Shown here: one piece after another, positions 1 to 50,381 of the stretch
Position numbering within the stretch: position 1 is the stretch's first letter
Layout of the letters: the number at the start of each line of letters is the position of its first letter
Assembly: GCA_009929485.1 (NCBI GenBank)
Contig: SAAJ01000022.1
Coordinates: 1 to 50,381 of the forward strand
Length of the DNA: 50,381 nt
Reading direction: 5' to 3'
Origin: Negativicutes bacterium
Lineage (GTDB): Bacteria; Bacillota; Negativicutes; Anaeromusales; Anaeromusaceae
Made by a program: the position numbers and the translations under genes
The notes under the pieces: generated by a model
Seen by the model: the letters and a program-made list of their open reading frames with translations, nothing else
What the model was told of the DNA's origin: nothing
The model's database searches: none

Positions 1-78
1 CCTCTATCTTGCGGTTACTAAAAATAGATAGCAGCGAGAATTTGCATCCTCGCTGCCAACATTACTTTATGCTTTTAC

Positions 79-191
79 CCCAACCATTGACATAGAACCG
101 GAATAGCAGCGCTCTGCCGAGGCTTTCTGACAAAGGCTGGTGGAAAAAAATCCGTTCTGCCGGAGTGATGAATAAATCATTGGTTCCTAAA
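79..191 (+). repeat. Dispersed palindromic repeat, copy A (short version)
   Basis: This shares the core CCGAGGCTTTCTGACAAAG (117-135) and its flanks with copies at about 3529-3693 and 17490-17655. The core contains a small hairpin (GCTTT-CTGAC-AAAGG). The right end (gtgatgaataaatcattggt) matches the right end of the 3.6-kb copy. The left half is shorter than in the other copies. It lies between the window start and the terminator of the zinc-ribbon gene. No protein is encoded; small ORFs through it are incidental. Confidence 0.7.
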
Positions 192-202
192 AAAGGAATA
201 AA

Positions 203-232
203 AAAAAGCTCCTGCATAAGCAGGAGCTTTTT
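203..232 (-). terminator. Intrinsic terminator of the zinc-ribbon gene
   Basis: A 10-bp stem (AAGCTCCTGC at 206-215 with GCAGGAGCTT at 220-229) closes a 4-nt loop. It is flanked by an A-run on the left and T-run on the right, so it can act in both directions. It lies just past the stop of the minus-strand gene ending at 241. Confidence 0.85.
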
Positions 233-240
233 GATTGCTC

Positions 241-543
241 TTAGTAGCGGGGGTTGTTTTTCTGGAAGCAGTCGCGGCAATAAACCGGACGGTCATTGCT
301 CGGACGGAAAGGAACTTGGGTTTCTACGCCACAAGACGCGCAAGTTACGTCGAACATTTCGCGCTGTTGACGAGCACCGCCGCCGAAACCACCACGGTTG
401 TTCTGCTGTTTGCGAGCAGCGCGGCATTCGGGGCAACGGCCTGGCTCATTGGTGAACCCTTTTTGAGCATAAAATTCTTGCTCGGATGCGGTGAATACGA
501 ACTCTACGCCGCAATCGCGGCAAGTCAGGTTTTTGTCTTCCAT
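241..543 (-). CDS. Small zinc-ribbon domain protein (CxxC-x17-CxxC type)
   Basis: A 100-aa soluble protein with four CxxC pairs: CRDC near residue 8, CPEC near 37, CASC near 68 and CRDC near 90. This pattern fits two treble-clef or zinc-ribbon units. A Gly/Asn/Arg-rich linker (RKQQNNRGGFGGGARQQRE) separates them and may bind nucleic acid. Members of this family are common small proteins in Firmicutes and have no firm function. The start at 543 is chosen over an upstream in-frame ATG because GAGGAGG lies about 8 nt before it. It stands alone, with its own promoter (654-682) and terminator. Confidence 0.85.
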   Translation of the reverse strand: MEDKNLTCRDCGVEFVFTASEQEFYAQKGFTNEPGRCPECRAARKQQNNRGGFGGGARQQREMFDVTCASCGVETQVPFRPSNDRPVYCRDCFQKNNPRY

Positions 544-653
544 GTGTGAAGACCTCCTCAAATCAATTACCCTAATAGTTAGCAAATCAATCATTAAGCT
601 TCTCGATTTGAAAGAGGCCATGACGTTTTAACGATCTATTAGTGGGCTACTTA

Positions 654-682
654 AATATACTATGAGGGAAGAAAAATGTAAA
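654..682 (-). promoter_or_regulatory. Sigma-A-type promoter of the zinc-ribbon gene
   Basis: On the minus strand TTTACA (682-677) and TATATT (659-654) are 17 nt apart. The predicted transcript has a leader of roughly 100 nt before the start at 543. Confidence 0.6.
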
Positions 683-747
683 GAATATTTTTGAAGGAAA
701 TGAGGATAATTTTTGATCCTTGCAACGCGGGGTGAATTTAAATGCCG

Positions 748-1545
748 TTAAGGCAGTGTTTCCGGGTCTTTTTCGGTATGGCCCAGAATTTTAGACAAGA
801 GAGCGGTGCGCTCTAATAAGGATGCAACAATGTTGTTTTCAATGTGCTCGCGCGAAAAACGGGTCGATAAGCCGGAGATGCTGATGGCGGCTATCGCAGT
901 TCCGTTTTGGTCGAAAATCGGTGCGCCGACGCAGCGGCCGTCTAGTTCGCTTTCGCGGTCGTCCAGGGCGTAGCCGCAGCGACGAACTTGGGCCATTTCT
1001 TGTAAATACGCTTCCGGCGTAGTCAAAGTGTAAGCCGTGCGGCGTTCCATACCGTGTGTTTCCAAAATCTCTTTGATTTTTACGTCGGGATAATGAATGA
1101 GAAGCGCTTTACCTAGGGCGGTGCAGTGCACGGAATTGGTCGAGCCTAGCTTAGCTACTAGGCGCAGGGCGTGAGGGCTTTCTACGGTGTCAATATACAG
1201 CACGCGTTGCTGATCTAAAATGGCGAGATGCACCGTTTCCTTGCTTAGTTCGTTCAGATGTTCCAAATGCTTGCGAGCTAGCTGCTTGATTTCAAAGTCG
1301 CGCTCCGCCCAGCGGCTGAGCGTGAGAAATTGCGTGCCCAAGCGGTAATGACCGTTGCTGTCGCAGGAGACGTATCTGCGGTCTTCCAGATTGCGCAGCA
1401 GCCGGTACACGGTGGGTTTGGGCAGCTCTGTTTTTTCCGTTAGCTGCCGCAAGGTAATCGGCGCAGGATGGTTGCCAACAGTTTCTAATATTGTCAAGGC
1501 GCGGTGCAGAGATTGCACGGATAAGCTTCCGCCGCTTGTTGCCAT
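748..1545 (-). CDS. IclR-family transcriptional regulator (probable KDG/uronate regulator)
   Basis: 265 aa. The N-terminal winged helix-turn-helix (about residues 8-70, with LHRALTILETVG and LPKPTVYRLLRNLE) and the C-terminal IclR effector domain (about 85-255, with the conserved region around DDRESELDGRCVGAPIFD) are both complete. IclR proteins bind small-molecule effectors and often control aromatic or sugar-acid catabolism. KdgR of enterobacteria, which controls kduI and kduD, belongs to this family. This gene is divergent from kduI-kduD, which supports a KdgR-like role. A palindrome (TTTCACctcGTGAAA, 1550-1564) overlaps its own ribosome binding site, which suggests autoregulation. The exact effector is not shown by the sequence. 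Confidence 0.9.
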   Translation of the reverse strand: MATSGGSLSVQSLHRALTILETVGNHPAPITLRQLTEKTELPKPTVYRLLRNLEDRRYVSCDSNGHYRLGTQFLTLSRWAERDFEIKQLARKHLEHLNELSKETVHLAILDQQRVLYIDTVESPHALRLVAKLGSTNSVHCTALGKALLIHYPDVKIKEILETHGMERRTAYTLTTPEAYLQEMAQVRRCGYALDDRESELDGRCVGAPIFDQNGTAIAAISISGLSTRFSREHIENNIVASLLERTALLSKILGHTEKDPETLP

Positions 1546-1549
1546 AGTG

Positions 1550-1564
1550 TTTCACCTCGTGAAA
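1550..1564. promoter_or_regulatory. Palindromic operator candidate at the iclR start
   Basis: TTTCAC-N3-GTGAAA is a perfect 6+6 palindrome covering the ribosome binding site of the IclR gene. A related TCAC-N3-GTGA site lies at 1705-1715 in front of kduI. The pair is a reasonable candidate for IclR-family binding sites controlling both divergent units. Confidence 0.5.
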
Positions 1565-1699
1565 TTATCATTCTATAGTTCACATGCTAAAGCAAATTTC
1601 CTAAAAAGGCAAATTATAAAAAACGGCGCATGAGCTCGTCATAACAAGGCTGACAGGGGATGGCGGTACGTATAAGGCTACTTGAATATCGTGGAACGG

Positions 1700-1813
1700 T
1701 TGTCTCACGATGTGAAAAGAATTAATGAAATAGACAAAATATTGTTGTCAGAGCATTTTTTGAGCAGTATAATGACCTTGAAAAATGATACTGTAATTCG
1801 TATCGTGAGACAA
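1700..1813. promoter_or_regulatory. Pair of perfect 12-bp inverted motifs before kduI
   Basis: TTGTCTCACGAT at 1700-1711 and its exact reverse complement ATCGTGAGACAA at 1802-1813 are separated by 90 bp. The second copy abuts the AAGGAGG ribosome binding site of kduI. The first copy overlaps the TCAC-N3-GTGA palindrome. They could be two operators for a looping repressor. They could instead be a long-range RNA stem that places the ribosome binding site at its base. Confidence 0.55.
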
Positions 1814-1830
1814 AAAGGAGGAAATAGAGG

Positions 1831-2658
1831 ATGGAAGTACGTTATAGCGGGCATCCAGAGGATGTGAAACGGTACACAACGGAAGAATTGCGGCAAGAGT
1901 TCCTGATTCAAGAGTTGTTTCAGGTTAATGTCTGCAAGATGGTCTACAGTCATGTGGATCGTATGATTACCGGCGGTGTTATTCCTGTGGCGCCTCAAAA
2001 ATTGGAAGCAGGAAAAGGCTTAGGCGTAGATTATTTCCTGGAGCGCCGTGAATTGGGCGTTATTAACATTGGCGGTGCAGGCAAGGTGACCGTAGACGGT
2101 ACGGAGTATGCTCTGCAGTTTACGGATGGTCTTTATGTGGGCATGGGCGCCAAGGACGTAGTTTTTACAAGCGACGATGCCCAAAATCCCGCAAAATTCT
2201 ATTTTACCAGCAGCCCGGCGCACAAAACCTATCCGACCGTCAAAATCGAGCGTAAAGACATTGTGCCGAATCATTTGGGCAGCTTGACGAACTCTAATGA
2301 TCGCAACATCTACAAGTATATTCATCCTCAAGGCGTGCAAAGCTGCCAGTTGGTCATGGGTATGACCGCTTTGGAGCCAGGCAGCATGTGGAACAGCATG
2401 CCTTGTCATACTCATGAGCGTCGTATGGAAGTATACCTGTACTTTAAGGTGCCGGAAGATGCCGTGGTTTTTCACTTCATGGGGCAGCCTACGGAAACAC
2501 GTCATGTAGTGATGCATAACGAAGAAGCGATTATTTCACCGAGCTGGTCTATTCACTCCGGCGTTGCCACCCATAATTACACCTTCATTTGGGCCATGGC
2601 TGGAGAAAACCAGACTTTCGACGACATGGACGGCGTAGCCATGCAGGATATCCGCTAA
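1831..2658 (+). CDS. kduI: 5-keto-4-deoxyuronate isomerase KduI
   Basis: 275 aa, the usual length. KduI (EC 5.3.1.17) is a cupin that converts 4-deoxy-L-threo-5-hexosulose uronate to 3-deoxy-D-glycero-2,5-hexodiulosonate. That substrate arises from unsaturated uronates released by lyases. The family signature is clear: the N-terminal part with [19 protein letters not shown], and the metal-binding C-terminal cupin with the [16 protein letters not shown] motif followed by the HSG region. The start has a strong AAGGAGG. It is followed 34 nt later by kduD, so the pair form an operon. Controlled by the IclR-linked sites upstream (inference). Confidence 0.96.
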
Positions 2659-2692
2659 GAAATTGAAAAGGAATTGAAGAGGAGAGAAAAGA

Positions 2693-3448
<756 letters not shown>

Positions 3449-3453
3449 AACCT

Positions 3454-3480
3454 AAAAAAAGCCGCGTGAGCGGCTTTTTT
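3454..3480 (+). terminator. Intrinsic terminator after kduD
   Basis: GCCGC-GTGA-GCGGC (3461-3474), preceded by seven A and followed by a six-T run. It ends the kduI-kduD transcript and can work bidirectionally. Confidence 0.9.
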
Positions 3481-3528
3481 ACTGCCTGCAGAATGTTCGC
3501 GCCGCTTTATGATTTGGGTTTTAAGTAA

Positions 3529-3693
3529 AATAAAAGAGCCAGTGATTCAATGAACACTTCGCGAAAATGAAAGATTTTTTTGACAGACGAGGAAGAAAAC
3601 GCAGGAATAGTGGAGCTCTTCCGAGGCTTTCTGACAAAGTCTGGCGAGAAAAGATTCATTTTGGCGAGAGGTGTGAATAATCAATGACTCTTT
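3529..3693 (+). repeat. Dispersed palindromic repeat, copy B (full length)
   Basis: About 165 bp with imperfect terminal inverted repeats: the left end (aaaagagccagtgattcaat) pairs with the right end (aataatcaatgactctttaa). The centre carries the shared core (3620-3638) and a gaagaaaacgcaggaatag block also seen in the 17.5-kb copy. It lies between the kduD terminator and the next gene of the sugar-acid island. The TIRs and lack of coding suggest a MITE or large REP-like element. Confidence 0.7.
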
Positions 3694-3711
3694 AATAAGG
3701 AGAGATGTCGA

Positions 3712-4476
3712 GTGTCAAGAAAACTGGTTGTTAACTTACTGGTTTATGCCGACTTGGTCAAAGAAGGAGCGAAACAGGCCGAGCTGCTTTCCCGTGTTGC
3801 CAGCGCGCAGGCGCAGGCTGCCGAAGTGCGCCGCGAGTGGATTCTGAATCTGCCGGAAGAACTGCCTGCGTTGGCTCAAGGGGCTAAAGAAAATGGGCTG
3901 GAATTGTTTTATTCGATTCCGGTGCCGCTTTTTGCAGCAGGACGCTTGGAGGAAGAATTATTACAAACCGTTTATGCGGAAGCGCGGCAGATGGGAGCGA
4001 CACGGATCAAGTTTGCCGTAGGCAATTTTGCGGCGGCAGCGGCGGAAGAACTGCAAAAATTAGCCATTTTGGCTAAGAAAAACGAAGATGTTTTGCTGAC
4101 CGTAGAGGGCGACCAGTCGGAAGCCAATGGCCGTCTCGAAGTGCTGCTGGGATTGCTGGAAGCCTGCCGAGATTGCGGCGCTCCTGTCTATGCGACCTAT
4201 GACGTAGGGAATTTTGTCTGGGTAGGTCAAGAACCGTTGCACAATGCGGTTAAGCTGGCGCCGTTTGTTCGCTATATTCATCTAAAAGATGTGGTAATGA
4301 CATCGGCAGGGCCGCAGGTACGGGAGCTGGATGCCGGCAGCATTGACTGGCGAGGCGCACTGGAATTACTGCCTCAGGACGTACCGGTAGCGTTGGAGTT
4401 TCCTTGTGAAGCGCCTGTTGATGAGCGAGTAGCGGCTATGCTCAAAAAAGTGAAAAATTTATCGCAAAACTATTAG
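3712..4476 (+). CDS. Sugar phosphate isomerase/epimerase-type TIM-barrel protein
   Basis: 254 aa of the AP-endonuclease-2/xylose-isomerase-like fold (PF01261). The likely metal ligands are visible: E in LLTVEGDQ (about 131), D in YATYDVGN (about 164), H in YIHLKD (about 190) and E in ALEFPCE (about 228). Family members isomerise or epimerise sugars and sugar acids. The exact substrate is not recognisable. Its place between kduD and kdgT suggests a step that feeds KDG or a related keto-acid into the pathway. The start is GTG at 3712, supported by AAGGAGAG about 7 nt upstream. The upstream spacer is filled by repeat copy B. Confidence 0.75.
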   Translation: MSRKLVVNLLVYADLVKEGAKQAELLSRVASAQAQAAEVRREWILNLPEELPALAQGAKENGLELFYSIPVPLFAAGRLEEELLQTVYAEARQMGATRIKFAVGNFAAAAAEELQKLAILAKKNEDVLLTVEGDQSEANGRLEVLLGLLEACRDCGAPVYATYDVGNFVWVGQEPLHNAVKLAPFVRYIHLKDVVMTSAGPQVRELDAGSIDWRGALELLPQDVPVALEFPCEAPVDERVAAMLKKVKNLSQNY

Positions 4477-4518
4477 ACAAATTTGAATTTATCAATTAAA
4501 ATAGGGATATAAATTTAA

Positions 4519-4530
4519 GAAACCGGTTTC
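4519..4530. promoter_or_regulatory. LacI-family operator candidate upstream of kdgT
   Basis: GAAACCGGTTTC is a perfect palindrome with the central CG typical of LacI-family operators. A LacI-family gene lies three genes downstream. It sits about 150 bp before the kdgT start. Confidence 0.6.
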
Positions 4531-4605
4531 GTAGGTCCGTTTATTTTAAAAGAAAGGGGTATTTGAAAAACAAAGAAGCAATCGTTTTTTATTTTTTTAC
4601 CTTGC

Positions 4606-4630
4606 AAACCGGTACACTAAAACGGTACAC
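4606..4630 (+). promoter_or_regulatory. Tandem AAACCGGTACAC-type motifs before kdgT
   Basis: AAACCGGTACAC (4606-4617) and AAAACGGTACAC (4619-4630) are repeated with a 13-bp period. A third relative, AAAACGATACAC, lies at 7927-7938 before the KDPG aldolase gene. The shared sequence suggests one regulator, most likely the LacI-family protein encoded between them, controlling both kdgT-kdgK and the aldolase gene. Confidence 0.5.
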
Positions 4631-4680
4631 TTAAGAGGTCCTTTTTGGCAGAGAGATGAGTTAAGAAAGGATGAAATCTT

Positions 4681-5664
4681 ATGAAAATTAAACAAGCGGT
4701 TGATCGAATTCCTGGCGGCCTGATGTTGGTACCTTTGTTCTTGGGGGCCTTGTGCCATACGTTCTTTCCGGGAGCCGGAAAGTATTTTGGTTCCTTTACC
4801 AATGGCCTGATTACCGGTACGGTGCCGATTTTGGCGGTTTGGTTCTTTTGCATGGGCGCTGGCATTGACGTGCGCGCCACCGGTACGGTGCTGCGCAAAT
4901 CGGGTACCTTGGTTCTGACGAAAATTGCTGTCGCTTGGGTTGTAGCGATGATTGCAGTGAACATGCTGCCGGTAGAAGGCATTACGAAAGGCTTTTTTGC
5001 GGGGCTTTCCACCCTGGCGCTGGTAGCGGCCATGGATATGACCAACGGCGGTTTGTATGCGGCGTTGATGAAACAGTACGGCAGCGACGATGAAGCCGGC
5101 GCTTTCGTGCTGATGTCCATTGAATCGGGTCCGCTGGTTTCCATGATTATCCTGGGCAGCTCGGGAGCGGCCAGCTTTGAGCCTCAGTTATTCGTTGGCG
5201 CAGTACTGCCATTCTTGGTTGGCTTTGTATTGGGCAATTTAGATACGGAACTGCGTGGATTCTTCGGTCAGGCAACGCAGACGATGATTCCCTTTTTCGC
5301 CTTTGCCTTGGGGAACACGATTGACCTGTTTGTTATCGGCAAAACCGGCTTCTTGGGCCTCGGTCTTGGCGTAGTAGTTATTATTATTACTGGTATTCCG
5401 CTCATCTTGGCGGATAAATTTATCGGCGGCGGCAACGGCACAGCCGGCATTGCCGCATCCAGCACCGCTGGGGCGGCCGTGTCCAATCCTGTGATTATCG
5501 CTACGATGAAGCCGGAATTTGCGGCAATAGCTCCGGCTGCGACGGCGTTGGTGGCAACTTCGGTTATTGTCACCTCCGTGCTGGTGCCAATGTTGACGGC
5601 GTGGTGGAGCAAACGTTCCGCTTCTAGCAGCGAAGGCAGCGACTCTTTGGCTAAAGGGGCTTAG
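4681..5664 (+). CDS. kdgT: 2-keto-3-deoxygluconate permease KdgT
   Basis: 327 aa, highly hydrophobic, with about ten predicted membrane segments. It matches the KdgT family (PF03812): the N-terminal [22 protein letters not shown] segment (shown in part), [20 protein letters not shown] and the late conserved [16 protein letters not shown] region. It imports KDG, probably by proton symport, across the inner membrane. ATG at 4681 follows a GAAAGG-type site. It is 34 nt before kdgK, so the two are co-transcribed. Operator-like motifs lie in the 200 bp upstream. Confidence 0.95.
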
Positions 5665-5698
5665 ATCGGAACGGATTCCGGGGTATGGGGGTAAAACA

Positions 5699-6670
5699 AT
5701 GAGCAATATTTTGACCGTTGGCGAGGCTATGGCCTTATTTGTATCAGAAAAAACAGGGTCTTTGGATGTGGCGGAGCGGTTCAGCCGGTTTGTCGCTGGT
5801 GCGGAAGTCAATTTTTCTATTGGCATGACGCGTCTAGGGCATACGGTAACATACTTGAGCCAGGCGGGGGAAGATCCGTTCGGTCGCGGCATCGTGCATT
5901 TTTTGCAGGACAACGGTGTAGACACCAGCTTGATCCGGCTGCTTCCCGGCGAATTTACCGGTATGCAGTGGAAGGAAAAAGTGGCCGTTGGCGATCCAGA
6001 GGTGTATTCGTTGCGGCGCGGTTCGGCCGCCTCAAAGATGGATGCGTCCTTAGTGCAGACCGTGCAGTGGGCAAAATACAACCACATGCATTTAACCGGC
6101 ATTCCGCCTGCATTGTCCGCAGGCTGCCGTGAGCTGCTTGGCGCTCTTTTGCAAGAGGGTAAGAAACAGGGCGTTTCCATTTCGTATGATCCGAATCTGC
6201 GTCCTGGCTTGTGGCCGGATAAAGCGGAGATGGTGAGGGTCATTAACGAACTGTCCTTCCAGGCGGATATCGTTTTCCCCGGCATTGCCGAAGCGCGGCA
6301 ATTGACTGGACAGGAAACGCCCGAAGCTATGGCGGCGTTTTATCATCGCCAGGGTGTATCAAAGGTGGTCATTAAACTGGGAACCAAAGGAGCCTATGCC
6401 AGTTTTGGCGGGGAAACGGCGTTTTATATGCCGGCATTCCCGGTGGCGAAGGTGGTAGATACGGTTGGCGCTGGAGATGGTTTTGCGGTGGGAGTTGTCA
6501 GCGGCCTATTGGAAGGTCTGGCTCCGCAAGAAGCGGTACGGCGCGGCGCAGCCATTGGCGCCTTGGCGGTCATGTCGCCTGGCGATAATGACGGATTGCC
6601 GGATCGAGACGGTCTTGCGTCCTATATGGCAAAGACGTCGAGGCAGTTATCAGCCGCTGCCGGAGATTAA
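5699..6670 (+). CDS. kdgK: 2-keto-3-deoxygluconate kinase, PfkB family
   Basis: 323 aa. It has ribokinase/PfkB features: the N-terminal GEAMALF strand, AGAEVNFSIGMTRLG, the substrate lid region, and the anion-hole/catalytic motif DTVGAGDGFAVG (about 253-264, catalytic Asp in GAGD). KdgK (EC 2.7.1.45) phosphorylates KDG to KDPG with ATP in the cytoplasm. The KDG assignment rests on the neighbours kdgT and the KDPG aldolase, because PfkB kinases are hard to separate by sequence alone. The ribosome binding site is weak (GGGGGT). Confidence 0.9.
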   Translation: MSNILTVGEAMALFVSEKTGSLDVAERFSRFVAGAEVNFSIGMTRLGHTVTYLSQAGEDPFGRGIVHFLQDNGVDTSLIRLLPGEFTGMQWKEKVAVGDPEVYSLRRGSAASKMDASLVQTVQWAKYNHMHLTGIPPALSAGCRELLGALLQEGKKQGVSISYDPNLRPGLWPDKAEMVRVINELSFQADIVFPGIAEARQLTGQETPEAMAAFYHRQGVSKVVIKLGTKGAYASFGGETAFYMPAFPVAKVVDTVGAGDGFAVGVVSGLLEGLAPQEAVRRGAAIGALAVMSPGDNDGLPDRDGLASYMAKTSRQLSAAAGD

Positions 6671-6671
6671 A

Positions 6672-6712
6672 GAGAAGGGGGATTCCCGCCAGGGCGTCTC
6701 CCCTTTTCTTTC
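6672..6712 (+). terminator. Intrinsic terminator after kdgK
   Basis: An imperfect stem pairs GAGAAGGGGGA with TCTCCCCTTTTC around a GC-rich loop and is followed by T-rich sequence. It closes the kdgT-kdgK unit. Confidence 0.75.
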
Positions 6713-6758
6713 CTATTATATAAACGAAATGAATTGTGACTCTCTAGACAGCCCACAA

Positions 6759-6769
6759 ACCGATGCGGT
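6759..6769. promoter_or_regulatory. Possible operator before the LacI-family gene
   Basis: ACCG-ATG-CGGT is a spaced palindrome resembling an opened version of the AACCGGTT operator before kdgT. It lies about 90 bp before the LacI gene start and could serve autoregulation. The evidence is only the partial motif. Confidence 0.3.
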
Positions 6770-6858
6770 AAAATGAAACAATATAGCGTTATGTAATAAT
6801 TGAATTTTACTAAAGGACTGCTGTGTCGGCGGTTTCCTAAAGATGGGTTGAGGGTTTC

Positions 6859-7902
6859 ATGATCGAAAGAGAAAAGGCAAACGGCAAGGTGCGCACGAAT
6901 GTGACCATTGCGGATGTAGCGTTGCGAGCCGGTTGTTCCAAAACAACCATATCCAGATACTTGAACGGCAAGTTTGAGTTTATGTCGGCGGAATCGAAGG
7001 AGCGCATTGCGGCGGTGATTGAAGAAATGAATTATCGTCCTAACAATTTGGCGCGCAGCCTTAAATCCAGCCGCAGCCGTTTGATTGGCGTAATCATGGC
7101 GGATATCAGCAATCCCTTTTCTTCTATTTTAGTTAAGGGCATTGGCGATGCCTGCGCAGCGGCGGGGTATCATGTGATGATTGCGAACATGGATAATGAT
7201 CCGGTGCGGGAAAAGGAATACATTTTGTCCATGCTGGATCAGCAGGTGGATGGTTTGATTTTGAACACTACTTGCAGCAATAATGAATTTCTGCAGGAAA
7301 TGGCGGATCGTCGGGTGCCAATGGTTTTAGTGGACCGGGCGATTGAACCGGCTATTTTTGATGTTGTTAAAACCAACGACTTTCAAGCTACCTTGGACTT
7401 GCTGCAGTATGTAGCTGAACAAGGCTTTGGCAAGGTGGGCTTTTTCTCTCAACCTGTGGGCAATATTGGTCCGCGTTTAAATCGGCGCAAGGCGTACCGG
7501 CAAATGTGCGACGGGCGGCTGAAACAAGCGCCGCAGGAATATGCTGTGGAAATTTCACAGCCTGAAGCGGTCAAGGAGCAGGTGCGTGATTTTCTGCAGC
7601 GCAATGGAGAAGAGAAAAAGTTTATTTTCACCGCTAACGGCGTGGCTATGCTCAGTTTGCTGCACGCGATCAACGAGCTGGGACTGCGTATTCCGGAGGA
7701 TGTCGGCATCGGCGGCTTTGACGATTGGTCTTGGGCCAGCTTGGTGGGGCCGGGCATTACGACGATTGCGCAGCCCTCGTACGATGTAGGCGCAAAAAGT
7801 GTGGAACGGCTGCTGCTGCGTATTCAGCGAGGCGGGAAGGCGAAACCGAAAATCTTTGAATTGCCGAACAAACTAATTTTGCGGGGGTCTTCACAGCTGT
7901 AG
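6859..7902 (+). CDS. LacI-family transcriptional regulator (probable KdgR)
   Basis: 347 aa. The N-terminal LacI helix-turn-helix (about 16-65: TIADVALRAGCSKTTISRYLNG, shown in part) is followed by the hinge helix (NNLARSLKSSRS) and a periplasmic-binding-protein-like effector domain (about 72-340). The C-terminal region with DDWSWASLVGPGITTIAQPSYDVG (shown in part) is typical. In Firmicutes a LacI-type KdgR represses KDG genes. Its position inside kdgT-kdgK-...-aldolase supports the same role here. The island therefore has two regulators from different families (this and the IclR protein). Start ATG 6859; the ribosome binding site is weak. Confidence 0.92.
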   Translation: MIEREKANGKVRTNVTIADVALRAGCSKTTISRYLNGKFEFMSAESKERIAAVIEEMNYRPNNLARSLKSSRSRLIGVIMADISNPFSSILVKGIGDACAAAGYHVMIANMDNDPVREKEYILSMLDQQVDGLILNTTCSNNEFLQEMADRRVPMVLVDRAIEPAIFDVVKTNDFQATLDLLQYVAEQGFGKVGFFSQPVGNIGPRLNRRKAYRQMCDGRLKQAPQEYAVEISQPEAVKEQVRDFLQRNGEEKKFIFTANGVAMLSLLHAINELGLRIPEDVGIGGFDDWSWASLVGPGITTIAQPSYDVGAKSVERLLLRIQRGGKAKPKIFELPNKLILRGSSQL

Positions 7903-7920
7903 CGGCCCCCTTTTCTTTTA
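7882..7920 (+). terminator. Probable terminator overlapping the end of the LacI-family gene
   Basis: GGGGGTC...GGCCCCC forms a stem around the stop codon, followed by TTTTCTTTTA. It partly separates the regulator transcript from the aldolase gene. Confidence 0.55.
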
Positions 7921-7976
7921 GCTTAGAAAACGATACACGGAATCGGTAGACAAATGGAAATGAGGTAGAAATACGT

Positions 7977-8618
7977 ATGAAAAAAGAAGAAGTGCTGCGT
8001 AGAGTAACCGAAGGCGGTTTGGTGGCGGTTGTACGGGCGGCCAGCGGCGAAGAAGCGAAGCGTATTACGGACGCCTGCATTGCCGGCGGGGTTGTGGGTA
8101 TTGAAATTACCTTTACCGTTCCCGGGGCGCATCATGTGGTGGAAGAATTGGCGAAAGTCTACGGCAACGGGGAAGTGGTGCTGGGCGTGGGCAGCGTGCT
8201 GGACCCGGAAACAGCTCGCATTGCTATTCTTAGCGGCGCTCAGTATGTGGTGACACCGAGCTTGAACGCGGAAACCGTGCGTCTGTGCAATCGCTATCGC
8301 GTGCCGGTCATGCCTGGCGTGTCTACCTTGAAGGATGTTGTAAGCGCCTTGGAACTGGGGGCCGACATTATCAAGATTTTCCCGGGCGAGCTTTTTGGAC
8401 CCAAGATTATCAAGGCCTTCCACGGACCGGTGCCGCAGGCGCAGCTGATGCCGACCGGCGGCGTATCGGTGGAAAATGTCGGCGAGTGGATTCGGGCCGG
8501 AGCGGTTGCGGTTGGGGCAGGCGGCAGCCTGACTGGCGGCGCAAAAACCGGCGATTATGAAGCCATTACGGCGACAGCTAAAAAATTTCTGGCAGCCATC
8601 CGCGAAGCGCGGGGCTAA
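7977..8618 (+). CDS. KDPG/KHG aldolase (2-dehydro-3-deoxyphosphogluconate aldolase)
   Basis: 213 aa, the family's usual length. It has class I aldolase features: the early VVRAASGEEAKRI strand, EITFTVPGA with the general-base Glu (about 46), the segment TPSLNAETVRLCNRY, and IKIFPGELFGP with the Schiff-base Lys (about 134). A phosphate-binding PTGGVSVENV follows. It cleaves KDPG (EC 4.1.2.14) to pyruvate and glyceraldehyde-3-phosphate, the last step of the island. The 7927-7938 motif resembles those before kdgT, so it is probably co-regulated. Confidence 0.94.
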   Translation: MKKEEVLRRVTEGGLVAVVRAASGEEAKRITDACIAGGVVGIEITFTVPGAHHVVEELAKVYGNGEVVLGVGSVLDPETARIAILSGAQYVVTPSLNAETVRLCNRYRVPVMPGVSTLKDVVSALELGADIIKIFPGELFGPKIIKAFHGPVPQAQLMPTGGVSVENVGEWIRAGAVAVGAGGSLTGGAKTGDYEAITATAKKFLAAIREARG

Positions 8619-8628
8619 AAGCATATAC

Positions 8629-8663
8629 AAAAGGCGGCGAGCGAAAGCTTGCCGTCTTTTTTG
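8629..8663 (+). terminator. Intrinsic terminator after the KDPG aldolase gene
   Basis: GGCGGCGAGC (8633-8642) pairs with GCTTGCCGTC (8647-8656) around a 4-nt loop, followed by a T-run. It ends the sugar-acid island. Confidence 0.85.
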
Positions 8664-9023
8664 TTGAATAATACCTTGAATGGACGTTGATAAAGAACCG
8701 CGAAGCACACGAAAGACGCGAAAGGGTTTTTAAGCCTAGGAGCCTCTGTATAAACGGCGGCATAACTGTATTTGAGACAAGATTTGCGCGCGCCTCGAAA
8801 AATCCCCCTGGCCCTGCGGGCCATCCCCCTTTGGCAAGGGGGACTTTCAATTTGCCTCCCTTGTTAAAGGGAGGTGCCGCCGCAGCGGCGGAGGGATTAA
8901 CATTACGTTCCTAGTTCTTTCTCTCTGTTCCGTACTTCTTCGCTGCTTTAGCAGGGATTATTTAGGAAAAAGCAAAATTACGCCTTAAGAGAAACAGAGC
9001 GGTTTTCTAAGGGGGCTAGGCTT
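8664..9023. other. Intergenic spacer with dispersed-repeat DNA
   Basis: No gene is supported. It holds a degenerate tandem stretch of CGAA/ACGAAAG units (about 8694-8728), then a roughly 100-bp palindromic element (8800-8899, listed separately). The last 120 bp before the P-type ATPase gene is AT-richer and probably holds its promoter, but no clear -35/-10 pair stood out. The ATPase start has an AGGGGGC ribosome binding site. Confidence 0.6.
8800..8899. repeat. Large imperfect palindromic intergenic element
   Basis: The left half begins AATCCCCCTGGCC and the right half ends GGCGGAGGGATT, so the ends are inverted copies. Each half contains its own hairpin (CCCCCTTtggcAAGGGGG and CCTCCCTTgttAAAGGGAGG), and short GC hairpins lie between. 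Elements of this architecture are scattered in many Firmicute genomes, to my recollection. No coding potential. Confidence 0.7.
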
Positions 9024-11582
9024 ATGAAAGATGCCTGGAACGAAGTAGAAGGATACGGCTTGACAGCGGCAGAAGCGGTGAAGCGTCTGGCGGCAGAGGG
9101 CGCCAATGAGTTGCCGACGGAGCGGGAGCGGACTTTGGGAGCGATTGCTTTTGAGGTCGTTAAGCAGCCGATGTTCTTAATGCTCCTAGGCGGCGGCTTG
9201 ATTTACTTATGTTTGGGCGATTCTCGCGAAGCGATGCTGCTGTTGGGGTTTGTGGCGTTAGTGATGGGGATTACGCTGCATCAGGAGCGGCGGACGGAAC
9301 GCGCCTTGGGGCGGCTGCGTGATCTATCGAGCCCGCGGGCGCTGGTGCTGCGCGACGGTCAGGCTGTGCGAATTGCCGGGCGGGAAGTGGTGCGCGGCGA
9401 TGTGGTGTTGTTGACCGAAGGAGACCGTGTGCCGGCTGACGGTAAACTGCTGGCGGCGACGCATTTGCTTATTGATGAAAGTTTGCTTACCGGCGAAGCC
9501 GTACCGGTAGATAAGCAGCCCTGGATTGAGGCGGACGGAGCTCCTTGCGCGGCCGAAGAGCAGCAGTCTTGCGCGTATGCAGGTACGCTGGTTATTCAAG
9601 GACGAGGCGCGCTGGAGATTTTGGCGACAGGCGGGCGTTCTGAGATGGGGCGCATTGGTCAGTCTCTGCAGGAGGTGGCGGAAGCTAAAACGCCTTTGGA
9701 GCGTGAGGTCGCCCGTCTTGTGGTAGTGCTGAGCTTTGTCGGGATTTCCCTATGCTTGGTCATGGTGCTGGCCTTTGGCTTCTTCTGGGATGAATGGCTG
9801 CGGGGCATTTTAGCGGGTATTACTTTGGCCATGGCGATGCTGCCGGAGGAATTTCCGGTAGTGATGACGGTGTTCCTTGCTTTTGGCGCGTGGCGCATGT
9901 CGAAACGGCAGGTTCTGGCCAGAAGGATGGCCGCTATCGAAACGCTGGGTTCAGCTACGGTTCTTTGCGTAGATAAGACCGGGACGCTGACGCAAAACCG
10001 CATGTCTGTGCAAGCCGTGTTTGCCGCAGGGGCTGTGCATGCGTTGAAAGATGAAACCCAGCCGCTGCCGGAAGCTGTACACGAAGCCGTAGAATACGGT
10101 GTTTTGGCAAGTCGGCGGGACCCCGTAGATCCAATGGAACTGGCGTTTCGCCGCTTGGGTGAGAAGTGGCTGCCGGCGACAGAACACTGGCACGAAAATT
10201 GGGAACTTTGCCGGGAGTATCCGTTGGCGGCGGAGTTTTTGGCGGTAACGCAGGTTTGGCTGGATGATGCCGGGCGGCAGGTGGTAGCTTGTAAGGGCGC
10301 TCCCGAAGCGGTGCTGGCGGCGTGTTCGTTGACGGAAGATGAGCGCAGAGAAATTCAGGAGGCAGCGGAAAGTATGGCTGCTGGCGGCATGCGCCTGCTG
10401 GCGGTAGCGAAAGTTTTTTGGAAAGAGCAAGAACTGCCGGAGCTGGCCAAAAGCTTTCCTTTGACTTTTGTAGGGCTGGTCGGCTTGCACGATCCTCTCC
10501 GTCCAGGCGTCCCGGAGGCGGTGGCACAATGTCGGCAGGCTGGCGTGCGGGTCATTATGATGACTGGCGATTATGCGGGAACTGCCAGAAACATTGCTTT
10601 GCAGGCAGGGCTGGCGGAGAACCCGGAGGTGCTTAACGGCGCGCAAGTGGCTGCTATGGACGAGGCGGAGTTGGCGGCGGCGGTGCGGCGGACGCAAGTC
10701 TTTGCGCGCTTAGTCCCGGAGCAAAAGCTGCGCTTGGTCCGGGCGCTGCAGGCTAGCGGTGAAGTGGTGGCGATGACCGGCGACGGCGTGAATGACGCCC
10801 CGGCTCTAAAGGCCGCGCATATCGGTGTGGCTATGGGCGGGCGGGGGACGGATGTGGCGCGGGAGGCGGCCTCGTTAGTGCTGTTGGATGATAATTTTAC
10901 GTCCATTGTCGGCGCTGTAGCCATGGGACGTCGTATTTTCGATAATCTGTGCAAAGCCATGATCTATATTTTAGCCATTCATGTGCCCATAGCGGGCTTA
11001 TCTTTAGCGCCGCTGTTTTTGGAAGGAACTTCGGTGCTTTTTCCGGCGCATGTGGCTTTTTTGGAGATGATTATTGACCCGGCTTGCGCCATCGTTTTTG
11101 AAGCGGAAGCGTCAGAGGACAATGTGATGCAGCGGCCGCCCCGGGCAGCGGAGGCTTCTTTGCTCAACAAGGATATGCTAGGCAGCGGACTGCTGCAGGG
11201 CGCGGGGGTGCTGCTTTCGCTGTTAGGGCTTTTTCAAGTCATTTTATGGCTGGGACGCGATGTAGGAGAGGCCCGAACATTGACGTTTATAGCGTTAGTG
11301 TTTTGTAACTTGGCTTTGATTTTCAGCAATCGCTCTTTACAGGGGCGACTGCTGGAAACACATGGACGGAACAGCACGTTAGGGTGGATGGTGGTCGGTA
11401 CGCTGCTGTTGCTGGGGATGGTGCTTTTTACGCCGGCTTTGCAGGAAATGTTTCGCTTTGTGCCGGTCCATGTCAGTGATTTGCTGCTTTGTCTGTCTGC
11501 AGGCGTGATCAGTGTTGGCTTTTCCGGTCTATTGCGTCGCTGGTGGAGCTGGAGGCAGAGAGCGGCCGAACGGAAGAGGTAA
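9024..11582 (+). CDS. Cation-transporting P-type ATPase
   Basis: 852 aa. It has an N-terminal cation-ATPase domain (about 5-70), an actuator domain with TGEA (about 155), and the phosphorylation motif DKTGT (Asp about 317). KGAPE follows in the nucleotide domain, TGDGVND lies near 585, and the C-terminal membrane helices are present. In helix 4 the motif is PEEFP instead of the PEGLP of SERCA-type calcium pumps. In helix 6 DPACAIVFEAE replaces the SERCA-like N-x-x-x-D arrangement. It is thus a divergent P2-type pump and its ion cannot be named with certainty. The polyphosphate enzyme follows 88 nt later. Confidence 0.9.
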   Translation: MKDAWNEVEGYGLTAAEAVKRLAAEGANELPTERERTLGAIAFEVVKQPMFLMLLGGGLIYLCLGDSREAMLLLGFVALVMGITLHQERRTERALGRLRDLSSPRALVLRDGQAVRIAGREVVRGDVVLLTEGDRVPADGKLLAATHLLIDESLLTGEAVPVDKQPWIEADGAPCAAEEQQSCAYAGTLVIQGRGALEILATGGRSEMGRIGQSLQEVAEAKTPLEREVARLVVVLSFVGISLCLVMVLAFGFFWDEWLRGILAGITLAMAMLPEEFPVVMTVFLAFGAWRMSKRQVLARRMAAIETLGSATVLCVDKTGTLTQNRMSVQAVFAAGAVHALKDETQPLPEAVHEAVEYGVLASRRDPVDPMELAFRRLGEKWLPATEHWHENWELCREYPLAAEFLAVTQVWLDDAGRQVVACKGAPEAVLAACSLTEDERREIQEAAESMAAGGMRLLAVAKVFWKEQELPELAKSFPLTFVGLVGLHDPLRPGVPEAVAQCRQAGVRVIMMTGDYAGTARNIALQAGLAENPEVLNGAQVAAMDEAELAAAVRRTQVFARLVPEQKLRLVRALQASGEVVAMTGDGVNDAPALKAAHIGVAMGGRGTDVAREAASLVLLDDNFTSIVGAVAMGRRIFDNLCKAMIYILAIHVPIAGLSLAPLFLEGTSVLFPAHVAFLEMIIDPACAIVFEAEASEDNVMQRPPRAAEASLLNKDMLGSGLLQGAGVLLSLLGLFQVILWLGRDVGEARTLTFIALVFCNLALIFSNRSLQGRLLETHGRNSTLGWMVVGTLLLLGMVLFTPALQEMFRFVPVHVSDLLLCLSAGVISVGFSGLLRRWWSWRQRAAERKR

Positions 11583-11670
11583 TGATTTTGGGGAAATAAG
11601 GCAGGTCTTTGCAGGGTGAAAGCGAATAGAAGAAATTATGTAGAATAGCAGAAAGAGCAGGAGGGACGGC

Positions 11671-13155
11671 ATGCTGGAGAAATTGGATTTGAGCAAAAAA
11701 ATAGCCAAAGACGTCTATAACGAAAAAATGGCCGAGTTGCGCTTGCGTCTGGGGGAACTGCAGCGGCAGGCCAAGGACCAAGAATTGCCTGTAGTGATTG
11801 TTTTTGAGGGCTGGAGTGCTTCCGGCAAGGGACGCTTGATTAATGAATTGCTGCAGGCGTTGGATCCGCGCGGCTTTAGCGTCTTTGCTATGGATGAGCC
11901 AACTTTGGAAGAAAAAGCCCGGCCTTTTTTGCGTCGTTATTGGGTGCGTCTCCCCGCGGACGGGCGTATTGCTATTTTTGACCGTTCTTGGTATCGGGCG
12001 GTTTTGACGGATCGCGTGGTGGATGAGGGCAACCGTCATCATTGGCAGCAGGGCTACCAGCAAATCAATTCCTTTGAAAAGCAGATTGCCGACCACGGAA
12101 CGTTGGTGCTTAAATTTTTTCTTCATATTAGTAAAGGCGAGCAGAAAAAACGTTTTAAAAATATGGGAAAAAACGCCGCCAATCTTTGGCGGCTCCATGA
12201 ATCGGATCATTGGCAGCATGCCCATTATGACGAGCTGGGCGTGGCCATTGAAGAGATGCTGGAGAAAACCGATTTTTCTCATGCTCCGTGGACCTTGGTA
12301 GAGGCGGAAGACCAGCGTTTTGCGGCTTTGAAAATATATAATCAAGTAGTGGGAGCCTTGGAGGCGGCGCTGCAAAAGCCGCGGCGGCAGGCCGTTGTTT
12401 TGGAGCCGGCCGAGCGTGTAGATGCGGCGGTAATGCATGACTTGGATTCTTCGATTTTAGATAAGGCGGACTTATCACTGCAGGTATCGGCTGCGGAGTA
12501 CAAAAAGCGCACCAATGCTCTGCAAGAGGAGCTGCGCATGCTGCAATACTCGCTGTTTGCCAAACATGTGCCGACAGTGATTGTTTTTGAAGGGTGGGAT
12601 GCGGCTGGCAAGGGCGGCTGCATTCGGCGGCTGACGCAAAAACTGGATCCACGAGGTTATGGCGTGGTTCCCATTGGCGCGCCCAATGATTTGGAACGGC
12701 GGCATCATTACCTCTGGCGTTTTTGGCGAGAATTTCCGCGGGCGGGAGAAATCGCCATTTTTGACCGCTCTTGGTACGGACGGGTGTTGGTGGAGCGTGT
12801 GGAAGGATTTTGTCAGCAGGAGGAATGGAAGCGCGCCTATCATGAAATCAACGAAATGGAAGAGCAATTGGCCTTGGCAGGCGGCGTATTGATTAAGTTT
12901 TGGCTGCATATTGACCAGGAGGAGCAACTACAACGCTTTCAAGAGCGGCAGGACAACTCCTATAAGCAATGGAAGATTACGCCGGAGGACTGGCGCAACC
13001 GGGAGAAGTGGCAGGCCTACCGTCAAGCGGTGGATGAAATGTTGTTTCGCACCAGTACGGTCAAGGCGCCCTGGACGTTGGTGGAAGCCAATTCTAAAAA
13101 TTATGCGCGCCTGAAAGTGCTGGAAACGGTAGTGGCAGCCTTACGGAATCACTGA
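11671..13155 (+). CDS. pap: Polyphosphate:AMP phosphotransferase, two fused PPK2 domains
   Basis: 494 aa, made of two tandem PPK2 domains (about 10-240 and 265-490). Family knowledge: class II PPK2 (Pap, EC 2.7.4.33) uses polyphosphate to phosphorylate AMP to ADP. Each half has a Walker A (FEGWSASGKG near 46; FEGWDAAGKG near 307) and a Walker B-like IFDRSWY motif. In the first half the conserved Asp of GWDxxGKG is Ser, and the arm following the P-loop is less conserved. This fits the known pattern in which the C-terminal half is catalytic and the N-terminal half structural. A GCAGGAGGG ribosome binding site precedes the start. Confidence 0.93.
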   Translation: MLEKLDLSKKIAKDVYNEKMAELRLRLGELQRQAKDQELPVVIVFEGWSASGKGRLINELLQALDPRGFSVFAMDEPTLEEKARPFLRRYWVRLPADGRIAIFDRSWYRAVLTDRVVDEGNRHHWQQGYQQINSFEKQIADHGTLVLKFFLHISKGEQKKRFKNMGKNAANLWRLHESDHWQHAHYDELGVAIEEMLEKTDFSHAPWTLVEAEDQRFAALKIYNQVVGALEAALQKPRRQAVVLEPAERVDAAVMHDLDSSILDKADLSLQVSAAEYKKRTNALQEELRMLQYSLFAKHVPTVIVFEGWDAAGKGGCIRRLTQKLDPRGYGVVPIGAPNDLERRHHYLWRFWREFPRAGEIAIFDRSWYGRVLVERVEGFCQQEEWKRAYHEINEMEEQLALAGGVLIKFWLHIDQEEQLQRFQERQDNSYKQWKITPEDWRNREKWQAYRQAVDEMLFRTSTVKAPWTLVEANSKNYARLKVLETVVAALRNH

Positions 13156-13363
13156 TTAACCGAAATACGGAAAAATTTCTTTTTGCAACTTCCCAGGAGT
13201 TAGAAAATGCTTGTGCGAGAGCGCGCCGCAGAGCGGTATTCTCTCCGGTGAAGCTATTTTCTTGATACCTTGAAATTCGGTCTTTGTCGGCGGCAGAGCG
13301 CACCTGGAGGCCCTTCCTTTTTGCGTGTCTTCTCTGTATGATAATGCATTGAGGAGGGTGAGT

Positions 13364-13630
13364 ATGAACGACGAGTTAAGACAATTACTGGCGCTGTGCC
13401 ACCGCTATGTCGAGGGTGAAATGGAGCTGGAAGCATTTGCGGAAGACTTTGATTTGTATTTGACGGAGCATGAAGGCGAGCTTCTTTTGCACGAAAGCGC
13501 CTATGATTTGCTGGATGAGATTCGTGATTCTTTGCTGTATATTCAACCGGACGATGCCGGCTTTGCGACGGAAGAAAGCGACTTAAAAGAGCGCATTCGG
13601 GCGGGCTTAGAGCAGCTGGATCGCTTTTAA
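13364..13630 (+). CDS. Small acidic protein of unknown function
   Basis: 88 aa and strongly acidic, almost entirely predicted helix, with no membrane segment. It begins MNDELRQLLALCHRYVEGEMEL. The size, acidity and helical pattern recall small immunity-type helical proteins, but no family is recognised. The start at 13364 is chosen because GAGGAGG lies 6-7 nt upstream; an earlier in-frame start at 13325 lacks a site. It stands alone, followed by a perfect inverted repeat. Confidence 0.8.
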   Translation: MNDELRQLLALCHRYVEGEMELEAFAEDFDLYLTEHEGELLLHESAYDLLDEIRDSLLYIQPDDAGFATEESDLKERIRAGLEQLDRF

Positions 13631-13635
13631 GATTA

Positions 13636-13666
13636 AAGGAGCTGCTAATTTAATTAGCAGCTCCTT
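13636..13666. terminator. Perfect inverted repeat just after the small acidic gene
   Basis: AAGGAGCTGCTAATT / AATTAGCAGCTCCTT forms a near-continuous palindrome of about 31 bp starting 6 nt after the stop. It lacks a following T-run. It may act as a 3' stabilising hairpin or a protein-binding site rather than a classical terminator. Confidence 0.6.
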
Positions 13667-13693
13667 CGGCATCTATAGGGAGCTTTAAAGATT

Positions 13694-13731
13694 TGAAAAA
13701 GTCCGTATCCTTAAGGGGTGCGGACTTTTTT
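13694..13731 (+). terminator. Intrinsic terminator
   Basis: AAAAAGTCCG (13696-13705) pairs with CGGACTTTTT (13721-13730), with the T-run part of the stem's 3' side. It backs up the 13.64-kb inverted repeat. Confidence 0.8.
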
Positions 13732-13978
13732 GCTAATCGCCGTAGCCCACTGCGTACGCCTATATTCTTGTTAAAAAAACTCATACCTCGCAACCCTCAT
13801 TCGTGCCCTCTGATTCTCCGGTTCTCATGTTCAATCTTCGCTTTTCTCAATCGTACCCTCCATCTACTCCCTTTACTCCTGTTGAAAACCGTACTCCAGC
13901 GGCTTATTCAAAAATCCGTATTCCCGCAGGAATGTAGCAGCATTATGGCGAAATAATTTCAATTGGAGGTGTAGCAGT
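13732..13978. other. Intergenic spacer with degenerate purine-tract repeats
   Basis: No gene is supported. The minus strand of about 13775-13895 is a run of degenerate units such as GGAGTAAAGGGAGTAGA, GAACCGGAGAATCAGAGGG and GAATGAGGGTTGCGAGG. These look like decayed tandem or dispersed repeats. The last 20 bp hold the GGAGG site of the next gene. Confidence 0.5.
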
Positions 13979-15034
13979 GTGCGGATTGAAAAAAAAGATA
14001 TAGATGCAGCTGTGCGCAGCGGCATTTTAAATAGAGTGCAGGCGGAAGAACTATGGCAGCTATGGCAAGAACAGAAAGAGGATGAGCCGCGTTTAAGTAT
14101 GTCTCATTTGGCGTATTATTTAGGCGTGTTGTTGGTCATGGGGGCTATGGGCTGGTTTTTGACCAAGGCTTGGCTGGAACTAAGCGGGCTGGTGCTGTTA
14201 TGCACAGCTATTTTATATGCTTTTATTTTTCTTGTAGGCGGGCTATTGCTGCGGGGCCGCCGGGGAGGGAGGCTGCCGGGAGGTCTGGCTGTGACGACAG
14301 CGGTGTGCATGACGCCTTTGGCGGTGTATGGCTTTTTGAAATATACCGGTTATTGGGAAGCGCAGCTGACGTTAATGGCTGCCGGCGGTTTTTACAGCCT
14401 AGTGCCGCAGCACCGTCTTTGGATGGAAGGGGCGACAGCCGTACTGTCTTTATTGGTGGCCAGAGTGGTTCCCTTTCCTTTTTTATTGGCGCCTTTCGTT
14501 GTGTCTTTGTGGATGATGGTGCAGGATTTAGTGCCTCTTTGGCATTGGTTTGCACCATGGATTTCCGACGCTTGGGCTAATACTTGGCTGGGATGCCTGC
14601 TTTTTATCTTGGCCGTAGAAGCGGATCGAGGGCGTTGGCGCCGCAATGGCCCGGATATGGCGTGTTGGCTGTATTTGGCGAGCGGAGCTTCTTTGGCTGC
14701 CGGCTTGTATGTTCTAAGCTGGTGGGGGCTGGCTGGCTGGCCGCGCTGGACGACGCTGGTGGCGGCAAGCGTATTTTTGCTGCTGGCGCCCCTTTTCCAG
14801 CGTTCTATTTTTGTGGTGACAGGCGCCGTGGGCTATGTAGGGTATCTGGGCTATCTGGCGTATGAAGTGTTTGCTGATTCATTGTATTTTCCGCTGGTGC
14901 TGAGTGCCTTGGGAGTGCTGTGCGTAGGGGCCGGCTGGCTGTATCAACGCAAGGCGGCTCGCTGGCGGACGCGGCTGCTGGGCAGCCTGCCAGCCTGGCT
15001 GTGCAAGCGTTTGCCTCCGTCAGCAGAAGAGTGA
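13979..15034 (+). CDS. Multi-pass membrane protein, DUF2157-like
   Basis: 351 aa. A soluble N-terminus of about 45 residues (begins MRIEKKDIDAAVRSGIL) precedes roughly nine hydrophobic segments. This arrangement resembles DUF2157-type membrane proteins, but I would not fix the family. The start is GTG at 13979, with TTGGAGG 9-10 nt upstream. It opens a five-gene set: the next start is 19 nt downstream, and the later genes overlap by 1-4 nt. A role in the cell envelope is inferred from that context. Confidence 0.8.
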   Translation: MRIEKKDIDAAVRSGILNRVQAEELWQLWQEQKEDEPRLSMSHLAYYLGVLLVMGAMGWFLTKAWLELSGLVLLCTAILYAFIFLVGGLLLRGRRGGRLPGGLAVTTAVCMTPLAVYGFLKYTGYWEAQLTLMAAGGFYSLVPQHRLWMEGATAVLSLLVARVVPFPFLLAPFVVSLWMMVQDLVPLWHWFAPWISDAWANTWLGCLLFILAVEADRGRWRRNGPDMACWLYLASGASLAAGLYVLSWWGLAGWPRWTTLVAASVFLLLAPLFQRSIFVVTGAVGYVGYLGYLAYEVFADSLYFPLVLSALGVLCVGAGWLYQRKAARWRTRLLGSLPAWLCKRLPPSAEE

Positions 15035-15053
15035 GTTTGGAAAGGAAGAAAGT

Positions 15054-15506
15054 ATGGCGCGTTTAGAATATCGTTTGTTGGACGAGGCGAAAGGCTATCC
15101 GGTGCTGTATGTGTATGAAGGAATTTCGCATGGGGAAGTAGCGGCCCGGTTTATTTGCGATCGCTTTGTCAAGGAAGGCGCGGTTTATGAACGCACATCT
15201 TGCGCCATTGAACCGGATGGCTTTGTCATTTATATACAGCCGGACTCTAAAGGGAGAGTAATGTGGCCAGCGGCGGCGACCAAGACAGCCGGCCTGCCGT
15301 TGGAGATTGCCGCTTGCGGCAGCGGCTTGCTTTCGGCGCAGCGGCAGTTGGTATGGTCTTTTTTGACGTATGAAGAACTGCAGTTGCAACTGCTGGCTGA
15401 CTACCGGATGCACCAAGGCGAAGAGTGGCTGAAGGTGTCGGCGGAGCTGGACGAAGACCGCAGCGCGTACGTGTATTATATGGAGAAAGTGAAGGAGGGC
15501 GCATGA
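15054..15506 (+). CDS. Protein of unknown function in the GSP-synthase-like cluster
   Basis: 150 aa, soluble, mixed alpha/beta, with no signal peptide. It begins MARLEYRLLDEAKGYPVLYVYEG. I do not recognise the family. In E. coli the comparable cluster carries the cytoplasmic proteins YjfI and YjfK, and this could play a similar part, but similarity cannot be judged by eye. Its stop overlaps the start of the lipoprotein gene (ATGA). GGAAAGGAAG precedes the start. Confidence 0.78.
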   Translation: MARLEYRLLDEAKGYPVLYVYEGISHGEVAARFICDRFVKEGAVYERTSCAIEPDGFVIYIQPDSKGRVMWPAAATKTAGLPLEIAACGSGLLSAQRQLVWSFLTYEELQLQLLADYRMHQGEEWLKVSAELDEDRSAYVYYMEKVKEGA

Positions 15507-15811
15507 AGAAACGTCATTGGGTAGTCGGTCTTTTTATCGCGGCTTCTTTGGCGGCAGGCGGCTGTTCTTCGCCGACGCAGCAGGCAAAAGAAGCGCCGGG
15601 AGATGACGATGAATTGGTGGAAGCCGGAACGGCTCCGGGGGGACAGCGGCAAGGCAGCATAGCGCCAGTGCCATATATTTATGGAGGCTCCCGCTATTTT
15701 GGCTCCGGCGGCGGAAGAAGCGGCGTTGCCGGTGATGGCGCGGCGACTTCCGGCATTTCTCAGGGCAAGGGCGGGCTGGGCAGTCAGAGCGCCTCATCTG
15801 GAGGCGGCTGA
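15503..15811 (+). CDS. Small Gly/Ser-rich lipoprotein
   Basis: 102 aa. A lipoprotein signal (MKKRHWVVGLFIAASLAAGGC, lipobox around LAAGGC, Cys about 21) is followed by a low-complexity Gly/Ser/Ala-rich mature part. The C-terminal half is dense in GGG and SGG runs. It overlaps the upstream stop and its own TGA overlaps the next ATG, so it is translationally coupled on both sides. In E. coli yjfM, a lipoprotein gene, occupies the same kind of position beside a GSP-synthase-like gene. The function is unknown. Confidence 0.85.
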   Translation: MKKRHWVVGLFIAASLAAGGCSSPTQQAKEAPGDDDELVEAGTAPGGQRQGSIAPVPYIYGGSRYFGSGGGRSGVAGDGAATSGISQGKGGLGSQSASSGGG

Positions 15812-17034
15812 TGGAGAACTATGCGGTCCGGCGCGAACGCTGGTACGGGCCGATGAAGACTCTATTTCCCTGGGAGACTATTGCCAAAGATGAATATGCC
15901 TTAGCGTCCTGGACTCCTATTTTTTCGCAGCAATGTCAGGAGCTGCAGGCGGCGGCGGAAGGCTTGGCCGCCTTATGGCATAAAGTGGCTTTGGTTGCCT
16001 CGCGAGGGGACAGCCGGCTGTTGCGCTGGCTGGGTTTGCCTGCTGGCGCGCGGGAGGCTGTGCGGGAGGCGTTGCAGCTTCCATGGTTGACGGCGTTGGG
16101 ACGGTTTGACTTTGTTCAGACTGCGGCAGGGTGGAAAGTTTTGGAGTATAACTGCGATACCCCCAGCGGCGTGGTGGAAGCCTTGGCGGTGAACGGGAAA
16201 ATTTGCGCTTGCGAAGGGCGACAAAATCCCAATGCCGCCGGCGAAGAACTTTTGCGTCAGGCCATTGCCGAATCCTTGCAAATAGCGCGTCGAGCTGGCT
16301 TGCACGGCGTGGCTGCGTTTAGCGCGTTGGGAAGTCACAGTGAAGATGCCGGTACGATGAAGTACTGGCAATCGCTGGCGGCAGAAGGCGAGTTTGTGCC
16401 GCTGGAAGAACTGCGGTATGAAAGGGAGTCTTTGACTTCAGCGGCTTCGGAGAAAATTGGCTGCTGGTTTCGCCTTCATCCCTGGGAGGTCATGGTGCGG
16501 GAATGCGCTGCTGATGGGTTTCCAACGGGAAAGCGCGTATTGGAGCTGGCAGCTTCCAGGAAGCTCTTGGCGGTGAATCCGCCGCTGGCTTTAGTGGGCC
16601 AGTCCAAGGCGCTGCAGGCCCTTATTTGGCAGTTGTACGAGGCGGAAGAGTTCTTGACACAGCCGGAACGGCATTTGGTGCAAACCTATATGCTGCCGAC
16701 CTACCGTCAGAATGTGTTTTTAGGAAAAGCTTCGTATGTGCGAAAACCTTTGTGGGGGAGAGAAGGCGGCGGCGTGACGCTGCATGCTGCGGACGGAGGC
16801 TTGCTTTTGGGGAGTCGCGGCGGCTGGCATGGCGCTGCTATCTATCAGCAAGCGGTGGAGTTGGAACGTATGCAGGTTATGACGCAGAAGGGCTTGCAAG
16901 AAGGCCGGCGCCTTTGGGGCGCCTTCGTGGCTGGCGGCTCTTTTGCTGGGGTGTTGGTGCGCCTTGGCGCGGCTATTACGGACGATCAGGCGTGGATGAC
17001 GCCGGTGTATTTGAGCGAGGAGGGAAGCGAATGA
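15811..17034 (+). CDS. Glutathionylspermidine-synthase-like ATP-grasp ligase
   Basis: 407 aa, covering the ATP-grasp amidoligase domain of the YgiC/YjfC family (PF03738). Visible features are the RFDFVQTAAGWKVLEYNCDTPSG block (shown in part; acidic and Asn ligands), NPPLALVGQSKALQALIW, and KPLWGREGGGV in the nucleotide-binding region. No amidase domain is present, unlike true E. coli Gss. Family members may ligate peptides or amines; the substrate is unknown and glutathionylspermidine is unlikely in this type of organism. It overlaps both neighbours by 1-4 nt. The DUF350 gene behind it strengthens the link to the YjfC type. Confidence 0.88.
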   Translation: MENYAVRRERWYGPMKTLFPWETIAKDEYALASWTPIFSQQCQELQAAAEGLAALWHKVALVASRGDSRLLRWLGLPAGAREAVREALQLPWLTALGRFDFVQTAAGWKVLEYNCDTPSGVVEALAVNGKICACEGRQNPNAAGEELLRQAIAESLQIARRAGLHGVAAFSALGSHSEDAGTMKYWQSLAAEGEFVPLEELRYERESLTSAASEKIGCWFRLHPWEVMVRECAADGFPTGKRVLELAASRKLLAVNPPLALVGQSKALQALIWQLYEAEEFLTQPERHLVQTYMLPTYRQNVFLGKASYVRKPLWGREGGGVTLHAADGGLLLGSRGGWHGAAIYQQAVELERMQVMTQKGLQEGRRLWGAFVAGGSFAGVLVRLGAAITDDQAWMTPVYLSEEGSE

Positions 17035-17477
17035 TGATGCTAAACATGCAGGGACAATGGCCGCATGTCGTAAATTTCCTACTATATCTTGCGGCGGCGC
17101 TGCCTCTTTTGGGAATTGGCGTTTGGCTCTTTGCCAGGCTGACTCCTTATAAAGAAGGCGAACTGCTGCATAACGGCGCGCAAGACGGAATGGCCGGACG
17201 GGCGGCGGAAGCGGCGGCGCACGACTTGGGCGGCAAGCTGCTGGGGCTGACGTTGGTTTTGGCTTCCGCTATTTTTCATTCCGTTCATATTTGGGATTTG
17301 CTTTTTTGGGGCGCCGTGGGCATTGTCAGCCAGGTGGTTGTGGCTAAGCTGTTTGAAAGAGTTACCCCGTACCGGGTGTCGCAGGAGATTCCTAAAGGCA
17401 ATGTGGCGGTAGGGATTTTTTCCGCCCGTCTCAGTGTGGCGGCGGGACTGCTTTTGGCGGCCTTGATCAGCTATTGA
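17031..17477 (+). CDS. DUF350 (YjfL-like) membrane protein
   Basis: 148 aa with four hydrophobic segments arranged as two repeats of two (about 12-34, 64-84, 88-108 and 126-147), as in DUF350 (PF03994). Three in-frame ATGs lie at 17031, 17034 and 17037; the first overlaps the upstream TGA. The long ORF extending upstream in this frame is a shadow of the ligase gene. DUF350 genes commonly sit beside YjfC-type ligases and PspA-like proteins, which suggests an envelope-stress role. It is the last gene of the cluster. Confidence 0.85.
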   Translation: MMMLNMQGQWPHVVNFLLYLAAALPLLGIGVWLFARLTPYKEGELLHNGAQDGMAGRAAEAAAHDLGGKLLGLTLVLASAIFHSVHIWDLLFWGAVGIVSQVVVAKLFERVTPYRVSQEIPKGNVAVGIFSARLSVAAGLLLAALISY

Positions 17478-17489
17478 GCGATTAAGTGA

Positions 17490-17655
17490 GGAGACGGTAC
17501 TTGACTCACACTACACCAAGAGAGTCTTTTTTGCGTCAGCCTTTGTCAGAAAGCCTCGGCAGAGCGCCGCTATGCCTGCGTTTTCTTTCGCGTCTGACGG
17601 AAAAAAATTCTTATCTTGGCGAAGCGTTCGTTCAAGTATCATCTCCTCAGAATGA
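17490..17655 (-). repeat. Dispersed palindromic repeat, copy C (full length, inverted)
   Basis: In minus orientation it aligns with copy B across about 165 bp. It carries the core CTTTGTCAGAAAGCCTCGG (reading on the plus strand, 17541-17559), the cgcaggcatag block, and imperfect terminal inverted repeats (ggtacttgactcacac... against ...gaacgttcaagtatc). It fills almost all of the space between the DUF350 gene and the next transcription unit. Confidence 0.7.
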
Positions 17656-17701
17656 GACTTGAGTAAAATCAAATTATAGTTAAAGATGGAGGACTGAAAT
17701 C

Positions 17702-18007
17702 GTGGGAAGCAAAATTCAAAAAAACCGCAGTGATTCGGATATGTTGCAAGGATATGTAGAGGAACGTTCTTTTGAGCACCAATGGTTGGGCGAGTCTACG
17801 CCGCAGCCGAGACCGGCGGTAGGGCGCAAAGGAAGTAAAAACGCGGAAAGTGAATCGTTTTTGCCTGTAAAGACGAGGGAAGAGCTGGAAAAAGCGTTAG
17901 TGGCCATTAAGCTGGAGTTGTATAAAGAGGGCGTGCAAGAGTATCATCTGCAGGTGAAACGAGCGGGTAACAGCATTACGTTGACGGTGCTTCCAGGCAA
18001 AGGCTAA
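17702..18007 (+). CDS. Small basic protein of unknown function upstream of the activator gene
   Basis: 101 aa, hydrophilic. The N-terminal half is polar and probably disordered, while the C-terminal half (TREELEKALVAIKLELYKEG onward) looks like a small alpha/beta fold. It starts with GTG at 17702, with TGGAGGACTGA upstream. It ends 12 nt before the HPr-sigma-54 activator gene, so it is probably co-transcribed with it. No known family is recognised, and its role in dha control is untested. Confidence 0.7.
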   Translation: MGSKIQKNRSDSDMLQGYVEERSFEHQWLGESTPQPRPAVGRKGSKNAESESFLPVKTREELEKALVAIKLELYKEGVQEYHLQVKRAGNSITLTVLPGKG

Positions 18008-18019
18008 GCGGAGGATTTC

Positions 18020-20071
18020 ATGGCATACGGGCAGCGGATAGTTTTTCGGCATCCCAAGGGGCTTCATACCCGGGTAGCGGCTATGGTGGTGCAGCGTTTC
18101 CAAGAACTCAGACAGCGCTACGGCAGCGAGATTACCTTGCGCAAGGAAACCGGCAAAGTAGTGCCGGCCAATAATTTAATGCTTCTAGTGGGCCTGAAGG
18201 TGCGCGCTGGAGATGTGTTATGGGTTGGCGCTGATGGCGCTGAAGCGGGAGAAGCTGCGCAAGAGATGGCTGCGTTTTTGGAAGGGGATTTTTCTTTGGC
18301 GGCGGCCCCTGCCTGGCAGGGCATGGATGCCGTGTTGCAGGAGAATGCCTTTACGGCGGAACAGATTTTTCGCAGTATCGCCAGCGGCTTGATGGTTACG
18401 GATCAAGAGGACCGCATTACCGTGTTCAATCCGGCGGCGGAGCGCATTATGGGCGTGACTGCGGCGGAAGTCATCGGTCGCAAGGTGTTCGAAGCTATTC
18501 CTGGTTCTCGGTTGCATATTGTCAACCAGACGGGAGAAGCAGAGTTGGGGCAACGGCAGTTGACAGGGCGTTCGGTGACGGTTACCAATCGGACGCCGAT
18601 TGTGATTGACGGCAAAGTTTGCGGCGCTGTGGCTGTGTTTGAGGATATTTCGATCTTAGAACGCGTTTCCGGGGAATTGCAAGAGGTAAAGGAACTAAAA
18701 GAGCGCCTGCAGCTGATTTTGGAATCGGTGCAGGACGGCATCTGCGTTTTTGATAAACAAGGTGTGATTACCTATGTGAATGATGCGTATGTGGCGATGT
18801 GCGGTGAGAAACGGGAAGACCTTTTGGGGCAGCGTGTAGGCGATATTTCTCCCGGTGGGGGGCGTAGTTTGATGCTGACAAGCGGCCAAGCGGTGCTGGG
18901 CAGCATCAGTCGCAAACGCAGCGGCGTGACGTTGATTTCGAATATTAATCCGATTTTTGTGGATGGCGCCTTGACTGGCGGTTTATCGGTCAGTAAAAAT
19001 ACGACGGAACTGCAATTGCTGGCGGATAAGCTGAACGAGGCGAATGCGCGGGCGGACTATTTGGAAGAAGAGTTGCTTCGCACCCGACGGCCTCATGCGG
19101 CGTTTCACAATTTCATTGGTCGCAGCGGCAAGGTGAGAGATTGCCTGGCGATGGCTTCGAAAGCGGCGGCGGCGCAGGCTACGGTGCTCATACGAGGCGA
19201 AAGCGGCACCGGCAAGGAATTGGTTGCCGAAGGGATCCATTATGCCAGCCCTCGTTCCAAGGGACCTTTTATCCGGGTTAATTGCGGCGCTATTCCTTCG
19301 GCGCTCTTGGAAAGCGAACTTTTTGGCCATGAAAAAGGCGCTTTTACCGGAGCTGTGCGGCGGAAGCTGGGGCGATTTGAACTGGCTGACGGCGGCAGTC
19401 TGTTTTTGGATGAAATCGGCGAAATGGATAAGACTATGCAAGTGAAGCTGCTGCGAGCGCTGCAGCAACGGGAGATAGAACGTGTCGGCGGTGAAGAGAC
19501 GGTGCGTGTGGATGTGCGAATTATTGCCGCTACCCATCGGGATCTGGAGGCCATGGTAGCTGCTGGAGACTTTCGGGAGGATTTGTATTATCGCTTGAAT
19601 GTAGTACCGGTACTGTTGCCGCCTTTGCGGGAACGTAAAGAAGATATTCCTCTTTTGGCGGAATATTTTTTAGAAAAAGTTTCCCGGCGTGAAGGGTTTT
19701 CCTGCCAAGGGTTTCAACGGGAAGCGCTGGAAGCGTTTCAAGGATACAACTGGCTAGGAAATGTGAGGGAATTAGAGAATGTAGTAGAGCGTATGGTGAC
19801 GCTGACCGAAGGGGTTCAGTTGGGCTTGGAGGATTTACCTCTCTATTTGCGCAAGGAAATGGGCGTGGAACCGGTTTTGCCAGCTTTGCGACAGGAAGAG
19901 CCGCTGTTGCCCTGGACAGAGTATGAAAAAAATATCATTGCTTTAGCGTTAGAACGCTGCGGCAGTTATAATGCAGCAGGTAAGGCGCTAGGTTTGACGC
20001 ATAAGACGATTGCGGCGAAGGCGCGCAAGTATGGCTTGGAAAAACAGACATCTTGGGTAAAAACGGACTAG
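18020..20071 (+). CDS. Sigma-54-dependent activator with N-terminal HPr-like domain (probable dha operon activator)
   Basis: 683 aa. The order is: HPr-like domain (about 1-90), PAS (about 113-222), PAS (about 228-335), AAA+ sigma-54 domain (about 360-595) and a Fis-type HTH (about 637-680). In the AAA+ part GESGTGKE (Walker A, near 393), GAFTGA (near 441) and LFLDEIGEM (Walker B) are intact, so it should open sigma-54 complexes. The HPr part keeps the phosphorylatable His in GLHTRVA but has lost the Pro and the regulatory Ser region of true HPr. It could therefore sense PTS phosphorylation state. The next genes are dhaKLM-ptsHI behind a sigma-54 promoter, so it is a functional counterpart of DhaR, with HPr in place of GAF. 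Confidence 0.92.
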
Positions 20072-20120
20072 TTGTTCTTTTTTACCAACAAAAAACGAGA
20101 TGTCTGTTCTTTTTTACCAA
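20043..20120. promoter_or_regulatory. Upstream activator sites for the dha operon
   Basis: The 16-mer TGTTCTTTTTTACCAA occurs twice (20073-20088 and 20105-20120), exactly 32 bp or three helical turns apart. An inverted AACAGACATCT/AGATGTCTGTT pair (about 20044 and 20098) brackets them, and TTGGGTAAAA near 20053 is a third, inverted relative of ttTTACCAA. They lie 40-120 bp upstream of the sigma-54 promoter, where activator sites are expected. They also overlap the 3' end of the activator gene. Confidence 0.65.
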
Positions 20121-20161
20121 GAAATAAAAGGAAAGGGGGCTTAGTTGCAGCAAAAACGCGT

Positions 20162-20177
20162 TGGCATGGGTTTTGCT
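20162..20177 (+). promoter_or_regulatory. Sigma-54 promoter of dhaKLM-ptsHI
   Basis: TGGCATG-GGTT-TTGCT matches the -24/-12 consensus (TGGCAYR-N4-TTGCW) at every key base with correct spacing. Transcription should start near 20189, about 45 nt before dhaK. Confidence 0.85.
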
Positions 20178-20232
20178 AGTATACTCTACGGAAACGGCAA
20201 GCCGGTTAGACCGGCAGAAGGGAGAATTAAGG

Positions 20233-21231
20233 ATGAAAAAAGTCATTAATGTACCCGAGCAAGTTGTAGAGGAAATGCTTCAGGGGGTTGTCGCGGCACA
20301 TCCTCAATATGTACGTCGTGTAGAGGGTTTTGACGTTATTGTGCGCGCCCAAGCTCCTGTACAGGGTAAAGTGGCCTTGGTCAGCGGCGGCGGCAGCGGC
20401 CATGAACCTTCTCATGGCGGTTTTGTCGGTAAAGGGATGTTGGACGGAGCGGTAGCCGGAGCGGTATTTACGTCTCCGACTCCGGATCAAGTGTATGAAG
20501 CGGTGAAAGCGGTAGATGGCGGCAAAGGCGTACTACTGGTCATCAAAAACTACACTGGCGATATTATGAACTTTGAAATGGCTGCGGAAATGGCGGATGC
20601 CGAAGGCATTAAAGTAGAAAAAGTAGTTGTCAATGATGACGTTGCGGTAGAGAATAGCACGTGGACTACTGGTCGTCGCGGCATCGCCGGCACGGTGTTT
20701 GTGCATAAAATTGCCGGCGCTAAAGCGGAAACAGGCGCTTCGCTGGAGGAAGTGAAAGCGGTCGCGGATAAGGTTGTCGCCAATGTTCGTTCCATGGGCA
20801 TGGCTCTGGCGCCTTGCACCGTACCAGCTGCAGGCAAGCCTAGCTTTGTTTTGGGTGAAGACGAAATGGAAATTGGCATGGGCATTCACGGCGAACCGGG
20901 AACGCACCGGGAAACTGTGAAAAAAGCGGATGAAATTGCGGCGCATTTGCTGGATAAAATTTTAGCTGATATCACTTTGTCCGCAGGAGATGAAGTGGCT
21001 GTGCTGGTCAACGGCTTGGGCGCGACGCCGTTGATGGAGCTGTACATTGTGAACCGTAAAGTGGCGGAAACCTTGGCGGCCAAAGGCGTCAAAACCGCCA
21101 AGACTTTTGTAGGAAATTACATGACCTCTCTGGAAATGGCCGGATTCTCCATTACATTGTTGAAATTGGATGCGGAATTAAAAGAGTTGCTGTTGGCCCC
21201 GGCGGATACGCCGGCATTGGTGCAGTTTTAA
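20233..21231 (+). CDS. dhaK: PTS-dependent dihydroxyacetone kinase, substrate-binding subunit DhaK
   Basis: 332 aa. DhaK binds dihydroxyacetone covalently through a His and transfers phosphate from DhaL (EC 2.7.1.121). The signature VSGGGSGHEPSHGGFVG (about 49-65), IKNYTGDIMNFEMA and the covalent His in MGIHGEPG (near 219) are present. The start at 20233 follows AATTAAGG; the longer frame upstream runs through the promoter. It is the first gene of a five-gene operon. No glycerol dehydrogenase is in the window, so the source of dihydroxyacetone is not shown. Confidence 0.96.
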   Translation: MKKVINVPEQVVEEMLQGVVAAHPQYVRRVEGFDVIVRAQAPVQGKVALVSGGGSGHEPSHGGFVGKGMLDGAVAGAVFTSPTPDQVYEAVKAVDGGKGVLLVIKNYTGDIMNFEMAAEMADAEGIKVEKVVVNDDVAVENSTWTTGRRGIAGTVFVHKIAGAKAETGASLEEVKAVADKVVANVRSMGMALAPCTVPAAGKPSFVLGEDEMEIGMGIHGEPGTHRETVKKADEIAAHLLDKILADITLSAGDEVAVLVNGLGATPLMELYIVNRKVAETLAAKGVKTAKTFVGNYMTSLEMAGFSITLLKLDAELKELLLAPADTPALVQF

Positions 21232-21293
21232 AGATTCCAAAGAATCACTTGGTGCAAAACCGCTAGCGTTCTTGGCGGTAGCGAAAAGGAAGC

Positions 21294-21319
21294 TGGCAGC
21301 GGGTGAAAGCCCGCTGCCA
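21294..21319 (+). other. Hairpin in the dhaK-dhaL gap
   Basis: GGCAGCGGG-tgaaag-CCCGCTGCC is a 9-bp perfect stem with a 6-nt loop and is followed by attctt, not a T-run. It may be an mRNA-stability or processing hairpin between dhaK and dhaL rather than a full terminator. Confidence 0.6.
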
Positions 21320-21350
21320 TTCTTGAAACGGACGATGGGAGGAAACAGGC

Positions 21351-21986
21351 ATGAATACGAAAGCAACAGAGCTCATCAATGCGGTGGGAGCTATGGTGAT
21401 AGAGGAAAAACAATTTCTGACGGATTTGGACGCCGCTATTGGCGATGGTGATCATGGGATTAATATGGCTCGCGGTTTCGAGGCGGTTAAAACCAAACTG
21501 GCTGGAGCTCCCGAGGGAGATGTCGGTGCGGCGTTGAAACTGGTGGGCATGACCTTGATTTCGACTGTGGGCGGCGCCGCAGGACCTTTATATGGTACGG
21601 CGTTCTTGCGGGCTGCCGGAGCGGCGCAAGGGAAAGAAATGGTCGACGAGGATACGGCGCAGAAAATGCTGGAGGCGGCAGTCGGCGGTATCAAGGAACG
21701 CGGCAAGGCGACGCGAGGGGAAAAGACCATTCTAGATGCCCTGGAGCCTGCAACCGAAGCCTTTGCACAGGCTAGAGAAGACGGCAAGACCATGCTGGAA
21801 TGTTTGGAAGCAGCCCAAAACGCCGCGGCGGCAGGGGTTGAATATACCAAAACCATTATTGCTACAAAAGGACGCGCTAGCTATCTGGGAGAACGCAGCA
21901 TCGGGCATCAAGATCCCGGCGCTACTTCGACAACCTTGATGCTGCAGACCTTGTATCGGCAGCTGGCTGAGAAACAGGAGGGATAG
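21351..21986 (+). CDS. dhaL: Dihydroxyacetone kinase ADP-binding subunit DhaL
   Basis: 211 aa, the usual length. The Mg-ADP-binding Asp cluster is visible in DLDAAIGDGDHGINM (about 24-38), and the GTSG-like phosphate loop region is represented by STVGGAAGPLYG. DhaL carries ADP as a permanent cofactor that is phosphorylated by DhaM and passes phosphate to dihydroxyacetone on DhaK. It has a GGGAGG ribosome binding site. It is 119 nt after dhaK, and that gap contains a GC-rich hairpin (GGCAGCGGG...CCCGCTGCC, about 21294-21319) that may tune expression. Confidence 0.95.
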   Translation: MNTKATELINAVGAMVIEEKQFLTDLDAAIGDGDHGINMARGFEAVKTKLAGAPEGDVGAALKLVGMTLISTVGGAAGPLYGTAFLRAAGAAQGKEMVDEDTAQKMLEAAVGGIKERGKATRGEKTILDALEPATEAFAQAREDGKTMLECLEAAQNAAAAGVEYTKTIIATKGRASYLGERSIGHQDPGATSTTLMLQTLYRQLAEKQEG

Positions 21987-21987
21987 C

Positions 21988-22380
21988 ATGGTAGGAATTG
22001 TAATTGTATCCCATAGCGCTAAAGTTGCGGAAGGGATTTGTGAAATGGCGGCGCAGATGGCGCGGGCGGAACAGAAAATTTTGGCCGCTGGCGGCACAGC
22101 GGACGGCGGCATTGGTACGGATGCCACATTGGTAGCCGAGCGTATTGCTCAAGCGGATGTAGGCGAAGGCGTGTTGGTGCTGGCGGATCTGGGCAGCGCG
22201 GTGCTCAGCGCAGAAACGGCGCTGGAATTTTTAGATGAAAAGCTACGCAAACGCGTACAGATTGCAGATGCTCCGATTTTGGAAGGCGCTATTAGTGCGG
22301 CTGTCGAGGCGTCGCTAGGAAGTTCGTTGGCTTCGGTGGTGGCAACTGCAGAAGGAGCTCGGGATTTGCACAAGTTATAG
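21988..22380 (+). CDS. dhaM: Dihydroxyacetone kinase phosphotransferase subunit DhaM (EIIA domain)
   Basis: 130 aa, a single PTS EIIA-Man-like domain with the phospho-accepting His in IVIVSHSAKVAEG (about His 9) and the conserved DLGSAVLSAE motif. E. coli DhaM also carries HPr and EI-like domains. Here it is the short form, and the separate HPr and EI genes follow directly. It starts 1 nt after the dhaL stop, so it is translationally coupled. It re-phosphorylates ADP bound to DhaL. Confidence 0.95.
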   Translation: MVGIVIVSHSAKVAEGICEMAAQMARAEQKILAAGGTADGGIGTDATLVAERIAQADVGEGVLVLADLGSAVLSAETALEFLDEKLRKRVQIADAPILEGAISAAVEASLGSSLASVVATAEGARDLHKL

Positions 22381-22401
22381 GCGGAGAAGAGGAGAATTTA
22401 T

Positions 22402-22665
22402 ATGGAAGCAATTGTTCAGATTACCAATCCCACAGGCCTGCACGCTCGGCCGGCGGCGCAGTTCGTGCAGCAGGCGGCCAAATTTAAAAGCAAAGTGGTG
22501 ATTGAAGGCAACGGCAAAAGCGCCGATGCTAAAAGTATTTTGGGGGTTATGTCGTTAGGGGTAACCAAGAATACGGATTTAAAGATTTCCGCGACCGGCG
22601 AAGATGAAGTTGCTTGTGTACAGGCTTTGGTAGAACTAGTAGAAAGTCGTTTCGGAGAGGAGTAA
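22402..22665 (+). CDS. ptsH: HPr-family phosphocarrier protein
   Basis: 87 aa. The active His is in NPTGLHARPAA (His about 15). The Ser-46 region (AKSILGVMSLGV) is intact, so regulation by HPr kinase is possible if that enzyme exists. It passes phosphate from EI to DhaM. It has an AGAGGAG ribosome binding site, and EI begins 4 nt after its stop. Whether this is the cell's only HPr or one dedicated to the Dha system cannot be decided here. Confidence 0.95.
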   Translation: MEAIVQITNPTGLHARPAAQFVQQAAKFKSKVVIEGNGKSADAKSILGVMSLGVTKNTDLKISATGEDEVACVQALVELVESRFGEE

Positions 22666-22669
22666 GATC

Positions 22670-24385
22670 ATGGAAAAGCTGCAAGGACTGGCTGTGGTGC
22701 CGGGCAGCGCCATGGGACCGCTTCTGGTGTTGCGGGATGAATTGACGGCGGCATTAAAGTCGTATGCGCCTTCGGCGACGGCGGAAGAACTGGAAAAGCT
22801 GGAGTCGGCTGCGGCGACAGCGGCGTTGCAGCTGGGAGAGGCGGCTAGGCGCTGTCGGGAAGCCGGCCAAGATGAGCAGGCGGGAATTTTAGAGGCGCAT
22901 CAACTGATGGCTCAAGATACGGCCTTGCTGACGGCAATGCAAGAGGCGGTCGACGCGGGCGCTCCGGCGGCGGCGCTGCAGGCTAGCGAGCAGTATGCGG
23001 CTATGTTTGAAGCCATGGATGACGCCTATTTGCGAGAGCGCGCCGCGGATGTTCGCGATGTAGGCAAGCGCATCGCCAAGGTGCTGCTGGGGTTGACGGA
23101 GCCGAAGCCTGTAGAGGGAGGCGCCATATTAGCGGCGGAGGATGTAGAGCCGTCTTATCTGGCGGCGTTGCCGGCAGGCGCGGTAAAAGCGGTTCTGTTA
23201 GGGCAGGGCAGCACTACGTCACATGCGGTAATTATTGCTAAGGCGAGGGGCATTCCGGCCATTGTAGGGTTAAATCAGGTTTTAACGGGCTTGACTAGCG
23301 GCCAGGAAGTTTTCGTGGATGCGGGGCGCGGGGAAGTTTGGGTGGACCCGGATATGAAAACTCGCGAACAGGCGCTGCAACAGATTCAAAGAGAAGCCGA
23401 GCAGCTCAAACGCGATTTGTCGCTGGCCGGGGAAACGGCAGTGACTACCGATGGGCTTAAAATGACTTTGGCGGCGAATATTGGTTCGCCTCAAGACATG
23501 GAAACCGCGGTGCGGTACGGCGCGGAAGGGGTCGGCCTTTTTCGTACGGAATTTCTTTTTATGGGACATGACAGCGCCCCCGACGAAGAGGAACAGTATC
23601 AAGCGTATAAAGCGGCCATTGAAGGCTGTCAAGGAGAGCTGTGCGTCATCCGGACGATGGATATTGGCGGTGATAAGCCGTTGCATTATCTACAGGTTCC
23701 TAAAGAAGATAATCCGTTTTTGGGCTGGCGGGCCATTCGAATCAGCTTGGAGCGGGAGGATCTGTTCTTGCCGCAGTTAAAAGCCATTCTGCGGGCGGCG
23801 GTGCATGGAAAAGCAGCCATTATGCTGCCTATGGTGAGCCAGGTAGAAGAGATTCGCCAAGCAAGGCTGGCTTTGCAGCGCGCTCGAGAAGCGCTGCAAA
23901 AAGAAGGCAAGTCCTTTGGAAACGAGGTTCCCTTAGGTATCATGGTGGAGACGCCTGCAGCGGCGGCCATGGCGCCGCTATTAGCGCAGGAATGTGATTT
24001 CTTTAGTATCGGTACGAATGATTTAGTGCAATATACCTTGGCGGTAGACCGGGGCAACTCGAAAATTAGCGGTCTTTACAGTCATTTTCATCCGGCGGTG
24101 CTGCGTTTGATTCAGCAGACGGCGCAGGCGGCCCATGAAGCAGGAATTTGGGTTGGCATGTGCGGAGAAATGGCGGGCGATCCCCTGGCGACGCCGTTAC
24201 TGGTGGCGTTGGGTTTTGATGAACTCAGCATGAGCGCTCCGGCGCTGCCGCGCGTAAAGGAACGAGTCCGCTCTTTATCTCGCCATGAAGCGGACGAATT
24301 ATTGGCGCAGGTGTTGAGTTTGAAAGAAAGCACTGCGATTCGCGAACTCTTGCGTCGAAATATGGAACAAGAATCAGAAGGCTAA
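22670..24385 (+). CDS. ptsI: Phosphoenolpyruvate-protein phosphotransferase (Enzyme I)
   Basis: 571 aa, full length. The N-terminal HPr-binding domain (about 1-145), the phosphohistidine domain with GQGSTTSHAVIIAKARGIPA (His near 187) and the C-terminal PEP-binding barrel (about 250-540, with GVGLFRTEFLFM, DIGGDKPLHY, FFSIGTNDLVQYTLAVDR and MCGEMAGDP) are complete. EI takes phosphate from PEP to HPr (EC 2.7.3.9). Coupled to ptsH with 4 nt spacing. A terminator follows about 70 nt after the stop. Confidence 0.97.
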   Translation: MEKLQGLAVVPGSAMGPLLVLRDELTAALKSYAPSATAEELEKLESAAATAALQLGEAARRCREAGQDEQAGILEAHQLMAQDTALLTAMQEAVDAGAPAAALQASEQYAAMFEAMDDAYLRERAADVRDVGKRIAKVLLGLTEPKPVEGGAILAAEDVEPSYLAALPAGAVKAVLLGQGSTTSHAVIIAKARGIPAIVGLNQVLTGLTSGQEVFVDAGRGEVWVDPDMKTREQALQQIQREAEQLKRDLSLAGETAVTTDGLKMTLAANIGSPQDMETAVRYGAEGVGLFRTEFLFMGHDSAPDEEEQYQAYKAAIEGCQGELCVIRTMDIGGDKPLHYLQVPKEDNPFLGWRAIRISLEREDLFLPQLKAILRAAVHGKAAIMLPMVSQVEEIRQARLALQRAREALQKEGKSFGNEVPLGIMVETPAAAAMAPLLAQECDFFSIGTNDLVQYTLAVDRGNSKISGLYSHFHPAVLRLIQQTAQAAHEAGIWVGMCGEMAGDPLATPLLVALGFDELSMSAPALPRVKERVRSLSRHEADELLAQVLSLKESTAIRELLRRNMEQESEG

Positions 24386-24452
24386 GTATTGAAAACACTC
24401 TGCAAAGACGTTATAATTAGAGCAGTATTTTGGATAAGATAACGGCAGTGTG

Positions 24453-24482
24453 GCCGCCTTGAGTAATCAAGGCGGCTTTTTG
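24453..24482 (+). terminator. Intrinsic terminator after ptsI
   Basis: GCCGCCTTGA (24453-24462) and TCAAGGCGGC (24467-24476) form a perfect 10-bp stem with a GTAA loop and a T-run. It lies just before the second sigma-54 activator gene. Confidence 0.92.
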
Positions 24483-24503
24483 TCTTTGCAGGGAGGGTGC
24501 GAG

Positions 24504-25907
24504 ATGGAAGGGTTTCGTGAGGAATCATTGGAAGTAGCCGAATTGAAAGAGCGTCTTGCCTGTATGGAGGCGCGCCTAGCTGCGGTGCTGGCCGCTGTGG
24601 ATGAAGCCGTCTGTATAGTGGATGAACGTGACTGTGTTGTGGCTTGGAATCGCTATGCCACTGATTTATACGGCATTTCTTCGGATGAGATTGTCGGCAA
24701 GCATATTGGCATGTTTTTTTCCAATCTGCTGTTAACTCAGGTTGTGCAGGAGCGCAAAGAAGTCCGCGGTCGCTATCATACTCCCTGCCCGGACAAGCAT
24801 GTGCTTATTAACGCTATGCCGGTGCATTTGGCGGAGCGCAATGTCGGCGGCGTTTGCGCCGAACGGGATATTACCGAGGTAGTCCAGCTAAATGAAAAAC
24901 TCTTTCGCACCAGTGAAGAAATGGTGGCCCTGCAGCAGCGCATAGAAGGGCGGGCGGTGGATTCCTTTGCTTCTATTTACGGGCATAGTCAAGGTATCCA
25001 GGAAGCTATAGCCATGGGACGGCGCGTAGCCGCCTCGCCGGCGCCAGTGCTGATTCGAGGGGAAAGCGGTTGCGGCAAAGAGCTCTTTGCGCGGGCATTG
25101 CATCAGGCAAGCGGCCGTACGGGCGCTTTTGTGGCCATCAATTGCGGCGCTATTCCAGAAGGCCTTTTTGAGAGCGAACTTTTTGGCTATCAAGGAGGCG
25201 CCTTTACCGGAGCGGATCGCAAAGGCAAGGCGGGTTTGCTCGAAGAAGCTCATGAGGGAACTTTGTTTTTGGATGAAATCGGCGATATGCCAAGAGAAGC
25301 GCAGGTTAAGCTGCTGCGGGCCTTGCAAGAGAAGAGCTTTTATCGTGTAGGCGGTTCTAAAGCGGTGCGAGTGGACGTGCGTATTGTGGCGGCGACCCAT
25401 CGGAATTTGGAGGAAATGGTGGAACGCAAGGAATTCCGCGAGGATTTATACTACCGTCTAAATGTCGTCACTTTGTGGCTGCCGCCGCTGCGGGATCGCC
25501 GCGATGACATTCCGGAATTGGTGCATAAAGGGCTGCAGCACTTTGGGGCGGTATATGGCAAGCTGATTACTAAGGTGGACCCGGATGCGATGGCCATGCT
25601 TTTAGAGTATCCTTGGCCTGGAAATGTAAGGGAATTGTTTAATGTTTTAGAGCGCATTGTAGTTCTGGCGGAAGGAGATGTGCTGGAAAGCCGTCATTTG
25701 CCGCAAGAATGGATGCAGCACCGCCCCTTGCCGCCCATGCTTGTGAAGGGGAATTTCAACTTGGCTGACGCTTCGAATCAGTGGGAAAAAGAAGTCATCC
25801 GCCGTGTGCTGAAAGAAAACCATTACAATAAGGCGGCTGCTGCCAAGAAGCTTGGCATTCCCAGGACGACTCTTTATTATAAGCTGCGTCAGTTAGAACT
25901 AGATTGA
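24504..25907 (+). CDS. Sigma-54-dependent PAS-domain activator (probable regulator of the amino-acid oxidation operon)
   Basis: 467 aa: a short N-terminal coiled coil, PAS (about 30-145), AAA+ sigma-54 domain (about 155-385) and a Fis-type HTH (about 430-465). GESGCGKE (near 186), GAFTGA (near 231) and [10 protein letters not shown] are intact. The overall layout resembles RocR-type activators of arginine/proline catabolism. The start at 24504 has GGGAGGG upstream; an earlier in-frame start at 24450 lies inside the ptsI terminator. The next unit has a perfect sigma-54 promoter and encodes a proline-dehydrogenase-like complex, its probable target. Confidence 0.92.
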
Positions 25908-25950
25908 CGGCGACCCGACAAAAACGTCGAAAAGTAGACGGAATGTACGC

Positions 25951-25981
25951 AAAGACGCGTCTGGCAACAGAGCGTCTTTTT
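25951..25981 (+). terminator. Intrinsic terminator after the PAS activator gene
   Basis: AAAGACGC (25951-25958) pairs with GCGTCTTT (25972-25979), with a short inner stem and trailing T residues. It separates the activator gene from the sigma-54 promoter downstream. Confidence 0.75.
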
Positions 25982-26028
25982 GTGTTTAACCCTTGAAAAA
26001 CCTGGCGGGATGAAACATCCTGCTATGT

Positions 26029-26044
26029 TGGCACAGACCTTGCT
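26029..26044 (+). promoter_or_regulatory. Sigma-54 promoter of the dehydrogenase operon
   Basis: TGGCACA-GACC-TTGCT fits the -24/-12 consensus exactly. The predicted start near 26055 would leave a leader of only about 18 nt, beginning almost at the AGGAGG ribosome binding site. Confidence 0.85.
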
Positions 26045-26072
26045 ATATAGAGGGCAGGAGGTGTTGGGAAGC

Positions 26073-26378
26073 ATGAGAATTACAGAACATCCGATTTTAG
26101 AGTTCCCCCAAGAGGGACTGGTTGAATTTTCTTTTGACGGTCAAACCTTGAGCGGGCGGGCCGGAGAACCCATTGCCGCCGCCTTGCATGCGGCAGGCGT
26201 ACGGGCTTTGCGTCACAGCCACCGCCATAATCGGCCGCGCGGCTTGTTTTGCGCGATAGGAAATTGTTCGTCCTGTTTGATGACGGTTGACGGCGTACCC
26301 AATGTTCGGGTTTGCGTGGAGCCTTTACAGGCTGGCATGCAGGTAGAAACCCAGAAAGGGAACGGGTACTTGAAATGA
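26073..26378 (+). CDS. (2Fe-2S)-binding subunit, HcnA-like
   Basis: 101 aa, a plant-type [2Fe-2S] ferredoxin domain. The cluster cysteines follow the pattern FCAIGNCSSC...RVCVE (about 67, 72, 75 and 87). This small subunit is typical of HcnABC hydrogen cyanide synthase, opine oxidases and D-hydroxyproline dehydrogenases. The start at 26073 follows AGGAGG; the upstream in-frame extension would run through the promoter. Its stop overlaps the next start (ATGA). It probably moves electrons within the complex encoded by the next four genes. Confidence 0.9.
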   Translation: MRITEHPILEFPQEGLVEFSFDGQTLSGRAGEPIAAALHAAGVRALRHSHRHNRPRGLFCAIGNCSSCLMTVDGVPNVRVCVEPLQAGMQVETQKGNGYLK

Positions 26379-27469
26379 TAAAGACATGTGATATTTTGAT
26401 TATTGGCGCTGGCCCGGCTGGATTGGTCGCCGCCAAGGAAGCGGCCCAAGCAGGCGCACAAGTGCTGCTTTTGGAGCGTTCCAATCATTTAGGCGGACAA
26501 CTGATTAAGCAGACGCACAAATTTTTCGGTTCTAAAGAAGAGTTTGCCGGGGAACGAGGCGTAGCTATTGCGGAGCGTCTCTTGGCGGAAGTAGGGGAGA
26601 ATCCTGGTATTGAAGTGTGGTGCGGCGGTACGGCGTTGGGGATTTATCAGGAAGACGGCATTGTAACGGCTGAATATAAGGGCGTTTTTCACAAAATTAA
26701 AGCGAAACGCTTGATCGTAGCAACCGGAGCAGCGGAAAAGACACTGCCTTTCCCAAATTCGGATTTGCCTGGTATCTACGGAGCTGGAGCCGTACAGACG
26801 TTGATGAATGTGCATGGCGTGCTGCCTGGAAAACGAATCGTTATGCTTGGGGCTGGCAATATTGGCGTCATCGTAGCCTATCAGCTTCTGCAAGCGGGCG
26901 TAGAGGTAGCGGCCATTGTCGAAGGCGCTCCGGTTATCGGCAGTTATTGGGTGCATGCGTCGAAAGTCCGACGCTGCGGCGTTCCCATTTACACTTCTCA
27001 CACGATCGTGGCGGCGCATGGTAAAGAAAGCCTCGAAGCGGTGACTATCGGCAAGGTAGATGAAAAATGGCAAGTAGTGCCGGGAAGCGAGCAGACGATA
27101 GAGGCGGACGGTTTATGCTTGTCTGTGGGGTTGTCGCCGTTGACGGAGCTTCTGTGGCAGGCGGGCTGCGATATGACTTTTGTGAAAGAATTAGGCGGCT
27201 ATGTGCCGTGGCGCGATGCGAATCTGATGACGTCAAAAAAAGAAATTTTTGTAGCCGGTGATGTGGCGGGGGTGGAAGAAGCTTCCGCCGCCATGGTCGA
27301 AGGTAAAATTGCCGGGTTGTATGCGGCGTTCTCGCTGGGCATGCATTTGCCGGACTTTCAACAGCAGTATCAGCAGGCGAAAGGGCAATTGGCCGCCTTG
27401 CGTTCCGGGCCGACAAGCGCCAAGGTTTGCAAGGGCTTATGCAAAGTAACCTTTGAGGAGGCGATGTAA
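26375..27469 (+). CDS. NAD(P)/FAD-dependent oxidoreductase subunit, HcnB/PDH-alpha-like
   Basis: 364 aa. It has an N-terminal FAD motif (IIGAGPAGLVAAKEA, about 8-22), a central second Rossmann motif (VMLGAGNIGVIVAYQL) and a C-terminal FAD contact (EIFVAGDVAGVEEA). HcnB-type subunits usually run to about 450 residues and end in a BFD-like [2Fe-2S] domain. That domain is missing here and is instead encoded two genes later (27955). In archaeal dye-linked proline dehydrogenases the alpha subunit passes electrons to NAD or another acceptor. Translational coupling with both neighbours is likely. Confidence 0.9.
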   Translation: MIKTCDILIIGAGPAGLVAAKEAAQAGAQVLLLERSNHLGGQLIKQTHKFFGSKEEFAGERGVAIAERLLAEVGENPGIEVWCGGTALGIYQEDGIVTAEYKGVFHKIKAKRLIVATGAAEKTLPFPNSDLPGIYGAGAVQTLMNVHGVLPGKRIVMLGAGNIGVIVAYQLLQAGVEVAAIVEGAPVIGSYWVHASKVRRCGVPIYTSHTIVAAHGKESLEAVTIGKVDEKWQVVPGSEQTIEADGLCLSVGLSPLTELLWQAGCDMTFVKELGGYVPWRDANLMTSKKEIFVAGDVAGVEEASAAMVEGKIAGLYAAFSLGMHLPDFQQQYQQAKGQLAALRSGPTSAKVCKGLCKVTFEEAM

Positions 27470-27958
27470 ATGCTGTCGAAAACCGGCATTCCGGACAAGG
27501 AGCAGATTGCAGCAGTGCTTCCTTGTGAAGCAAGAAAAAAAGAAGGCGCTGTAGCTATCATTGAATGCTACCAGGAAATTCCCTGCAACCCCTGTGCCGA
27601 TGCGTGCCTGCGAGGCGCTATCACCGTGGATCCCATTCATGAGCGGCCCAAATTGGACGCAGAAAAATGCAATGGCTGCGGTATCTGTTTAACCCATTGC
27701 CCTGGGCTGGCTATTGTTGTAACCGATTATCAATATACTGAAACAGAAGCGTTATTAAAACTGCCTTACGAATTTTCGCCATTGCCTCAGGAGGGTGAGA
27801 TTCTGGCCGGCTGCAATCGCGAGGGGAAACCGATCGTTGACGTAAAAGTGCTTCGCGCGCAGCGCAGCGCTAATAAGACCCACGTACTTTGGCTAGCTGT
27901 GCCGAAAGAACAGGTGGACGAAGTTCGTTTTGTTCGCCGGAAGGAGGCAAAAGCATGA
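27470..27958 (+). CDS. Ferredoxin-type iron-sulfur subunit
   Basis: 162 aa. Two Cys clusters are seen: CYQEIPCNPCADAC (about 27-40) and CNGCGICLTHCP (about 64-75), consistent with two [4Fe-4S] centres. The C-terminal 85 residues form a domain I do not recognise, similar in placement to that of small subunits of multi-subunit amino-acid dehydrogenases. It starts directly after the previous stop and its TGA overlaps the next ATG. A likely electron carrier in the complex. Confidence 0.88.
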   Translation: MLSKTGIPDKEQIAAVLPCEARKKEGAVAIIECYQEIPCNPCADACLRGAITVDPIHERPKLDAEKCNGCGICLTHCPGLAIVVTDYQYTETEALLKLPYEFSPLPQEGEILAGCNREGKPIVDVKVLRAQRSANKTHVLWLAVPKEQVDEVRFVRRKEAKA

Positions 27959-28233
27959 AAGACGAGACAATCATTTGTCGTTGCGAGGACATTTCCTTAG
28001 GAGAGATTCGCGAGCGCATTGCCAAGGGAGATCATTCGTTAGAGGAAGTGAAGCGTGCTTGCCGCTGCGGCATGGGACCCTGTCAGGGCCGGACGTGCAT
28101 GCCTTTGATTGCGCAGGAAATCGCTACGGCAACAGGCCGGAAAGTAGAAGAAGTTGCACTGCCCACCTTCCGGCCGCCGACAGCGCCGATTTCTCTGGGT
28201 GTGCTGGCAGGAGGGACTGAGGATGAAAAGTAA
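27955..28233 (+). CDS. BFD-like [2Fe-2S] subunit
   Basis: 92 aa. The bacterioferritin-associated-ferredoxin-like domain is shown by the cysteines in CRCEDIS and CRCGMGPCQGRTC (about 8, 10, 42, 44, 48 and 52) around a short helical segment. In HcnB-like proteins this domain is fused to the flavoprotein, so here it is a split-off subunit. It has an AAGGAGG ribosome binding site. Its last 11 nt overlap the DAO-family subunit gene. Confidence 0.9.
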   Translation: MKDETIICRCEDISLGEIRERIAKGDHSLEEVKRACRCGMGPCQGRTCMPLIAQEIATATGRKVEEVALPTFRPPTAPISLGVLAGGTEDEK

Positions 28234-29371
28234 AGCAGATGTGGTAGTCATCGGAGGCGGTGTTGTAGGCTGCTCGATTGCCTATAATTTGGCCCGCCTG
28301 GGCGCTGGTAAAGTAGTTCTTCTTGAAAAAGGATATCTCGCCAGCGGCGCTACGGGTCGTTGCGGCGCCGGCGTGCGCATGCAGTGGGGGACCGAAACCA
28401 ACTGCCTTTTGTCTCGGGAAAGCGTCAGGATGTTTTCTCACCTGCCGGAGTATTTGGGAGTGGATGTCGATATTGAGTTTGAGCAAGGCGGCTATTTGCT
28501 GCTGGCGTATACGAAGAAAATGGAAGATCAGTTCCGAAAAAACCTGCAGCTGCAAAAACAACTGGGTATTGAAGCCTCTTGGGTGACGCCGGAAGAAGCG
28601 AAAGAAATCGTGCCGATGTTGAATACCGAAGGCATGCTGGGGGCGACTTTCTGCGCCGAAGACGGTCACTGCAACCCGTTTCGCGTTACCGAAGCCTATG
28701 CGGCGGCGGCGCGCAAGCAGGGCGTAGAGATTCGCACCTTTTGCGAAGTGACGGACATTGTTACCGAAGGATCTAAAATTGTGGCTGTGCGCACGGCGCA
28801 GGGCGATATTTTGACCGATACCGTTGTCAATGCCGCTGGGGGGCATGCTAAATGGGTGGGAAGAATGGCTGGAGTGGAACTGCCTATTTTCCCGGAACGG
28901 CACGAAATTTTGGTAACCGAGCCGGTGGAAGCCGTCATGGAACCCATGGTGATGAGCTTTTATCACAACCTGTATTGCCAGCAAAGTCCTCATGGCAGCT
29001 TCATTATGGGCATCGGTCATCCGGATGAGCCGGAAAGCTTGAATATGACCTCTAGCTGGCATTTCTTAGAGGCTATGGCGCAGCGCGTCACCAAGCTGCT
29101 GCCGCCGTTAGCCGGCTTGAAGGTGGTGCGCCAATGGGCGGGCGTGTACGATATGTGTCCGGATCGGACGCCTATTTTAGGCAGCGCTCCCTGTCAGCCG
29201 CGTTTCTTTACGGCCGCCGGTTTCAGCGGTCATGGTTTTATGATTTCTCCGATCACTGGCGAATTAATGGCGCAGCTGGTGCTGGGGCGGCAGACGACCC
29301 TGCCGGTAGACGTGTTCCGGGCGGAACGCTTTGAAGAAGGCGAATTGTTTGTCGAGCCCTCTGTGGTATAA
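28223..29371 (+). CDS. FAD-dependent amino-acid dehydrogenase catalytic subunit (DAO family, PDH-beta/HcnC-like)
   Basis: 382 aa. The FAD motif VVVIGGGVVGCSIAYNLA is at residues 6-23, followed by ASGATGRCGAGVRMQWG. The C-terminal TAAGFSGHGFMISPITGEL loop contacts FAD. It belongs to the glycine oxidase/sarcosine oxidase beta/proline dehydrogenase beta group. The P5C dehydrogenase gene 33 nt downstream makes L-proline the best guess for the substrate, with hydroxyproline as an alternative. It would be the substrate-oxidising part of the five-subunit complex. Confidence 0.9.
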   Translation: MKSKADVVVIGGGVVGCSIAYNLARLGAGKVVLLEKGYLASGATGRCGAGVRMQWGTETNCLLSRESVRMFSHLPEYLGVDVDIEFEQGGYLLLAYTKKMEDQFRKNLQLQKQLGIEASWVTPEEAKEIVPMLNTEGMLGATFCAEDGHCNPFRVTEAYAAAARKQGVEIRTFCEVTDIVTEGSKIVAVRTAQGDILTDTVVNAAGGHAKWVGRMAGVELPIFPERHEILVTEPVEAVMEPMVMSFYHNLYCQQSPHGSFIMGIGHPDEPESLNMTSSWHFLEAMAQRVTKLLPPLAGLKVVRQWAGVYDMCPDRTPILGSAPCQPRFFTAAGFSGHGFMISPITGELMAQLVLGRQTTLPVDVFRAERFEEGELFVEPSVV

Positions 29372-29404
29372 AGCACAACTATAAATTGAAAAGGGGTTTA
29401 GAAG

Positions 29405-30949
29405 ATGATTGAATACAAAAATGAAGCATTTACCGATTTTAGCCAAGAAGGAAATCGACAGCAAATGGAGGCGGCTTTGGCCAAAGTCGCTGCGGAAAAA
29501 GGCGCCTATTATCCGTTGATTATCGACGGCGAAGAAGTTAATACAGAAGCTCGTATTACCTCGTTGAATCCTTCGTTAACCAGCGAGGTAGTGGGAACGG
29601 TGGCCCGGGCGAACACGGACTTGGCGGAAAAAGCCGTGCAAGTAGCGGCGCGGACTTTTGAAAGCTGGAAACAAGTAGCGCCGCAGGTGCGGGCGTCTCT
29701 TTTGTTCAAGGCGGCAGCTATTTTACGGCGCCGTAAGTTCGAGTTTTCCGCTTGGCTGACGGAAGAAGCCGGTAAAACCTGGCCGGAAGCCGATGCCGAT
29801 ACGGCGGAAGCCATTGACTTCATGGAGTATTATGCACGCCAGATGCTGCAGTATGCCGAAGGCATGTCCGTGTATCCGTATCCGGGAGAAACCAATGAAT
29901 GTGTATATATTCCCTTGGGCGTCGGCGTGGTTATTCCGCCCTGGAATTTCCCCTTGGCTATTTTGGCGGGCATGACCGCTGCGGCGACGGTAGCAGGCAA
30001 TACGGTTATCGTTAAGCCGGCCAGCGCTACGCCGGTAGTGGCTGCCAAACTGATGGAAGTTTGGGCGGAAGCAGGATTCCCGGCGGGGGTTATCAACTAT
30101 CTTCCCGGCAGCGGCGGCACCATTGGCGACTACTTGACGACGCATCCTTTAGTGCGGTTCATTAACTTTACCGGCTCCAAGGAAGTGGGCCTGAGCATTA
30201 ATAAGCTGGCCGCCGATGTAGCGCCCGGACAGAAATGGATTAAACGAGTGATCGCGGAAATGGGCGGCAAGGACGCCATTGTTGTCGATAGTGAAGCCAA
30301 TCTGGAAGAAGCGGCGGCAGGTATTGTCGCCTCGGCCTTTGGGTTCCAGGGACAAAAATGCTCCGCTTGCTCGCGGGCCATTATCGTGGCTGACGTTTAC
30401 GACGAAGTGCTGGCTAAAGTAGTGGCTAAAACTAAGACTTTGAAAGTAGGCTGCGCTGCGGATCCGGCGATGAACATGGGGCCTGTGGTGGACGAAAACG
30501 CCTATAAGAAAATCCTGGAATATATTGAGATCGGCCAAAGCGAAGGCAAGATTGTCGTTGGCGGCAAAGCCGGCGATGCGGCAGGTTATTTTATCGAACC
30601 GACCGTCATTGCCGATGTGGACGCCCATGCTCGCGTTGCGCAGGAAGAAATTTTTGGGCCGGTGTTGGCGGTGATTAAAGCCGAAGACTATGATCATGCC
30701 CTGGCGATTGCCAATGACACGGAGTATGGTTTGACTGGCGCTGTGTTTTCCCAGAACCGCGCCAAATTAGAGCAAGCTCGGCGAGATTTCCATGTAGGGA
30801 ATCTCTATCTGAATCGTAAGTGCACCGGCGCTTTGGTCGGCGTACAGCCTTTTGGCGGCTTCAACATGTCCGGTACCGACTCCAAAGCGGGCGGCGCTGA
30901 CTATCTGCTGTTGTTCATGCAGGCAAAATCCATTTGCGAAAGACTGTAA
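29405..30949 (+). CDS. L-glutamate gamma-semialdehyde (P5C) dehydrogenase
   Basis: 514 aa, the length of RocA/PruA-type enzymes (EC 1.2.1.88). It has the aldehyde dehydrogenase fold with [10 protein letters not shown] (about 178), the general-base Glu in [10 protein letters not shown] (about 285) and the catalytic Cys in [10 protein letters not shown] (about 319). The C-terminal [19 protein letters not shown] motif is typical of P5C dehydrogenases. It oxidises the product of proline dehydrogenase to glutamate with NAD. It is preceded by AAAAGGGG and follows the dehydrogenase genes closely, so it is probably part of the sigma-54 operon. Confidence 0.93.
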
Positions 30950-30986
30950 TGGTAAGCAAGAAATAACCATATTTAGAAAAAAATGC

Positions 30987-31015
30987 TTGTAAAATGAATC
31001 GCAGACAAGTATAAT
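30987..31015 (+). promoter_or_regulatory. Sigma-A promoter before the substrate-binding protein gene
   Basis: TTGTAA (30987-30992) and a perfect TATAAT (31010-31015) are 17 nt apart. Transcription should start near 31022. Confidence 0.75.
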
Positions 31016-31062
31016 GAAGATCAAATTAAAGATGTATTCCAGATAAATGTATGAGGCAACGA

Positions 31063-31114
31063 GGCTTCTGGAAAGAACAGCATGCTGTTTTTTCCAGAAG
31101 CCTTTCTTTTTTTG
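31063..31114 (+). terminator. Long hairpin with T-run between the promoter and the binding-protein gene
   Basis: A 40-nt nearly perfect inverted repeat (31063-31102, 20-bp arms with one G-U pair) is followed by TTTCTTTTTTT. It lies about 40 nt after the predicted start of the promoter at 31 kb and 125 nt before the gene. It may end the P5C dehydrogenase transcript, act as an attenuator, or yield a short RNA of about 90 nt. Confidence 0.8.
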
Positions 31115-31239
31115 CAGATGCCCTAAGCGGCATGGAATGAGAAGCGCAATGTAATGCAAGAAGACGTGGTGAGAGGAGGAATGGCAGGCAGTGACGAGTG
31201 GTCTTGAAACAAGAACGTAGGTGAAAGGGAGAGAAGCGT

Positions 31240-32412
31240 ATGATGAAAATGGGAAAAATGAAAAAGATGGCAGCCCTCCTAAGTGCGTTGGCGCTGACTA
31301 CTGGATTGATTGCCGGCTGTGGAGGCTCTTCCAGCAAAGACATTAAAATCGGCGTGGTATACGAGCTGACAGGCAATACGGCTTCCTTCGGGACGGCGGC
31401 GGCTAACGGCGCAAAGCTGGCTTTTAAGGAAATCAACGCGAATGGCGGGGTGCTGGGCAAGCAGATTCAGCTGGTTGTCGCCGACAATAAAGGAGAGCCT
31501 TCAGAATCCTCCAACGCGATGACCAAAGTTATCAGCCAAGATAAGGTTGTGGCCGTAACGGGCTTCACTACCAGCTCCAACGGCATTGCCGCTTCCAGCG
31601 TGGCGGAAGCCAACAAAATTCCTTTCGTAGCAGCAGCAACGACCAATCCCAAGGTAACTATTAATGAAGCGTCCGGTAAAGCCAAAGATTACACCTTCCG
31701 CGTTTGCTTCATCGATCCCTTCCAAGGGACGGTAGGCGCCAACTTTGTTCTTAACACCTTGAAAGCCAAAAAAGCGGCGATCATGGTTGATAACTCCAGC
31801 GATTACAGCAAAGGCCTGGTAGCGGTCTTCAAACCGGCTTATACCGCCGGCGGCGGCACGGTAGTGGCTGAAGAAGCGTACTTGCAGAAAGATCAGGACT
31901 TCAAAACCATCCTGACCAACATCAAAGCGGCTAATCCTGATGTCATCTACTTGCCTGGCTACTATGAAGAAGTAGGCAAAATCGTGAAGCAGGCTCGTGA
32001 ACTAGGTATCACGGCTTCCTTTGTCGGCGGGGACGGCTGGGATTCTCCCAAGCTGGCTGAAATCGGCGGCGGGGCTGCTCTAAATAATACGTACTTCACC
32101 AATCACTACTCGGTAGAAGATAAGAGCCCCAAATCTCGCGCTTTCGTAGAAGCGTACCAGAAAGAATACGGCCAATTGCCGGATGCCATGGCGGTTCTTG
32201 GTTATGACGCCGCTTATGCTTTGGTTGACGCCATCAAGCGCGCCGGCAGTGCAGAACCGCAGAAAATTCGCGAAGCCCTGGCGGCTACGAAAAACTTCCC
32301 TGCTGTTACTGGCGACCTGACTTTGAATGAAAAGCATGACGCCGTGAAGAGCGCCGTTATCATTGAAATGAAAGACGGCAAACAGGTTTACCGTGAAACC
32401 ATCAAACCTTGA
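31240..32412 (+). CDS. Amino-acid ABC transporter substrate-binding lipoprotein (LivJ-like)
   Basis: 390 aa. A signal peptide with lipobox (LIAGC, Cys about 27) is followed by a periplasmic-binding domain of the Leu/Ile/Val type (about 34-380; begins DIKIGVVYELTGNTASFGTAAANG, shown in part). It would capture amino acids outside the membrane for an ABC importer. No permease or ATPase genes adjoin it, so it is an orphan subunit serving a transporter encoded elsewhere. It follows the proline-oxidation genes, so its ligand could be an amino acid used there, but that is inference. It has its own promoter and leader hairpin. Confidence 0.92.
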   Translation: MMKMGKMKKMAALLSALALTTGLIAGCGGSSSKDIKIGVVYELTGNTASFGTAAANGAKLAFKEINANGGVLGKQIQLVVADNKGEPSESSNAMTKVISQDKVVAVTGFTTSSNGIAASSVAEANKIPFVAAATTNPKVTINEASGKAKDYTFRVCFIDPFQGTVGANFVLNTLKAKKAAIMVDNSSDYSKGLVAVFKPAYTAGGGTVVAEEAYLQKDQDFKTILTNIKAANPDVIYLPGYYEEVGKIVKQARELGITASFVGGDGWDSPKLAEIGGGAALNNTYFTNHYSVEDKSPKSRAFVEAYQKEYGQLPDAMAVLGYDAAYALVDAIKRAGSAEPQKIREALAATKNFPAVTGDLTLNEKHDAVKSAVIIEMKDGKQVYRETIKP

Positions 32413-32471
32413 TAGAATGACTTGTCGATTTTCACAAAGCCTCCGAATCCGCTAGCATGGATTTTGGAAAT

Positions 32472-32510
32472 AAGAAACCGGCGTCACAAAATCGTGATGC
32501 CGGTTTCTTG
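32472..32510. terminator. Bidirectional terminator between livJ-like and udg genes
   Basis: AAGAAACCGGC...GCCGGTTTCTT with an inner TCAC/GTGA stem forms a hairpin of about 15 bp flanked by A- and T-rich ends. It serves the convergent genes ending at 32412 and 32536. Confidence 0.85.
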
Positions 32511-32535
32511 TTACGCTTTACTTCTTTTCTCTTGT

Positions 32536-33210
32536 TCAAATTTTGTTCCTTGTCCCTCGCCGCTCTTGTCTCCGTTCCTCGTATAAGGAGAGCAAATCAG
32601 TGGGCTCGTCGCTTTTAGATACCCAATCGGGCGCTTGTTCCTTGCATTTAGTTACCGCCGCTTGCAGGTCGTAAAAGACTTCCCATTTCGCCTTAACTAA
32701 AGCTGGGCCGGTCAGGCGCAGCAAGTAGGCCGGATGGTAGGTGGCAATGGCCGGAATACCGTATTTGGTTTCGAACCACTGGCCGCGGTCTTTGGTAATG
32801 CGCCCATGGGGATCTTTTAGATATTTTAAGGCTACGCTGCCTAAGGCGATAATCACTTTTGGCTGTACCAGGCTGAGCTCTTCGTCTAACCAGCGGCTGG
32901 CGCAAAAAGCGCCTTCTTCAACCGTCGGGGTGCGATTGCCTTTAGGACGGCATTTTAGGACATTGGTGGTGTAGACGCAATTGCGTGTGACGCCTACGCT
33001 CCAGAGAGCCTTATCTAAGAGTTTGCCTGAAGGGCCTACCAAGGGTACGCCGTACTCGTCCTCGACGCCGCCGGGGCCTTCGCCGACAATAGCCAGCGGG
33101 CTGGTAACGCTGCCGTTGCAGGAAGTAGGGCCGATGGCATCCTTGCAGAGAGGGCAGGCGCTGCATTGCAGCAAAGCCTCTTCTAAATTCTCGTGGCTGG
33201 GAAAAGACAT
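32536..33210 (-). CDS. Uracil-DNA glycosylase, family 4
   Basis: 224 aa. Family 4 UDGs remove uracil from DNA and carry a [4Fe-4S] cluster. Motif 1 GEGPGGVEDEYGVPLVGPSG (about 43-62), the nearby NVLKCRPKGNRTP and motif 2 HPAYLLR (about 161-167) are present. Cluster cysteines are seen in CSACPLC (about 16-22) and further at KCRP and near FCASRW. The gene is alone on the minus strand. GAGGTGATTC precedes the start. Its C-terminal tail is longer and more basic than usual. Confidence 0.92.
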   Translation of the reverse strand: MSFPSHENLEEALLQCSACPLCKDAIGPTSCNGSVTSPLAIVGEGPGGVEDEYGVPLVGPSGKLLDKALWSVGVTRNCVYTTNVLKCRPKGNRTPTVEEGAFCASRWLDEELSLVQPKVIIALGSVALKYLKDPHGRITKDRGQWFETKYGIPAIATYHPAYLLRLTGPALVKAKWEVFYDLQAAVTKCKEQAPDWVSKSDEPTDLLSLYEERRQERRGTRNKI

Positions 33211-33271
33211 GGAATCACCTCGTAGTAAAAGTGTTATTCTTTCTTAACTTCGACCATATACCTGGTTTTCC

Positions 33272-33301
33272 TTTACAAAGGAAAGAACATTATTGTAAAA
33301 T
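33272..33301 (+). promoter_or_regulatory. Probable serS promoter
   Basis: TTTACA (33272-33277) and TAAAAT (33296-33301) are 18 nt apart, about 100 nt before the serS start. No T-box sequence (AGGGTGGNACCGCG) follows. Confidence 0.5.
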
Positions 33302-33315
33302 GGGAAAGTACATAG

Positions 33316-34677
<1,362 letters not shown>

Positions 34678-34681
34678 ACGC

Positions 34682-34712
34682 AAAAAAGCTCCGCAGGCGC
34701 GGAGCTTTTTTT
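34682..34712. terminator. Bidirectional terminator between serS and the EAL/HDOD gene
   Basis: AGCTCCGC-AGGC-GCGGAGCT with an A-run before and T-run after. It terminates serS (+) and overlaps the end of the minus-strand gene at 34711. Confidence 0.92.
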
Positions 34713-35922
34713 ATTCTCTGAAAAAGTCTTTTTCCCAAGAGATTGCTGACAAGTATTTTGGGGCCAGCTGGCTCGAAGGCAGCTGGAGCTGTCGGCTGTG
34801 CTGCAATACTTGCGGCCAGTCGCCTTTTTCGTAAGCAATAACCAGATCCAGCAGCTGGCGCAGTGTGTTGGGGTGGCCTAGCAAAGCTTGGCAGACATCG
34901 TCTGGAATGGGGAGATAGGAAAGAATATCTTTGAGCGGTCGTCCTAAAAATGCATCTAAAAGTGAAAATAAGCCGGTAAAGAAGAAATAATCAGGAGGCA
35001 TAGAGGTTGAAAGATGTTCGGCTAAGAGTTCGCAATGCCGGCCGCGGATAACGGCGAGATGCAGGAGCTCCGGAGGCTGCTCGCTGCTGAGACTGCGCAA
35101 GGTTACTAAGGCAATCCACTTGGATAGTTCCCTTTGCCCTAACAGAGCCGCCGCATGGCGGATAGAGTGAACCGGCGAGTGAAAACCGAAAAAAGCGGAA
35201 TTAGCGTATTTTAACAGTTGGTAGGATAAGGCCATATCTCGTTTGACAATGGCTTCGAAGCGATGAACATTGACAATACGGGCGTGAAGCTCGCGGGAAA
35301 GATATAGGTGGTGGGCGCTGACAATGGGAATTTCTTTTTGAGAAAGTACGGTGGGTTTGCTGAAAAAGTAACCTTGAAAATAAGTATAACCTTGGGCGCG
35401 GGCCTGCAAGAACTCGTCTTTGGTTTCTATCTTTTCCGCTAAGAAACGCGGATGATAGATGCCATGGCGGTAGAGAAAGCTTTTAGTTTGCAAACTTTTA
35501 GCATCGCGAAAATCTACTTTGATAATGTCGGCCATGCTGGCCAACGGCAGCCACTCCGGTGACGGGATGAAATCATCAAGCACCAGCCAATAGCCGTCTT
35601 TTTTTAATTGCACGCAGGCGTCGATAACCTCTTGCGTGGGGGAGACTGTTTCCAGAATTTCAACGGCCAGTACATCTGGCGGCAAAAGCTGCGGAACTTG
35701 CTGCTGAAGCAAGGACGCGCTAAAATTAACGAAGGCTTTTTTACCTTCGGTAATGGTATCAATGCCCATTTGCAGGAAGACATTCACCAAAACTTCTTTG
35801 GTCGCTTGATTATCGTCGACATATTCAGCTTGGTTGAGCTCACTGTTGCGAAAAAGCAGTTCATAAGCGACTACTTGGGATTGGGTATTGAAAATTGGTT
35901 GTCTGGCTACAAATATATCCAT
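34711..35922 (-). CDS. EAL-HDOD domain signalling protein (YuxH-like)
   Basis: 403 aa: a degenerate EAL domain (about 1-195) and a HDOD domain (about 200-390). In place of the EAL signature it has VEILET, and the catalytic-metal residues are only partly kept (LDDF, KVDF), so c-di-GMP hydrolysis is doubtful. This class (YuxH/CdgJ) usually acts as a regulator, for example of motility. It is 29 nt behind the HD-GYP gene and co-oriented, so the two form one unit. ATG follows ACGAGGAACGA upstream. Confidence 0.9.
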   Translation of the reverse strand: MDIFVARQPIFNTQSQVVAYELLFRNSELNQAEYVDDNQATKEVLVNVFLQMGIDTITEGKKAFVNFSASLLQQQVPQLLPPDVLAVEILETVSPTQEVIDACVQLKKDGYWLVLDDFIPSPEWLPLASMADIIKVDFRDAKSLQTKSFLYRHGIYHPRFLAEKIETKDEFLQARAQGYTYFQGYFFSKPTVLSQKEIPIVSAHHLYLSRELHARIVNVHRFEAIVKRDMALSYQLLKYANSAFFGFHSPVHSIRHAAALLGQRELSKWIALVTLRSLSSEQPPELLHLAVIRGRHCELLAEHLSTSMPPDYFFFTGLFSLLDAFLGRPLKDILSYLPIPDDVCQALLGHPNTLRQLLDLVIAYEKGDWPQVLQHSRQLQLPSSQLAPKYLSAISWEKDFFRE

Positions 35923-35951
35923 TGTTCGTTCCTCGTCGCAGCGTGGGCTGC

Positions 35952-37181
35952 CTAGTGGGTGTTGCCGTCAGTAAAATAGAGAGGCGGGATAAAGCGTAAG
36001 GGGCGGACTAGATGGTTTCCCTGTAGATCCAAGACTTCTTTTTCCGGGGTTTGTACAACCAGCGAGTGTGTGCCGGTTAATTCCCAAAAAAGAAGCTGTG
36101 CGAAACGGCCATCAGTCAGCTCCAGCCATTCTCCGGCAAGATGATTTTGCATAAGCTTCAGGAAAGCTTGTCCGCAGTGCGTATCTAGCTGGCCCGAGAG
36201 AATCGAGCTTTGGATTTCATCTAAGGCTACAACCGCACTATGCTGGGTGCCGTAGCTTTTTTGCGAAGTCATGGCGTCGTATACGTCGGCTATGGCGATG
36301 ATTTTGGCAAAAACATGCGTTTTATCGCTCTTGGTATGCAGGGGGTAGCCGCTGCCGTCTAAGCGCTCATGATGCTGCAGAACGCCCATGAGAACAGGCA
36401 AGTCGTATTCTTTTTGCTTTTGAAGAAACCGAAAGCCTAGAAGGGAATGCAAACGAACTTTTTCCTTCTCATCTTCCGACAAGGGCTGTTGCTTACCCAG
36501 CACTTCCAAAGAAATGCGTAGCTTTCCTACGTCGTGCAGCAGCGCCGACAGCGTCAGCGCCTGCAGCCGTTCTTCGGAAAAATCGCATTGCTTGCCGATT
36601 AGGGCGGAAAGAAGAGCGACATGCAAGGTGTGATGGAATATATAGGGAGAATTCCGCGGGTGCAAATGCAAACAGCGCAGCACCTGCACAGGGGAAGCGG
36701 TTAAAACAAGGATATCGCCGGCCAAGGTATTAAGAAGCTCTTTCTCCAAGCGGCTGTGTAAACGGGCTGAAGAGAAAATATGTTTTGTTTCCTCAAGCAA
36801 ACGACGATAATGCATGCTTAATTCGCTTTGAGGAGATTGACTCCAAAAAGCATCCCAAAGCATTTGAAAAGGAGCCGACGATGTAATGGGTTCTTTTCTT
36901 GGAGACAAGTCTAAAACCGGTTCTGGTTCTGCAAACGCTTCTTCTATATAAGGAAACTCCGGCTCGTTCGCTGTGCTTTCTTCCGGCAGATTTGGCGAAC
37001 GGTCTTCCCAAATAGTAACTTGCATGATAAGCAAGTTTTGCAAGAGGGAAATGTGCTTGGCCGATAAAACCACTCCCTGGCTGAGCAGCATTTTCCCGTT
37101 GAAGTCATAGACCGGCGAAGCTAGTCGCATACCTGCTTGGAGACTGGATATATCACAGATCTTGGCTTGATAGGGGTGCAT
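35952..37181 (-). CDS. HD-GYP domain protein (probable c-di-GMP phosphodiesterase)
   Basis: 409 aa. An N-terminal domain of unknown type (about 1-150) precedes the HD-GYP domain (about 165-340). The motifs HDVGKLRI, HHERLDGSGYP and DVYDAMTS are intact, so hydrolysis of c-di-GMP is likely. The C-terminal 65 residues look like a PilZ-less beta domain I cannot name. Two starts are possible; the one at 37181 is chosen because AAAGGAGG touches the first ATG (37190) but lies 9 nt before the second. The pair with the EAL/HDOD gene suggests a shared signalling role. Confidence 0.9.
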   Translation of the reverse strand: MHPYQAKICDISSLQAGMRLASPVYDFNGKMLLSQGVVLSAKHISLLQNLLIMQVTIWEDRSPNLPEESTANEPEFPYIEEAFAEPEPVLDLSPRKEPITSSAPFQMLWDAFWSQSPQSELSMHYRRLLEETKHIFSSARLHSRLEKELLNTLAGDILVLTASPVQVLRCLHLHPRNSPYIFHHTLHVALLSALIGKQCDFSEERLQALTLSALLHDVGKLRISLEVLGKQQPLSEDEKEKVRLHSLLGFRFLQKQKEYDLPVLMGVLQHHERLDGSGYPLHTKSDKTHVFAKIIAIADVYDAMTSQKSYGTQHSAVVALDEIQSSILSGQLDTHCGQAFLKLMQNHLAGEWLELTDGRFAQLLFWELTGTHSLVVQTPEKEVLDLQGNHLVRPLRFIPPLYFTDGNTH

Positions 37182-37309
37182 GCACGGCATCCTCCTTTAG
37201 AGTGGGACTCTTTTTTAGTATGATATAATCAAGTATACTGTTATTTTATCAAAATTGCGAATAAATGTCGCGTGGAACCTTGAAACTGTGCGAATTTTGG
37301 AGGAAAGTC

Positions 37310-37996
37310 ATGGCTTGGAGTGTTGGGTTGTCCTGGCAAGTGCTGGTAGGCTTATCTTGGGCGTTGTGGGGGCGATGGCGGCAGCAGCCGCGGCTAGTTC
37401 GGCCGCTTATGCTTTTTTTAGCTGGTTGCGGCGTTGCCGTTGAGCTGGCTGTTTATTCTATATGGGAAGCGGGGCCGACGGCTGAAGAAAGTCTTTGGAT
37501 AGGCTGCTATTTTTTGGCGAGCCTTGTTGGGAAGCGGCTGCCGGGTATGGCTTGGTGGCTGGCCTTGCTAGGGGGGCTTTTAGGGGGGCTTTTGCTGGGA
37601 GGTCACGCTGCAGCGCTGGCGTCGTTGCCTGGAGCTCCCGCTGCTGCGGTAATCTGGCTGAGCTTTTTTGGCAGCGCCCTTGGCGGCGGGGCGCTCTTGT
37701 ATACAGCGTTGTCCGCGCAGTGGCAAGAAGAAATGCATTTGGGCGTACTGAATGTTTTAGCGGTGGGCGTTTTGGCGACATCTGTCTTAACGGGCAGCCA
37801 ACTTTGGCTTCTTATAAATGCTTCATTTTCACTGCAGTCTTGGTTAGCTGTTGGAGGGCTTATTTATAGCGGCGTATTGCAGCCGCTGAAATGGCTGCAG
37901 CAGCCGGGAGTGCCGCAGAAGAGGCGGCTTTGGCTGGCGTTTAGCTTGTTTGTGTTTTGCACTTGGTGGCTGCGTAATGAGTATTATTTTCATTGA
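37310..37996 (+). CDS. Multi-pass membrane protein of unknown function
   Basis: 228 aa with about seven hydrophobic segments and very short loops. It is rich in Gly, Ala, Leu and Trp, and contains the Gly-rich stretch LALLGGLLGGLLLGGHAAAL (about 89-108). No family is recognised. The start at 37310 is chosen for its TTGGAGGA site; an earlier in-frame ATG at 37265 lacks one. It lies between the HD-GYP gene and the feo promoter, whose -35 box begins within its last codons. Function unknown. Confidence 0.72.
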   Translation: MAWSVGLSWQVLVGLSWALWGRWRQQPRLVRPLMLFLAGCGVAVELAVYSIWEAGPTAEESLWIGCYFLASLVGKRLPGMAWWLALLGGLLGGLLLGGHAAALASLPGAPAAAVIWLSFFGSALGGGALLYTALSAQWQEEMHLGVLNVLAVGVLATSVLTGSQLWLLINASFSLQSWLAVGGLIYSGVLQPLKWLQQPGVPQKRRLWLAFSLFVFCTWWLRNEYYFH

Positions 37997-38022
37997 CAGG
38001 GTTTGGGGTTATTTCGTATAAT
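37993..38022 (+). promoter_or_regulatory. feoAB promoter
   Basis: Consensus TTGACA (37993-37998) and TATAAT (38017-38022) with an 18-nt spacer. The predicted start near 38029 falls at the first Fur-box-like sequence. Confidence 0.75.
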
Positions 38023-38030
38023 ACAAGTAG

Positions 38031-38050
38031 GAATTAATGATAATTAATTT
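38031..38050. promoter_or_regulatory. Fur-box-like site 1 before feoA
   Basis: TTAATGATAATTAATTTC matches about 14 of 19 positions of the Fur consensus (GATAATGATAATCATTATC), with the core TAATGATAAT exact. It overlaps the predicted transcription start, so iron repression is likely. Confidence 0.65.
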
Positions 38051-38105
38051 CAATGGTTTTGCAAACTGGGCCAAAGCCTGTTTGTCTTTTTTTGAGTATT
38101 GACGT

Positions 38106-38124
38106 GATAATGATAATCGAGATC
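38106..38124. promoter_or_regulatory. Fur-box-like site 2 before feoA
   Basis: GATAATGATAATCGAGATC matches 16 of 19 Fur consensus positions. It sits about 15 nt before the feoA start, in the leader and just before the GGAGGAG ribosome binding site. Confidence 0.7.
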
Positions 38125-38137
38125 ATGGAGGAGTACT

Positions 38138-38356
38138 ATGACCTTAGATCAAGTACAGCGCGGACAGAAAATACGAATTTTAGCCATCCCGCAAGAAGAA
38201 ATACGAGCGCAAGCCATCCGCTTTGGTATTTCTATTGGCGCCGAGGTGGAATGTGCGGAAAAAATTATGGCAGGACCTATTGTGCTCGCCAAAGGAAAAC
38301 AAGAAATTGCCATTGGCCGCCGTTTGGCGGAAAACATTAAAATTGCTTTAGCGTAA
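38138..38356 (+). CDS. feoA: Ferrous iron transport protein FeoA
   Basis: 72 aa, a single SH3-like FeoA domain ending in AIGRRLAENIKIALA, the typical last strand. FeoA is a cytoplasmic partner of the FeoB iron channel. GGAGGAG precedes the ATG. It is 21 nt from feoB and shares its Fur-box promoter. Confidence 0.93.
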   Translation: MTLDQVQRGQKIRILAIPQEEIRAQAIRFGISIGAEVECAEKIMAGPIVLAKGKQEIAIGRRLAENIKIALA

Positions 38357-38377
38357 CTAGAAAAGGAGACAGCCGAC

Positions 38378-40285
38378 ATGTCTTGTCATAACAAGAGCTG
38401 CTGCCACGAAAAGAAAAATAACCTCTCAGGACAAAAGCATTGTGGGCTGGGACACCCTTCGTTAGAGGGCGTGGTGCCGTCAGGAGCCAGGAAGATTGTT
38501 TTAGTGGGCAACCCGAATGTGGGTAAATCCGTATTCTTTAATTATTTGACCGGTTTGTATGTGGATGTGTCCAATTTTCCCGGTACGACGGTGGATATTT
38601 CCTATGGCAAACTGGGAGAAGACGTTGTAATTGACACTCCCGGCGTATATGGAATTTCTTCTTTTAATGATGAAGAGCGCGTGGCTAGAGATGTCATTCT
38701 TTCGGCTGATTTAATTGTTAATGTGGTGGATGCGGTTCATTTGGAGCGGGACTTGTTTTTGACGCTGCAGGTGATTGATACAGGCATTCCCGTGCTGGTA
38801 GCCCTGAATATGGTGGATGACGCCGCGCAAAAGGGCATTCAAGTGGATGCGCACTTGTTGGAGCATCTGCTGGGAGTTCCCGTCGTTTCTACGGTGGCCG
38901 TCAAGGGACAGGGCCTAGAACAGGTACGAGGACGTCTGGACGAGGCTAGGGTGGGAAGTGTGCCAGCGACGCTGCAACGAGAATTGAAAGAGGCCTTAAA
39001 TCGCATTGGCAGTCAAGCGGAGGCTCTTTTGGTGCTCGAAGGAGATCCTCATGTAGCGGAGCGGCATGGCATTGCGCCTGGCGACCGCCGCGAGGCTATC
39101 TATAGTGACCGTCGTGAGCGCGTGAACGATTTGGTTTGCCATGTTTTGAGCGAGACGCAGCAAGGCGTAGATTTTGCCACGCGTTTGGGGCGTTGGATGC
39201 TGCGACCGGCGACAGGGGTGCCGTTTTTTCTGTTGGCTGTTTCTTTGATGTTCTATTTTATCGGCGTTTTCGTGGCCCAAGATGTGGTTGGCTTTACGGA
39301 AGAGACCTTGATGCAGGGGTACTATGAGCCGATGATGCGAGGCCTGGTTGGACGATATGTGTCTGAAGAATCGGTGCTAGGAGCCTTTTTGATTGGCGAA
39401 TTCGGACTTATGACGATGACCGTTACCTATGTACTGGGTCTTTTGCTGCCTCTGGTTGTGGCTTTTTATTTCATACTTTCCATTATGGAGGATTCGGGTT
39501 ATTTGCCGCGCTTGGCTACCTTAGTGGACCGGATGATGAACTTGATTGGTCTTAACGGGCGGGCAATTATTCCTATGATCCTTGGTTTTGGCTGTATTAC
39601 GATGGCTACCATTACGACAAGGCTGCTGGGCTCGGAACGGGAACGGACCATCGCGACGGCGCTTTTAGGGCTGGCCATTCCTTGTTCGGCGCAGCTGGGC
39701 GTTATTGTGGGGCTCTTGTCCGGCATTGGCGCTTACTATACGACCTTGTACGTGGGGATTTTGGTGCTGGTACTGGGCGTGACCGGGCGGGTGCTTAGCC
39801 GGGTATTGCCAGGAGAAACCAGCGATCTTCTTATTGATTTGCCGCCTCTTCGTCTGCCGCGCTTAGAAAATGTCTTAAAAAAGATGGCTACCAAGTCGTA
39901 TGCATTTTTAAAGGAAGCGGCTCCCTTGTTTGCGCTGGGGGCGCTGATTATTACGACGCTGCAGGTGACTGGCCTTTTGGAGACCATTCAAGATGTGCTG
40001 ACCCCTGTAACGGTAGGCATGCTCAAGCTGCCCCGAGAATCAGCAACCATTTTTATTATGGGTATGATCCGGCGTGATTTTGGCGCTGCCGGGCTGACGG
40101 ATATGGCGATTTCGCCGGAGCAAATGCTGGTTTCTTTGGTGACGATTACTTTGTTTGTGCCTTGTATTGCTTCGGTACTGGTGATGTTTAAAGAACGCGG
40201 TCGCGTGGAAGGAACGGTTATTTGGCTGGGTTCGTGGGTGGCGGCCTTTGCAGTGGGCGGGTTGGTTGCTGCGGTGCTGCTCTAA
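38378..40285 (+). CDS. feoB: Ferrous iron transporter FeoB
   Basis: 635 aa. The N-terminal G-domain has G1 GNPNVGKS (about 44-51), G3 DTPG and G4 NMVD (about 146), then the helical GDI-like domain and a membrane part of about eight helices (from residue 280). It imports Fe2+. The N-terminus carries an extra Cys/His-rich stretch (SCHNKSCCHEKK and KHCGLGHP), which is not part of the G-domain and may bind metal. Membrane Cys in PCSAQLG and PCIASV are the ones conserved in FeoB. Co-transcribed with feoA. Confidence 0.96.
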   Translation: MSCHNKSCCHEKKNNLSGQKHCGLGHPSLEGVVPSGARKIVLVGNPNVGKSVFFNYLTGLYVDVSNFPGTTVDISYGKLGEDVVIDTPGVYGISSFNDEERVARDVILSADLIVNVVDAVHLERDLFLTLQVIDTGIPVLVALNMVDDAAQKGIQVDAHLLEHLLGVPVVSTVAVKGQGLEQVRGRLDEARVGSVPATLQRELKEALNRIGSQAEALLVLEGDPHVAERHGIAPGDRREAIYSDRRERVNDLVCHVLSETQQGVDFATRLGRWMLRPATGVPFFLLAVSLMFYFIGVFVAQDVVGFTEETLMQGYYEPMMRGLVGRYVSEESVLGAFLIGEFGLMTMTVTYVLGLLLPLVVAFYFILSIMEDSGYLPRLATLVDRMMNLIGLNGRAIIPMILGFGCITMATITTRLLGSERERTIATALLGLAIPCSAQLGVIVGLLSGIGAYYTTLYVGILVLVLGVTGRVLSRVLPGETSDLLIDLPPLRLPRLENVLKKMATKSYAFLKEAAPLFALGALIITTLQVTGLLETIQDVLTPVTVGMLKLPRESATIFIMGMIRRDFGAAGLTDMAISPEQMLVSLVTITLFVPCIASVLVMFKERGRVEGTVIWLGSWVAAFAVGGLVAAVLL

Positions 40286-40302
40286 GAATGGAGGCTGATT
40301 AT

Positions 40303-40455
40303 ATGAAGCAATGTCCAACTTGCGCTTTTCCTCTTACGGCTCAGGCCGGGCTGCGCTGTCCTCGTTGCCGGACGCTGTTGGTGACGCCTTGCGGTGGCTC
40401 TTGTTCTAAGTGCCGGCAAAAAGAGGACTGTAAGCAAAACGGAAGTAATTCCTAA
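40303..40455 (+). CDS. Cys-rich mini-protein (zinc-ribbon type) behind feoB
   Basis: 50 aa with eight Cys: CPTC (4-7), CPRC (19-22), then CGGSCSKC and a final KEDC. This could form two metal sites. The start at 40303 follows GGAGGCTG and is 17 nt from the feoB stop, so it is probably the third gene of the feo unit. It is not FeoC-like (no winged helix can be seen). A role in iron or metal handling is inferred only from position. Confidence 0.7.
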   Translation: MKQCPTCAFPLTAQAGLRCPRCRTLLVTPCGGSCSKCRQKEDCKQNGSNS

Positions 40456-40494
40456 GCGAGTAGCATAAAAGCATAGGAAAGTCTAAGGGTATGG

Positions 40495-40537
40495 AAAGAA
40501 TTGTCTTTGGCTAAACAAAGGCAGTTCTTTCTTTTTT
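40495..40537 (+). terminator. Intrinsic terminator of the feo unit
   Basis: AAAGAATTGTCTTTG pairs imperfectly with CAAAGGCAGTTCTTT, followed by CTTTTTTATA. It closes the feoA-feoB-mini-protein transcript. Confidence 0.8.
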
Positions 40538-40568
40538 ATATCGTTTTGCAGACATAATACAGTATTCT

Positions 40569-40588
40569 TTGCATGCAAGTGTATACAA
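40569..40588. promoter_or_regulatory. Adjacent palindromes upstream of the hydrogenase promoter
   Basis: TTGCATGCAA (40569-40578) and TGTATACA (40580-40587) are two perfect palindromes one base apart, about 25 bp before the -35 box. They look like a regulator site; the TTGTATACAA-like half recalls GntR-family operators, but the protein is not identified. Confidence 0.4.
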
Positions 40589-40612
40589 TGGGATTGTTTT
40601 CACTTTATAAAG

Positions 40613-40641
40613 TTGAATAATGGTTTTAAAAGTAGTATAAT
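40613..40641 (+). promoter_or_regulatory. Promoter of the [FeFe] hydrogenase operon
   Basis: TTGAAT (40613-40618) and TATAAT (40636-40641) with a 17-nt spacer. Transcription should start near 40648, about 43 nt before the start codon. Confidence 0.65.
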
Positions 40642-40690
40642 ACGGACAATATAAAACATTCTATAATTTGTGCAAGGGAGCGGCAGAAAA

Positions 40691-42205
40691 ATGGGCGCAA
40701 AGAATAGCACTTCATTTTCAAGACGAAATTTTTTACGCCTCTGTGGTCTGGGGGTAACGGCAGGAGCGCTAGGAAGCGCCGGCTGCGGTCATGAAGCAGT
40801 AAGCGGACGGGGGTGGCTGCCGACGCAGTATCGGCAGCCAGCGACCGCTTTGGCTGCCTTGCGGGGCCGTGTGTCACTGGAAGAAGAAGATCCGGCCTTG
40901 TGCCGTGATGATCGCAAATGCATTCTTTGCGGCCAATGTCTGCAGGTCTGCCGGGATGTGCAGACTGTATATGGTCAATACGATCTGCCTGTGCGTGATG
41001 CGGCTATTTGCGTGCATTGCGGGCAGTGCGCCCTTTACTGTCCGACTGGCGCTATCCGGGAAAAGGATGATACAAAGCGCGTTCAAGAGGCGCTGGCGGA
41101 TAAAAGCCGGCAAACTGTGATTCAATTGGCGCCGGCGACGCGCGTGTCCCTTGGCGAAGCCTTTGGACTTGCCCCGGGGAGTATTACGGCGCAGCAGCAT
41201 GTGGCGGCGTGGCGGCAAGGCGGCGCGACGGCTGTGTTTGACACGGCTTTTGCCGCCGATGTGACGGTGTGGGAAGAGGCGGCGGAGTTTTTGCATCGTT
41301 GGGAAAAAGGAGCGCTGCCTCATTTTACCTCCTGCTGTCCGGCATGGGTGAAGTTTTGCGAGTATTTTTACCCTCAATGGCTGCCTCGATTGTCTACCGT
41401 TAAATCGCCGCAGCAAATACTGGGAACGTTGCTGAAATCCGAGTATGGAAAAAACTATGGCTTGCGGCCCAAGGATATTTTTTCTGTAGCGGTAATGCCT
41501 TGTACTGCGAAAAAGTTTGAATGCTTGCGCCAAAAAGAAGCCTCCGGCTTGCAGGCGGTAGACGCCGTGCTGACCGTGCGGGAAGCGGCGGCTTTGTTTC
41601 AGCGACAAGGTGTAACAGTACCCTCGTTAGCGCCGCGTGAATTTGACGAGCCTTTTGGCGTCGCCAGCGGCGGCGGCCGCATTTTTGGCGCTCGGGGCGG
41701 CGTAAGTGAAGCGGTGGCGCGCAGCCTCTGGCGGCAGGGAGCAGGGGAAGATTTGCCTCCAGAAGCGCTGCAATGGCGTCAGCGAGAGGATTTGAAAGGA
41801 CTGCGGGAAGCGAAGCTGGCTCTGCCGCATGGAAGGACGCTCCGTCTCGCTGCGGCGCAAGGTCTGGGGCAAGCGCGGGTCATGATGGAAGCGCTGCAAA
41901 GCGGTCAAGGAAGCTGGGACTTTATTGAGGTGATGGCTTGTCCCGGAGGCTGTGTTGGGGGCGGCGGTCAGCCGTTGAGCCAATTGCCGCCTACCGAAGA
42001 AGGGCGACAGGCGCGCATCGCCGCTATGCGGGCGCAGGATCGGCAGGATCTGCGTTCCAGTCATGAAAGCCGGGAGGCCCGGAACGTATATGAGACATTT
42101 TTAGGCGAGCCCTGCGGCGAAAAAGCGGAAGCGTTGCTGCATACCTCGTTTCAAGATCGACATCAGGCATTTGCTGCTAAGGCGCAGCCGGAAAGGAGGA
42201 TATGA
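40691..42205 (+). CDS. Tat-exported [FeFe] hydrogenase catalytic subunit
   Basis: 504 aa. A twin-arginine signal (SRRNFLRLCG at about 9-18, then a hydrophobic stretch) is followed by a ferredoxin-like part with CxxCxxCxxxC sets (CILCGQCLQVC and CVHCGQCALYC). The H-cluster domain carries all three motifs: TSCCPAW (near 213), MPCTAKKFE (near 268) and ACPGGCVGGGGQP (near 415). Iron and proton-transfer Cys are intact, so it should be active. A Cys after the signal (GSAGC) might even make it a lipoprotein, but the lipobox is poor. The start at 40691 is chosen because GGGAG lies inside the longer GTG-started frame (40670). Genes for a HybA-like and a HybB-like protein follow, so it is probably a periplasmic respiratory hydrogenase. 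Confidence 0.93.
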   Translation: MGAKNSTSFSRRNFLRLCGLGVTAGALGSAGCGHEAVSGRGWLPTQYRQPATALAALRGRVSLEEEDPALCRDDRKCILCGQCLQVCRDVQTVYGQYDLPVRDAAICVHCGQCALYCPTGAIREKDDTKRVQEALADKSRQTVIQLAPATRVSLGEAFGLAPGSITAQQHVAAWRQGGATAVFDTAFAADVTVWEEAAEFLHRWEKGALPHFTSCCPAWVKFCEYFYPQWLPRLSTVKSPQQILGTLLKSEYGKNYGLRPKDIFSVAVMPCTAKKFECLRQKEASGLQAVDAVLTVREAAALFQRQGVTVPSLAPREFDEPFGVASGGGRIFGARGGVSEAVARSLWRQGAGEDLPPEALQWRQREDLKGLREAKLALPHGRTLRLAAAQGLGQARVMMEALQSGQGSWDFIEVMACPGGCVGGGGQPLSQLPPTEEGRQARIAAMRAQDRQDLRSSHESREARNVYETFLGEPCGEKAEALLHTSFQDRHQAFAAKAQPERRI

Positions 42206-42984
42206 TGCCGAAAAGCGTATTAGTAGATGTGACGCGCTGTATTGGCTGCGGAGCCTGTACTGTGGCATGCAAGCTGTGGAACGGCCTGGTTTACGACGAG
42301 CAGGTTCCCCACAGCGGTTCCAAGGCGCAGCTAAACGAGCGCAATTGGACGATTTTGGAGAAACGCCAGGTAAACGGGAGTCAGCGGCGGTATGTGAAAA
42401 AGCAGTGTATGCATTGCCTGGAACCGGCGTGCGTGTCGGCCTGCTTTTCTAAAGCGTTGCAGCGGGATGAGAGCGGCGCGGTCATCTATCATCCGGAGTT
42501 GTGCGTAGGCTGCCGGTATTGTATGGTGGCCTGTCCTTTTGAAGTGCCCAAATATGAGTGGGGCAAGCAAATTCCGTTGGTGGCTAAGTGCCAGTTTTGT
42601 TCGTCTAAGCTAGCTGCGGGAGAGGCGCCTGCTTGTACCGGCGCTTGTCCGACACAGGCTCTCTTATATGGAGAGCGCTCAGAGTTGTTGGCTGAGGCGC
42701 ATCGTCGCTTGCAAAATGGTTCTTATGTGCCCCAGGTATATGGCGAAAAGGAAATCGGCGGTACTTCTTGGCTATATCTTTCGGATGTACCTTTTGCGCA
42801 GCTTGGTTTTCCGGAAAAGTTGGGCGAAAAAAGCTTGCCTGCGTATACACAGGGATTTTTGTCGCAGACTCCATGGCTGGCTGTAGGCTGGGGCGGCTTT
42901 TTGGCAGGCATGTCCTGGTATACGCGGCGTCGGCGGCGTCTGAAAGACGAAGACAAGGAAGGCGGCGAAGAAGATGAAAGTTAA
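42202..42984 (+). CDS. HybA-like 4Fe-4S ferredoxin subunit with C-terminal anchor
   Basis: 260 aa. Four Cys sets of the DMSO-reductase/HybA type are present: CIGCGACTVACK (about 12-23), CMHCLEPACVSAC, CVGCRYCMVACP and CQFCSSKLA...CTGACP. A single hydrophobic segment at about 223-240 is followed by RRRRR, giving an N-outside anchor. There is no signal peptide of its own, so it probably travels with the Tat-signal hydrogenase. It passes electrons to the membrane subunit. It overlaps the upstream stop by 4 nt and the next gene by 11 nt, and AAAGGAGG precedes the start. Confidence 0.93.
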   Translation: MMPKSVLVDVTRCIGCGACTVACKLWNGLVYDEQVPHSGSKAQLNERNWTILEKRQVNGSQRRYVKKQCMHCLEPACVSACFSKALQRDESGAVIYHPELCVGCRYCMVACPFEVPKYEWGKQIPLVAKCQFCSSKLAAGEAPACTGACPTQALLYGERSELLAEAHRRLQNGSYVPQVYGEKEIGGTSWLYLSDVPFAQLGFPEKLGEKSLPAYTQGFLSQTPWLAVGWGGFLAGMSWYTRRRRRLKDEDKEGGEEDES

Positions 42985-44158
42985 CTTGTTTGGCTGGAAT
43001 TTTACAGTAACGCCTGCACGGTACTTCCTGACGGCGGTGGCGCTGCTTGGAATTATTGTCATTGTCTTTCGGCTGGTTACCGGTATGGGCGCGGTGACGA
43101 ATCTAAGCGATGAATGGCCATGGGGGCTTTGGATCGCTTTTGACGTTCTCACTGGCGTTGCTTTGGCTGGAGGCGGTTATTCGACGGCGCTGATTGTGCA
43201 TATTTTGCATCAGGATCGTTACTATCCCGTGGCCCGGGGGGCCATGTTGACTTCTCTTTTAGGCTATCTGTTGGTTATGGCTGGCCTCTTTTTGGATATC
43301 GGCCAATGGTTTAATTTCTGGCGTCCTTTTGTTTCCTGGGGCCATGCGTCGGTGCTGTTTGAAGTTTTTTGGTGCGTTTCCATTTATACAACCATTCAGT
43401 TTTTGGAATTTGGCGAAGTGGTTACCGAACGCATCGGCCGAAAATGGCATCTGTATTTTAAAAGGATGATTCCTGTGCTGATGATTATTGGCGTCGTGCT
43501 GCCCACGCTGCACCAATCGTCATTAGGAGCGCTTTTCTTGATCGCCGTACACAAGGTGTATCCTTTGTGGTGGTCCGAATGGCTGCCTGCATATTTTTTG
43601 CTGTCGTCCTTTTTTGTGGGCCCGGCGATGGTATGCGTGGAGTCCATCTTGTCCGGCCGCGTGTTTCGTCATCCGGTGCCGCTCCATGTTTTGCGCGGCT
43701 TAGCTTACATTGGCGGCGTGATGATGTTTTTGTACCTCTTGCTGAAGGTGCATGATTTTACGGTGCGTGGTTTGTGGCCGCTGGTATTTCAGGGGAATTT
43801 GCAGAGCTGGTTTTTCTTTTTCGAAATGGGGCTGTGCCTTTGCTTGCCCTTGGGCATTCTTTTTACCCTTTGGGGGCGTACAAAGAACGGCCTTCTGACT
43901 TACGGCGTACTAACCAGCCTAGGAGTCATCATGAACCGCCTGAATACGGCGATTACCGCAATGGTCATGGAAGGGAAAAGCTTGTATTTTCCGTCGATCT
44001 GGGAAATTATTGTCAGTGCGGCGCTGTTGGCGATGGGCTGTTTGTTGTACTGCTTTATTGTGGAGAATTTTTATATTTTAGACTATAAGCCGAAAGCGGA
44101 CAAAGAAAAAGTTCCAATGCAGCATCGTCTGGCCGAGGCGGAACTGGAGAATCATTAA
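42974..44158 (+). CDS. NrfD/HybB-like membrane subunit
   Basis: 394 aa with about ten transmembrane segments. It resembles the NrfD/PsrC/HybB family of quinone-reactive subunits, with the first-helix region ending in SDEWPWGLWIAFDVLTGVALAGG (shown in part). It should exchange electrons with menaquinone from the ferredoxin subunit. With the two preceding genes it forms a three-part electron path from H2 to quinone, or the reverse. It is the last gene of the operon. No maturation genes (hydE, hydF, hydG) are nearby. Confidence 0.92.
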   Translation: MKVNLFGWNFTVTPARYFLTAVALLGIIVIVFRLVTGMGAVTNLSDEWPWGLWIAFDVLTGVALAGGGYSTALIVHILHQDRYYPVARGAMLTSLLGYLLVMAGLFLDIGQWFNFWRPFVSWGHASVLFEVFWCVSIYTTIQFLEFGEVVTERIGRKWHLYFKRMIPVLMIIGVVLPTLHQSSLGALFLIAVHKVYPLWWSEWLPAYFLLSSFFVGPAMVCVESILSGRVFRHPVPLHVLRGLAYIGGVMMFLYLLLKVHDFTVRGLWPLVFQGNLQSWFFFFEMGLCLCLPLGILFTLWGRTKNGLLTYGVLTSLGVIMNRLNTAITAMVMEGKSLYFPSIWEIIVSAALLAMGCLLYCFIVENFYILDYKPKADKEKVPMQHRLAEAELENH

Positions 44159-44197
44159 ACGACTTAAAAAGGGTATACGAAAAGTTATGTTGTTATA

Positions 44198-44224
44198 AGG
44201 GGCTCCATTAGGAGCCCTATTTTG
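44198..44224 (+). terminator. Intrinsic terminator of the hydrogenase operon
   Basis: GGGCTCC-ATTA-GGAGCCC (44200-44217) followed by TATTTTG. Confidence 0.85.
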
Positions 44225-44308
44225 CATTCAAGACATTCTCTGCCTAAGACTGCGTAGCCGTTTTTCTGGTAATTTCTTGCTGAATTAGGTAAAGAAAGGG
44301 CAATTTCC

Positions 44309-44338
44309 TTGACAGGCGAGGAGACAAAGGAATACACT
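44309..44338 (+). promoter_or_regulatory. Promoter of the marR-mfs unit
   Basis: TTGACA (44309-44314) and TACACT (44333-44338) with an 18-nt spacer. A 12-bp palindrome follows at 44352. Confidence 0.6.
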
Positions 44339-44351
44339 AACAAAAAAATAG

Positions 44352-44363
44352 TTAACCGGTTAA
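44352..44363. promoter_or_regulatory. Palindromic operator before the MarR gene
   Basis: TTAACCGGTTAA is a perfect 12-bp palindrome near the predicted transcription start and about 33 bp before the gene. It is a likely site for self-repression by the MarR protein. Confidence 0.6.
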
Positions 44364-44395
44364 GTATTTTAAAACCGTAAAACAGGAGGGTGTCG

Positions 44396-44848
44396 ATGGA
44401 TTTGCACGGGATTTTTCACGGGTTGCACCAAGCGGTACGCGGCATTGACAAAGGCGTCAACCAAGTGTTGGCGCCTTATGGGATTTCCGCCTCGGAATGG
44501 GCGGTGCTGACGTCGCTGGACAAGTGGGGCGAGTTGACGCAAAAAGCGTTGGCTGAGTATATGCATTTAGAGGCGGCGGCGATTTCCAAGAGCGTCGCCA
44601 AGCTGGAAGCGAAAGGCCTTGTGGTGCGCAAAGAAGGCTTGGACCGCCGGGAACGCAAGGTCGCCTTGGCGGCTAAGGCGAAACAGGCCTATGCCTGCTG
44701 GATGGAATGTACAGGCAGGCATCGCCAGGCAGTGCTGGCTGATTTTACGGCTGAGGAGCTGCAGGCGCTTTTACAGGCGCTGCAGCGTTTGCAACAGAAC
44801 GCGGACCAATGGAAGGAAAATGAGGTGGCAACGCATGAGCAAGAGTAA
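44396..44848 (+). CDS. MarR-family transcriptional regulator
   Basis: 150 aa with the winged-helix core of MarR (about 28-120; ISASEWAVLTSLDKWGELTQ then the recognition helix LEAAAISKSVAKLEAKGLV and the wing REGLDRRERKV-like region). It probably represses the adjacent MFS gene and itself. The start at 44396 follows AGGAGG by 6 nt; the GTG at 44390 is too close to that site. Its last 14 nt overlap the MFS gene. The ligand is unknown. Confidence 0.92.
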   Translation: MDLHGIFHGLHQAVRGIDKGVNQVLAPYGISASEWAVLTSLDKWGELTQKALAEYMHLEAAAISKSVAKLEAKGLVVRKEGLDRRERKVALAAKAKQAYACWMECTGRHRQAVLADFTAEELQALLQALQRLQQNADQWKENEVATHEQE

Positions 44849-46034
44849 TTCGGAATCATTGTGGACCAAACGCTATATATTGACAATTCTGGGGATGTTG
44901 TTTGTTTTTGTGCCATATTCGCTGTATTTACCGATTATGCCCTTGTATGTATTGGAAGAATTGGGGCAGAGCGTGGAAATGGCCGGCTTAAGCAATGCCT
45001 TGTTTTTACTGGCGTCGGTCTTGTTTCGTACGCAGACGGCGGGTTTGGAAAGTCGCTTTGGACATCGCAAGGTGCTGCTGGGCAGCTCCTTTCTTTTCTT
45101 TCTCTCGCATCTGTTGTTTTTAGTGGCGGCGCAGCCGCTGTGGGTGCTGTCAGTGCGCTTTTTTGGCGGAGCTTGTTTTGCTATTGCCAATACGGCCATT
45201 ATGTCCATGGGCAGTCGTTTTGTGCCGGACAGCCGTAAAGGGGAGGGCATCGCATACTTGACTACGGTAGTAACGGCCGGTTCCGCTATTGGACCCTTTG
45301 TGGGTTTGAAATTAGAAGCTCTTTTTGGCTTTCAGGCGATTTTTCTTTTTTGCGGTCTCTCAACGTTGCTCGGTTGGGCCTTGTTGTTACCGATTCGGGA
45401 GAAAACACAAGTCGCCTTTGCACAAGAGCTTACTTTTTCACCGAAGAAACTTTTGGAATGGAAGGCTATCCCTGTGTGCAGCGTGATTTTGCTTGTGTCG
45501 ATCGCGTATGCAGGCGTGCTGACCTTTGCGGCGGTGTATGCTAAAGAACAAGGTTTGGCGGAGCTGACAGATTGGTTTTTTGTGGTTCTGGCGTTTTGTG
45601 CTGTCATGGTGCGGGTTTTCACCGGGCGCATTATGGATTTACATGGCCCTAATGTAGTATTGTATCCGGCGTTTGCACTTTTAGCGGCAGGCATGATTCT
45701 TTTGGGCGCTATGCCTTCCATGGTGGGCATGTTGGGGGCGGCGGCCTTGATTGGCGCTGGCTACGGCGTTCATGTGCCGACAGTACAAACTATTGCGGTG
45801 CAAAAATCGCGGCCCGAACGCGCCAGCGTGGTGACGGCAACGTATTTTACCTTTTTAGACTTGGGCCTGGCTGCGGGGGCGTATCTTTTGGGGACGCTGG
45901 TTTCTTCCTTTGGCTTAGGGCACATGTATTGGCTGCTGAGCTTTTTCGTTATCGCCGTCTGGGGCGTGTATGTGCTGGTCCATGGCCGGCATGTATTAGC
46001 TTCCAAGGCGGAATTGAATAAAGAACTGTCCTGA
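44835..46034 (+). CDS. Major facilitator superfamily transporter
   Basis: 399 aa with 12 hydrophobic segments. MFS features include the loop 2-3 motif near SRFGHRKVLLG (about 70) and the antiporter-like GPFVGLKLE region in helix 5. It is probably a drug or metabolite exporter under MarR control. The start at 44835 lies inside the end of the MarR gene; the longer frame upstream is a shadow. The substrate is not predictable. Confidence 0.9.
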   Translation: MSKSNSESLWTKRYILTILGMLFVFVPYSLYLPIMPLYVLEELGQSVEMAGLSNALFLLASVLFRTQTAGLESRFGHRKVLLGSSFLFFLSHLLFLVAAQPLWVLSVRFFGGACFAIANTAIMSMGSRFVPDSRKGEGIAYLTTVVTAGSAIGPFVGLKLEALFGFQAIFLFCGLSTLLGWALLLPIREKTQVAFAQELTFSPKKLLEWKAIPVCSVILLVSIAYAGVLTFAAVYAKEQGLAELTDWFFVVLAFCAVMVRVFTGRIMDLHGPNVVLYPAFALLAAGMILLGAMPSMVGMLGAAALIGAGYGVHVPTVQTIAVQKSRPERASVVTATYFTFLDLGLAAGAYLLGTLVSSFGLGHMYWLLSFFVIAVWGVYVLVHGRHVLASKAELNKELS

Positions 46035-46109
46035 GACGGTTGCTGCAAAGTATGGTATACTCATATTTTGATACGAACGTAAAGTTTGAAGAAGAAGAGA
46101 GTGATTGCC

Positions 46110-47591
46110 ATGCTGGTGCATCATTTGATATTTCAGGGAAAACAAGAGGATTTTGCTTTTCTGGGGGCCCGCGATGAAGCGGTTACGTACAGGCAATTGC
46201 AAAGCAATGTTGCAGCCTATCGCAACTTTTTTTACGCCCAGGGCGTTCGGGAAGGAGAAAATGTAGGCCTTTTTTCTAAAAACTGTGTGGAATTTGTGTA
46301 CAGCTATCTGGCTATTGTTAGTTTAGGGGCGGTCGTAGTGCCTCTTAACTTTCAATTAACGGAACAAGAGGCAGCGTATATTTTGCAAGATGCCCAGGTA
46401 AAGCACCTGGTGACGGAACGGGATATGGATTTGCCTGTAACACGCTTGGTGTTTTCGAAATTTAAAGAGATTGTAGCGCTGGCGAACGATCCGGCGGCGC
46501 CGGTGTTGGAGGGCAGTCCGGAAAATGAGCAGCGGCCCTGTGCCATTATTTATACCTCGGGTACCACGGGGAAACCCAAAGGGGCGGTGCTGAGCCATCG
46601 GAATCTAATTAGCAATGCGCATTCCTATCGGCAGGTGCTGCCGATGGTCCCGGAAGACCGCGTACTTTGCGTGCTGCCCATGTATCACTGCTTTGCCTGG
46701 ACCTGCTCTGTGCTGACGACCTTGTTGGGCGGCGCGGCGATTACTATTTTAGACGCTTTTGCGCCTAAAGAGACGCTGGCGGCCATCCGTGAGTACCAGG
46801 TTACGGTCATTTATGCGGTGCCTACGATGTACAATGTGTTGTTGCGCACAGGAGAAGAGCCGGATTTGGCGAGCCTGCGCGCCTGCATATCCGGCGGCGC
46901 GCCGTTGCCGGAAAAAATAGCCAAGCGGTTTCAAGAAAAATTTGGCCAAGAAATTTTAGAAGGGTACGGCTTGTCCGAGGCTTCGCCGGTGGTGAGCTTG
47001 AACCCGCCAGGCCGAGTAAAGCCCTGCTCCATCGGGCGGCCTCTTCCAGCGGTGACAGTGAAAATAGACGGCGGCAAAGGGATCGTGCCGCCTGGGACGG
47101 TAGGGGAACTCTTGGTCCAAGGCCCTAATGTCATGCTGGGGTACTATAATCTGCCGCAGGAGACGGCGAGAGCCTTGCGCCAAGGTTGGCTGCACACGGG
47201 CGACTTGGCGTATCTTGATGCGGAAGGCTACATTTACATTGTTGATCGCCTCAAAGATATGATTATTGTCAGCGGCGAAAACATCTATCCGCGGGAGATT
47301 GAAGAATTATTATATAAGTATCCCGGTGTTATAGAGGCTGCCGTTATCGGCGTGCCGGATGAACTGCGCGGGCAGGCGGCCCGGGCGTATCTTGTTTTTG
47401 CGGAAGGATATGTTTTTAACAAAAAAGAGCTGCGCGACTATTTGCAGGCAGTTCTGGCGGCGTATAAAGTTCCCAAAGACTTTGTCGTGCTGGATGTGCT
47501 GCCGAAGAATCAGACCGGCAAGATTTTGAAGCGCGTTTTGCGTGACCGGGCGTTAGGCGAAGAAGCGGACAGGGAAGAGAAAGAAGAATAA
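46110..47591 (+). CDS. Acyl-CoA synthetase (AMP-forming, long-chain type)
   Basis: 493 aa of the ANL superfamily. It has A3 IIYTSGTTGKPKGAV (about 149-163), A5 EGYGLSEASPVVS (about 287-299), A7 GWLHTGDLAYLD (about 364-375) and the catalytic Lys in PKNQTGKILKRVLR (about 469-482). It activates a carboxylic acid, most likely a fatty acid, to its CoA ester. The start at 46110 is preferred over an upstream TTG-started frame; the ribosome binding site is weak (AAGAGAG). It may form a unit with the hydrolase gene 21 nt after it. Confidence 0.92.
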   Translation: MLVHHLIFQGKQEDFAFLGARDEAVTYRQLQSNVAAYRNFFYAQGVREGENVGLFSKNCVEFVYSYLAIVSLGAVVVPLNFQLTEQEAAYILQDAQVKHLVTERDMDLPVTRLVFSKFKEIVALANDPAAPVLEGSPENEQRPCAIIYTSGTTGKPKGAVLSHRNLISNAHSYRQVLPMVPEDRVLCVLPMYHCFAWTCSVLTTLLGGAAITILDAFAPKETLAAIREYQVTVIYAVPTMYNVLLRTGEEPDLASLRACISGGAPLPEKIAKRFQEKFGQEILEGYGLSEASPVVSLNPPGRVKPCSIGRPLPAVTVKIDGGKGIVPPGTVGELLVQGPNVMLGYYNLPQETARALRQGWLHTGDLAYLDAEGYIYIVDRLKDMIIVSGENIYPREIEELLYKYPGVIEAAVIGVPDELRGQAARAYLVFAEGYVFNKKELRDYLQAVLAAYKVPKDFVVLDVLPKNQTGKILKRVLRDRALGEEADREEKEE

Positions 47592-47612
47592 ATACGAAGA
47601 GGAGGGTTTGCT

Positions 47613-48506
47613 GTGAGCTCCATAAAAGAAGGGTTTCTTACGGTGCCTGGAGGAAAAGCATGGTATCGCATTGTAGGCAATGACCGGCCAGGTATTCCGC
47701 TGGTAACTCTGCATGGCGGTCCCGGAGCGCCGCATGATTATTTGGAGCCGTTAGAAGGCTTGGCGGATGAACGGCCTGTTATTTTTTACGATCAGCTTGG
47801 CTGCGGTAATTCGGAACGGCCCGATGACCTTGCTTTGTGGAATAATGGTCGCTTTATTGATGAGCTGCTCAAGGTGCAGGAAGGGCTCGGGCTTACTAAG
47901 ATTCATCTTATGGGACAATCTTGGGGAACTCTTTTGGCAGGCGAATACATGTTGCGTGAGAAGCCGCAGCATGTATGCAGCTTGATTTTGTCAGGCCCCT
48001 TTTTTAGCGCCAGCCGTTGGCTTGCAGATCAACAGAATTATCTTGCAGGGTTGCCGGAAGAGATTCAGACGGTTGTCCGGCAGGCTGAAGCGATGAAAGA
48101 GTTTGACTCACCAGCTTATCAAGAGGCGATGCGCGTGTTTTATAGTAAGCATGTTTGTCGCCTTAATCCTTGGCCTGAAGCCATGAACCGAACTATTGAG
48201 AAAATGGGTGTTCCTGTTTACCTGAGTATGTGCGGGCCGAGTGAGTTTACCATGACAGGAAGTCTTAAAAATACCGAATTAGTAAACCGGTTAAAAGAAA
48301 TTAAGGTTCCTGTTCTGTTTACTTGCGGTCGTTATGATGAGGCGACTCCAAAGACTACCGCGATTTATCAGCAGGCCTTGCCTGGTTCTGAAATGGTGGT
48401 CATAGAAGACGCATCGCACGAGCATCACCTGGAAAAGCCCCAAGAGTATCTTAAGCTTGTGAGAAATTTTTTGCGACGCATAGAGGGCAAGGAAACTGTA
48501 AAATAA
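47613..48506 (+). CDS. Proline iminopeptidase-like alpha/beta hydrolase (S33)
   Basis: 297 aa. The oxyanion HGGPGAPHDY (about 31-40), the nucleophile elbow GQSWGTLLA (Ser about 105), the Asp in CGRYDEATP (about 246) and the His in DASHEHHLE (about 271) complete the triad. It would release N-terminal Pro from peptides (EC 3.4.11.5) or act on related amides. That fits with the proline-oxidation operon elsewhere in the window, but the link is only suggestive. The start is GTG at 47613, with GAGGAGGG upstream. Confidence 0.9.
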   Translation: MSSIKEGFLTVPGGKAWYRIVGNDRPGIPLVTLHGGPGAPHDYLEPLEGLADERPVIFYDQLGCGNSERPDDLALWNNGRFIDELLKVQEGLGLTKIHLMGQSWGTLLAGEYMLREKPQHVCSLILSGPFFSASRWLADQQNYLAGLPEEIQTVVRQAEAMKEFDSPAYQEAMRVFYSKHVCRLNPWPEAMNRTIEKMGVPVYLSMCGPSEFTMTGSLKNTELVNRLKEIKVPVLFTCGRYDEATPKTTAIYQQALPGSEMVVIEDASHEHHLEKPQEYLKLVRNFLRRIEGKETVK

Positions 48507-48621
48507 GAAGGGGCGTATAGTCTGGTTAGCGAAACAGAGCAGAATGCCGCCTGGTAAATACCAAACACTTGATTTTGCGTGCTTATTATTATATAATAAT
48601 GATAATTCAATAGTCTCTTTT

Positions 48622-48663
48622 TATGGAGGAGCCTGTCACCAAGGGCTTCTCCTATTCTTTTTT
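48622..48663 (+). terminator. Probable terminator downstream of the hydrolase gene
   Basis: GGAGGAGCC pairs with GGCTTCTCC around a short loop, followed by TATTCTTTTTT. Confidence 0.7.
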
Positions 48664-48788
48664 ACAAAGAGGATAGAATTAGAACTCAATTGCATTGCAT
48701 AAAAATACTAAACATGCAAACAAAAAAGCATTCAGCGGTTTCACATTTCTGTTTCGTCCAATAAATCTAGGTCGTATTAATGCGAATC

Positions 48789-48836
48789 GGTCCGCAAAAA
48801 GGTCCGCAAAAAGGTCCGCAAAAAGGTCCGCAAAAA
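48789..48836 (+). repeat. Four perfect tandem copies of a 12-bp unit
   Basis: GGTCCGCAAAAA is repeated exactly four times without interruption. In one frame it encodes an RSAK tetrapeptide repeated four times, but that ORF has no ribosome binding site. A simple-sequence repeat of this type can vary in copy number by slippage. Confidence 0.9.
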
Positions 48837-48890
48837 TGGCTCCAAGGATTTACAATTTACACGAGCATGGTACCTTAGGCAACAACGAGA

Positions 48891-48928
48891 AAAATCCTTC
48901 CAAGCTACATCTGGAAGGATTTTTTTAC
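48891..48928. terminator. Bidirectional terminator
   Basis: AAAATCCTTCCA (48891-48902) and TGGAAGGATTTT (48912-48923) form a perfect 12-bp stem. It lies just past the end of the minus-strand toxin gene (48954). Confidence 0.88.
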
Positions 48929-48953
48929 TGAACGCCTATATTCTATATTGATC

Positions 48954-49271
48954 CTACAGTAACCAGCCATAATCTTGCCGAGTATCCACAACCGCATCCA
49001 CGTTCACGACGGAGCCCTTGATCTGATAAATCAAAAGATACCTCTTCTCAAGCAGAAGCTTGCGGTATTTCCCCTGCGTAATCAATGGGTCAATCAATAC
49101 GGGGTTCCTTTCTGGATACTGTTCCAACGATTTGGCCTTACTTTGGAAATCTTCAATAAGCCGTGTGGCTGCCGCTTCATTGACCTGGGCTAGAAAGCGG
49201 GCATGAGATACGAGCATTTGGCCAGCTCCCTCAGAGATAATAACCGTAAATACTTTAGTTTCGCTGTCCAT
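48954..49271 (-). CDS. Type II toxin, RelE/ParE family
   Basis: 105 aa with the RelE/ParE fold: an N-terminal strand, two helices (AGQMLVSHARFLAQVNEAAATRLIEDF, shown in part), the central YRKLLLEKRYLLIYQIKG beta-hairpin and a final DAVVDTRQDY strand. RelE-type toxins cleave mRNA on the ribosome, while ParE types act on gyrase; the sequence does not decide. It overlaps the antitoxin gene by 17 nt and lies second in the operon. Confidence 0.88.
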   Translation of the reverse strand: MDSETKVFTVIISEGAGQMLVSHARFLAQVNEAAATRLIEDFQSKAKSLEQYPERNPVLIDPLITQGKYRKLLLEKRYLLIYQIKGSVVNVDAVVDTRQDYGWLL

Positions 49272-49542
49272 CCAGCACCTCGCGAACAGCCGCCTTCATC
49301 ATACTGGATACATCATCTACAGAATGACCAGAACTACCTTGTAAACGGCTTTCTTCGGCCAAAAGCAGACTTTCCCGCAAACGAAGCATGCTTTCCCTGC
49401 GTGCATAAGACGCAATATCCATAACCACAAGGTCGCCCTCTCCATTCTTGGTTAGATAAACCGGCTCTCCTGAGCGCTTGCACAATTCTGATATCGCATT
49501 ATAATTCTTACGGATTGCTGCAGATGGCTTTATATTCATCAT
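49255..49542 (-). CDS. Type II antitoxin, Phd/YefM family
   Basis: 95 aa. The N-terminal Phd/YefM DNA-binding fold (IKPSAAIRKNYNAISELCKRSGEPVYLTKNGEGDLVVMD, shown in part, about 4-42) is followed by a helical toxin-binding tail. It neutralises the downstream toxin and should repress the operon. ATG at 49542 or the next codon; TAGGAG precedes it. Direct repeats upstream at 49570-49591 are a likely operator. Confidence 0.88.
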   Translation of the reverse strand: MMNIKPSAAIRKNYNAISELCKRSGEPVYLTKNGEGDLVVMDIASYARRESMLRLRESLLLAEESRLQGSSGHSVDDVSSMMKAAVREVLDGQRN

Positions 49543-49569
49543 AGCATTTCACTCCTATGCGTAGCATTA

Positions 49570-49591
49570 TTATATGCTTATTATATACTTA
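49570..49591. promoter_or_regulatory. Toxin-antitoxin operator candidate
   Basis: TTATATGCTTA (49570-49580) and TTATATACTTA (49581-49591) are 11-bp direct repeats, about one helical turn each. They lie about 30 bp upstream of the antitoxin start. Confidence 0.5.
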
Positions 49592-49662
49592 TACTACTAC
49601 CTATACTCGGATTTGTCCATAGCATTATCTTTTTGTATACATGCAATTTTAATGAAAAAAGA

Positions 49663-49691
49663 TTGACGTAAATCAAATAAAAGCTTATAAT
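49663..49691 (+). promoter_or_regulatory. Strong sigma-A promoter for the small-protein cassette
   Basis: TTGACG (49663-49668) and TATAAT (49686-49691) with the ideal 17-nt spacer. It is followed by GGAAGGAGGTG and a TTG start. Confidence 0.8.
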
Positions 49692-49716
49692 AAAGACATA
49701 GGAAGGAGGTGAAAAG

Positions 49717-49854
49717 TTGGATGACACCGAAAAGCTCCTAGACACAGCGACTAAGCTAGTCGGTATCGCCGCAGGGCTGATAACGATAACGAAAGCCCTA
49801 AAGGAGCAAAAGAGAAGGCCCCGAAACCGCAAGCCTCGCAAGCAAAAACGGTAA
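49717..49854 (+). CDS. Tiny protein with one hydrophobic segment and basic tail
   Basis: 45 aa starting with TTG at 49717, behind an almost ideal AAGGAGGTG at an 8-nt distance. A moderately hydrophobic stretch (TKLVGIAAGLITITKAL, about 12-28) is followed by a very basic tail (about 13 Lys/Arg in the last 16 residues). This layout resembles small membrane-active or holin-like peptides, but no family is recognised. The minus-strand ORF across it is incidental. Confidence 0.6.
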   Translation: MDDTEKLLDTATKLVGIAAGLITITKALKEQKRRPRNRKPRKQKR

Positions 49855-49864
49855 CGGAGCCAAA

Positions 49865-49888
49865 GAGGGGGAGGAAACTCCCCTTCCT
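49865..49888 (+). other. GC-rich hairpin after the 45-aa gene
   Basis: GGGGAG-GAAA-CTCCCC within a longer GAGG...CCTC stem; no T-run follows. It is possibly a transcript-processing or partial-termination element within the cassette. Confidence 0.5.
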
Positions 49889-49927
49889 CTTAATAAAACT
49901 ATACCATAAGGTGTTGATCCAATAAAG

Positions 49928-50128
49928 ATGAAAATAAACAGAACAATAGGTCTGCTGGTGTTGGTGCTAATCCCTATCGTTATTTCGGCAGTTCAAAACG
50001 GTTTTGACGCGCTTGGCGCTGCTGCAATTTTGGTTGTGGCTATGGCCTTGGCGGTTGAGGTGCTGAAGCAAATTAAACAGAGCGAAGGGGAGCGAGGAAA
50101 TGAGCGAAAGCCAAAGAGGCGGCGCTAG
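49928..50128 (+). CDS. Small membrane protein of the terminal cassette
   Basis: 66 aa with two hydrophobic segments (about 7-23 and 28-46) and a charged C-terminus. It resembles small holin-type or unknown phage membrane proteins in layout only. Its ribosome binding site is weak (AAGGTG, 14 nt upstream). Its last 29 nt overlap the next gene in another frame. Confidence 0.55.
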   Translation: MKINRTIGLLVLVLIPIVISAVQNGFDALGAAAILVVAMALAVEVLKQIKQSEGERGNERKPKRRR

Positions 50129-50294
50129 GCCCGGAGCGGGAAGAAAAAAAGGCGAAAAAGACCCTCGCCCGCAGCACCAAGTCCGCGCCGACGAAACCGA
50201 GTGGGACGTGATTAAGCGCTTTGCGTCCTTGGCGAAAAAGGGTAACTTGGACGCGTGCCGAGAGTTTGTGGAGAAGATGGAGAAGGGGCTGTGA
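50100..50294 (+). CDS. Small protein with phage-type GARPGAGRKKG motif
   Basis: 64 aa. The N-terminal GGARPGAGRKKGEKDPRP segment is common at the start of small phage and mobile-element proteins, including some small terminase-like and DNA-binding proteins. The rest (ADETEWDVIKRFASLAKKG) is helical. GCGAGGAA precedes the ATG. It is the last gene of a three-gene cassette ending in a strong terminator. Confidence 0.6.
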   Translation: MSESQRGGARPGAGRKKGEKDPRPQHQVRADETEWDVIKRFASLAKKGNLDACREFVEKMEKGL

Positions 50295-50332
50295 CAAAAT
50301 GAGGAATCATTTTGTCCACAGCTCCTTTTTTG
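50284..50332 (+). terminator. Intrinsic terminator of the terminal cassette
   Basis: GGGGCTGTG-ACAAAATGA and TCATTTTGT-CCACAGCTCC form a long, slightly imperfect stem of about 18 bp, followed by TTTTTT. Confidence 0.88.
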
Positions 50333-50381
50333 TGTCCATTTTGATTTTTTCACAAGATAAATCCGAAAAAAGAGTATACGC

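Follow-up and report, generated by a model that had tools for sequence, protein, structure and literature searches.

The window, which is the whole stretch of 50,381 nucleotides that was analysed (contig SAAJ01000022.1 of a Negativicutes bacterium), contains a group of five genes, A to E, on the same strand at positions 13979-17477. Their features are as follows.

Gene A, 13979..15034, + strand: GTG start, 351 aa, multi-pass membrane protein with a weak match to DUF2157
Gene B, 15054..15506, + strand: 150 aa, family without a Pfam, NCBIfam or PHROGs name, two beta-beta-alpha-beta-beta-beta repeats
Gene C, 15503..15811, + strand: 102 aa, predicted lipoprotein with a signal, a Gly/Ser-rich body and a conserved C-terminal tail
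Tail of C (residues 79-102), 15737..15808, + strand: KGGLG motif at 15767-15781 and a Gly-Gly-Gly end at 15800-15808
Gene D, 15811..17034, + strand: 407 aa, ATP-grasp ligase of the GSP_synth family (PF03738), YjfC/YgiC-like
Gene E, 17031..17477, + strand: 148 aa, DUF350 (YjfL-like) membrane protein

Genes B to E are joined by short overlaps of 4 nt between B and C (ATGA), 1 nt between C and D (TGATG) and 4 nt between D and E (ATGA). The start of E is placed at 17031, with an alternative ATG at 17034 or 17037. A and B do not overlap and are separated by 19 nt. The placement of the five genes and the 1-4 nt overlaps of the lipoprotein, ligase and DUF350 genes are as originally predicted. Scans for promoters and terminators remained at chance level.

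The conserved unit and protein B

The order B-C-D-E, on one strand, is found in all 20 Negativicute genomes that have a strong match to B. Since it recurs in every B-holding genome of the class, the arrangement is more than a chance one. In three of these loci (L035, L038 and L040) the identification of C relies on its place and its tail. Matches to B were obtained in 24 genomes, four of which (the f15/g32 genomes) were left out of the count because the matches are weak and partial. In the one such locus that was read (L046) the match lies in a peptidase-like protein, which has no ligase or DUF350 gene beside it. The DUF350 assignment of E is clear (PF03994, 109 bits against a cut-off of 26, E 2.4e-31), and a DUF350 gene adjoins the ligase gene in all 20 of the B-type Negativicute loci.

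Gene A lies outside this unit, which is smaller than the one proposed originally. It adjoins B in four genomes, all of the window's genus, and nowhere else. Relatives of A are present in 14 other genomes of the class, and the six of these that also have B carry the A relative elsewhere. The likeness of A to DUF2157 (25.3 bits in a profile search) is below the cut-off of 32.4. The expectation that the genes are kept together in relatives is thus borne out for B to E and fails for A. The predicted lack of PspA extends to the whole assembly, in which PF04012 had no match at E<=1e-3; nine of 14 control genomes were positive.

Protein B was described originally as unrecognised, and it is still without a family, for no Pfam, NCBIfam or PHROGs entry matched it. 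It is internally duplicated, the first repeat aligning with the second by hhalign at 96.6% (E 4.7e-10), and its AlphaFold2 model has a pLDDT of 91.7. The fold had no PDB match at E<=1e-3 and none at Z>=5 among 995 chains, and a profile search against the PDB sequences found no match. Weak fold rows, which are not relied on, include glutamine synthetases, protein L/G and the ubiquitin-like domains of USP7. The suggestion of B as a replacement for the PspA-like partner or for YjfK finds no support in homology, the profile comparison giving a probability of 0.4% with YjfK and 1.1% with a five-row DUF2491 alignment. DUF4178 was rejected as well (hhalign, 0.7%); in the order of G324 that family was matched in one of 119 genomes, below the cut-off. 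B is present in 36 of the 118 ligase loci described below, in every case in Bacillota.

The ligase and related operons

D belongs to PF03738 (159 bits, cut-off 29.3, E 2.6e-46), and its model has a pLDDT of 88.4. The closest solved structure, by fold and by sequence, is E. coli YjfC (7uk6; E 4.1e-23, TM 0.76/0.80); GspS, YgiC and trypanothione synthetase rank below it. D shares the synthetase fold of E. coli Gss (Foldseek E 2.1e-21) and lacks the amidase domain of that enzyme. It retains R316, D318, E330, N332, K498, K533, Q568 and R598 of Gss (numbering by alignment), which we take to be the catalytic ATP/Mg residues. It differs from Gss at positions 335, 392, 441 and 539, presumably the glutathione site, by the substitutions S335T, E392D, T441L and C539E, all of which are common to D, YjfC and YgiC. 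In a tree of 19 rows, which includes one outgroup on a long branch, YjfC, YgiC and Gss fall in one half, and the Bacillota ligases are grouped separately from it in a clade of their own (100/100). Because of this separate clade D is regarded as a sister type rather than as YjfC/YgiC proper. The original assignment to the YjfC/YgiC family therefore stands as to the fold and the glutathione-site substitutions, and does not stand as to the branching. E. coli YgiC and YjfC are reportedly peptide-spermidine ligases, to judge by the title of Pederick 2023, and are also called so in annotation product names. No statement of the natural substrate of these ligases, of which E. coli has two, was found in the literature searched.

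In E. coli yjfIJKLMC (NC_000913 4410133-4414191) and ygiBC, as here, a YjfC/YgiC-like ligase directly follows a lipoprotein-like protein. The E. coli proteins have an RGG[YF]G tail with a GG end, and C likewise bears a tail motif. A DUF350 protein (YjfL) is present in yjf, like E in the window. The yjf operon also has YjfI (DUF2170), YjfJ (PspA) and YjfK (DUF2491), none of which adjoins the window's unit, and its order is K-L-M-C, unlike B-C-D-E. At E 0.1 neither C nor any of its 19 relatives matched DUF1190, the lipoprotein family expected of such an operon, although the tail motif is common to C and the E. coli proteins. The likeness to yjfL-yjfM-yjfC noted originally thus extends to the ligase, DUF350 and the Gly/Ser-rich lipoprotein, and not to gene order, DUF1190 or DUF2491.

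The third operon group of Ravi et al. 2024 (PMC11237479), as given in the part of the paper covered here, consists of an ATP-grasp ligase, DUF350 and a DUF1190 lipoprotein, with or without PspA; its PspA-less variants contain DUF4247/DUF2617 or band-7-SHOCT. Ligase, DUF350 and lipoprotein are common to this group and the window, whose extra partner is B. The CesT/Tir-PspA dyad is missing from the window, as it is from the variants described in that part of the paper, where no mention of the tail was found. The window's unit is a PspA-less variant of the ligase/DUF350/lipoprotein operon, and the pattern of the tails is the new point.

The lipoprotein tail beside ligases

No Pfam family matched C. 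A first genome scan with P0003 alone gave no match, and alignment A3 did match. At the place of the lipobox the window's C has AAGGC and most relatives have GC, the Cys being missing in three of the 20 (L035, L038 and L040). The mean column identity of the 20-row alignment is 0.62 in the tail, 0.40 in the middle and 0.65 at the N-terminus.

The tail was then followed at ligase loci of several phyla. The 122 loci examined were reduced to 118 by dropping four duplicates; they were ranked by likeness to D, so relatives of D are over-represented among them. One small neighbouring tail protein was assigned per locus, the motif being favoured where several ORFs qualified. By rule the directly upstream gene carries the motif in 100 of the 118 loci. 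Ten tail proteins were assigned by hand from other places in their loci. In nine loci the tail protein is not the upstream neighbour, and in six of these nine it is on the other strand. A motif like [RK]GG[FI]G is present in the last 60 residues of 109 of the 118 assigned proteins, with a median distance of 9 residues from the C-terminal end, versus a mean of 12.9 and a maximum of 22 proteins when the same residues are shuffled (200 shuffles). The background is 74 of 5833 other ORFs and, for other ORFs whose ends are rich in Gly and Ser, four of 152. The strict motif is missing in nine loci (L089, L090, L103, L111, L116, L119 and L121-L123). The last residue is Gly or Ser in 112 proteins, versus 66.5 expected from local composition; the others end in Glu (five) or Ala (one).

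When Ser/Gly-rich stretches are masked, clustering at E 1e-3 divides 111 bodies among 13 clusters (45, 40, 7, 4, 3, 3, 2 and 2 members, and five single proteins), so the tail is common to more proteins than is the rest of the body. The tail goes with the ligase rather than with DUF350, because DUF350 is present in 69 of the 118 ligase loci and ligase-free DUF350 loci are without the tail: none of 10 such loci (12-13 kb each) has a G/S-ending tail protein next to its DUF350 gene. Unrelated ORFs are matched too when the regular expression is loose (e.g. in L210, L211, L212 and L220), none of which is a G/S-ending DUF350 neighbour. In searches of open-licence PMC article texts, no description of these tails was found. 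The earlier idea that the low-complexity part of the lipoprotein could be a target of the ligase is strengthened by the pattern across phyla.

A possible modification of the tail

We propose, with a probability of about 0.5, that B-C-D-E is a form, found in Bacillota, of the YjfLMC-type ligase operon and that D amidates the tail of C with a polyamine. D would recognise the tail, most likely through the [RK]GG[FI]G-type motif. Using ATP, it would then link an amine, most probably a polyamine such as spermidine, to the carboxylate of the terminal Gly or Ser. The model for such a reaction is glutathionylspermidine synthetase, which does this with glutathione at its terminal Gly. C would thereby gain a cationic C-terminus, and in this form the lipoprotein may act in the envelope, partly together with DUF350. 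The proposal is based on the gene order, the tail and its Gly/Ser end across phyla, the ATP/Mg-type residues, the YjfC-like fold and the spermidine synthase (SpeE) gene present in the genome; from these we infer the ligation, the amine, the side of the membrane and the envelope role. If the tail is the substrate, bacterial lipoproteins would be modified post-translationally with a polyamine, and a single explanation would serve for the many DUF350/PspA operons that contain polyamine genes. The pairing of a spermidine-ligase-type enzyme with a fitting lipoprotein tail across many bacteria points to a chemical change in these proteins that can be tested.

Several of the observations above weigh against the amidation of C, namely the Glu and Ala ends, the nine loci without the strict motif, the tail proteins that are not upstream neighbours and the C orthologues without the lipobox Cys. 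Topology does so as well: ATP and the ligase, which is predicted to be cytosolic, would be separated by the membrane from an exported lipoprotein, so that modification would have to precede export. Topology favours a different reading, which we consider rather unlikely, though the strongest of the alternatives, namely that the tail serves for docking or sorting rather than as the substrate, that the ligase makes cytosolic peptide-polyamine conjugates, and that the lipoprotein binds or senses these or tethers the ligase. The internal motif is indeed more constant than any one last residue, and the activity reported for YgiC and YjfC is, in the part of the source covered, on peptides. Against a docking element stands the restriction of the last residue to Gly or Ser beyond composition.

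Tail amidation by D may be one case of a wider scheme, put forward tentatively and with distinctly less confidence than the amidation itself, in which DUF350-linked envelope lipoproteins acquire a polycationic C-terminus along one of three routes, legible in the last residues. In route (i), that of B-C-D-E, the neighbour is an ATP-grasp ligase, which would put a polyamine on the carboxylate of a Gly/Ser-ending tail. In route (ii) the neighbour is a membrane SpeE-like aminopropyltransferase, and the Lys of a Gly-Lys or Thr-Lys end would gain aminopropyl groups. In route (iii) neither enzyme is present and the basic residues would be encoded directly (KRR, RRR). Among ligase-free DUF350 operons, DUF4247 lipoproteins beside a SpeE-like enzyme end in a single Lys in all 15 loci, and those without this enzyme have a polybasic tail (52 of 52 proteins). 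In L209, the single proteobacterial SpeE-type locus seen, no lipoprotein of the Ctha_1186 kind was found.

The tail classes could also be mere lineage markers, the enzyme type and the lipoprotein descending together and the protein end being unrelated to the enzyme. The classes do track lipoprotein subfamilies and clades, and 107 of the 118 unmasked bodies form one cluster. Shared ancestry could account for part of the pattern of tails and ligases; as the whole explanation it is improbable, since the motif and the Gly/Ser end persist across the 13 masked-body clusters and the single-Lys DUF4247 end beside SpeE, found first in actinobacteria, was found afterwards in Bacilli too.

In Selenomonas the peptidoglycan D-Glu is known to bear cadaverine or putrescine, Negativicutes have polyamine-bearing peptidoglycan and PF03738 enzymes use polyamines, yet it is very improbable that the Negativicute ligase adds cadaverine or putrescine to this D-Glu, as the family is present in only 63 of 300 genomes of the class and a ligase with the same tail partner occurs also in Paenibacillus, E. 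coli, Bacteroidota and actinobacteria.

The cluster and its conserved core

The five genes of the cluster lie on the plus strand at the places originally predicted for them. They encode a 351-aa multi-pass membrane protein (A), a 150-aa protein (B), a 102-aa predicted lipoprotein (C), an ATP-grasp ligase (D) and a DUF350 membrane protein (E). Re-reading of the sequence bore out the overlaps between B and C, C and D, and D and E; the gap between A and B is 19 nt. Pfam places D in GSP_synth (PF03738; E 2.6e-46) and E in DUF350 (E 2.4e-31), gives A a sub-threshold match to DUF2157 and has no family for B or C. The only further matches, from NCBIfam and PHROGs, are remote ones to ligases and DUF350. 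The window's genome contains a spermidine synthase gene and no PspA match.

The best matches of D among PDB sequences are E. coli YjfC (E 3.3e-8) and YgiC, and YjfC is the best structural match of its AlphaFold2 model (pLDDT 88.4; Foldseek E 4.1e-23). Alignment with Gss, the E. coli glutathionylspermidine synthetase/amidase, shows eight Gss residues retained in D, which we take to be those binding ATP/Mg and phosphate. Four changes relative to Gss are common to D, YjfC and YgiC, presumably at the glutathione site. A 19-row tree places the Bacillota ligases in a clade of their own (100/100) and has YjfC, YgiC, Gss and other phyla in its other half. D is therefore YjfC-like by sequence and fold, but a sister type to YjfC and YgiC by its position in the tree.

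A search for B in 300 genomes of the class gave 24 matches, of which 20 strong ones were counted and four weak, partial ones left out. In all 20 genomes B, C, D and E are adjacent, in this order and on one strand; C was identified in L035, L038 and L040 by position and tail, and B of L045 is broken by masked or unknown bases. A adjoins this unit only in the four genomes of the window's genus. Its relatives occur in 14 further genomes of the class, and in the six of these that also hold B they sit elsewhere, so that the predicted joint conservation applies to B-C-D-E but not to A. PF03738 was found in 63 of the 300 genomes, leaving 43 with a ligase but without B, and B was absent from all 20 loci read out of these 43. 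A scan of genome contigs with alignment A3 yielded, among the best 80 loci, representatives of Bacillota, Pseudomonadota, Bacteroidota, Actinomycetota and Campylobacterota; B is present in 36 of 118 ligase loci, every one from Bacillota. L078-L097 form a second, B-less group of Negativicute ligases; many of their tails have an end resembling KSGFGSAGxRSSSS, and 10 of the 20 loci read contain DUF350. In L103 and L119 (titled Thermoflavimicrobium and Baia) B and DUF350 are rearranged around the ligase, with two DUF350 genes in the former and B downstream in the latter; the tail motif is gone and an SSGG end retained.

The predicted structure of B (pLDDT 91.7) consists of two copies of a beta-beta-alpha-beta-beta-beta unit, and profiles of the two halves match each other (96.6%, E 4.7e-10). 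Structure comparisons and a profile search of PDB sequences found no known fold. Invariant residues include Y6, R7, P16, R32, C35, K40, E124, W125 and D133-E134-D135-R136. C is composed of a signal, a Ser/Gly-rich body and a conserved tail. Many of its relatives carry a metal-loop-like DxNxDGYCDxDG, which the window's own C lacks.

The tail motif and the ligase

Nearly every ligase gene is preceded by one for a small protein with a [RK]GG[FI]G-like motif and a Gly/Ser-rich end, and the tail is present in E. coli YgiB and YjfM too. Of 122 loci examined, four were dropped (L099, L100 and L104 repeat other loci; L027 is of the window's species). By rule, the directly upstream gene carries the motif in 100 of the remaining 118, although for one of these, L162, the ORF picked was the wrong one. 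With one protein assigned per locus, taken in 10 loci (L162 and nine others) from elsewhere in the locus, the motif lies within the last 60 residues in 109 of 118. The other nine (L089, L090, L103, L111, L116, L119, L121, L122 and L123) nevertheless keep G or S as their last residue. Two hundred shuffles gave the motif in a mean of 12.9 and a maximum of 22 of 118; it occurs in 74 of 5833 other ORFs and in 4 of 152 with G/S-rich ends. The terminal residue is G in 61 proteins, S in 51, E in five and A in one, i.e. G or S in 112 against 66.5 expected from the composition of positions -21 to -2. In the 100 rule-based cases the first motif place is K (38), R (34) or S (18), the second G (78) and the fourth F (48) or I (40), the third being G by definition. 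Without tails and with low complexity masked, the bodies of 111 proteins fall into 13 clusters (E 1e-3). The partners of the Paenibacillaceae ligases of L120-L123 are larger (223-276 aa) and form their own body cluster.

DUF350 is present in 69 of the 118 ligase loci. Twelve DUF350 loci were read in stretches of 12-14 kb. L217 and L219 are Caulobacterales ligase loci, where the tail protein adjoins DUF350; the other ten lack both a ligase and any tail protein with a G/S end adjoining DUF350. The tail thus travels with the ligase, not with DUF350.

Lipoprotein ends in ligase-free DUF350 operons

A search for DUF4247 proteins in three groups of genomes found them in 49/79, 8/79 and 48/200; all 30 loci read in the first group encode a K or R end. 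The actinobacterial loci all have a gene for a SpeE-like aminopropyltransferase (8/8), and in all eight proteins the last residue is a lone Lys that follows Gly or Thr. The rule proposed from this pattern was then checked in Bacilli, where all seven loci with SpeE (L291-L297) have a GK end. Among 62 distinct proteins recognised by profile, the end is GK in 10 of 10 with SpeE, and two or three of the last three residues are K or R in 52 of 52 without it, absence being judged for most of the 52 on a 1.5 kb flank and for 14 on windows of 5.8-13 kb. Five more actinobacterial proteins read by hand bring the loci with SpeE to 15 of 15. Some of the 52 without SpeE have no DUF350 within the stretch seen. 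Pfam finds DUF4247 with Spermine_synth in L291 and with DUF4178 in L212. Since the tail classes follow subfamilies, independent switches may be few. L263, L265, L284 and L285 hold tandem pairs of DUF4247 lipoprotein genes, both with polybasic ends, and no DUF350 or PspA was found nearby.

Proposed amidation of C, and neighboring genes

The best-supported account is C-terminal amidation of C, in which D would join a polyamine to the C-terminal carboxylate. It fits the motif, the residue preference at the end of the tail, the active site held in common, and the activity of YjfC and YgiC, which Pederick in 2023 reportedly described as peptide-spermidine ligases. As to the choice of amine, the side of the membrane and the physiological role, we infer. 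The operon type was already known from Ravi et al. 2024 (PMC11237479), who proposed that operons of this kind serve to monitor polyamines or the aminopropylation of other substrates; their passages on these operons name no substrate, and the tail of C would be one. The relevant passages of PMC11237479, PMC12568646, PMC10948618, PMC12270671 and PMC4858940 contain no description of B as a partner or of the tail rule.

Two 101-aa ORFs (13325-13630 and 17702-18007) match no Pfam family; both have the same gene neighbours in the relatives L027 and L028, as has the second in L029. The gene at 11671-13155, which follows one for a cation P-type ATPase (9024-11582), encodes a protein of 494 aa that has two PPK2 domains. 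The product of 18020-20071, a sigma-54 activator, combines an HPr domain with two PAS domains. Its gene directly precedes those for DhaK and DhaL (20233-21231 and 21351-21986) and PTS enzyme I (22670-24385); this phosphotransfer-linked activator may control dihydroxyacetone kinase.

Follow-up and report, generated by a model that had tools for sequence, protein, structure and literature searches.

Fermentation or bifurcation is the role usually given to [FeFe] hydrogenases. A three-gene, Tat-exported [FeFe] hydrogenase was described between 2012 and 2014 in the genome papers of Desulfotomaculum ruminis, D. nigrificans and D. gibsoniae (Desru_3431-3433, Desca_0940-0938 and Desgi_0926-0928, respectively; PMC3569383, PMC4149029, PMC4148979). 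The enzymes of D. ruminis and D. gibsoniae were reported as membrane-associated (PMC3569383, PMC4148979), with the Tat signal of the former read as an uncleaved helix (PMC3569383). D. nigrificans and D. carboxydivorans each encode the enzyme twice, with a Tat signal on the catalytic subunit and ten helices in the membrane subunit, and the D. nigrificans trimer was likened to an extracellular formate dehydrogenase (PMC4149029). An exported, quinone-linked [FeFe] hydrogenase with a cytochrome b is known from Sporomusa ovata (PMC9430772). We found no biochemical study of, or experiment on, the Tat-[FeFe] trimer in the open-licence literature searched. The HydDB scheme separates its subgroups by the gene downstream (GltD-like, A2; NuoF, A3; HycB, A4; none, A1) and lists none of Tat-[FeFe]-NrfD type (PMC5037454). 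Because A1-A4 appears to have no place for it, an outward-facing quinone-linked type, if widespread, would alter how H2 metabolism is read from gut, rumen and sediment genomes.

The window analyzed here, a 50,381-nucleotide stretch of DNA from a Negativicutes bacterium, contains one such three-gene unit, hydA-hydB-hydC, at 40691-44158 on the forward strand, as are all of its features below. The first gene, hydA (40691..42205), encodes a 504-residue [FeFe] hydrogenase catalytic subunit in which large and small subunits are fused. It is followed by hydB (42202..42984), encoding a four-cluster ferredoxin of the HmcB/HybA/FdnH type without a signal peptide, and hydC (42974..44158), encoding an NrfD-family, HybB/HmcC-like membrane subunit with ten predicted helices. 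The start of hydA was placed at ATG 40691, which is preceded by AAGGGAG; GTG 40670 was rejected on the basis of the ribosome-binding site and homologue starts. The translational coupling proposed in a preliminary description of this DNA was borne out, as the hydA stop overlaps the hydB start in ATGA (42202-42205) and hydB shares its last 11 nt with hydC (42974-42984). A promoter-like site (sigma-70-like TTGAAT-17-TATAAT, 40613..40641) and an intrinsic terminator-like hairpin (44199..44218) bracket the putative co-expression unit. Another terminator-like hairpin (40493..40532), with a stem of 17 pairs and a T run behind it, separates it from the upstream feoB region. All three sites are consensus matches only.

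Flanking genes are also conserved within the genus; outside it, only hydABC remains together. A gene-neighborhood check across Negativicutes recovered hydC in 38 of 300 genomes (16 of 97 genera). Since all three genes are kept, in order, across the class, chance association is excluded. A scan of named genomes gave 75 loci, some cut by contig ends, 60 of which had hydA. These were found in Negativicutes, Desulfotomaculum-type Firmicutes, Proteus, Telmatospirillum, Deferribacteraceae and Planctomycetes (Planctomycetaceae); gene order differed in one locus (L134). Plasmid records contained only distant [FeFe] hydrogenases (36-41% identical, with the match starting at residue 46 or later). Maturase genes lie directly upstream in Anaerovibrio (hydE-hydG-hydF-hydABC, L093) and Deferribacteraceae (hydG-hydF-hydABC, L120), tying the operon to H-cluster assembly. 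Under the HydDB subgroup rule, the gene downstream of hydA is HmcB/HybA-like, and no described function fits.

HydA carries each of the attributes first claimed for it: a Tat signal, two ferredoxin-type clusters and complete H-cluster motifs. The twin-arginine motif SRRNFLR (40718..40738) is conserved in the Tat-HydA family. The [4Fe-4S] ferredoxin motifs CILCGQCLQVC and CVHCGQCALYC (C77-C87 and C107-C117, 40919..41041) are followed by H-cluster motifs L1 (FTSCCPAW, 41324..41347), L2 (MPCTAKKFE, 41495..41521) and L3 (MACPGGCVGGGGQP, 41933..41974), and by the fused small-subunit domain (PF02256, 42005..42160). Pfam matches were to Fe_hyd_lg_C (E 9e-83) and Fe_hyd_SSU (E 3e-14), and the fold matched HydA of HydABC, DdHydAB and CpI. 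The group A signatures TSCCP, MPCTAKK and MACPGGCVGGGG are present, with all four cysteine ligands of [4Fe-4S]H kept. The proton-path residues C299, E279, S319, E282 and R286 (CpI numbering) are likewise retained. Phylogenetically, Tat-HydA formed a single clade, to which none of the other [FeFe] hydrogenases in the comparison belonged.

Maturation is predicted for the source genome, where HydF (581 bits), HydG (662 bits), HydE (374 bits) and TatC (233 bits) all scored above cut-off; the occurrence of hydEFG elsewhere in the genome had been named as a check. The pattern differed in Proteus and Telmatospirillum. No HydF was detectable in four operon-bearing genomes of these genera, including three Proteus species, and no HydG was above cut-off in three, while the same search gave positives in the other genomes searched. 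The Proteus operon genes are under strong purifying selection, and their persistence without detectable HydF suggests that HydABC can be retained without the known maturation. Separately, 21 of 57 HydAs (Proteus, most of the Desulfotomaculum group and one Selenomonadales MAG) have TSCSP in L1, where the window has TSCCP. By CpI numbering, this replaces a [4Fe-4S]H ligand. The variant has been remarked upon in Melainabacteria (PMC3787301).

HydA of the window's genus has the longest HydA branch in the family (1.61) and approximately 40 changes at family-conserved positions, including T335R in the IFGATGG stretch near the active site. Its score against NCBIfam TIGR02512 was 394 bits, under the cut-off of 406. 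Together with the Proteus relatives in which neither HydF nor HydG was detected, these features would suit a diverged non-hydrogenase, such as a sensor or electron-transfer protein, but we consider this very unlikely given that all H-cluster ligands and proton-path residues are intact and the maturases are encoded in the genome. Four other family members scored 468-501 bits against TIGR02512, so we attribute the miss to divergence of HydA in this genus, which crosses a model threshold and affects no defining residue. Purifying selection within the genus (dN/dS 0.02-0.08; 0.055-0.076 for HydA) indicates that the protein is not decaying, and its properties may differ from those of its relatives.

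The HydA signal contains a lipobox-like SAGC (40775..40786), with Cys32 as the candidate lipidation site; Ser at position -3 is atypical. A cysteine closes the hydrophobic stretch after the twin arginines in 54 of 57 HydA relatives (L070 being counted among them), mostly as AGC, SGC or TGC. Two of the three relatives without it (L091 and L134) have an AxA-like site in its place. The Tat signals of formate dehydrogenases using the same HydB/HydC also have an AxA-like end without cysteine. This conservation among HydAs, and the lack of the cysteine in the formate dehydrogenase signals, lead us to read HydA as probably a Tat lipoprotein, anchored by lipid.

The preliminary description called HydB a HybA-like ferredoxin with a C-terminal anchor and no signal of its own. 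The missing signal was confirmed, as HydB aligns to the HmcB and HybA profiles only from their residues 37 and 40, respectively, although HmcB (278 bits) outscored HybA (222 bits). An anchor segment, TPWLAVGWGGFLAGMSWYT (42868..42924), is present and followed by RRRRRLK, but it is only weakly hydrophobic in the window (mean 0.89 vs 1.53 over 73 relatives). Similarly, HydC belongs to the NrfD family as proposed (PF03916, E 2e-13), while the best NCBIfam match, HybB-type (260 bits), was about equaled by HmcC (255 bits). Ten long helices were predicted. The HydC model had significant fold matches only to ActC/ActF, the NrfD subunits of alternative complex III, and its profile gave no match when searched against solved structures. 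HydC is a candidate quinone-reactive subunit. The AlphaFold models had middling confidence scores (pLDDT 65 and 68), and no site-level claims were therefore built on them.

A quinone partner is predicted in the source genome. The absence of classical MenA from profile searches of this genome was considered as an argument against a quinone link and dropped once the futalosine pathway for menaquinone was found, with MqnE and MqnC both scoring above cut-off. A member of the MqnA/D family is also present, as is, near tatC, a prenyltransferase resembling MqnP. A second exported [FeFe] hydrogenase in this genome belongs to the Sporomusa ovata type and comprises a large subunit, a Tat small subunit and a cytochrome b561 (5473-7773 of L054). 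This enzyme, like the lipobox-like cysteine and fused small-subunit domain of HydA, was missed in the preliminary description.

Considering gene content, motifs, conservation, maturases, TatC and the quinone pathway, all of which can be read from sequence, we estimate a probability of about 80% that HydABC works outside the cytoplasm as a membrane-bound [FeFe] hydrogenase linked to menaquinone. The weak HydB anchor, the long HydA branch with its changes at conserved positions, and the Proteus operons without detectable HydF count against this reading. Drawing on what is known of FDH-N, hydrogenase-2 and Tat, we infer complex formation, export, lipidation and electron transfer as follows. HydE, HydF and HydG would insert the H-cluster into folded HydA in the cytoplasm, where HydB would also bind. 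The signal on HydA would then direct its export by Tat, with signal-less HydB riding along as FdnH does with FdnG. HydA would probably be cleaved at Cys32 and lipidated, and HydB would be kept at the membrane by its C-terminal segment. Electrons from H2 would pass through the H-cluster, the two [4Fe-4S] clusters of HydA and the HydB clusters to menaquinone at HydC.

Solid acceptors or other carriers in the periplasm might instead receive the electrons, in which case HydC would serve as an anchor only. The partners of Desulfovibrio HydAB are periplasmic cytochromes, and a lipid anchor could be enough for attachment of HydA; yet HydB and HydC are encoded together with HydA and show strong conservation, and no cytochrome was recognized beside hydABC in the neighborhoods listed, making this alternative highly improbable. 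With menaquinone as the acceptor, the usual direction would most likely be uptake, with H2 feeding the menaquinone pool in support of anaerobic respiration or to balance redox, since standard potentials (-414 mV for H2, approximately -74 mV for menaquinone) strongly favor it. H2 release would require proton-motive force and very low H2. That the same complex mainly releases H2 outside, oxidizing menaquinol at HydC as a proton-motive-force-driven disposal of reductant, seems unlikely on thermodynamic grounds, and other [FeFe] enzymes suited to release are found in these genomes, but the idea draws weight from the many carriers that ferment or are syntrophs (Sporotomaculum syntrophicum, Anaerovibrio, Pelosinus) and from S. 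wolfei, where reverse electron flow of this kind has been modeled for an exported formate dehydrogenase (PMC3582634).

The preliminary description held that modules such as HydB/HydC also serve molybdoenzymes, and proposed a modular swap. Indeed, in Desulforamulus and relatives, orthologous HydB/HydC stand behind a Tat formate dehydrogenase. This partner was recognized through family profiles at L077, read from a matching ORF pattern for L078, L081, L100, L103, L113, L115 and L129, and deduced from near-identical tree neighbors for L080 and L082. A quick HydC-only tree of 74 rows implied five partner changes, which fell to three in a careful search leaving out long and near-identical rows. A single formate dehydrogenase clade was rejected for HydC (AU p = 9.5e-11). 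In contrast, the HydB tree sorted by partner, with one clade at 100/99, and both HydB alone and the joined alignment placed the formate dehydrogenase-linked rows in a single clade; we therefore limit our claim to HydC. The simplest reading is that HydC was exchanged or gene-converted between hydrogenase and formate dehydrogenase operons, in which case the membrane unit must work with both. The trees thus support a modular swap with formate dehydrogenase as the partner; none was seen with [NiFe] hydrogenase. The common HydB/HydC module would be a clean test case, with one quinone unit serving two unrelated catalytic subunits.

A broader interpretation, held tentatively and at slightly less than even odds, is that these enzymes form a distinct respiratory [FeFe] class, biochemically uncharacterized in the literature searched, in which a Tat lipoprotein sits on an NrfD module interchangeable with that of formate dehydrogenase. 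The class would have spread by transfer over at least four phyla, and its persistence in Proteus without HydF/HydG would imply an unknown H-cluster route or a different activity.

Comparison with known systems places HydABC among several partial likenesses. E. coli hydrogenase-2 (HybOABC, [NiFe] group 1c) shares a HybA-like ferredoxin, a HybB-like NrfD protein and a quinone link, but its catalytic unit is [NiFe], whereas the window encodes Fe_hyd_lg_C and falls outside group 1c. HybA and HybO bear their own Tat signals; unlike HybA, the window's HydB is without the first 39 positions of the HybA profile. The Desulfovibrio Hmc complex supplies the best HydB match in HmcB and a HydC match in HmcC, and has further subunits, receiving electrons from periplasmic hydrogenase via cytochromes. 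Formate dehydrogenases of the FDH-N type with an NrfD subunit (Desgi_1522-1524; L077, L078, L081) have orthologous HydB/HydC and a Tat signal confined to the catalytic subunit, but that subunit is a molybdenum/tungsten enzyme, unlike HydA. S. ovata HydA2B2C2 and S. wolfei HYD-2 are likewise exported [FeFe] enzymes thought to be quinone-coupled (PMC9430772, PMC3582634), with a cytochrome b anchor where the window has NrfD-type HydC. In S. ovata the Tat signal is on a separate small subunit, whereas this domain is fused in HydA, and hydABC thus lacks both hallmarks of the S. ovata type.

Among the closest systems is also the Desulfotomaculum trimer, which by its description likewise has three genes with Tat on the catalytic subunit; hydABC shares the Tat catalytic subunit and two co-encoded genes, one with ten transmembrane helices, and Desulforamulus loci L074 and L086 carry orthologues of the window genes. 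The novelty implied by the preliminary description is therefore not supported (PMC3569383, PMC4149029, PMC4148979): the arrangement is real and widespread, and its kind was already noted in these sulfate-reducer genome papers. HydA of the window is far more diverged than that of the Desulfotomaculum trimer. Where those papers describe an uncleaved helix or plain tat motif, and one a cytochrome b-like membrane subunit, our data indicate a lipobox cysteine and an NrfD-family HydC. The present analysis adds the lipoprotein reading of HydA and the exchange of HydC with formate dehydrogenase.

The HydA encoded in the window (40691-42205) belongs to a genus whose HydA lies on an exceptionally long branch, yet evolves under purifying selection. 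Within its conserved IFGATGG stretch, threonine is replaced by arginine.

Across the family, the H-cluster motif L1 had TSCSP in place of TSCCP in 21 of the 57 HydAs compared (loci L074, L075, L079, L083-L086, L088, L089, L091, L092, L096, L098, L099, L101, L105, L106, L108, L109, L134, and L135). By CpI numbering, the serine occupies the position of C300, a [4Fe-4S]H ligand in that hydrogenase. This residue varied even between close relatives, with cysteine present in L087. Separately, the export signal of a Sporomusaceae MAG HydA (L050:5653-7179, the same locus as L076) contained RL for the twin arginine (ITRLNFLK) while retaining the lipobox.

The hydABC genes were also carried by Proteus columbae, P. 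alimentorum, P. faecis, and a Telmatospirillum MAG (L106, L108, L109, and L117; hydA at about 3563-5119). The maturase HydF was not detected in any of these four genomes, and HydG gave no match above the cut-off in the three of them searched (3/3). The Proteus genes showed dN/dS values of 0.016-0.055. After hydABC in Telmatospirillum (L117:8202-12935), ORF sequences suggest further hydrogenase-like genes, together with a putative additional HydB homologue with a Tat signal and a putative additional HydC homologue.

One Negativicutes genome (L051:6806-15778) had the tandem arrangement hydA-hydB-hydC-hydC-hydA-hydB-hydC, and locus L045 likewise contained two hydC. Also in the window, a sigma-54 activator (18020-20071) combines an HPr-like domain at its N-terminus with PAS domains; the genes for PTS enzyme I and for the dihydroxyacetone kinase proteins Dak1 and Dak2 lie just downstream of it.

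Another contig of the window's own genome (C2, L054:5473-7773) encoded a second exported [FeFe] hydrogenase, of the Sporomusa ovata HydA2B2C2 type, comprising a large subunit, a Tat small subunit, and a cytochrome b561.
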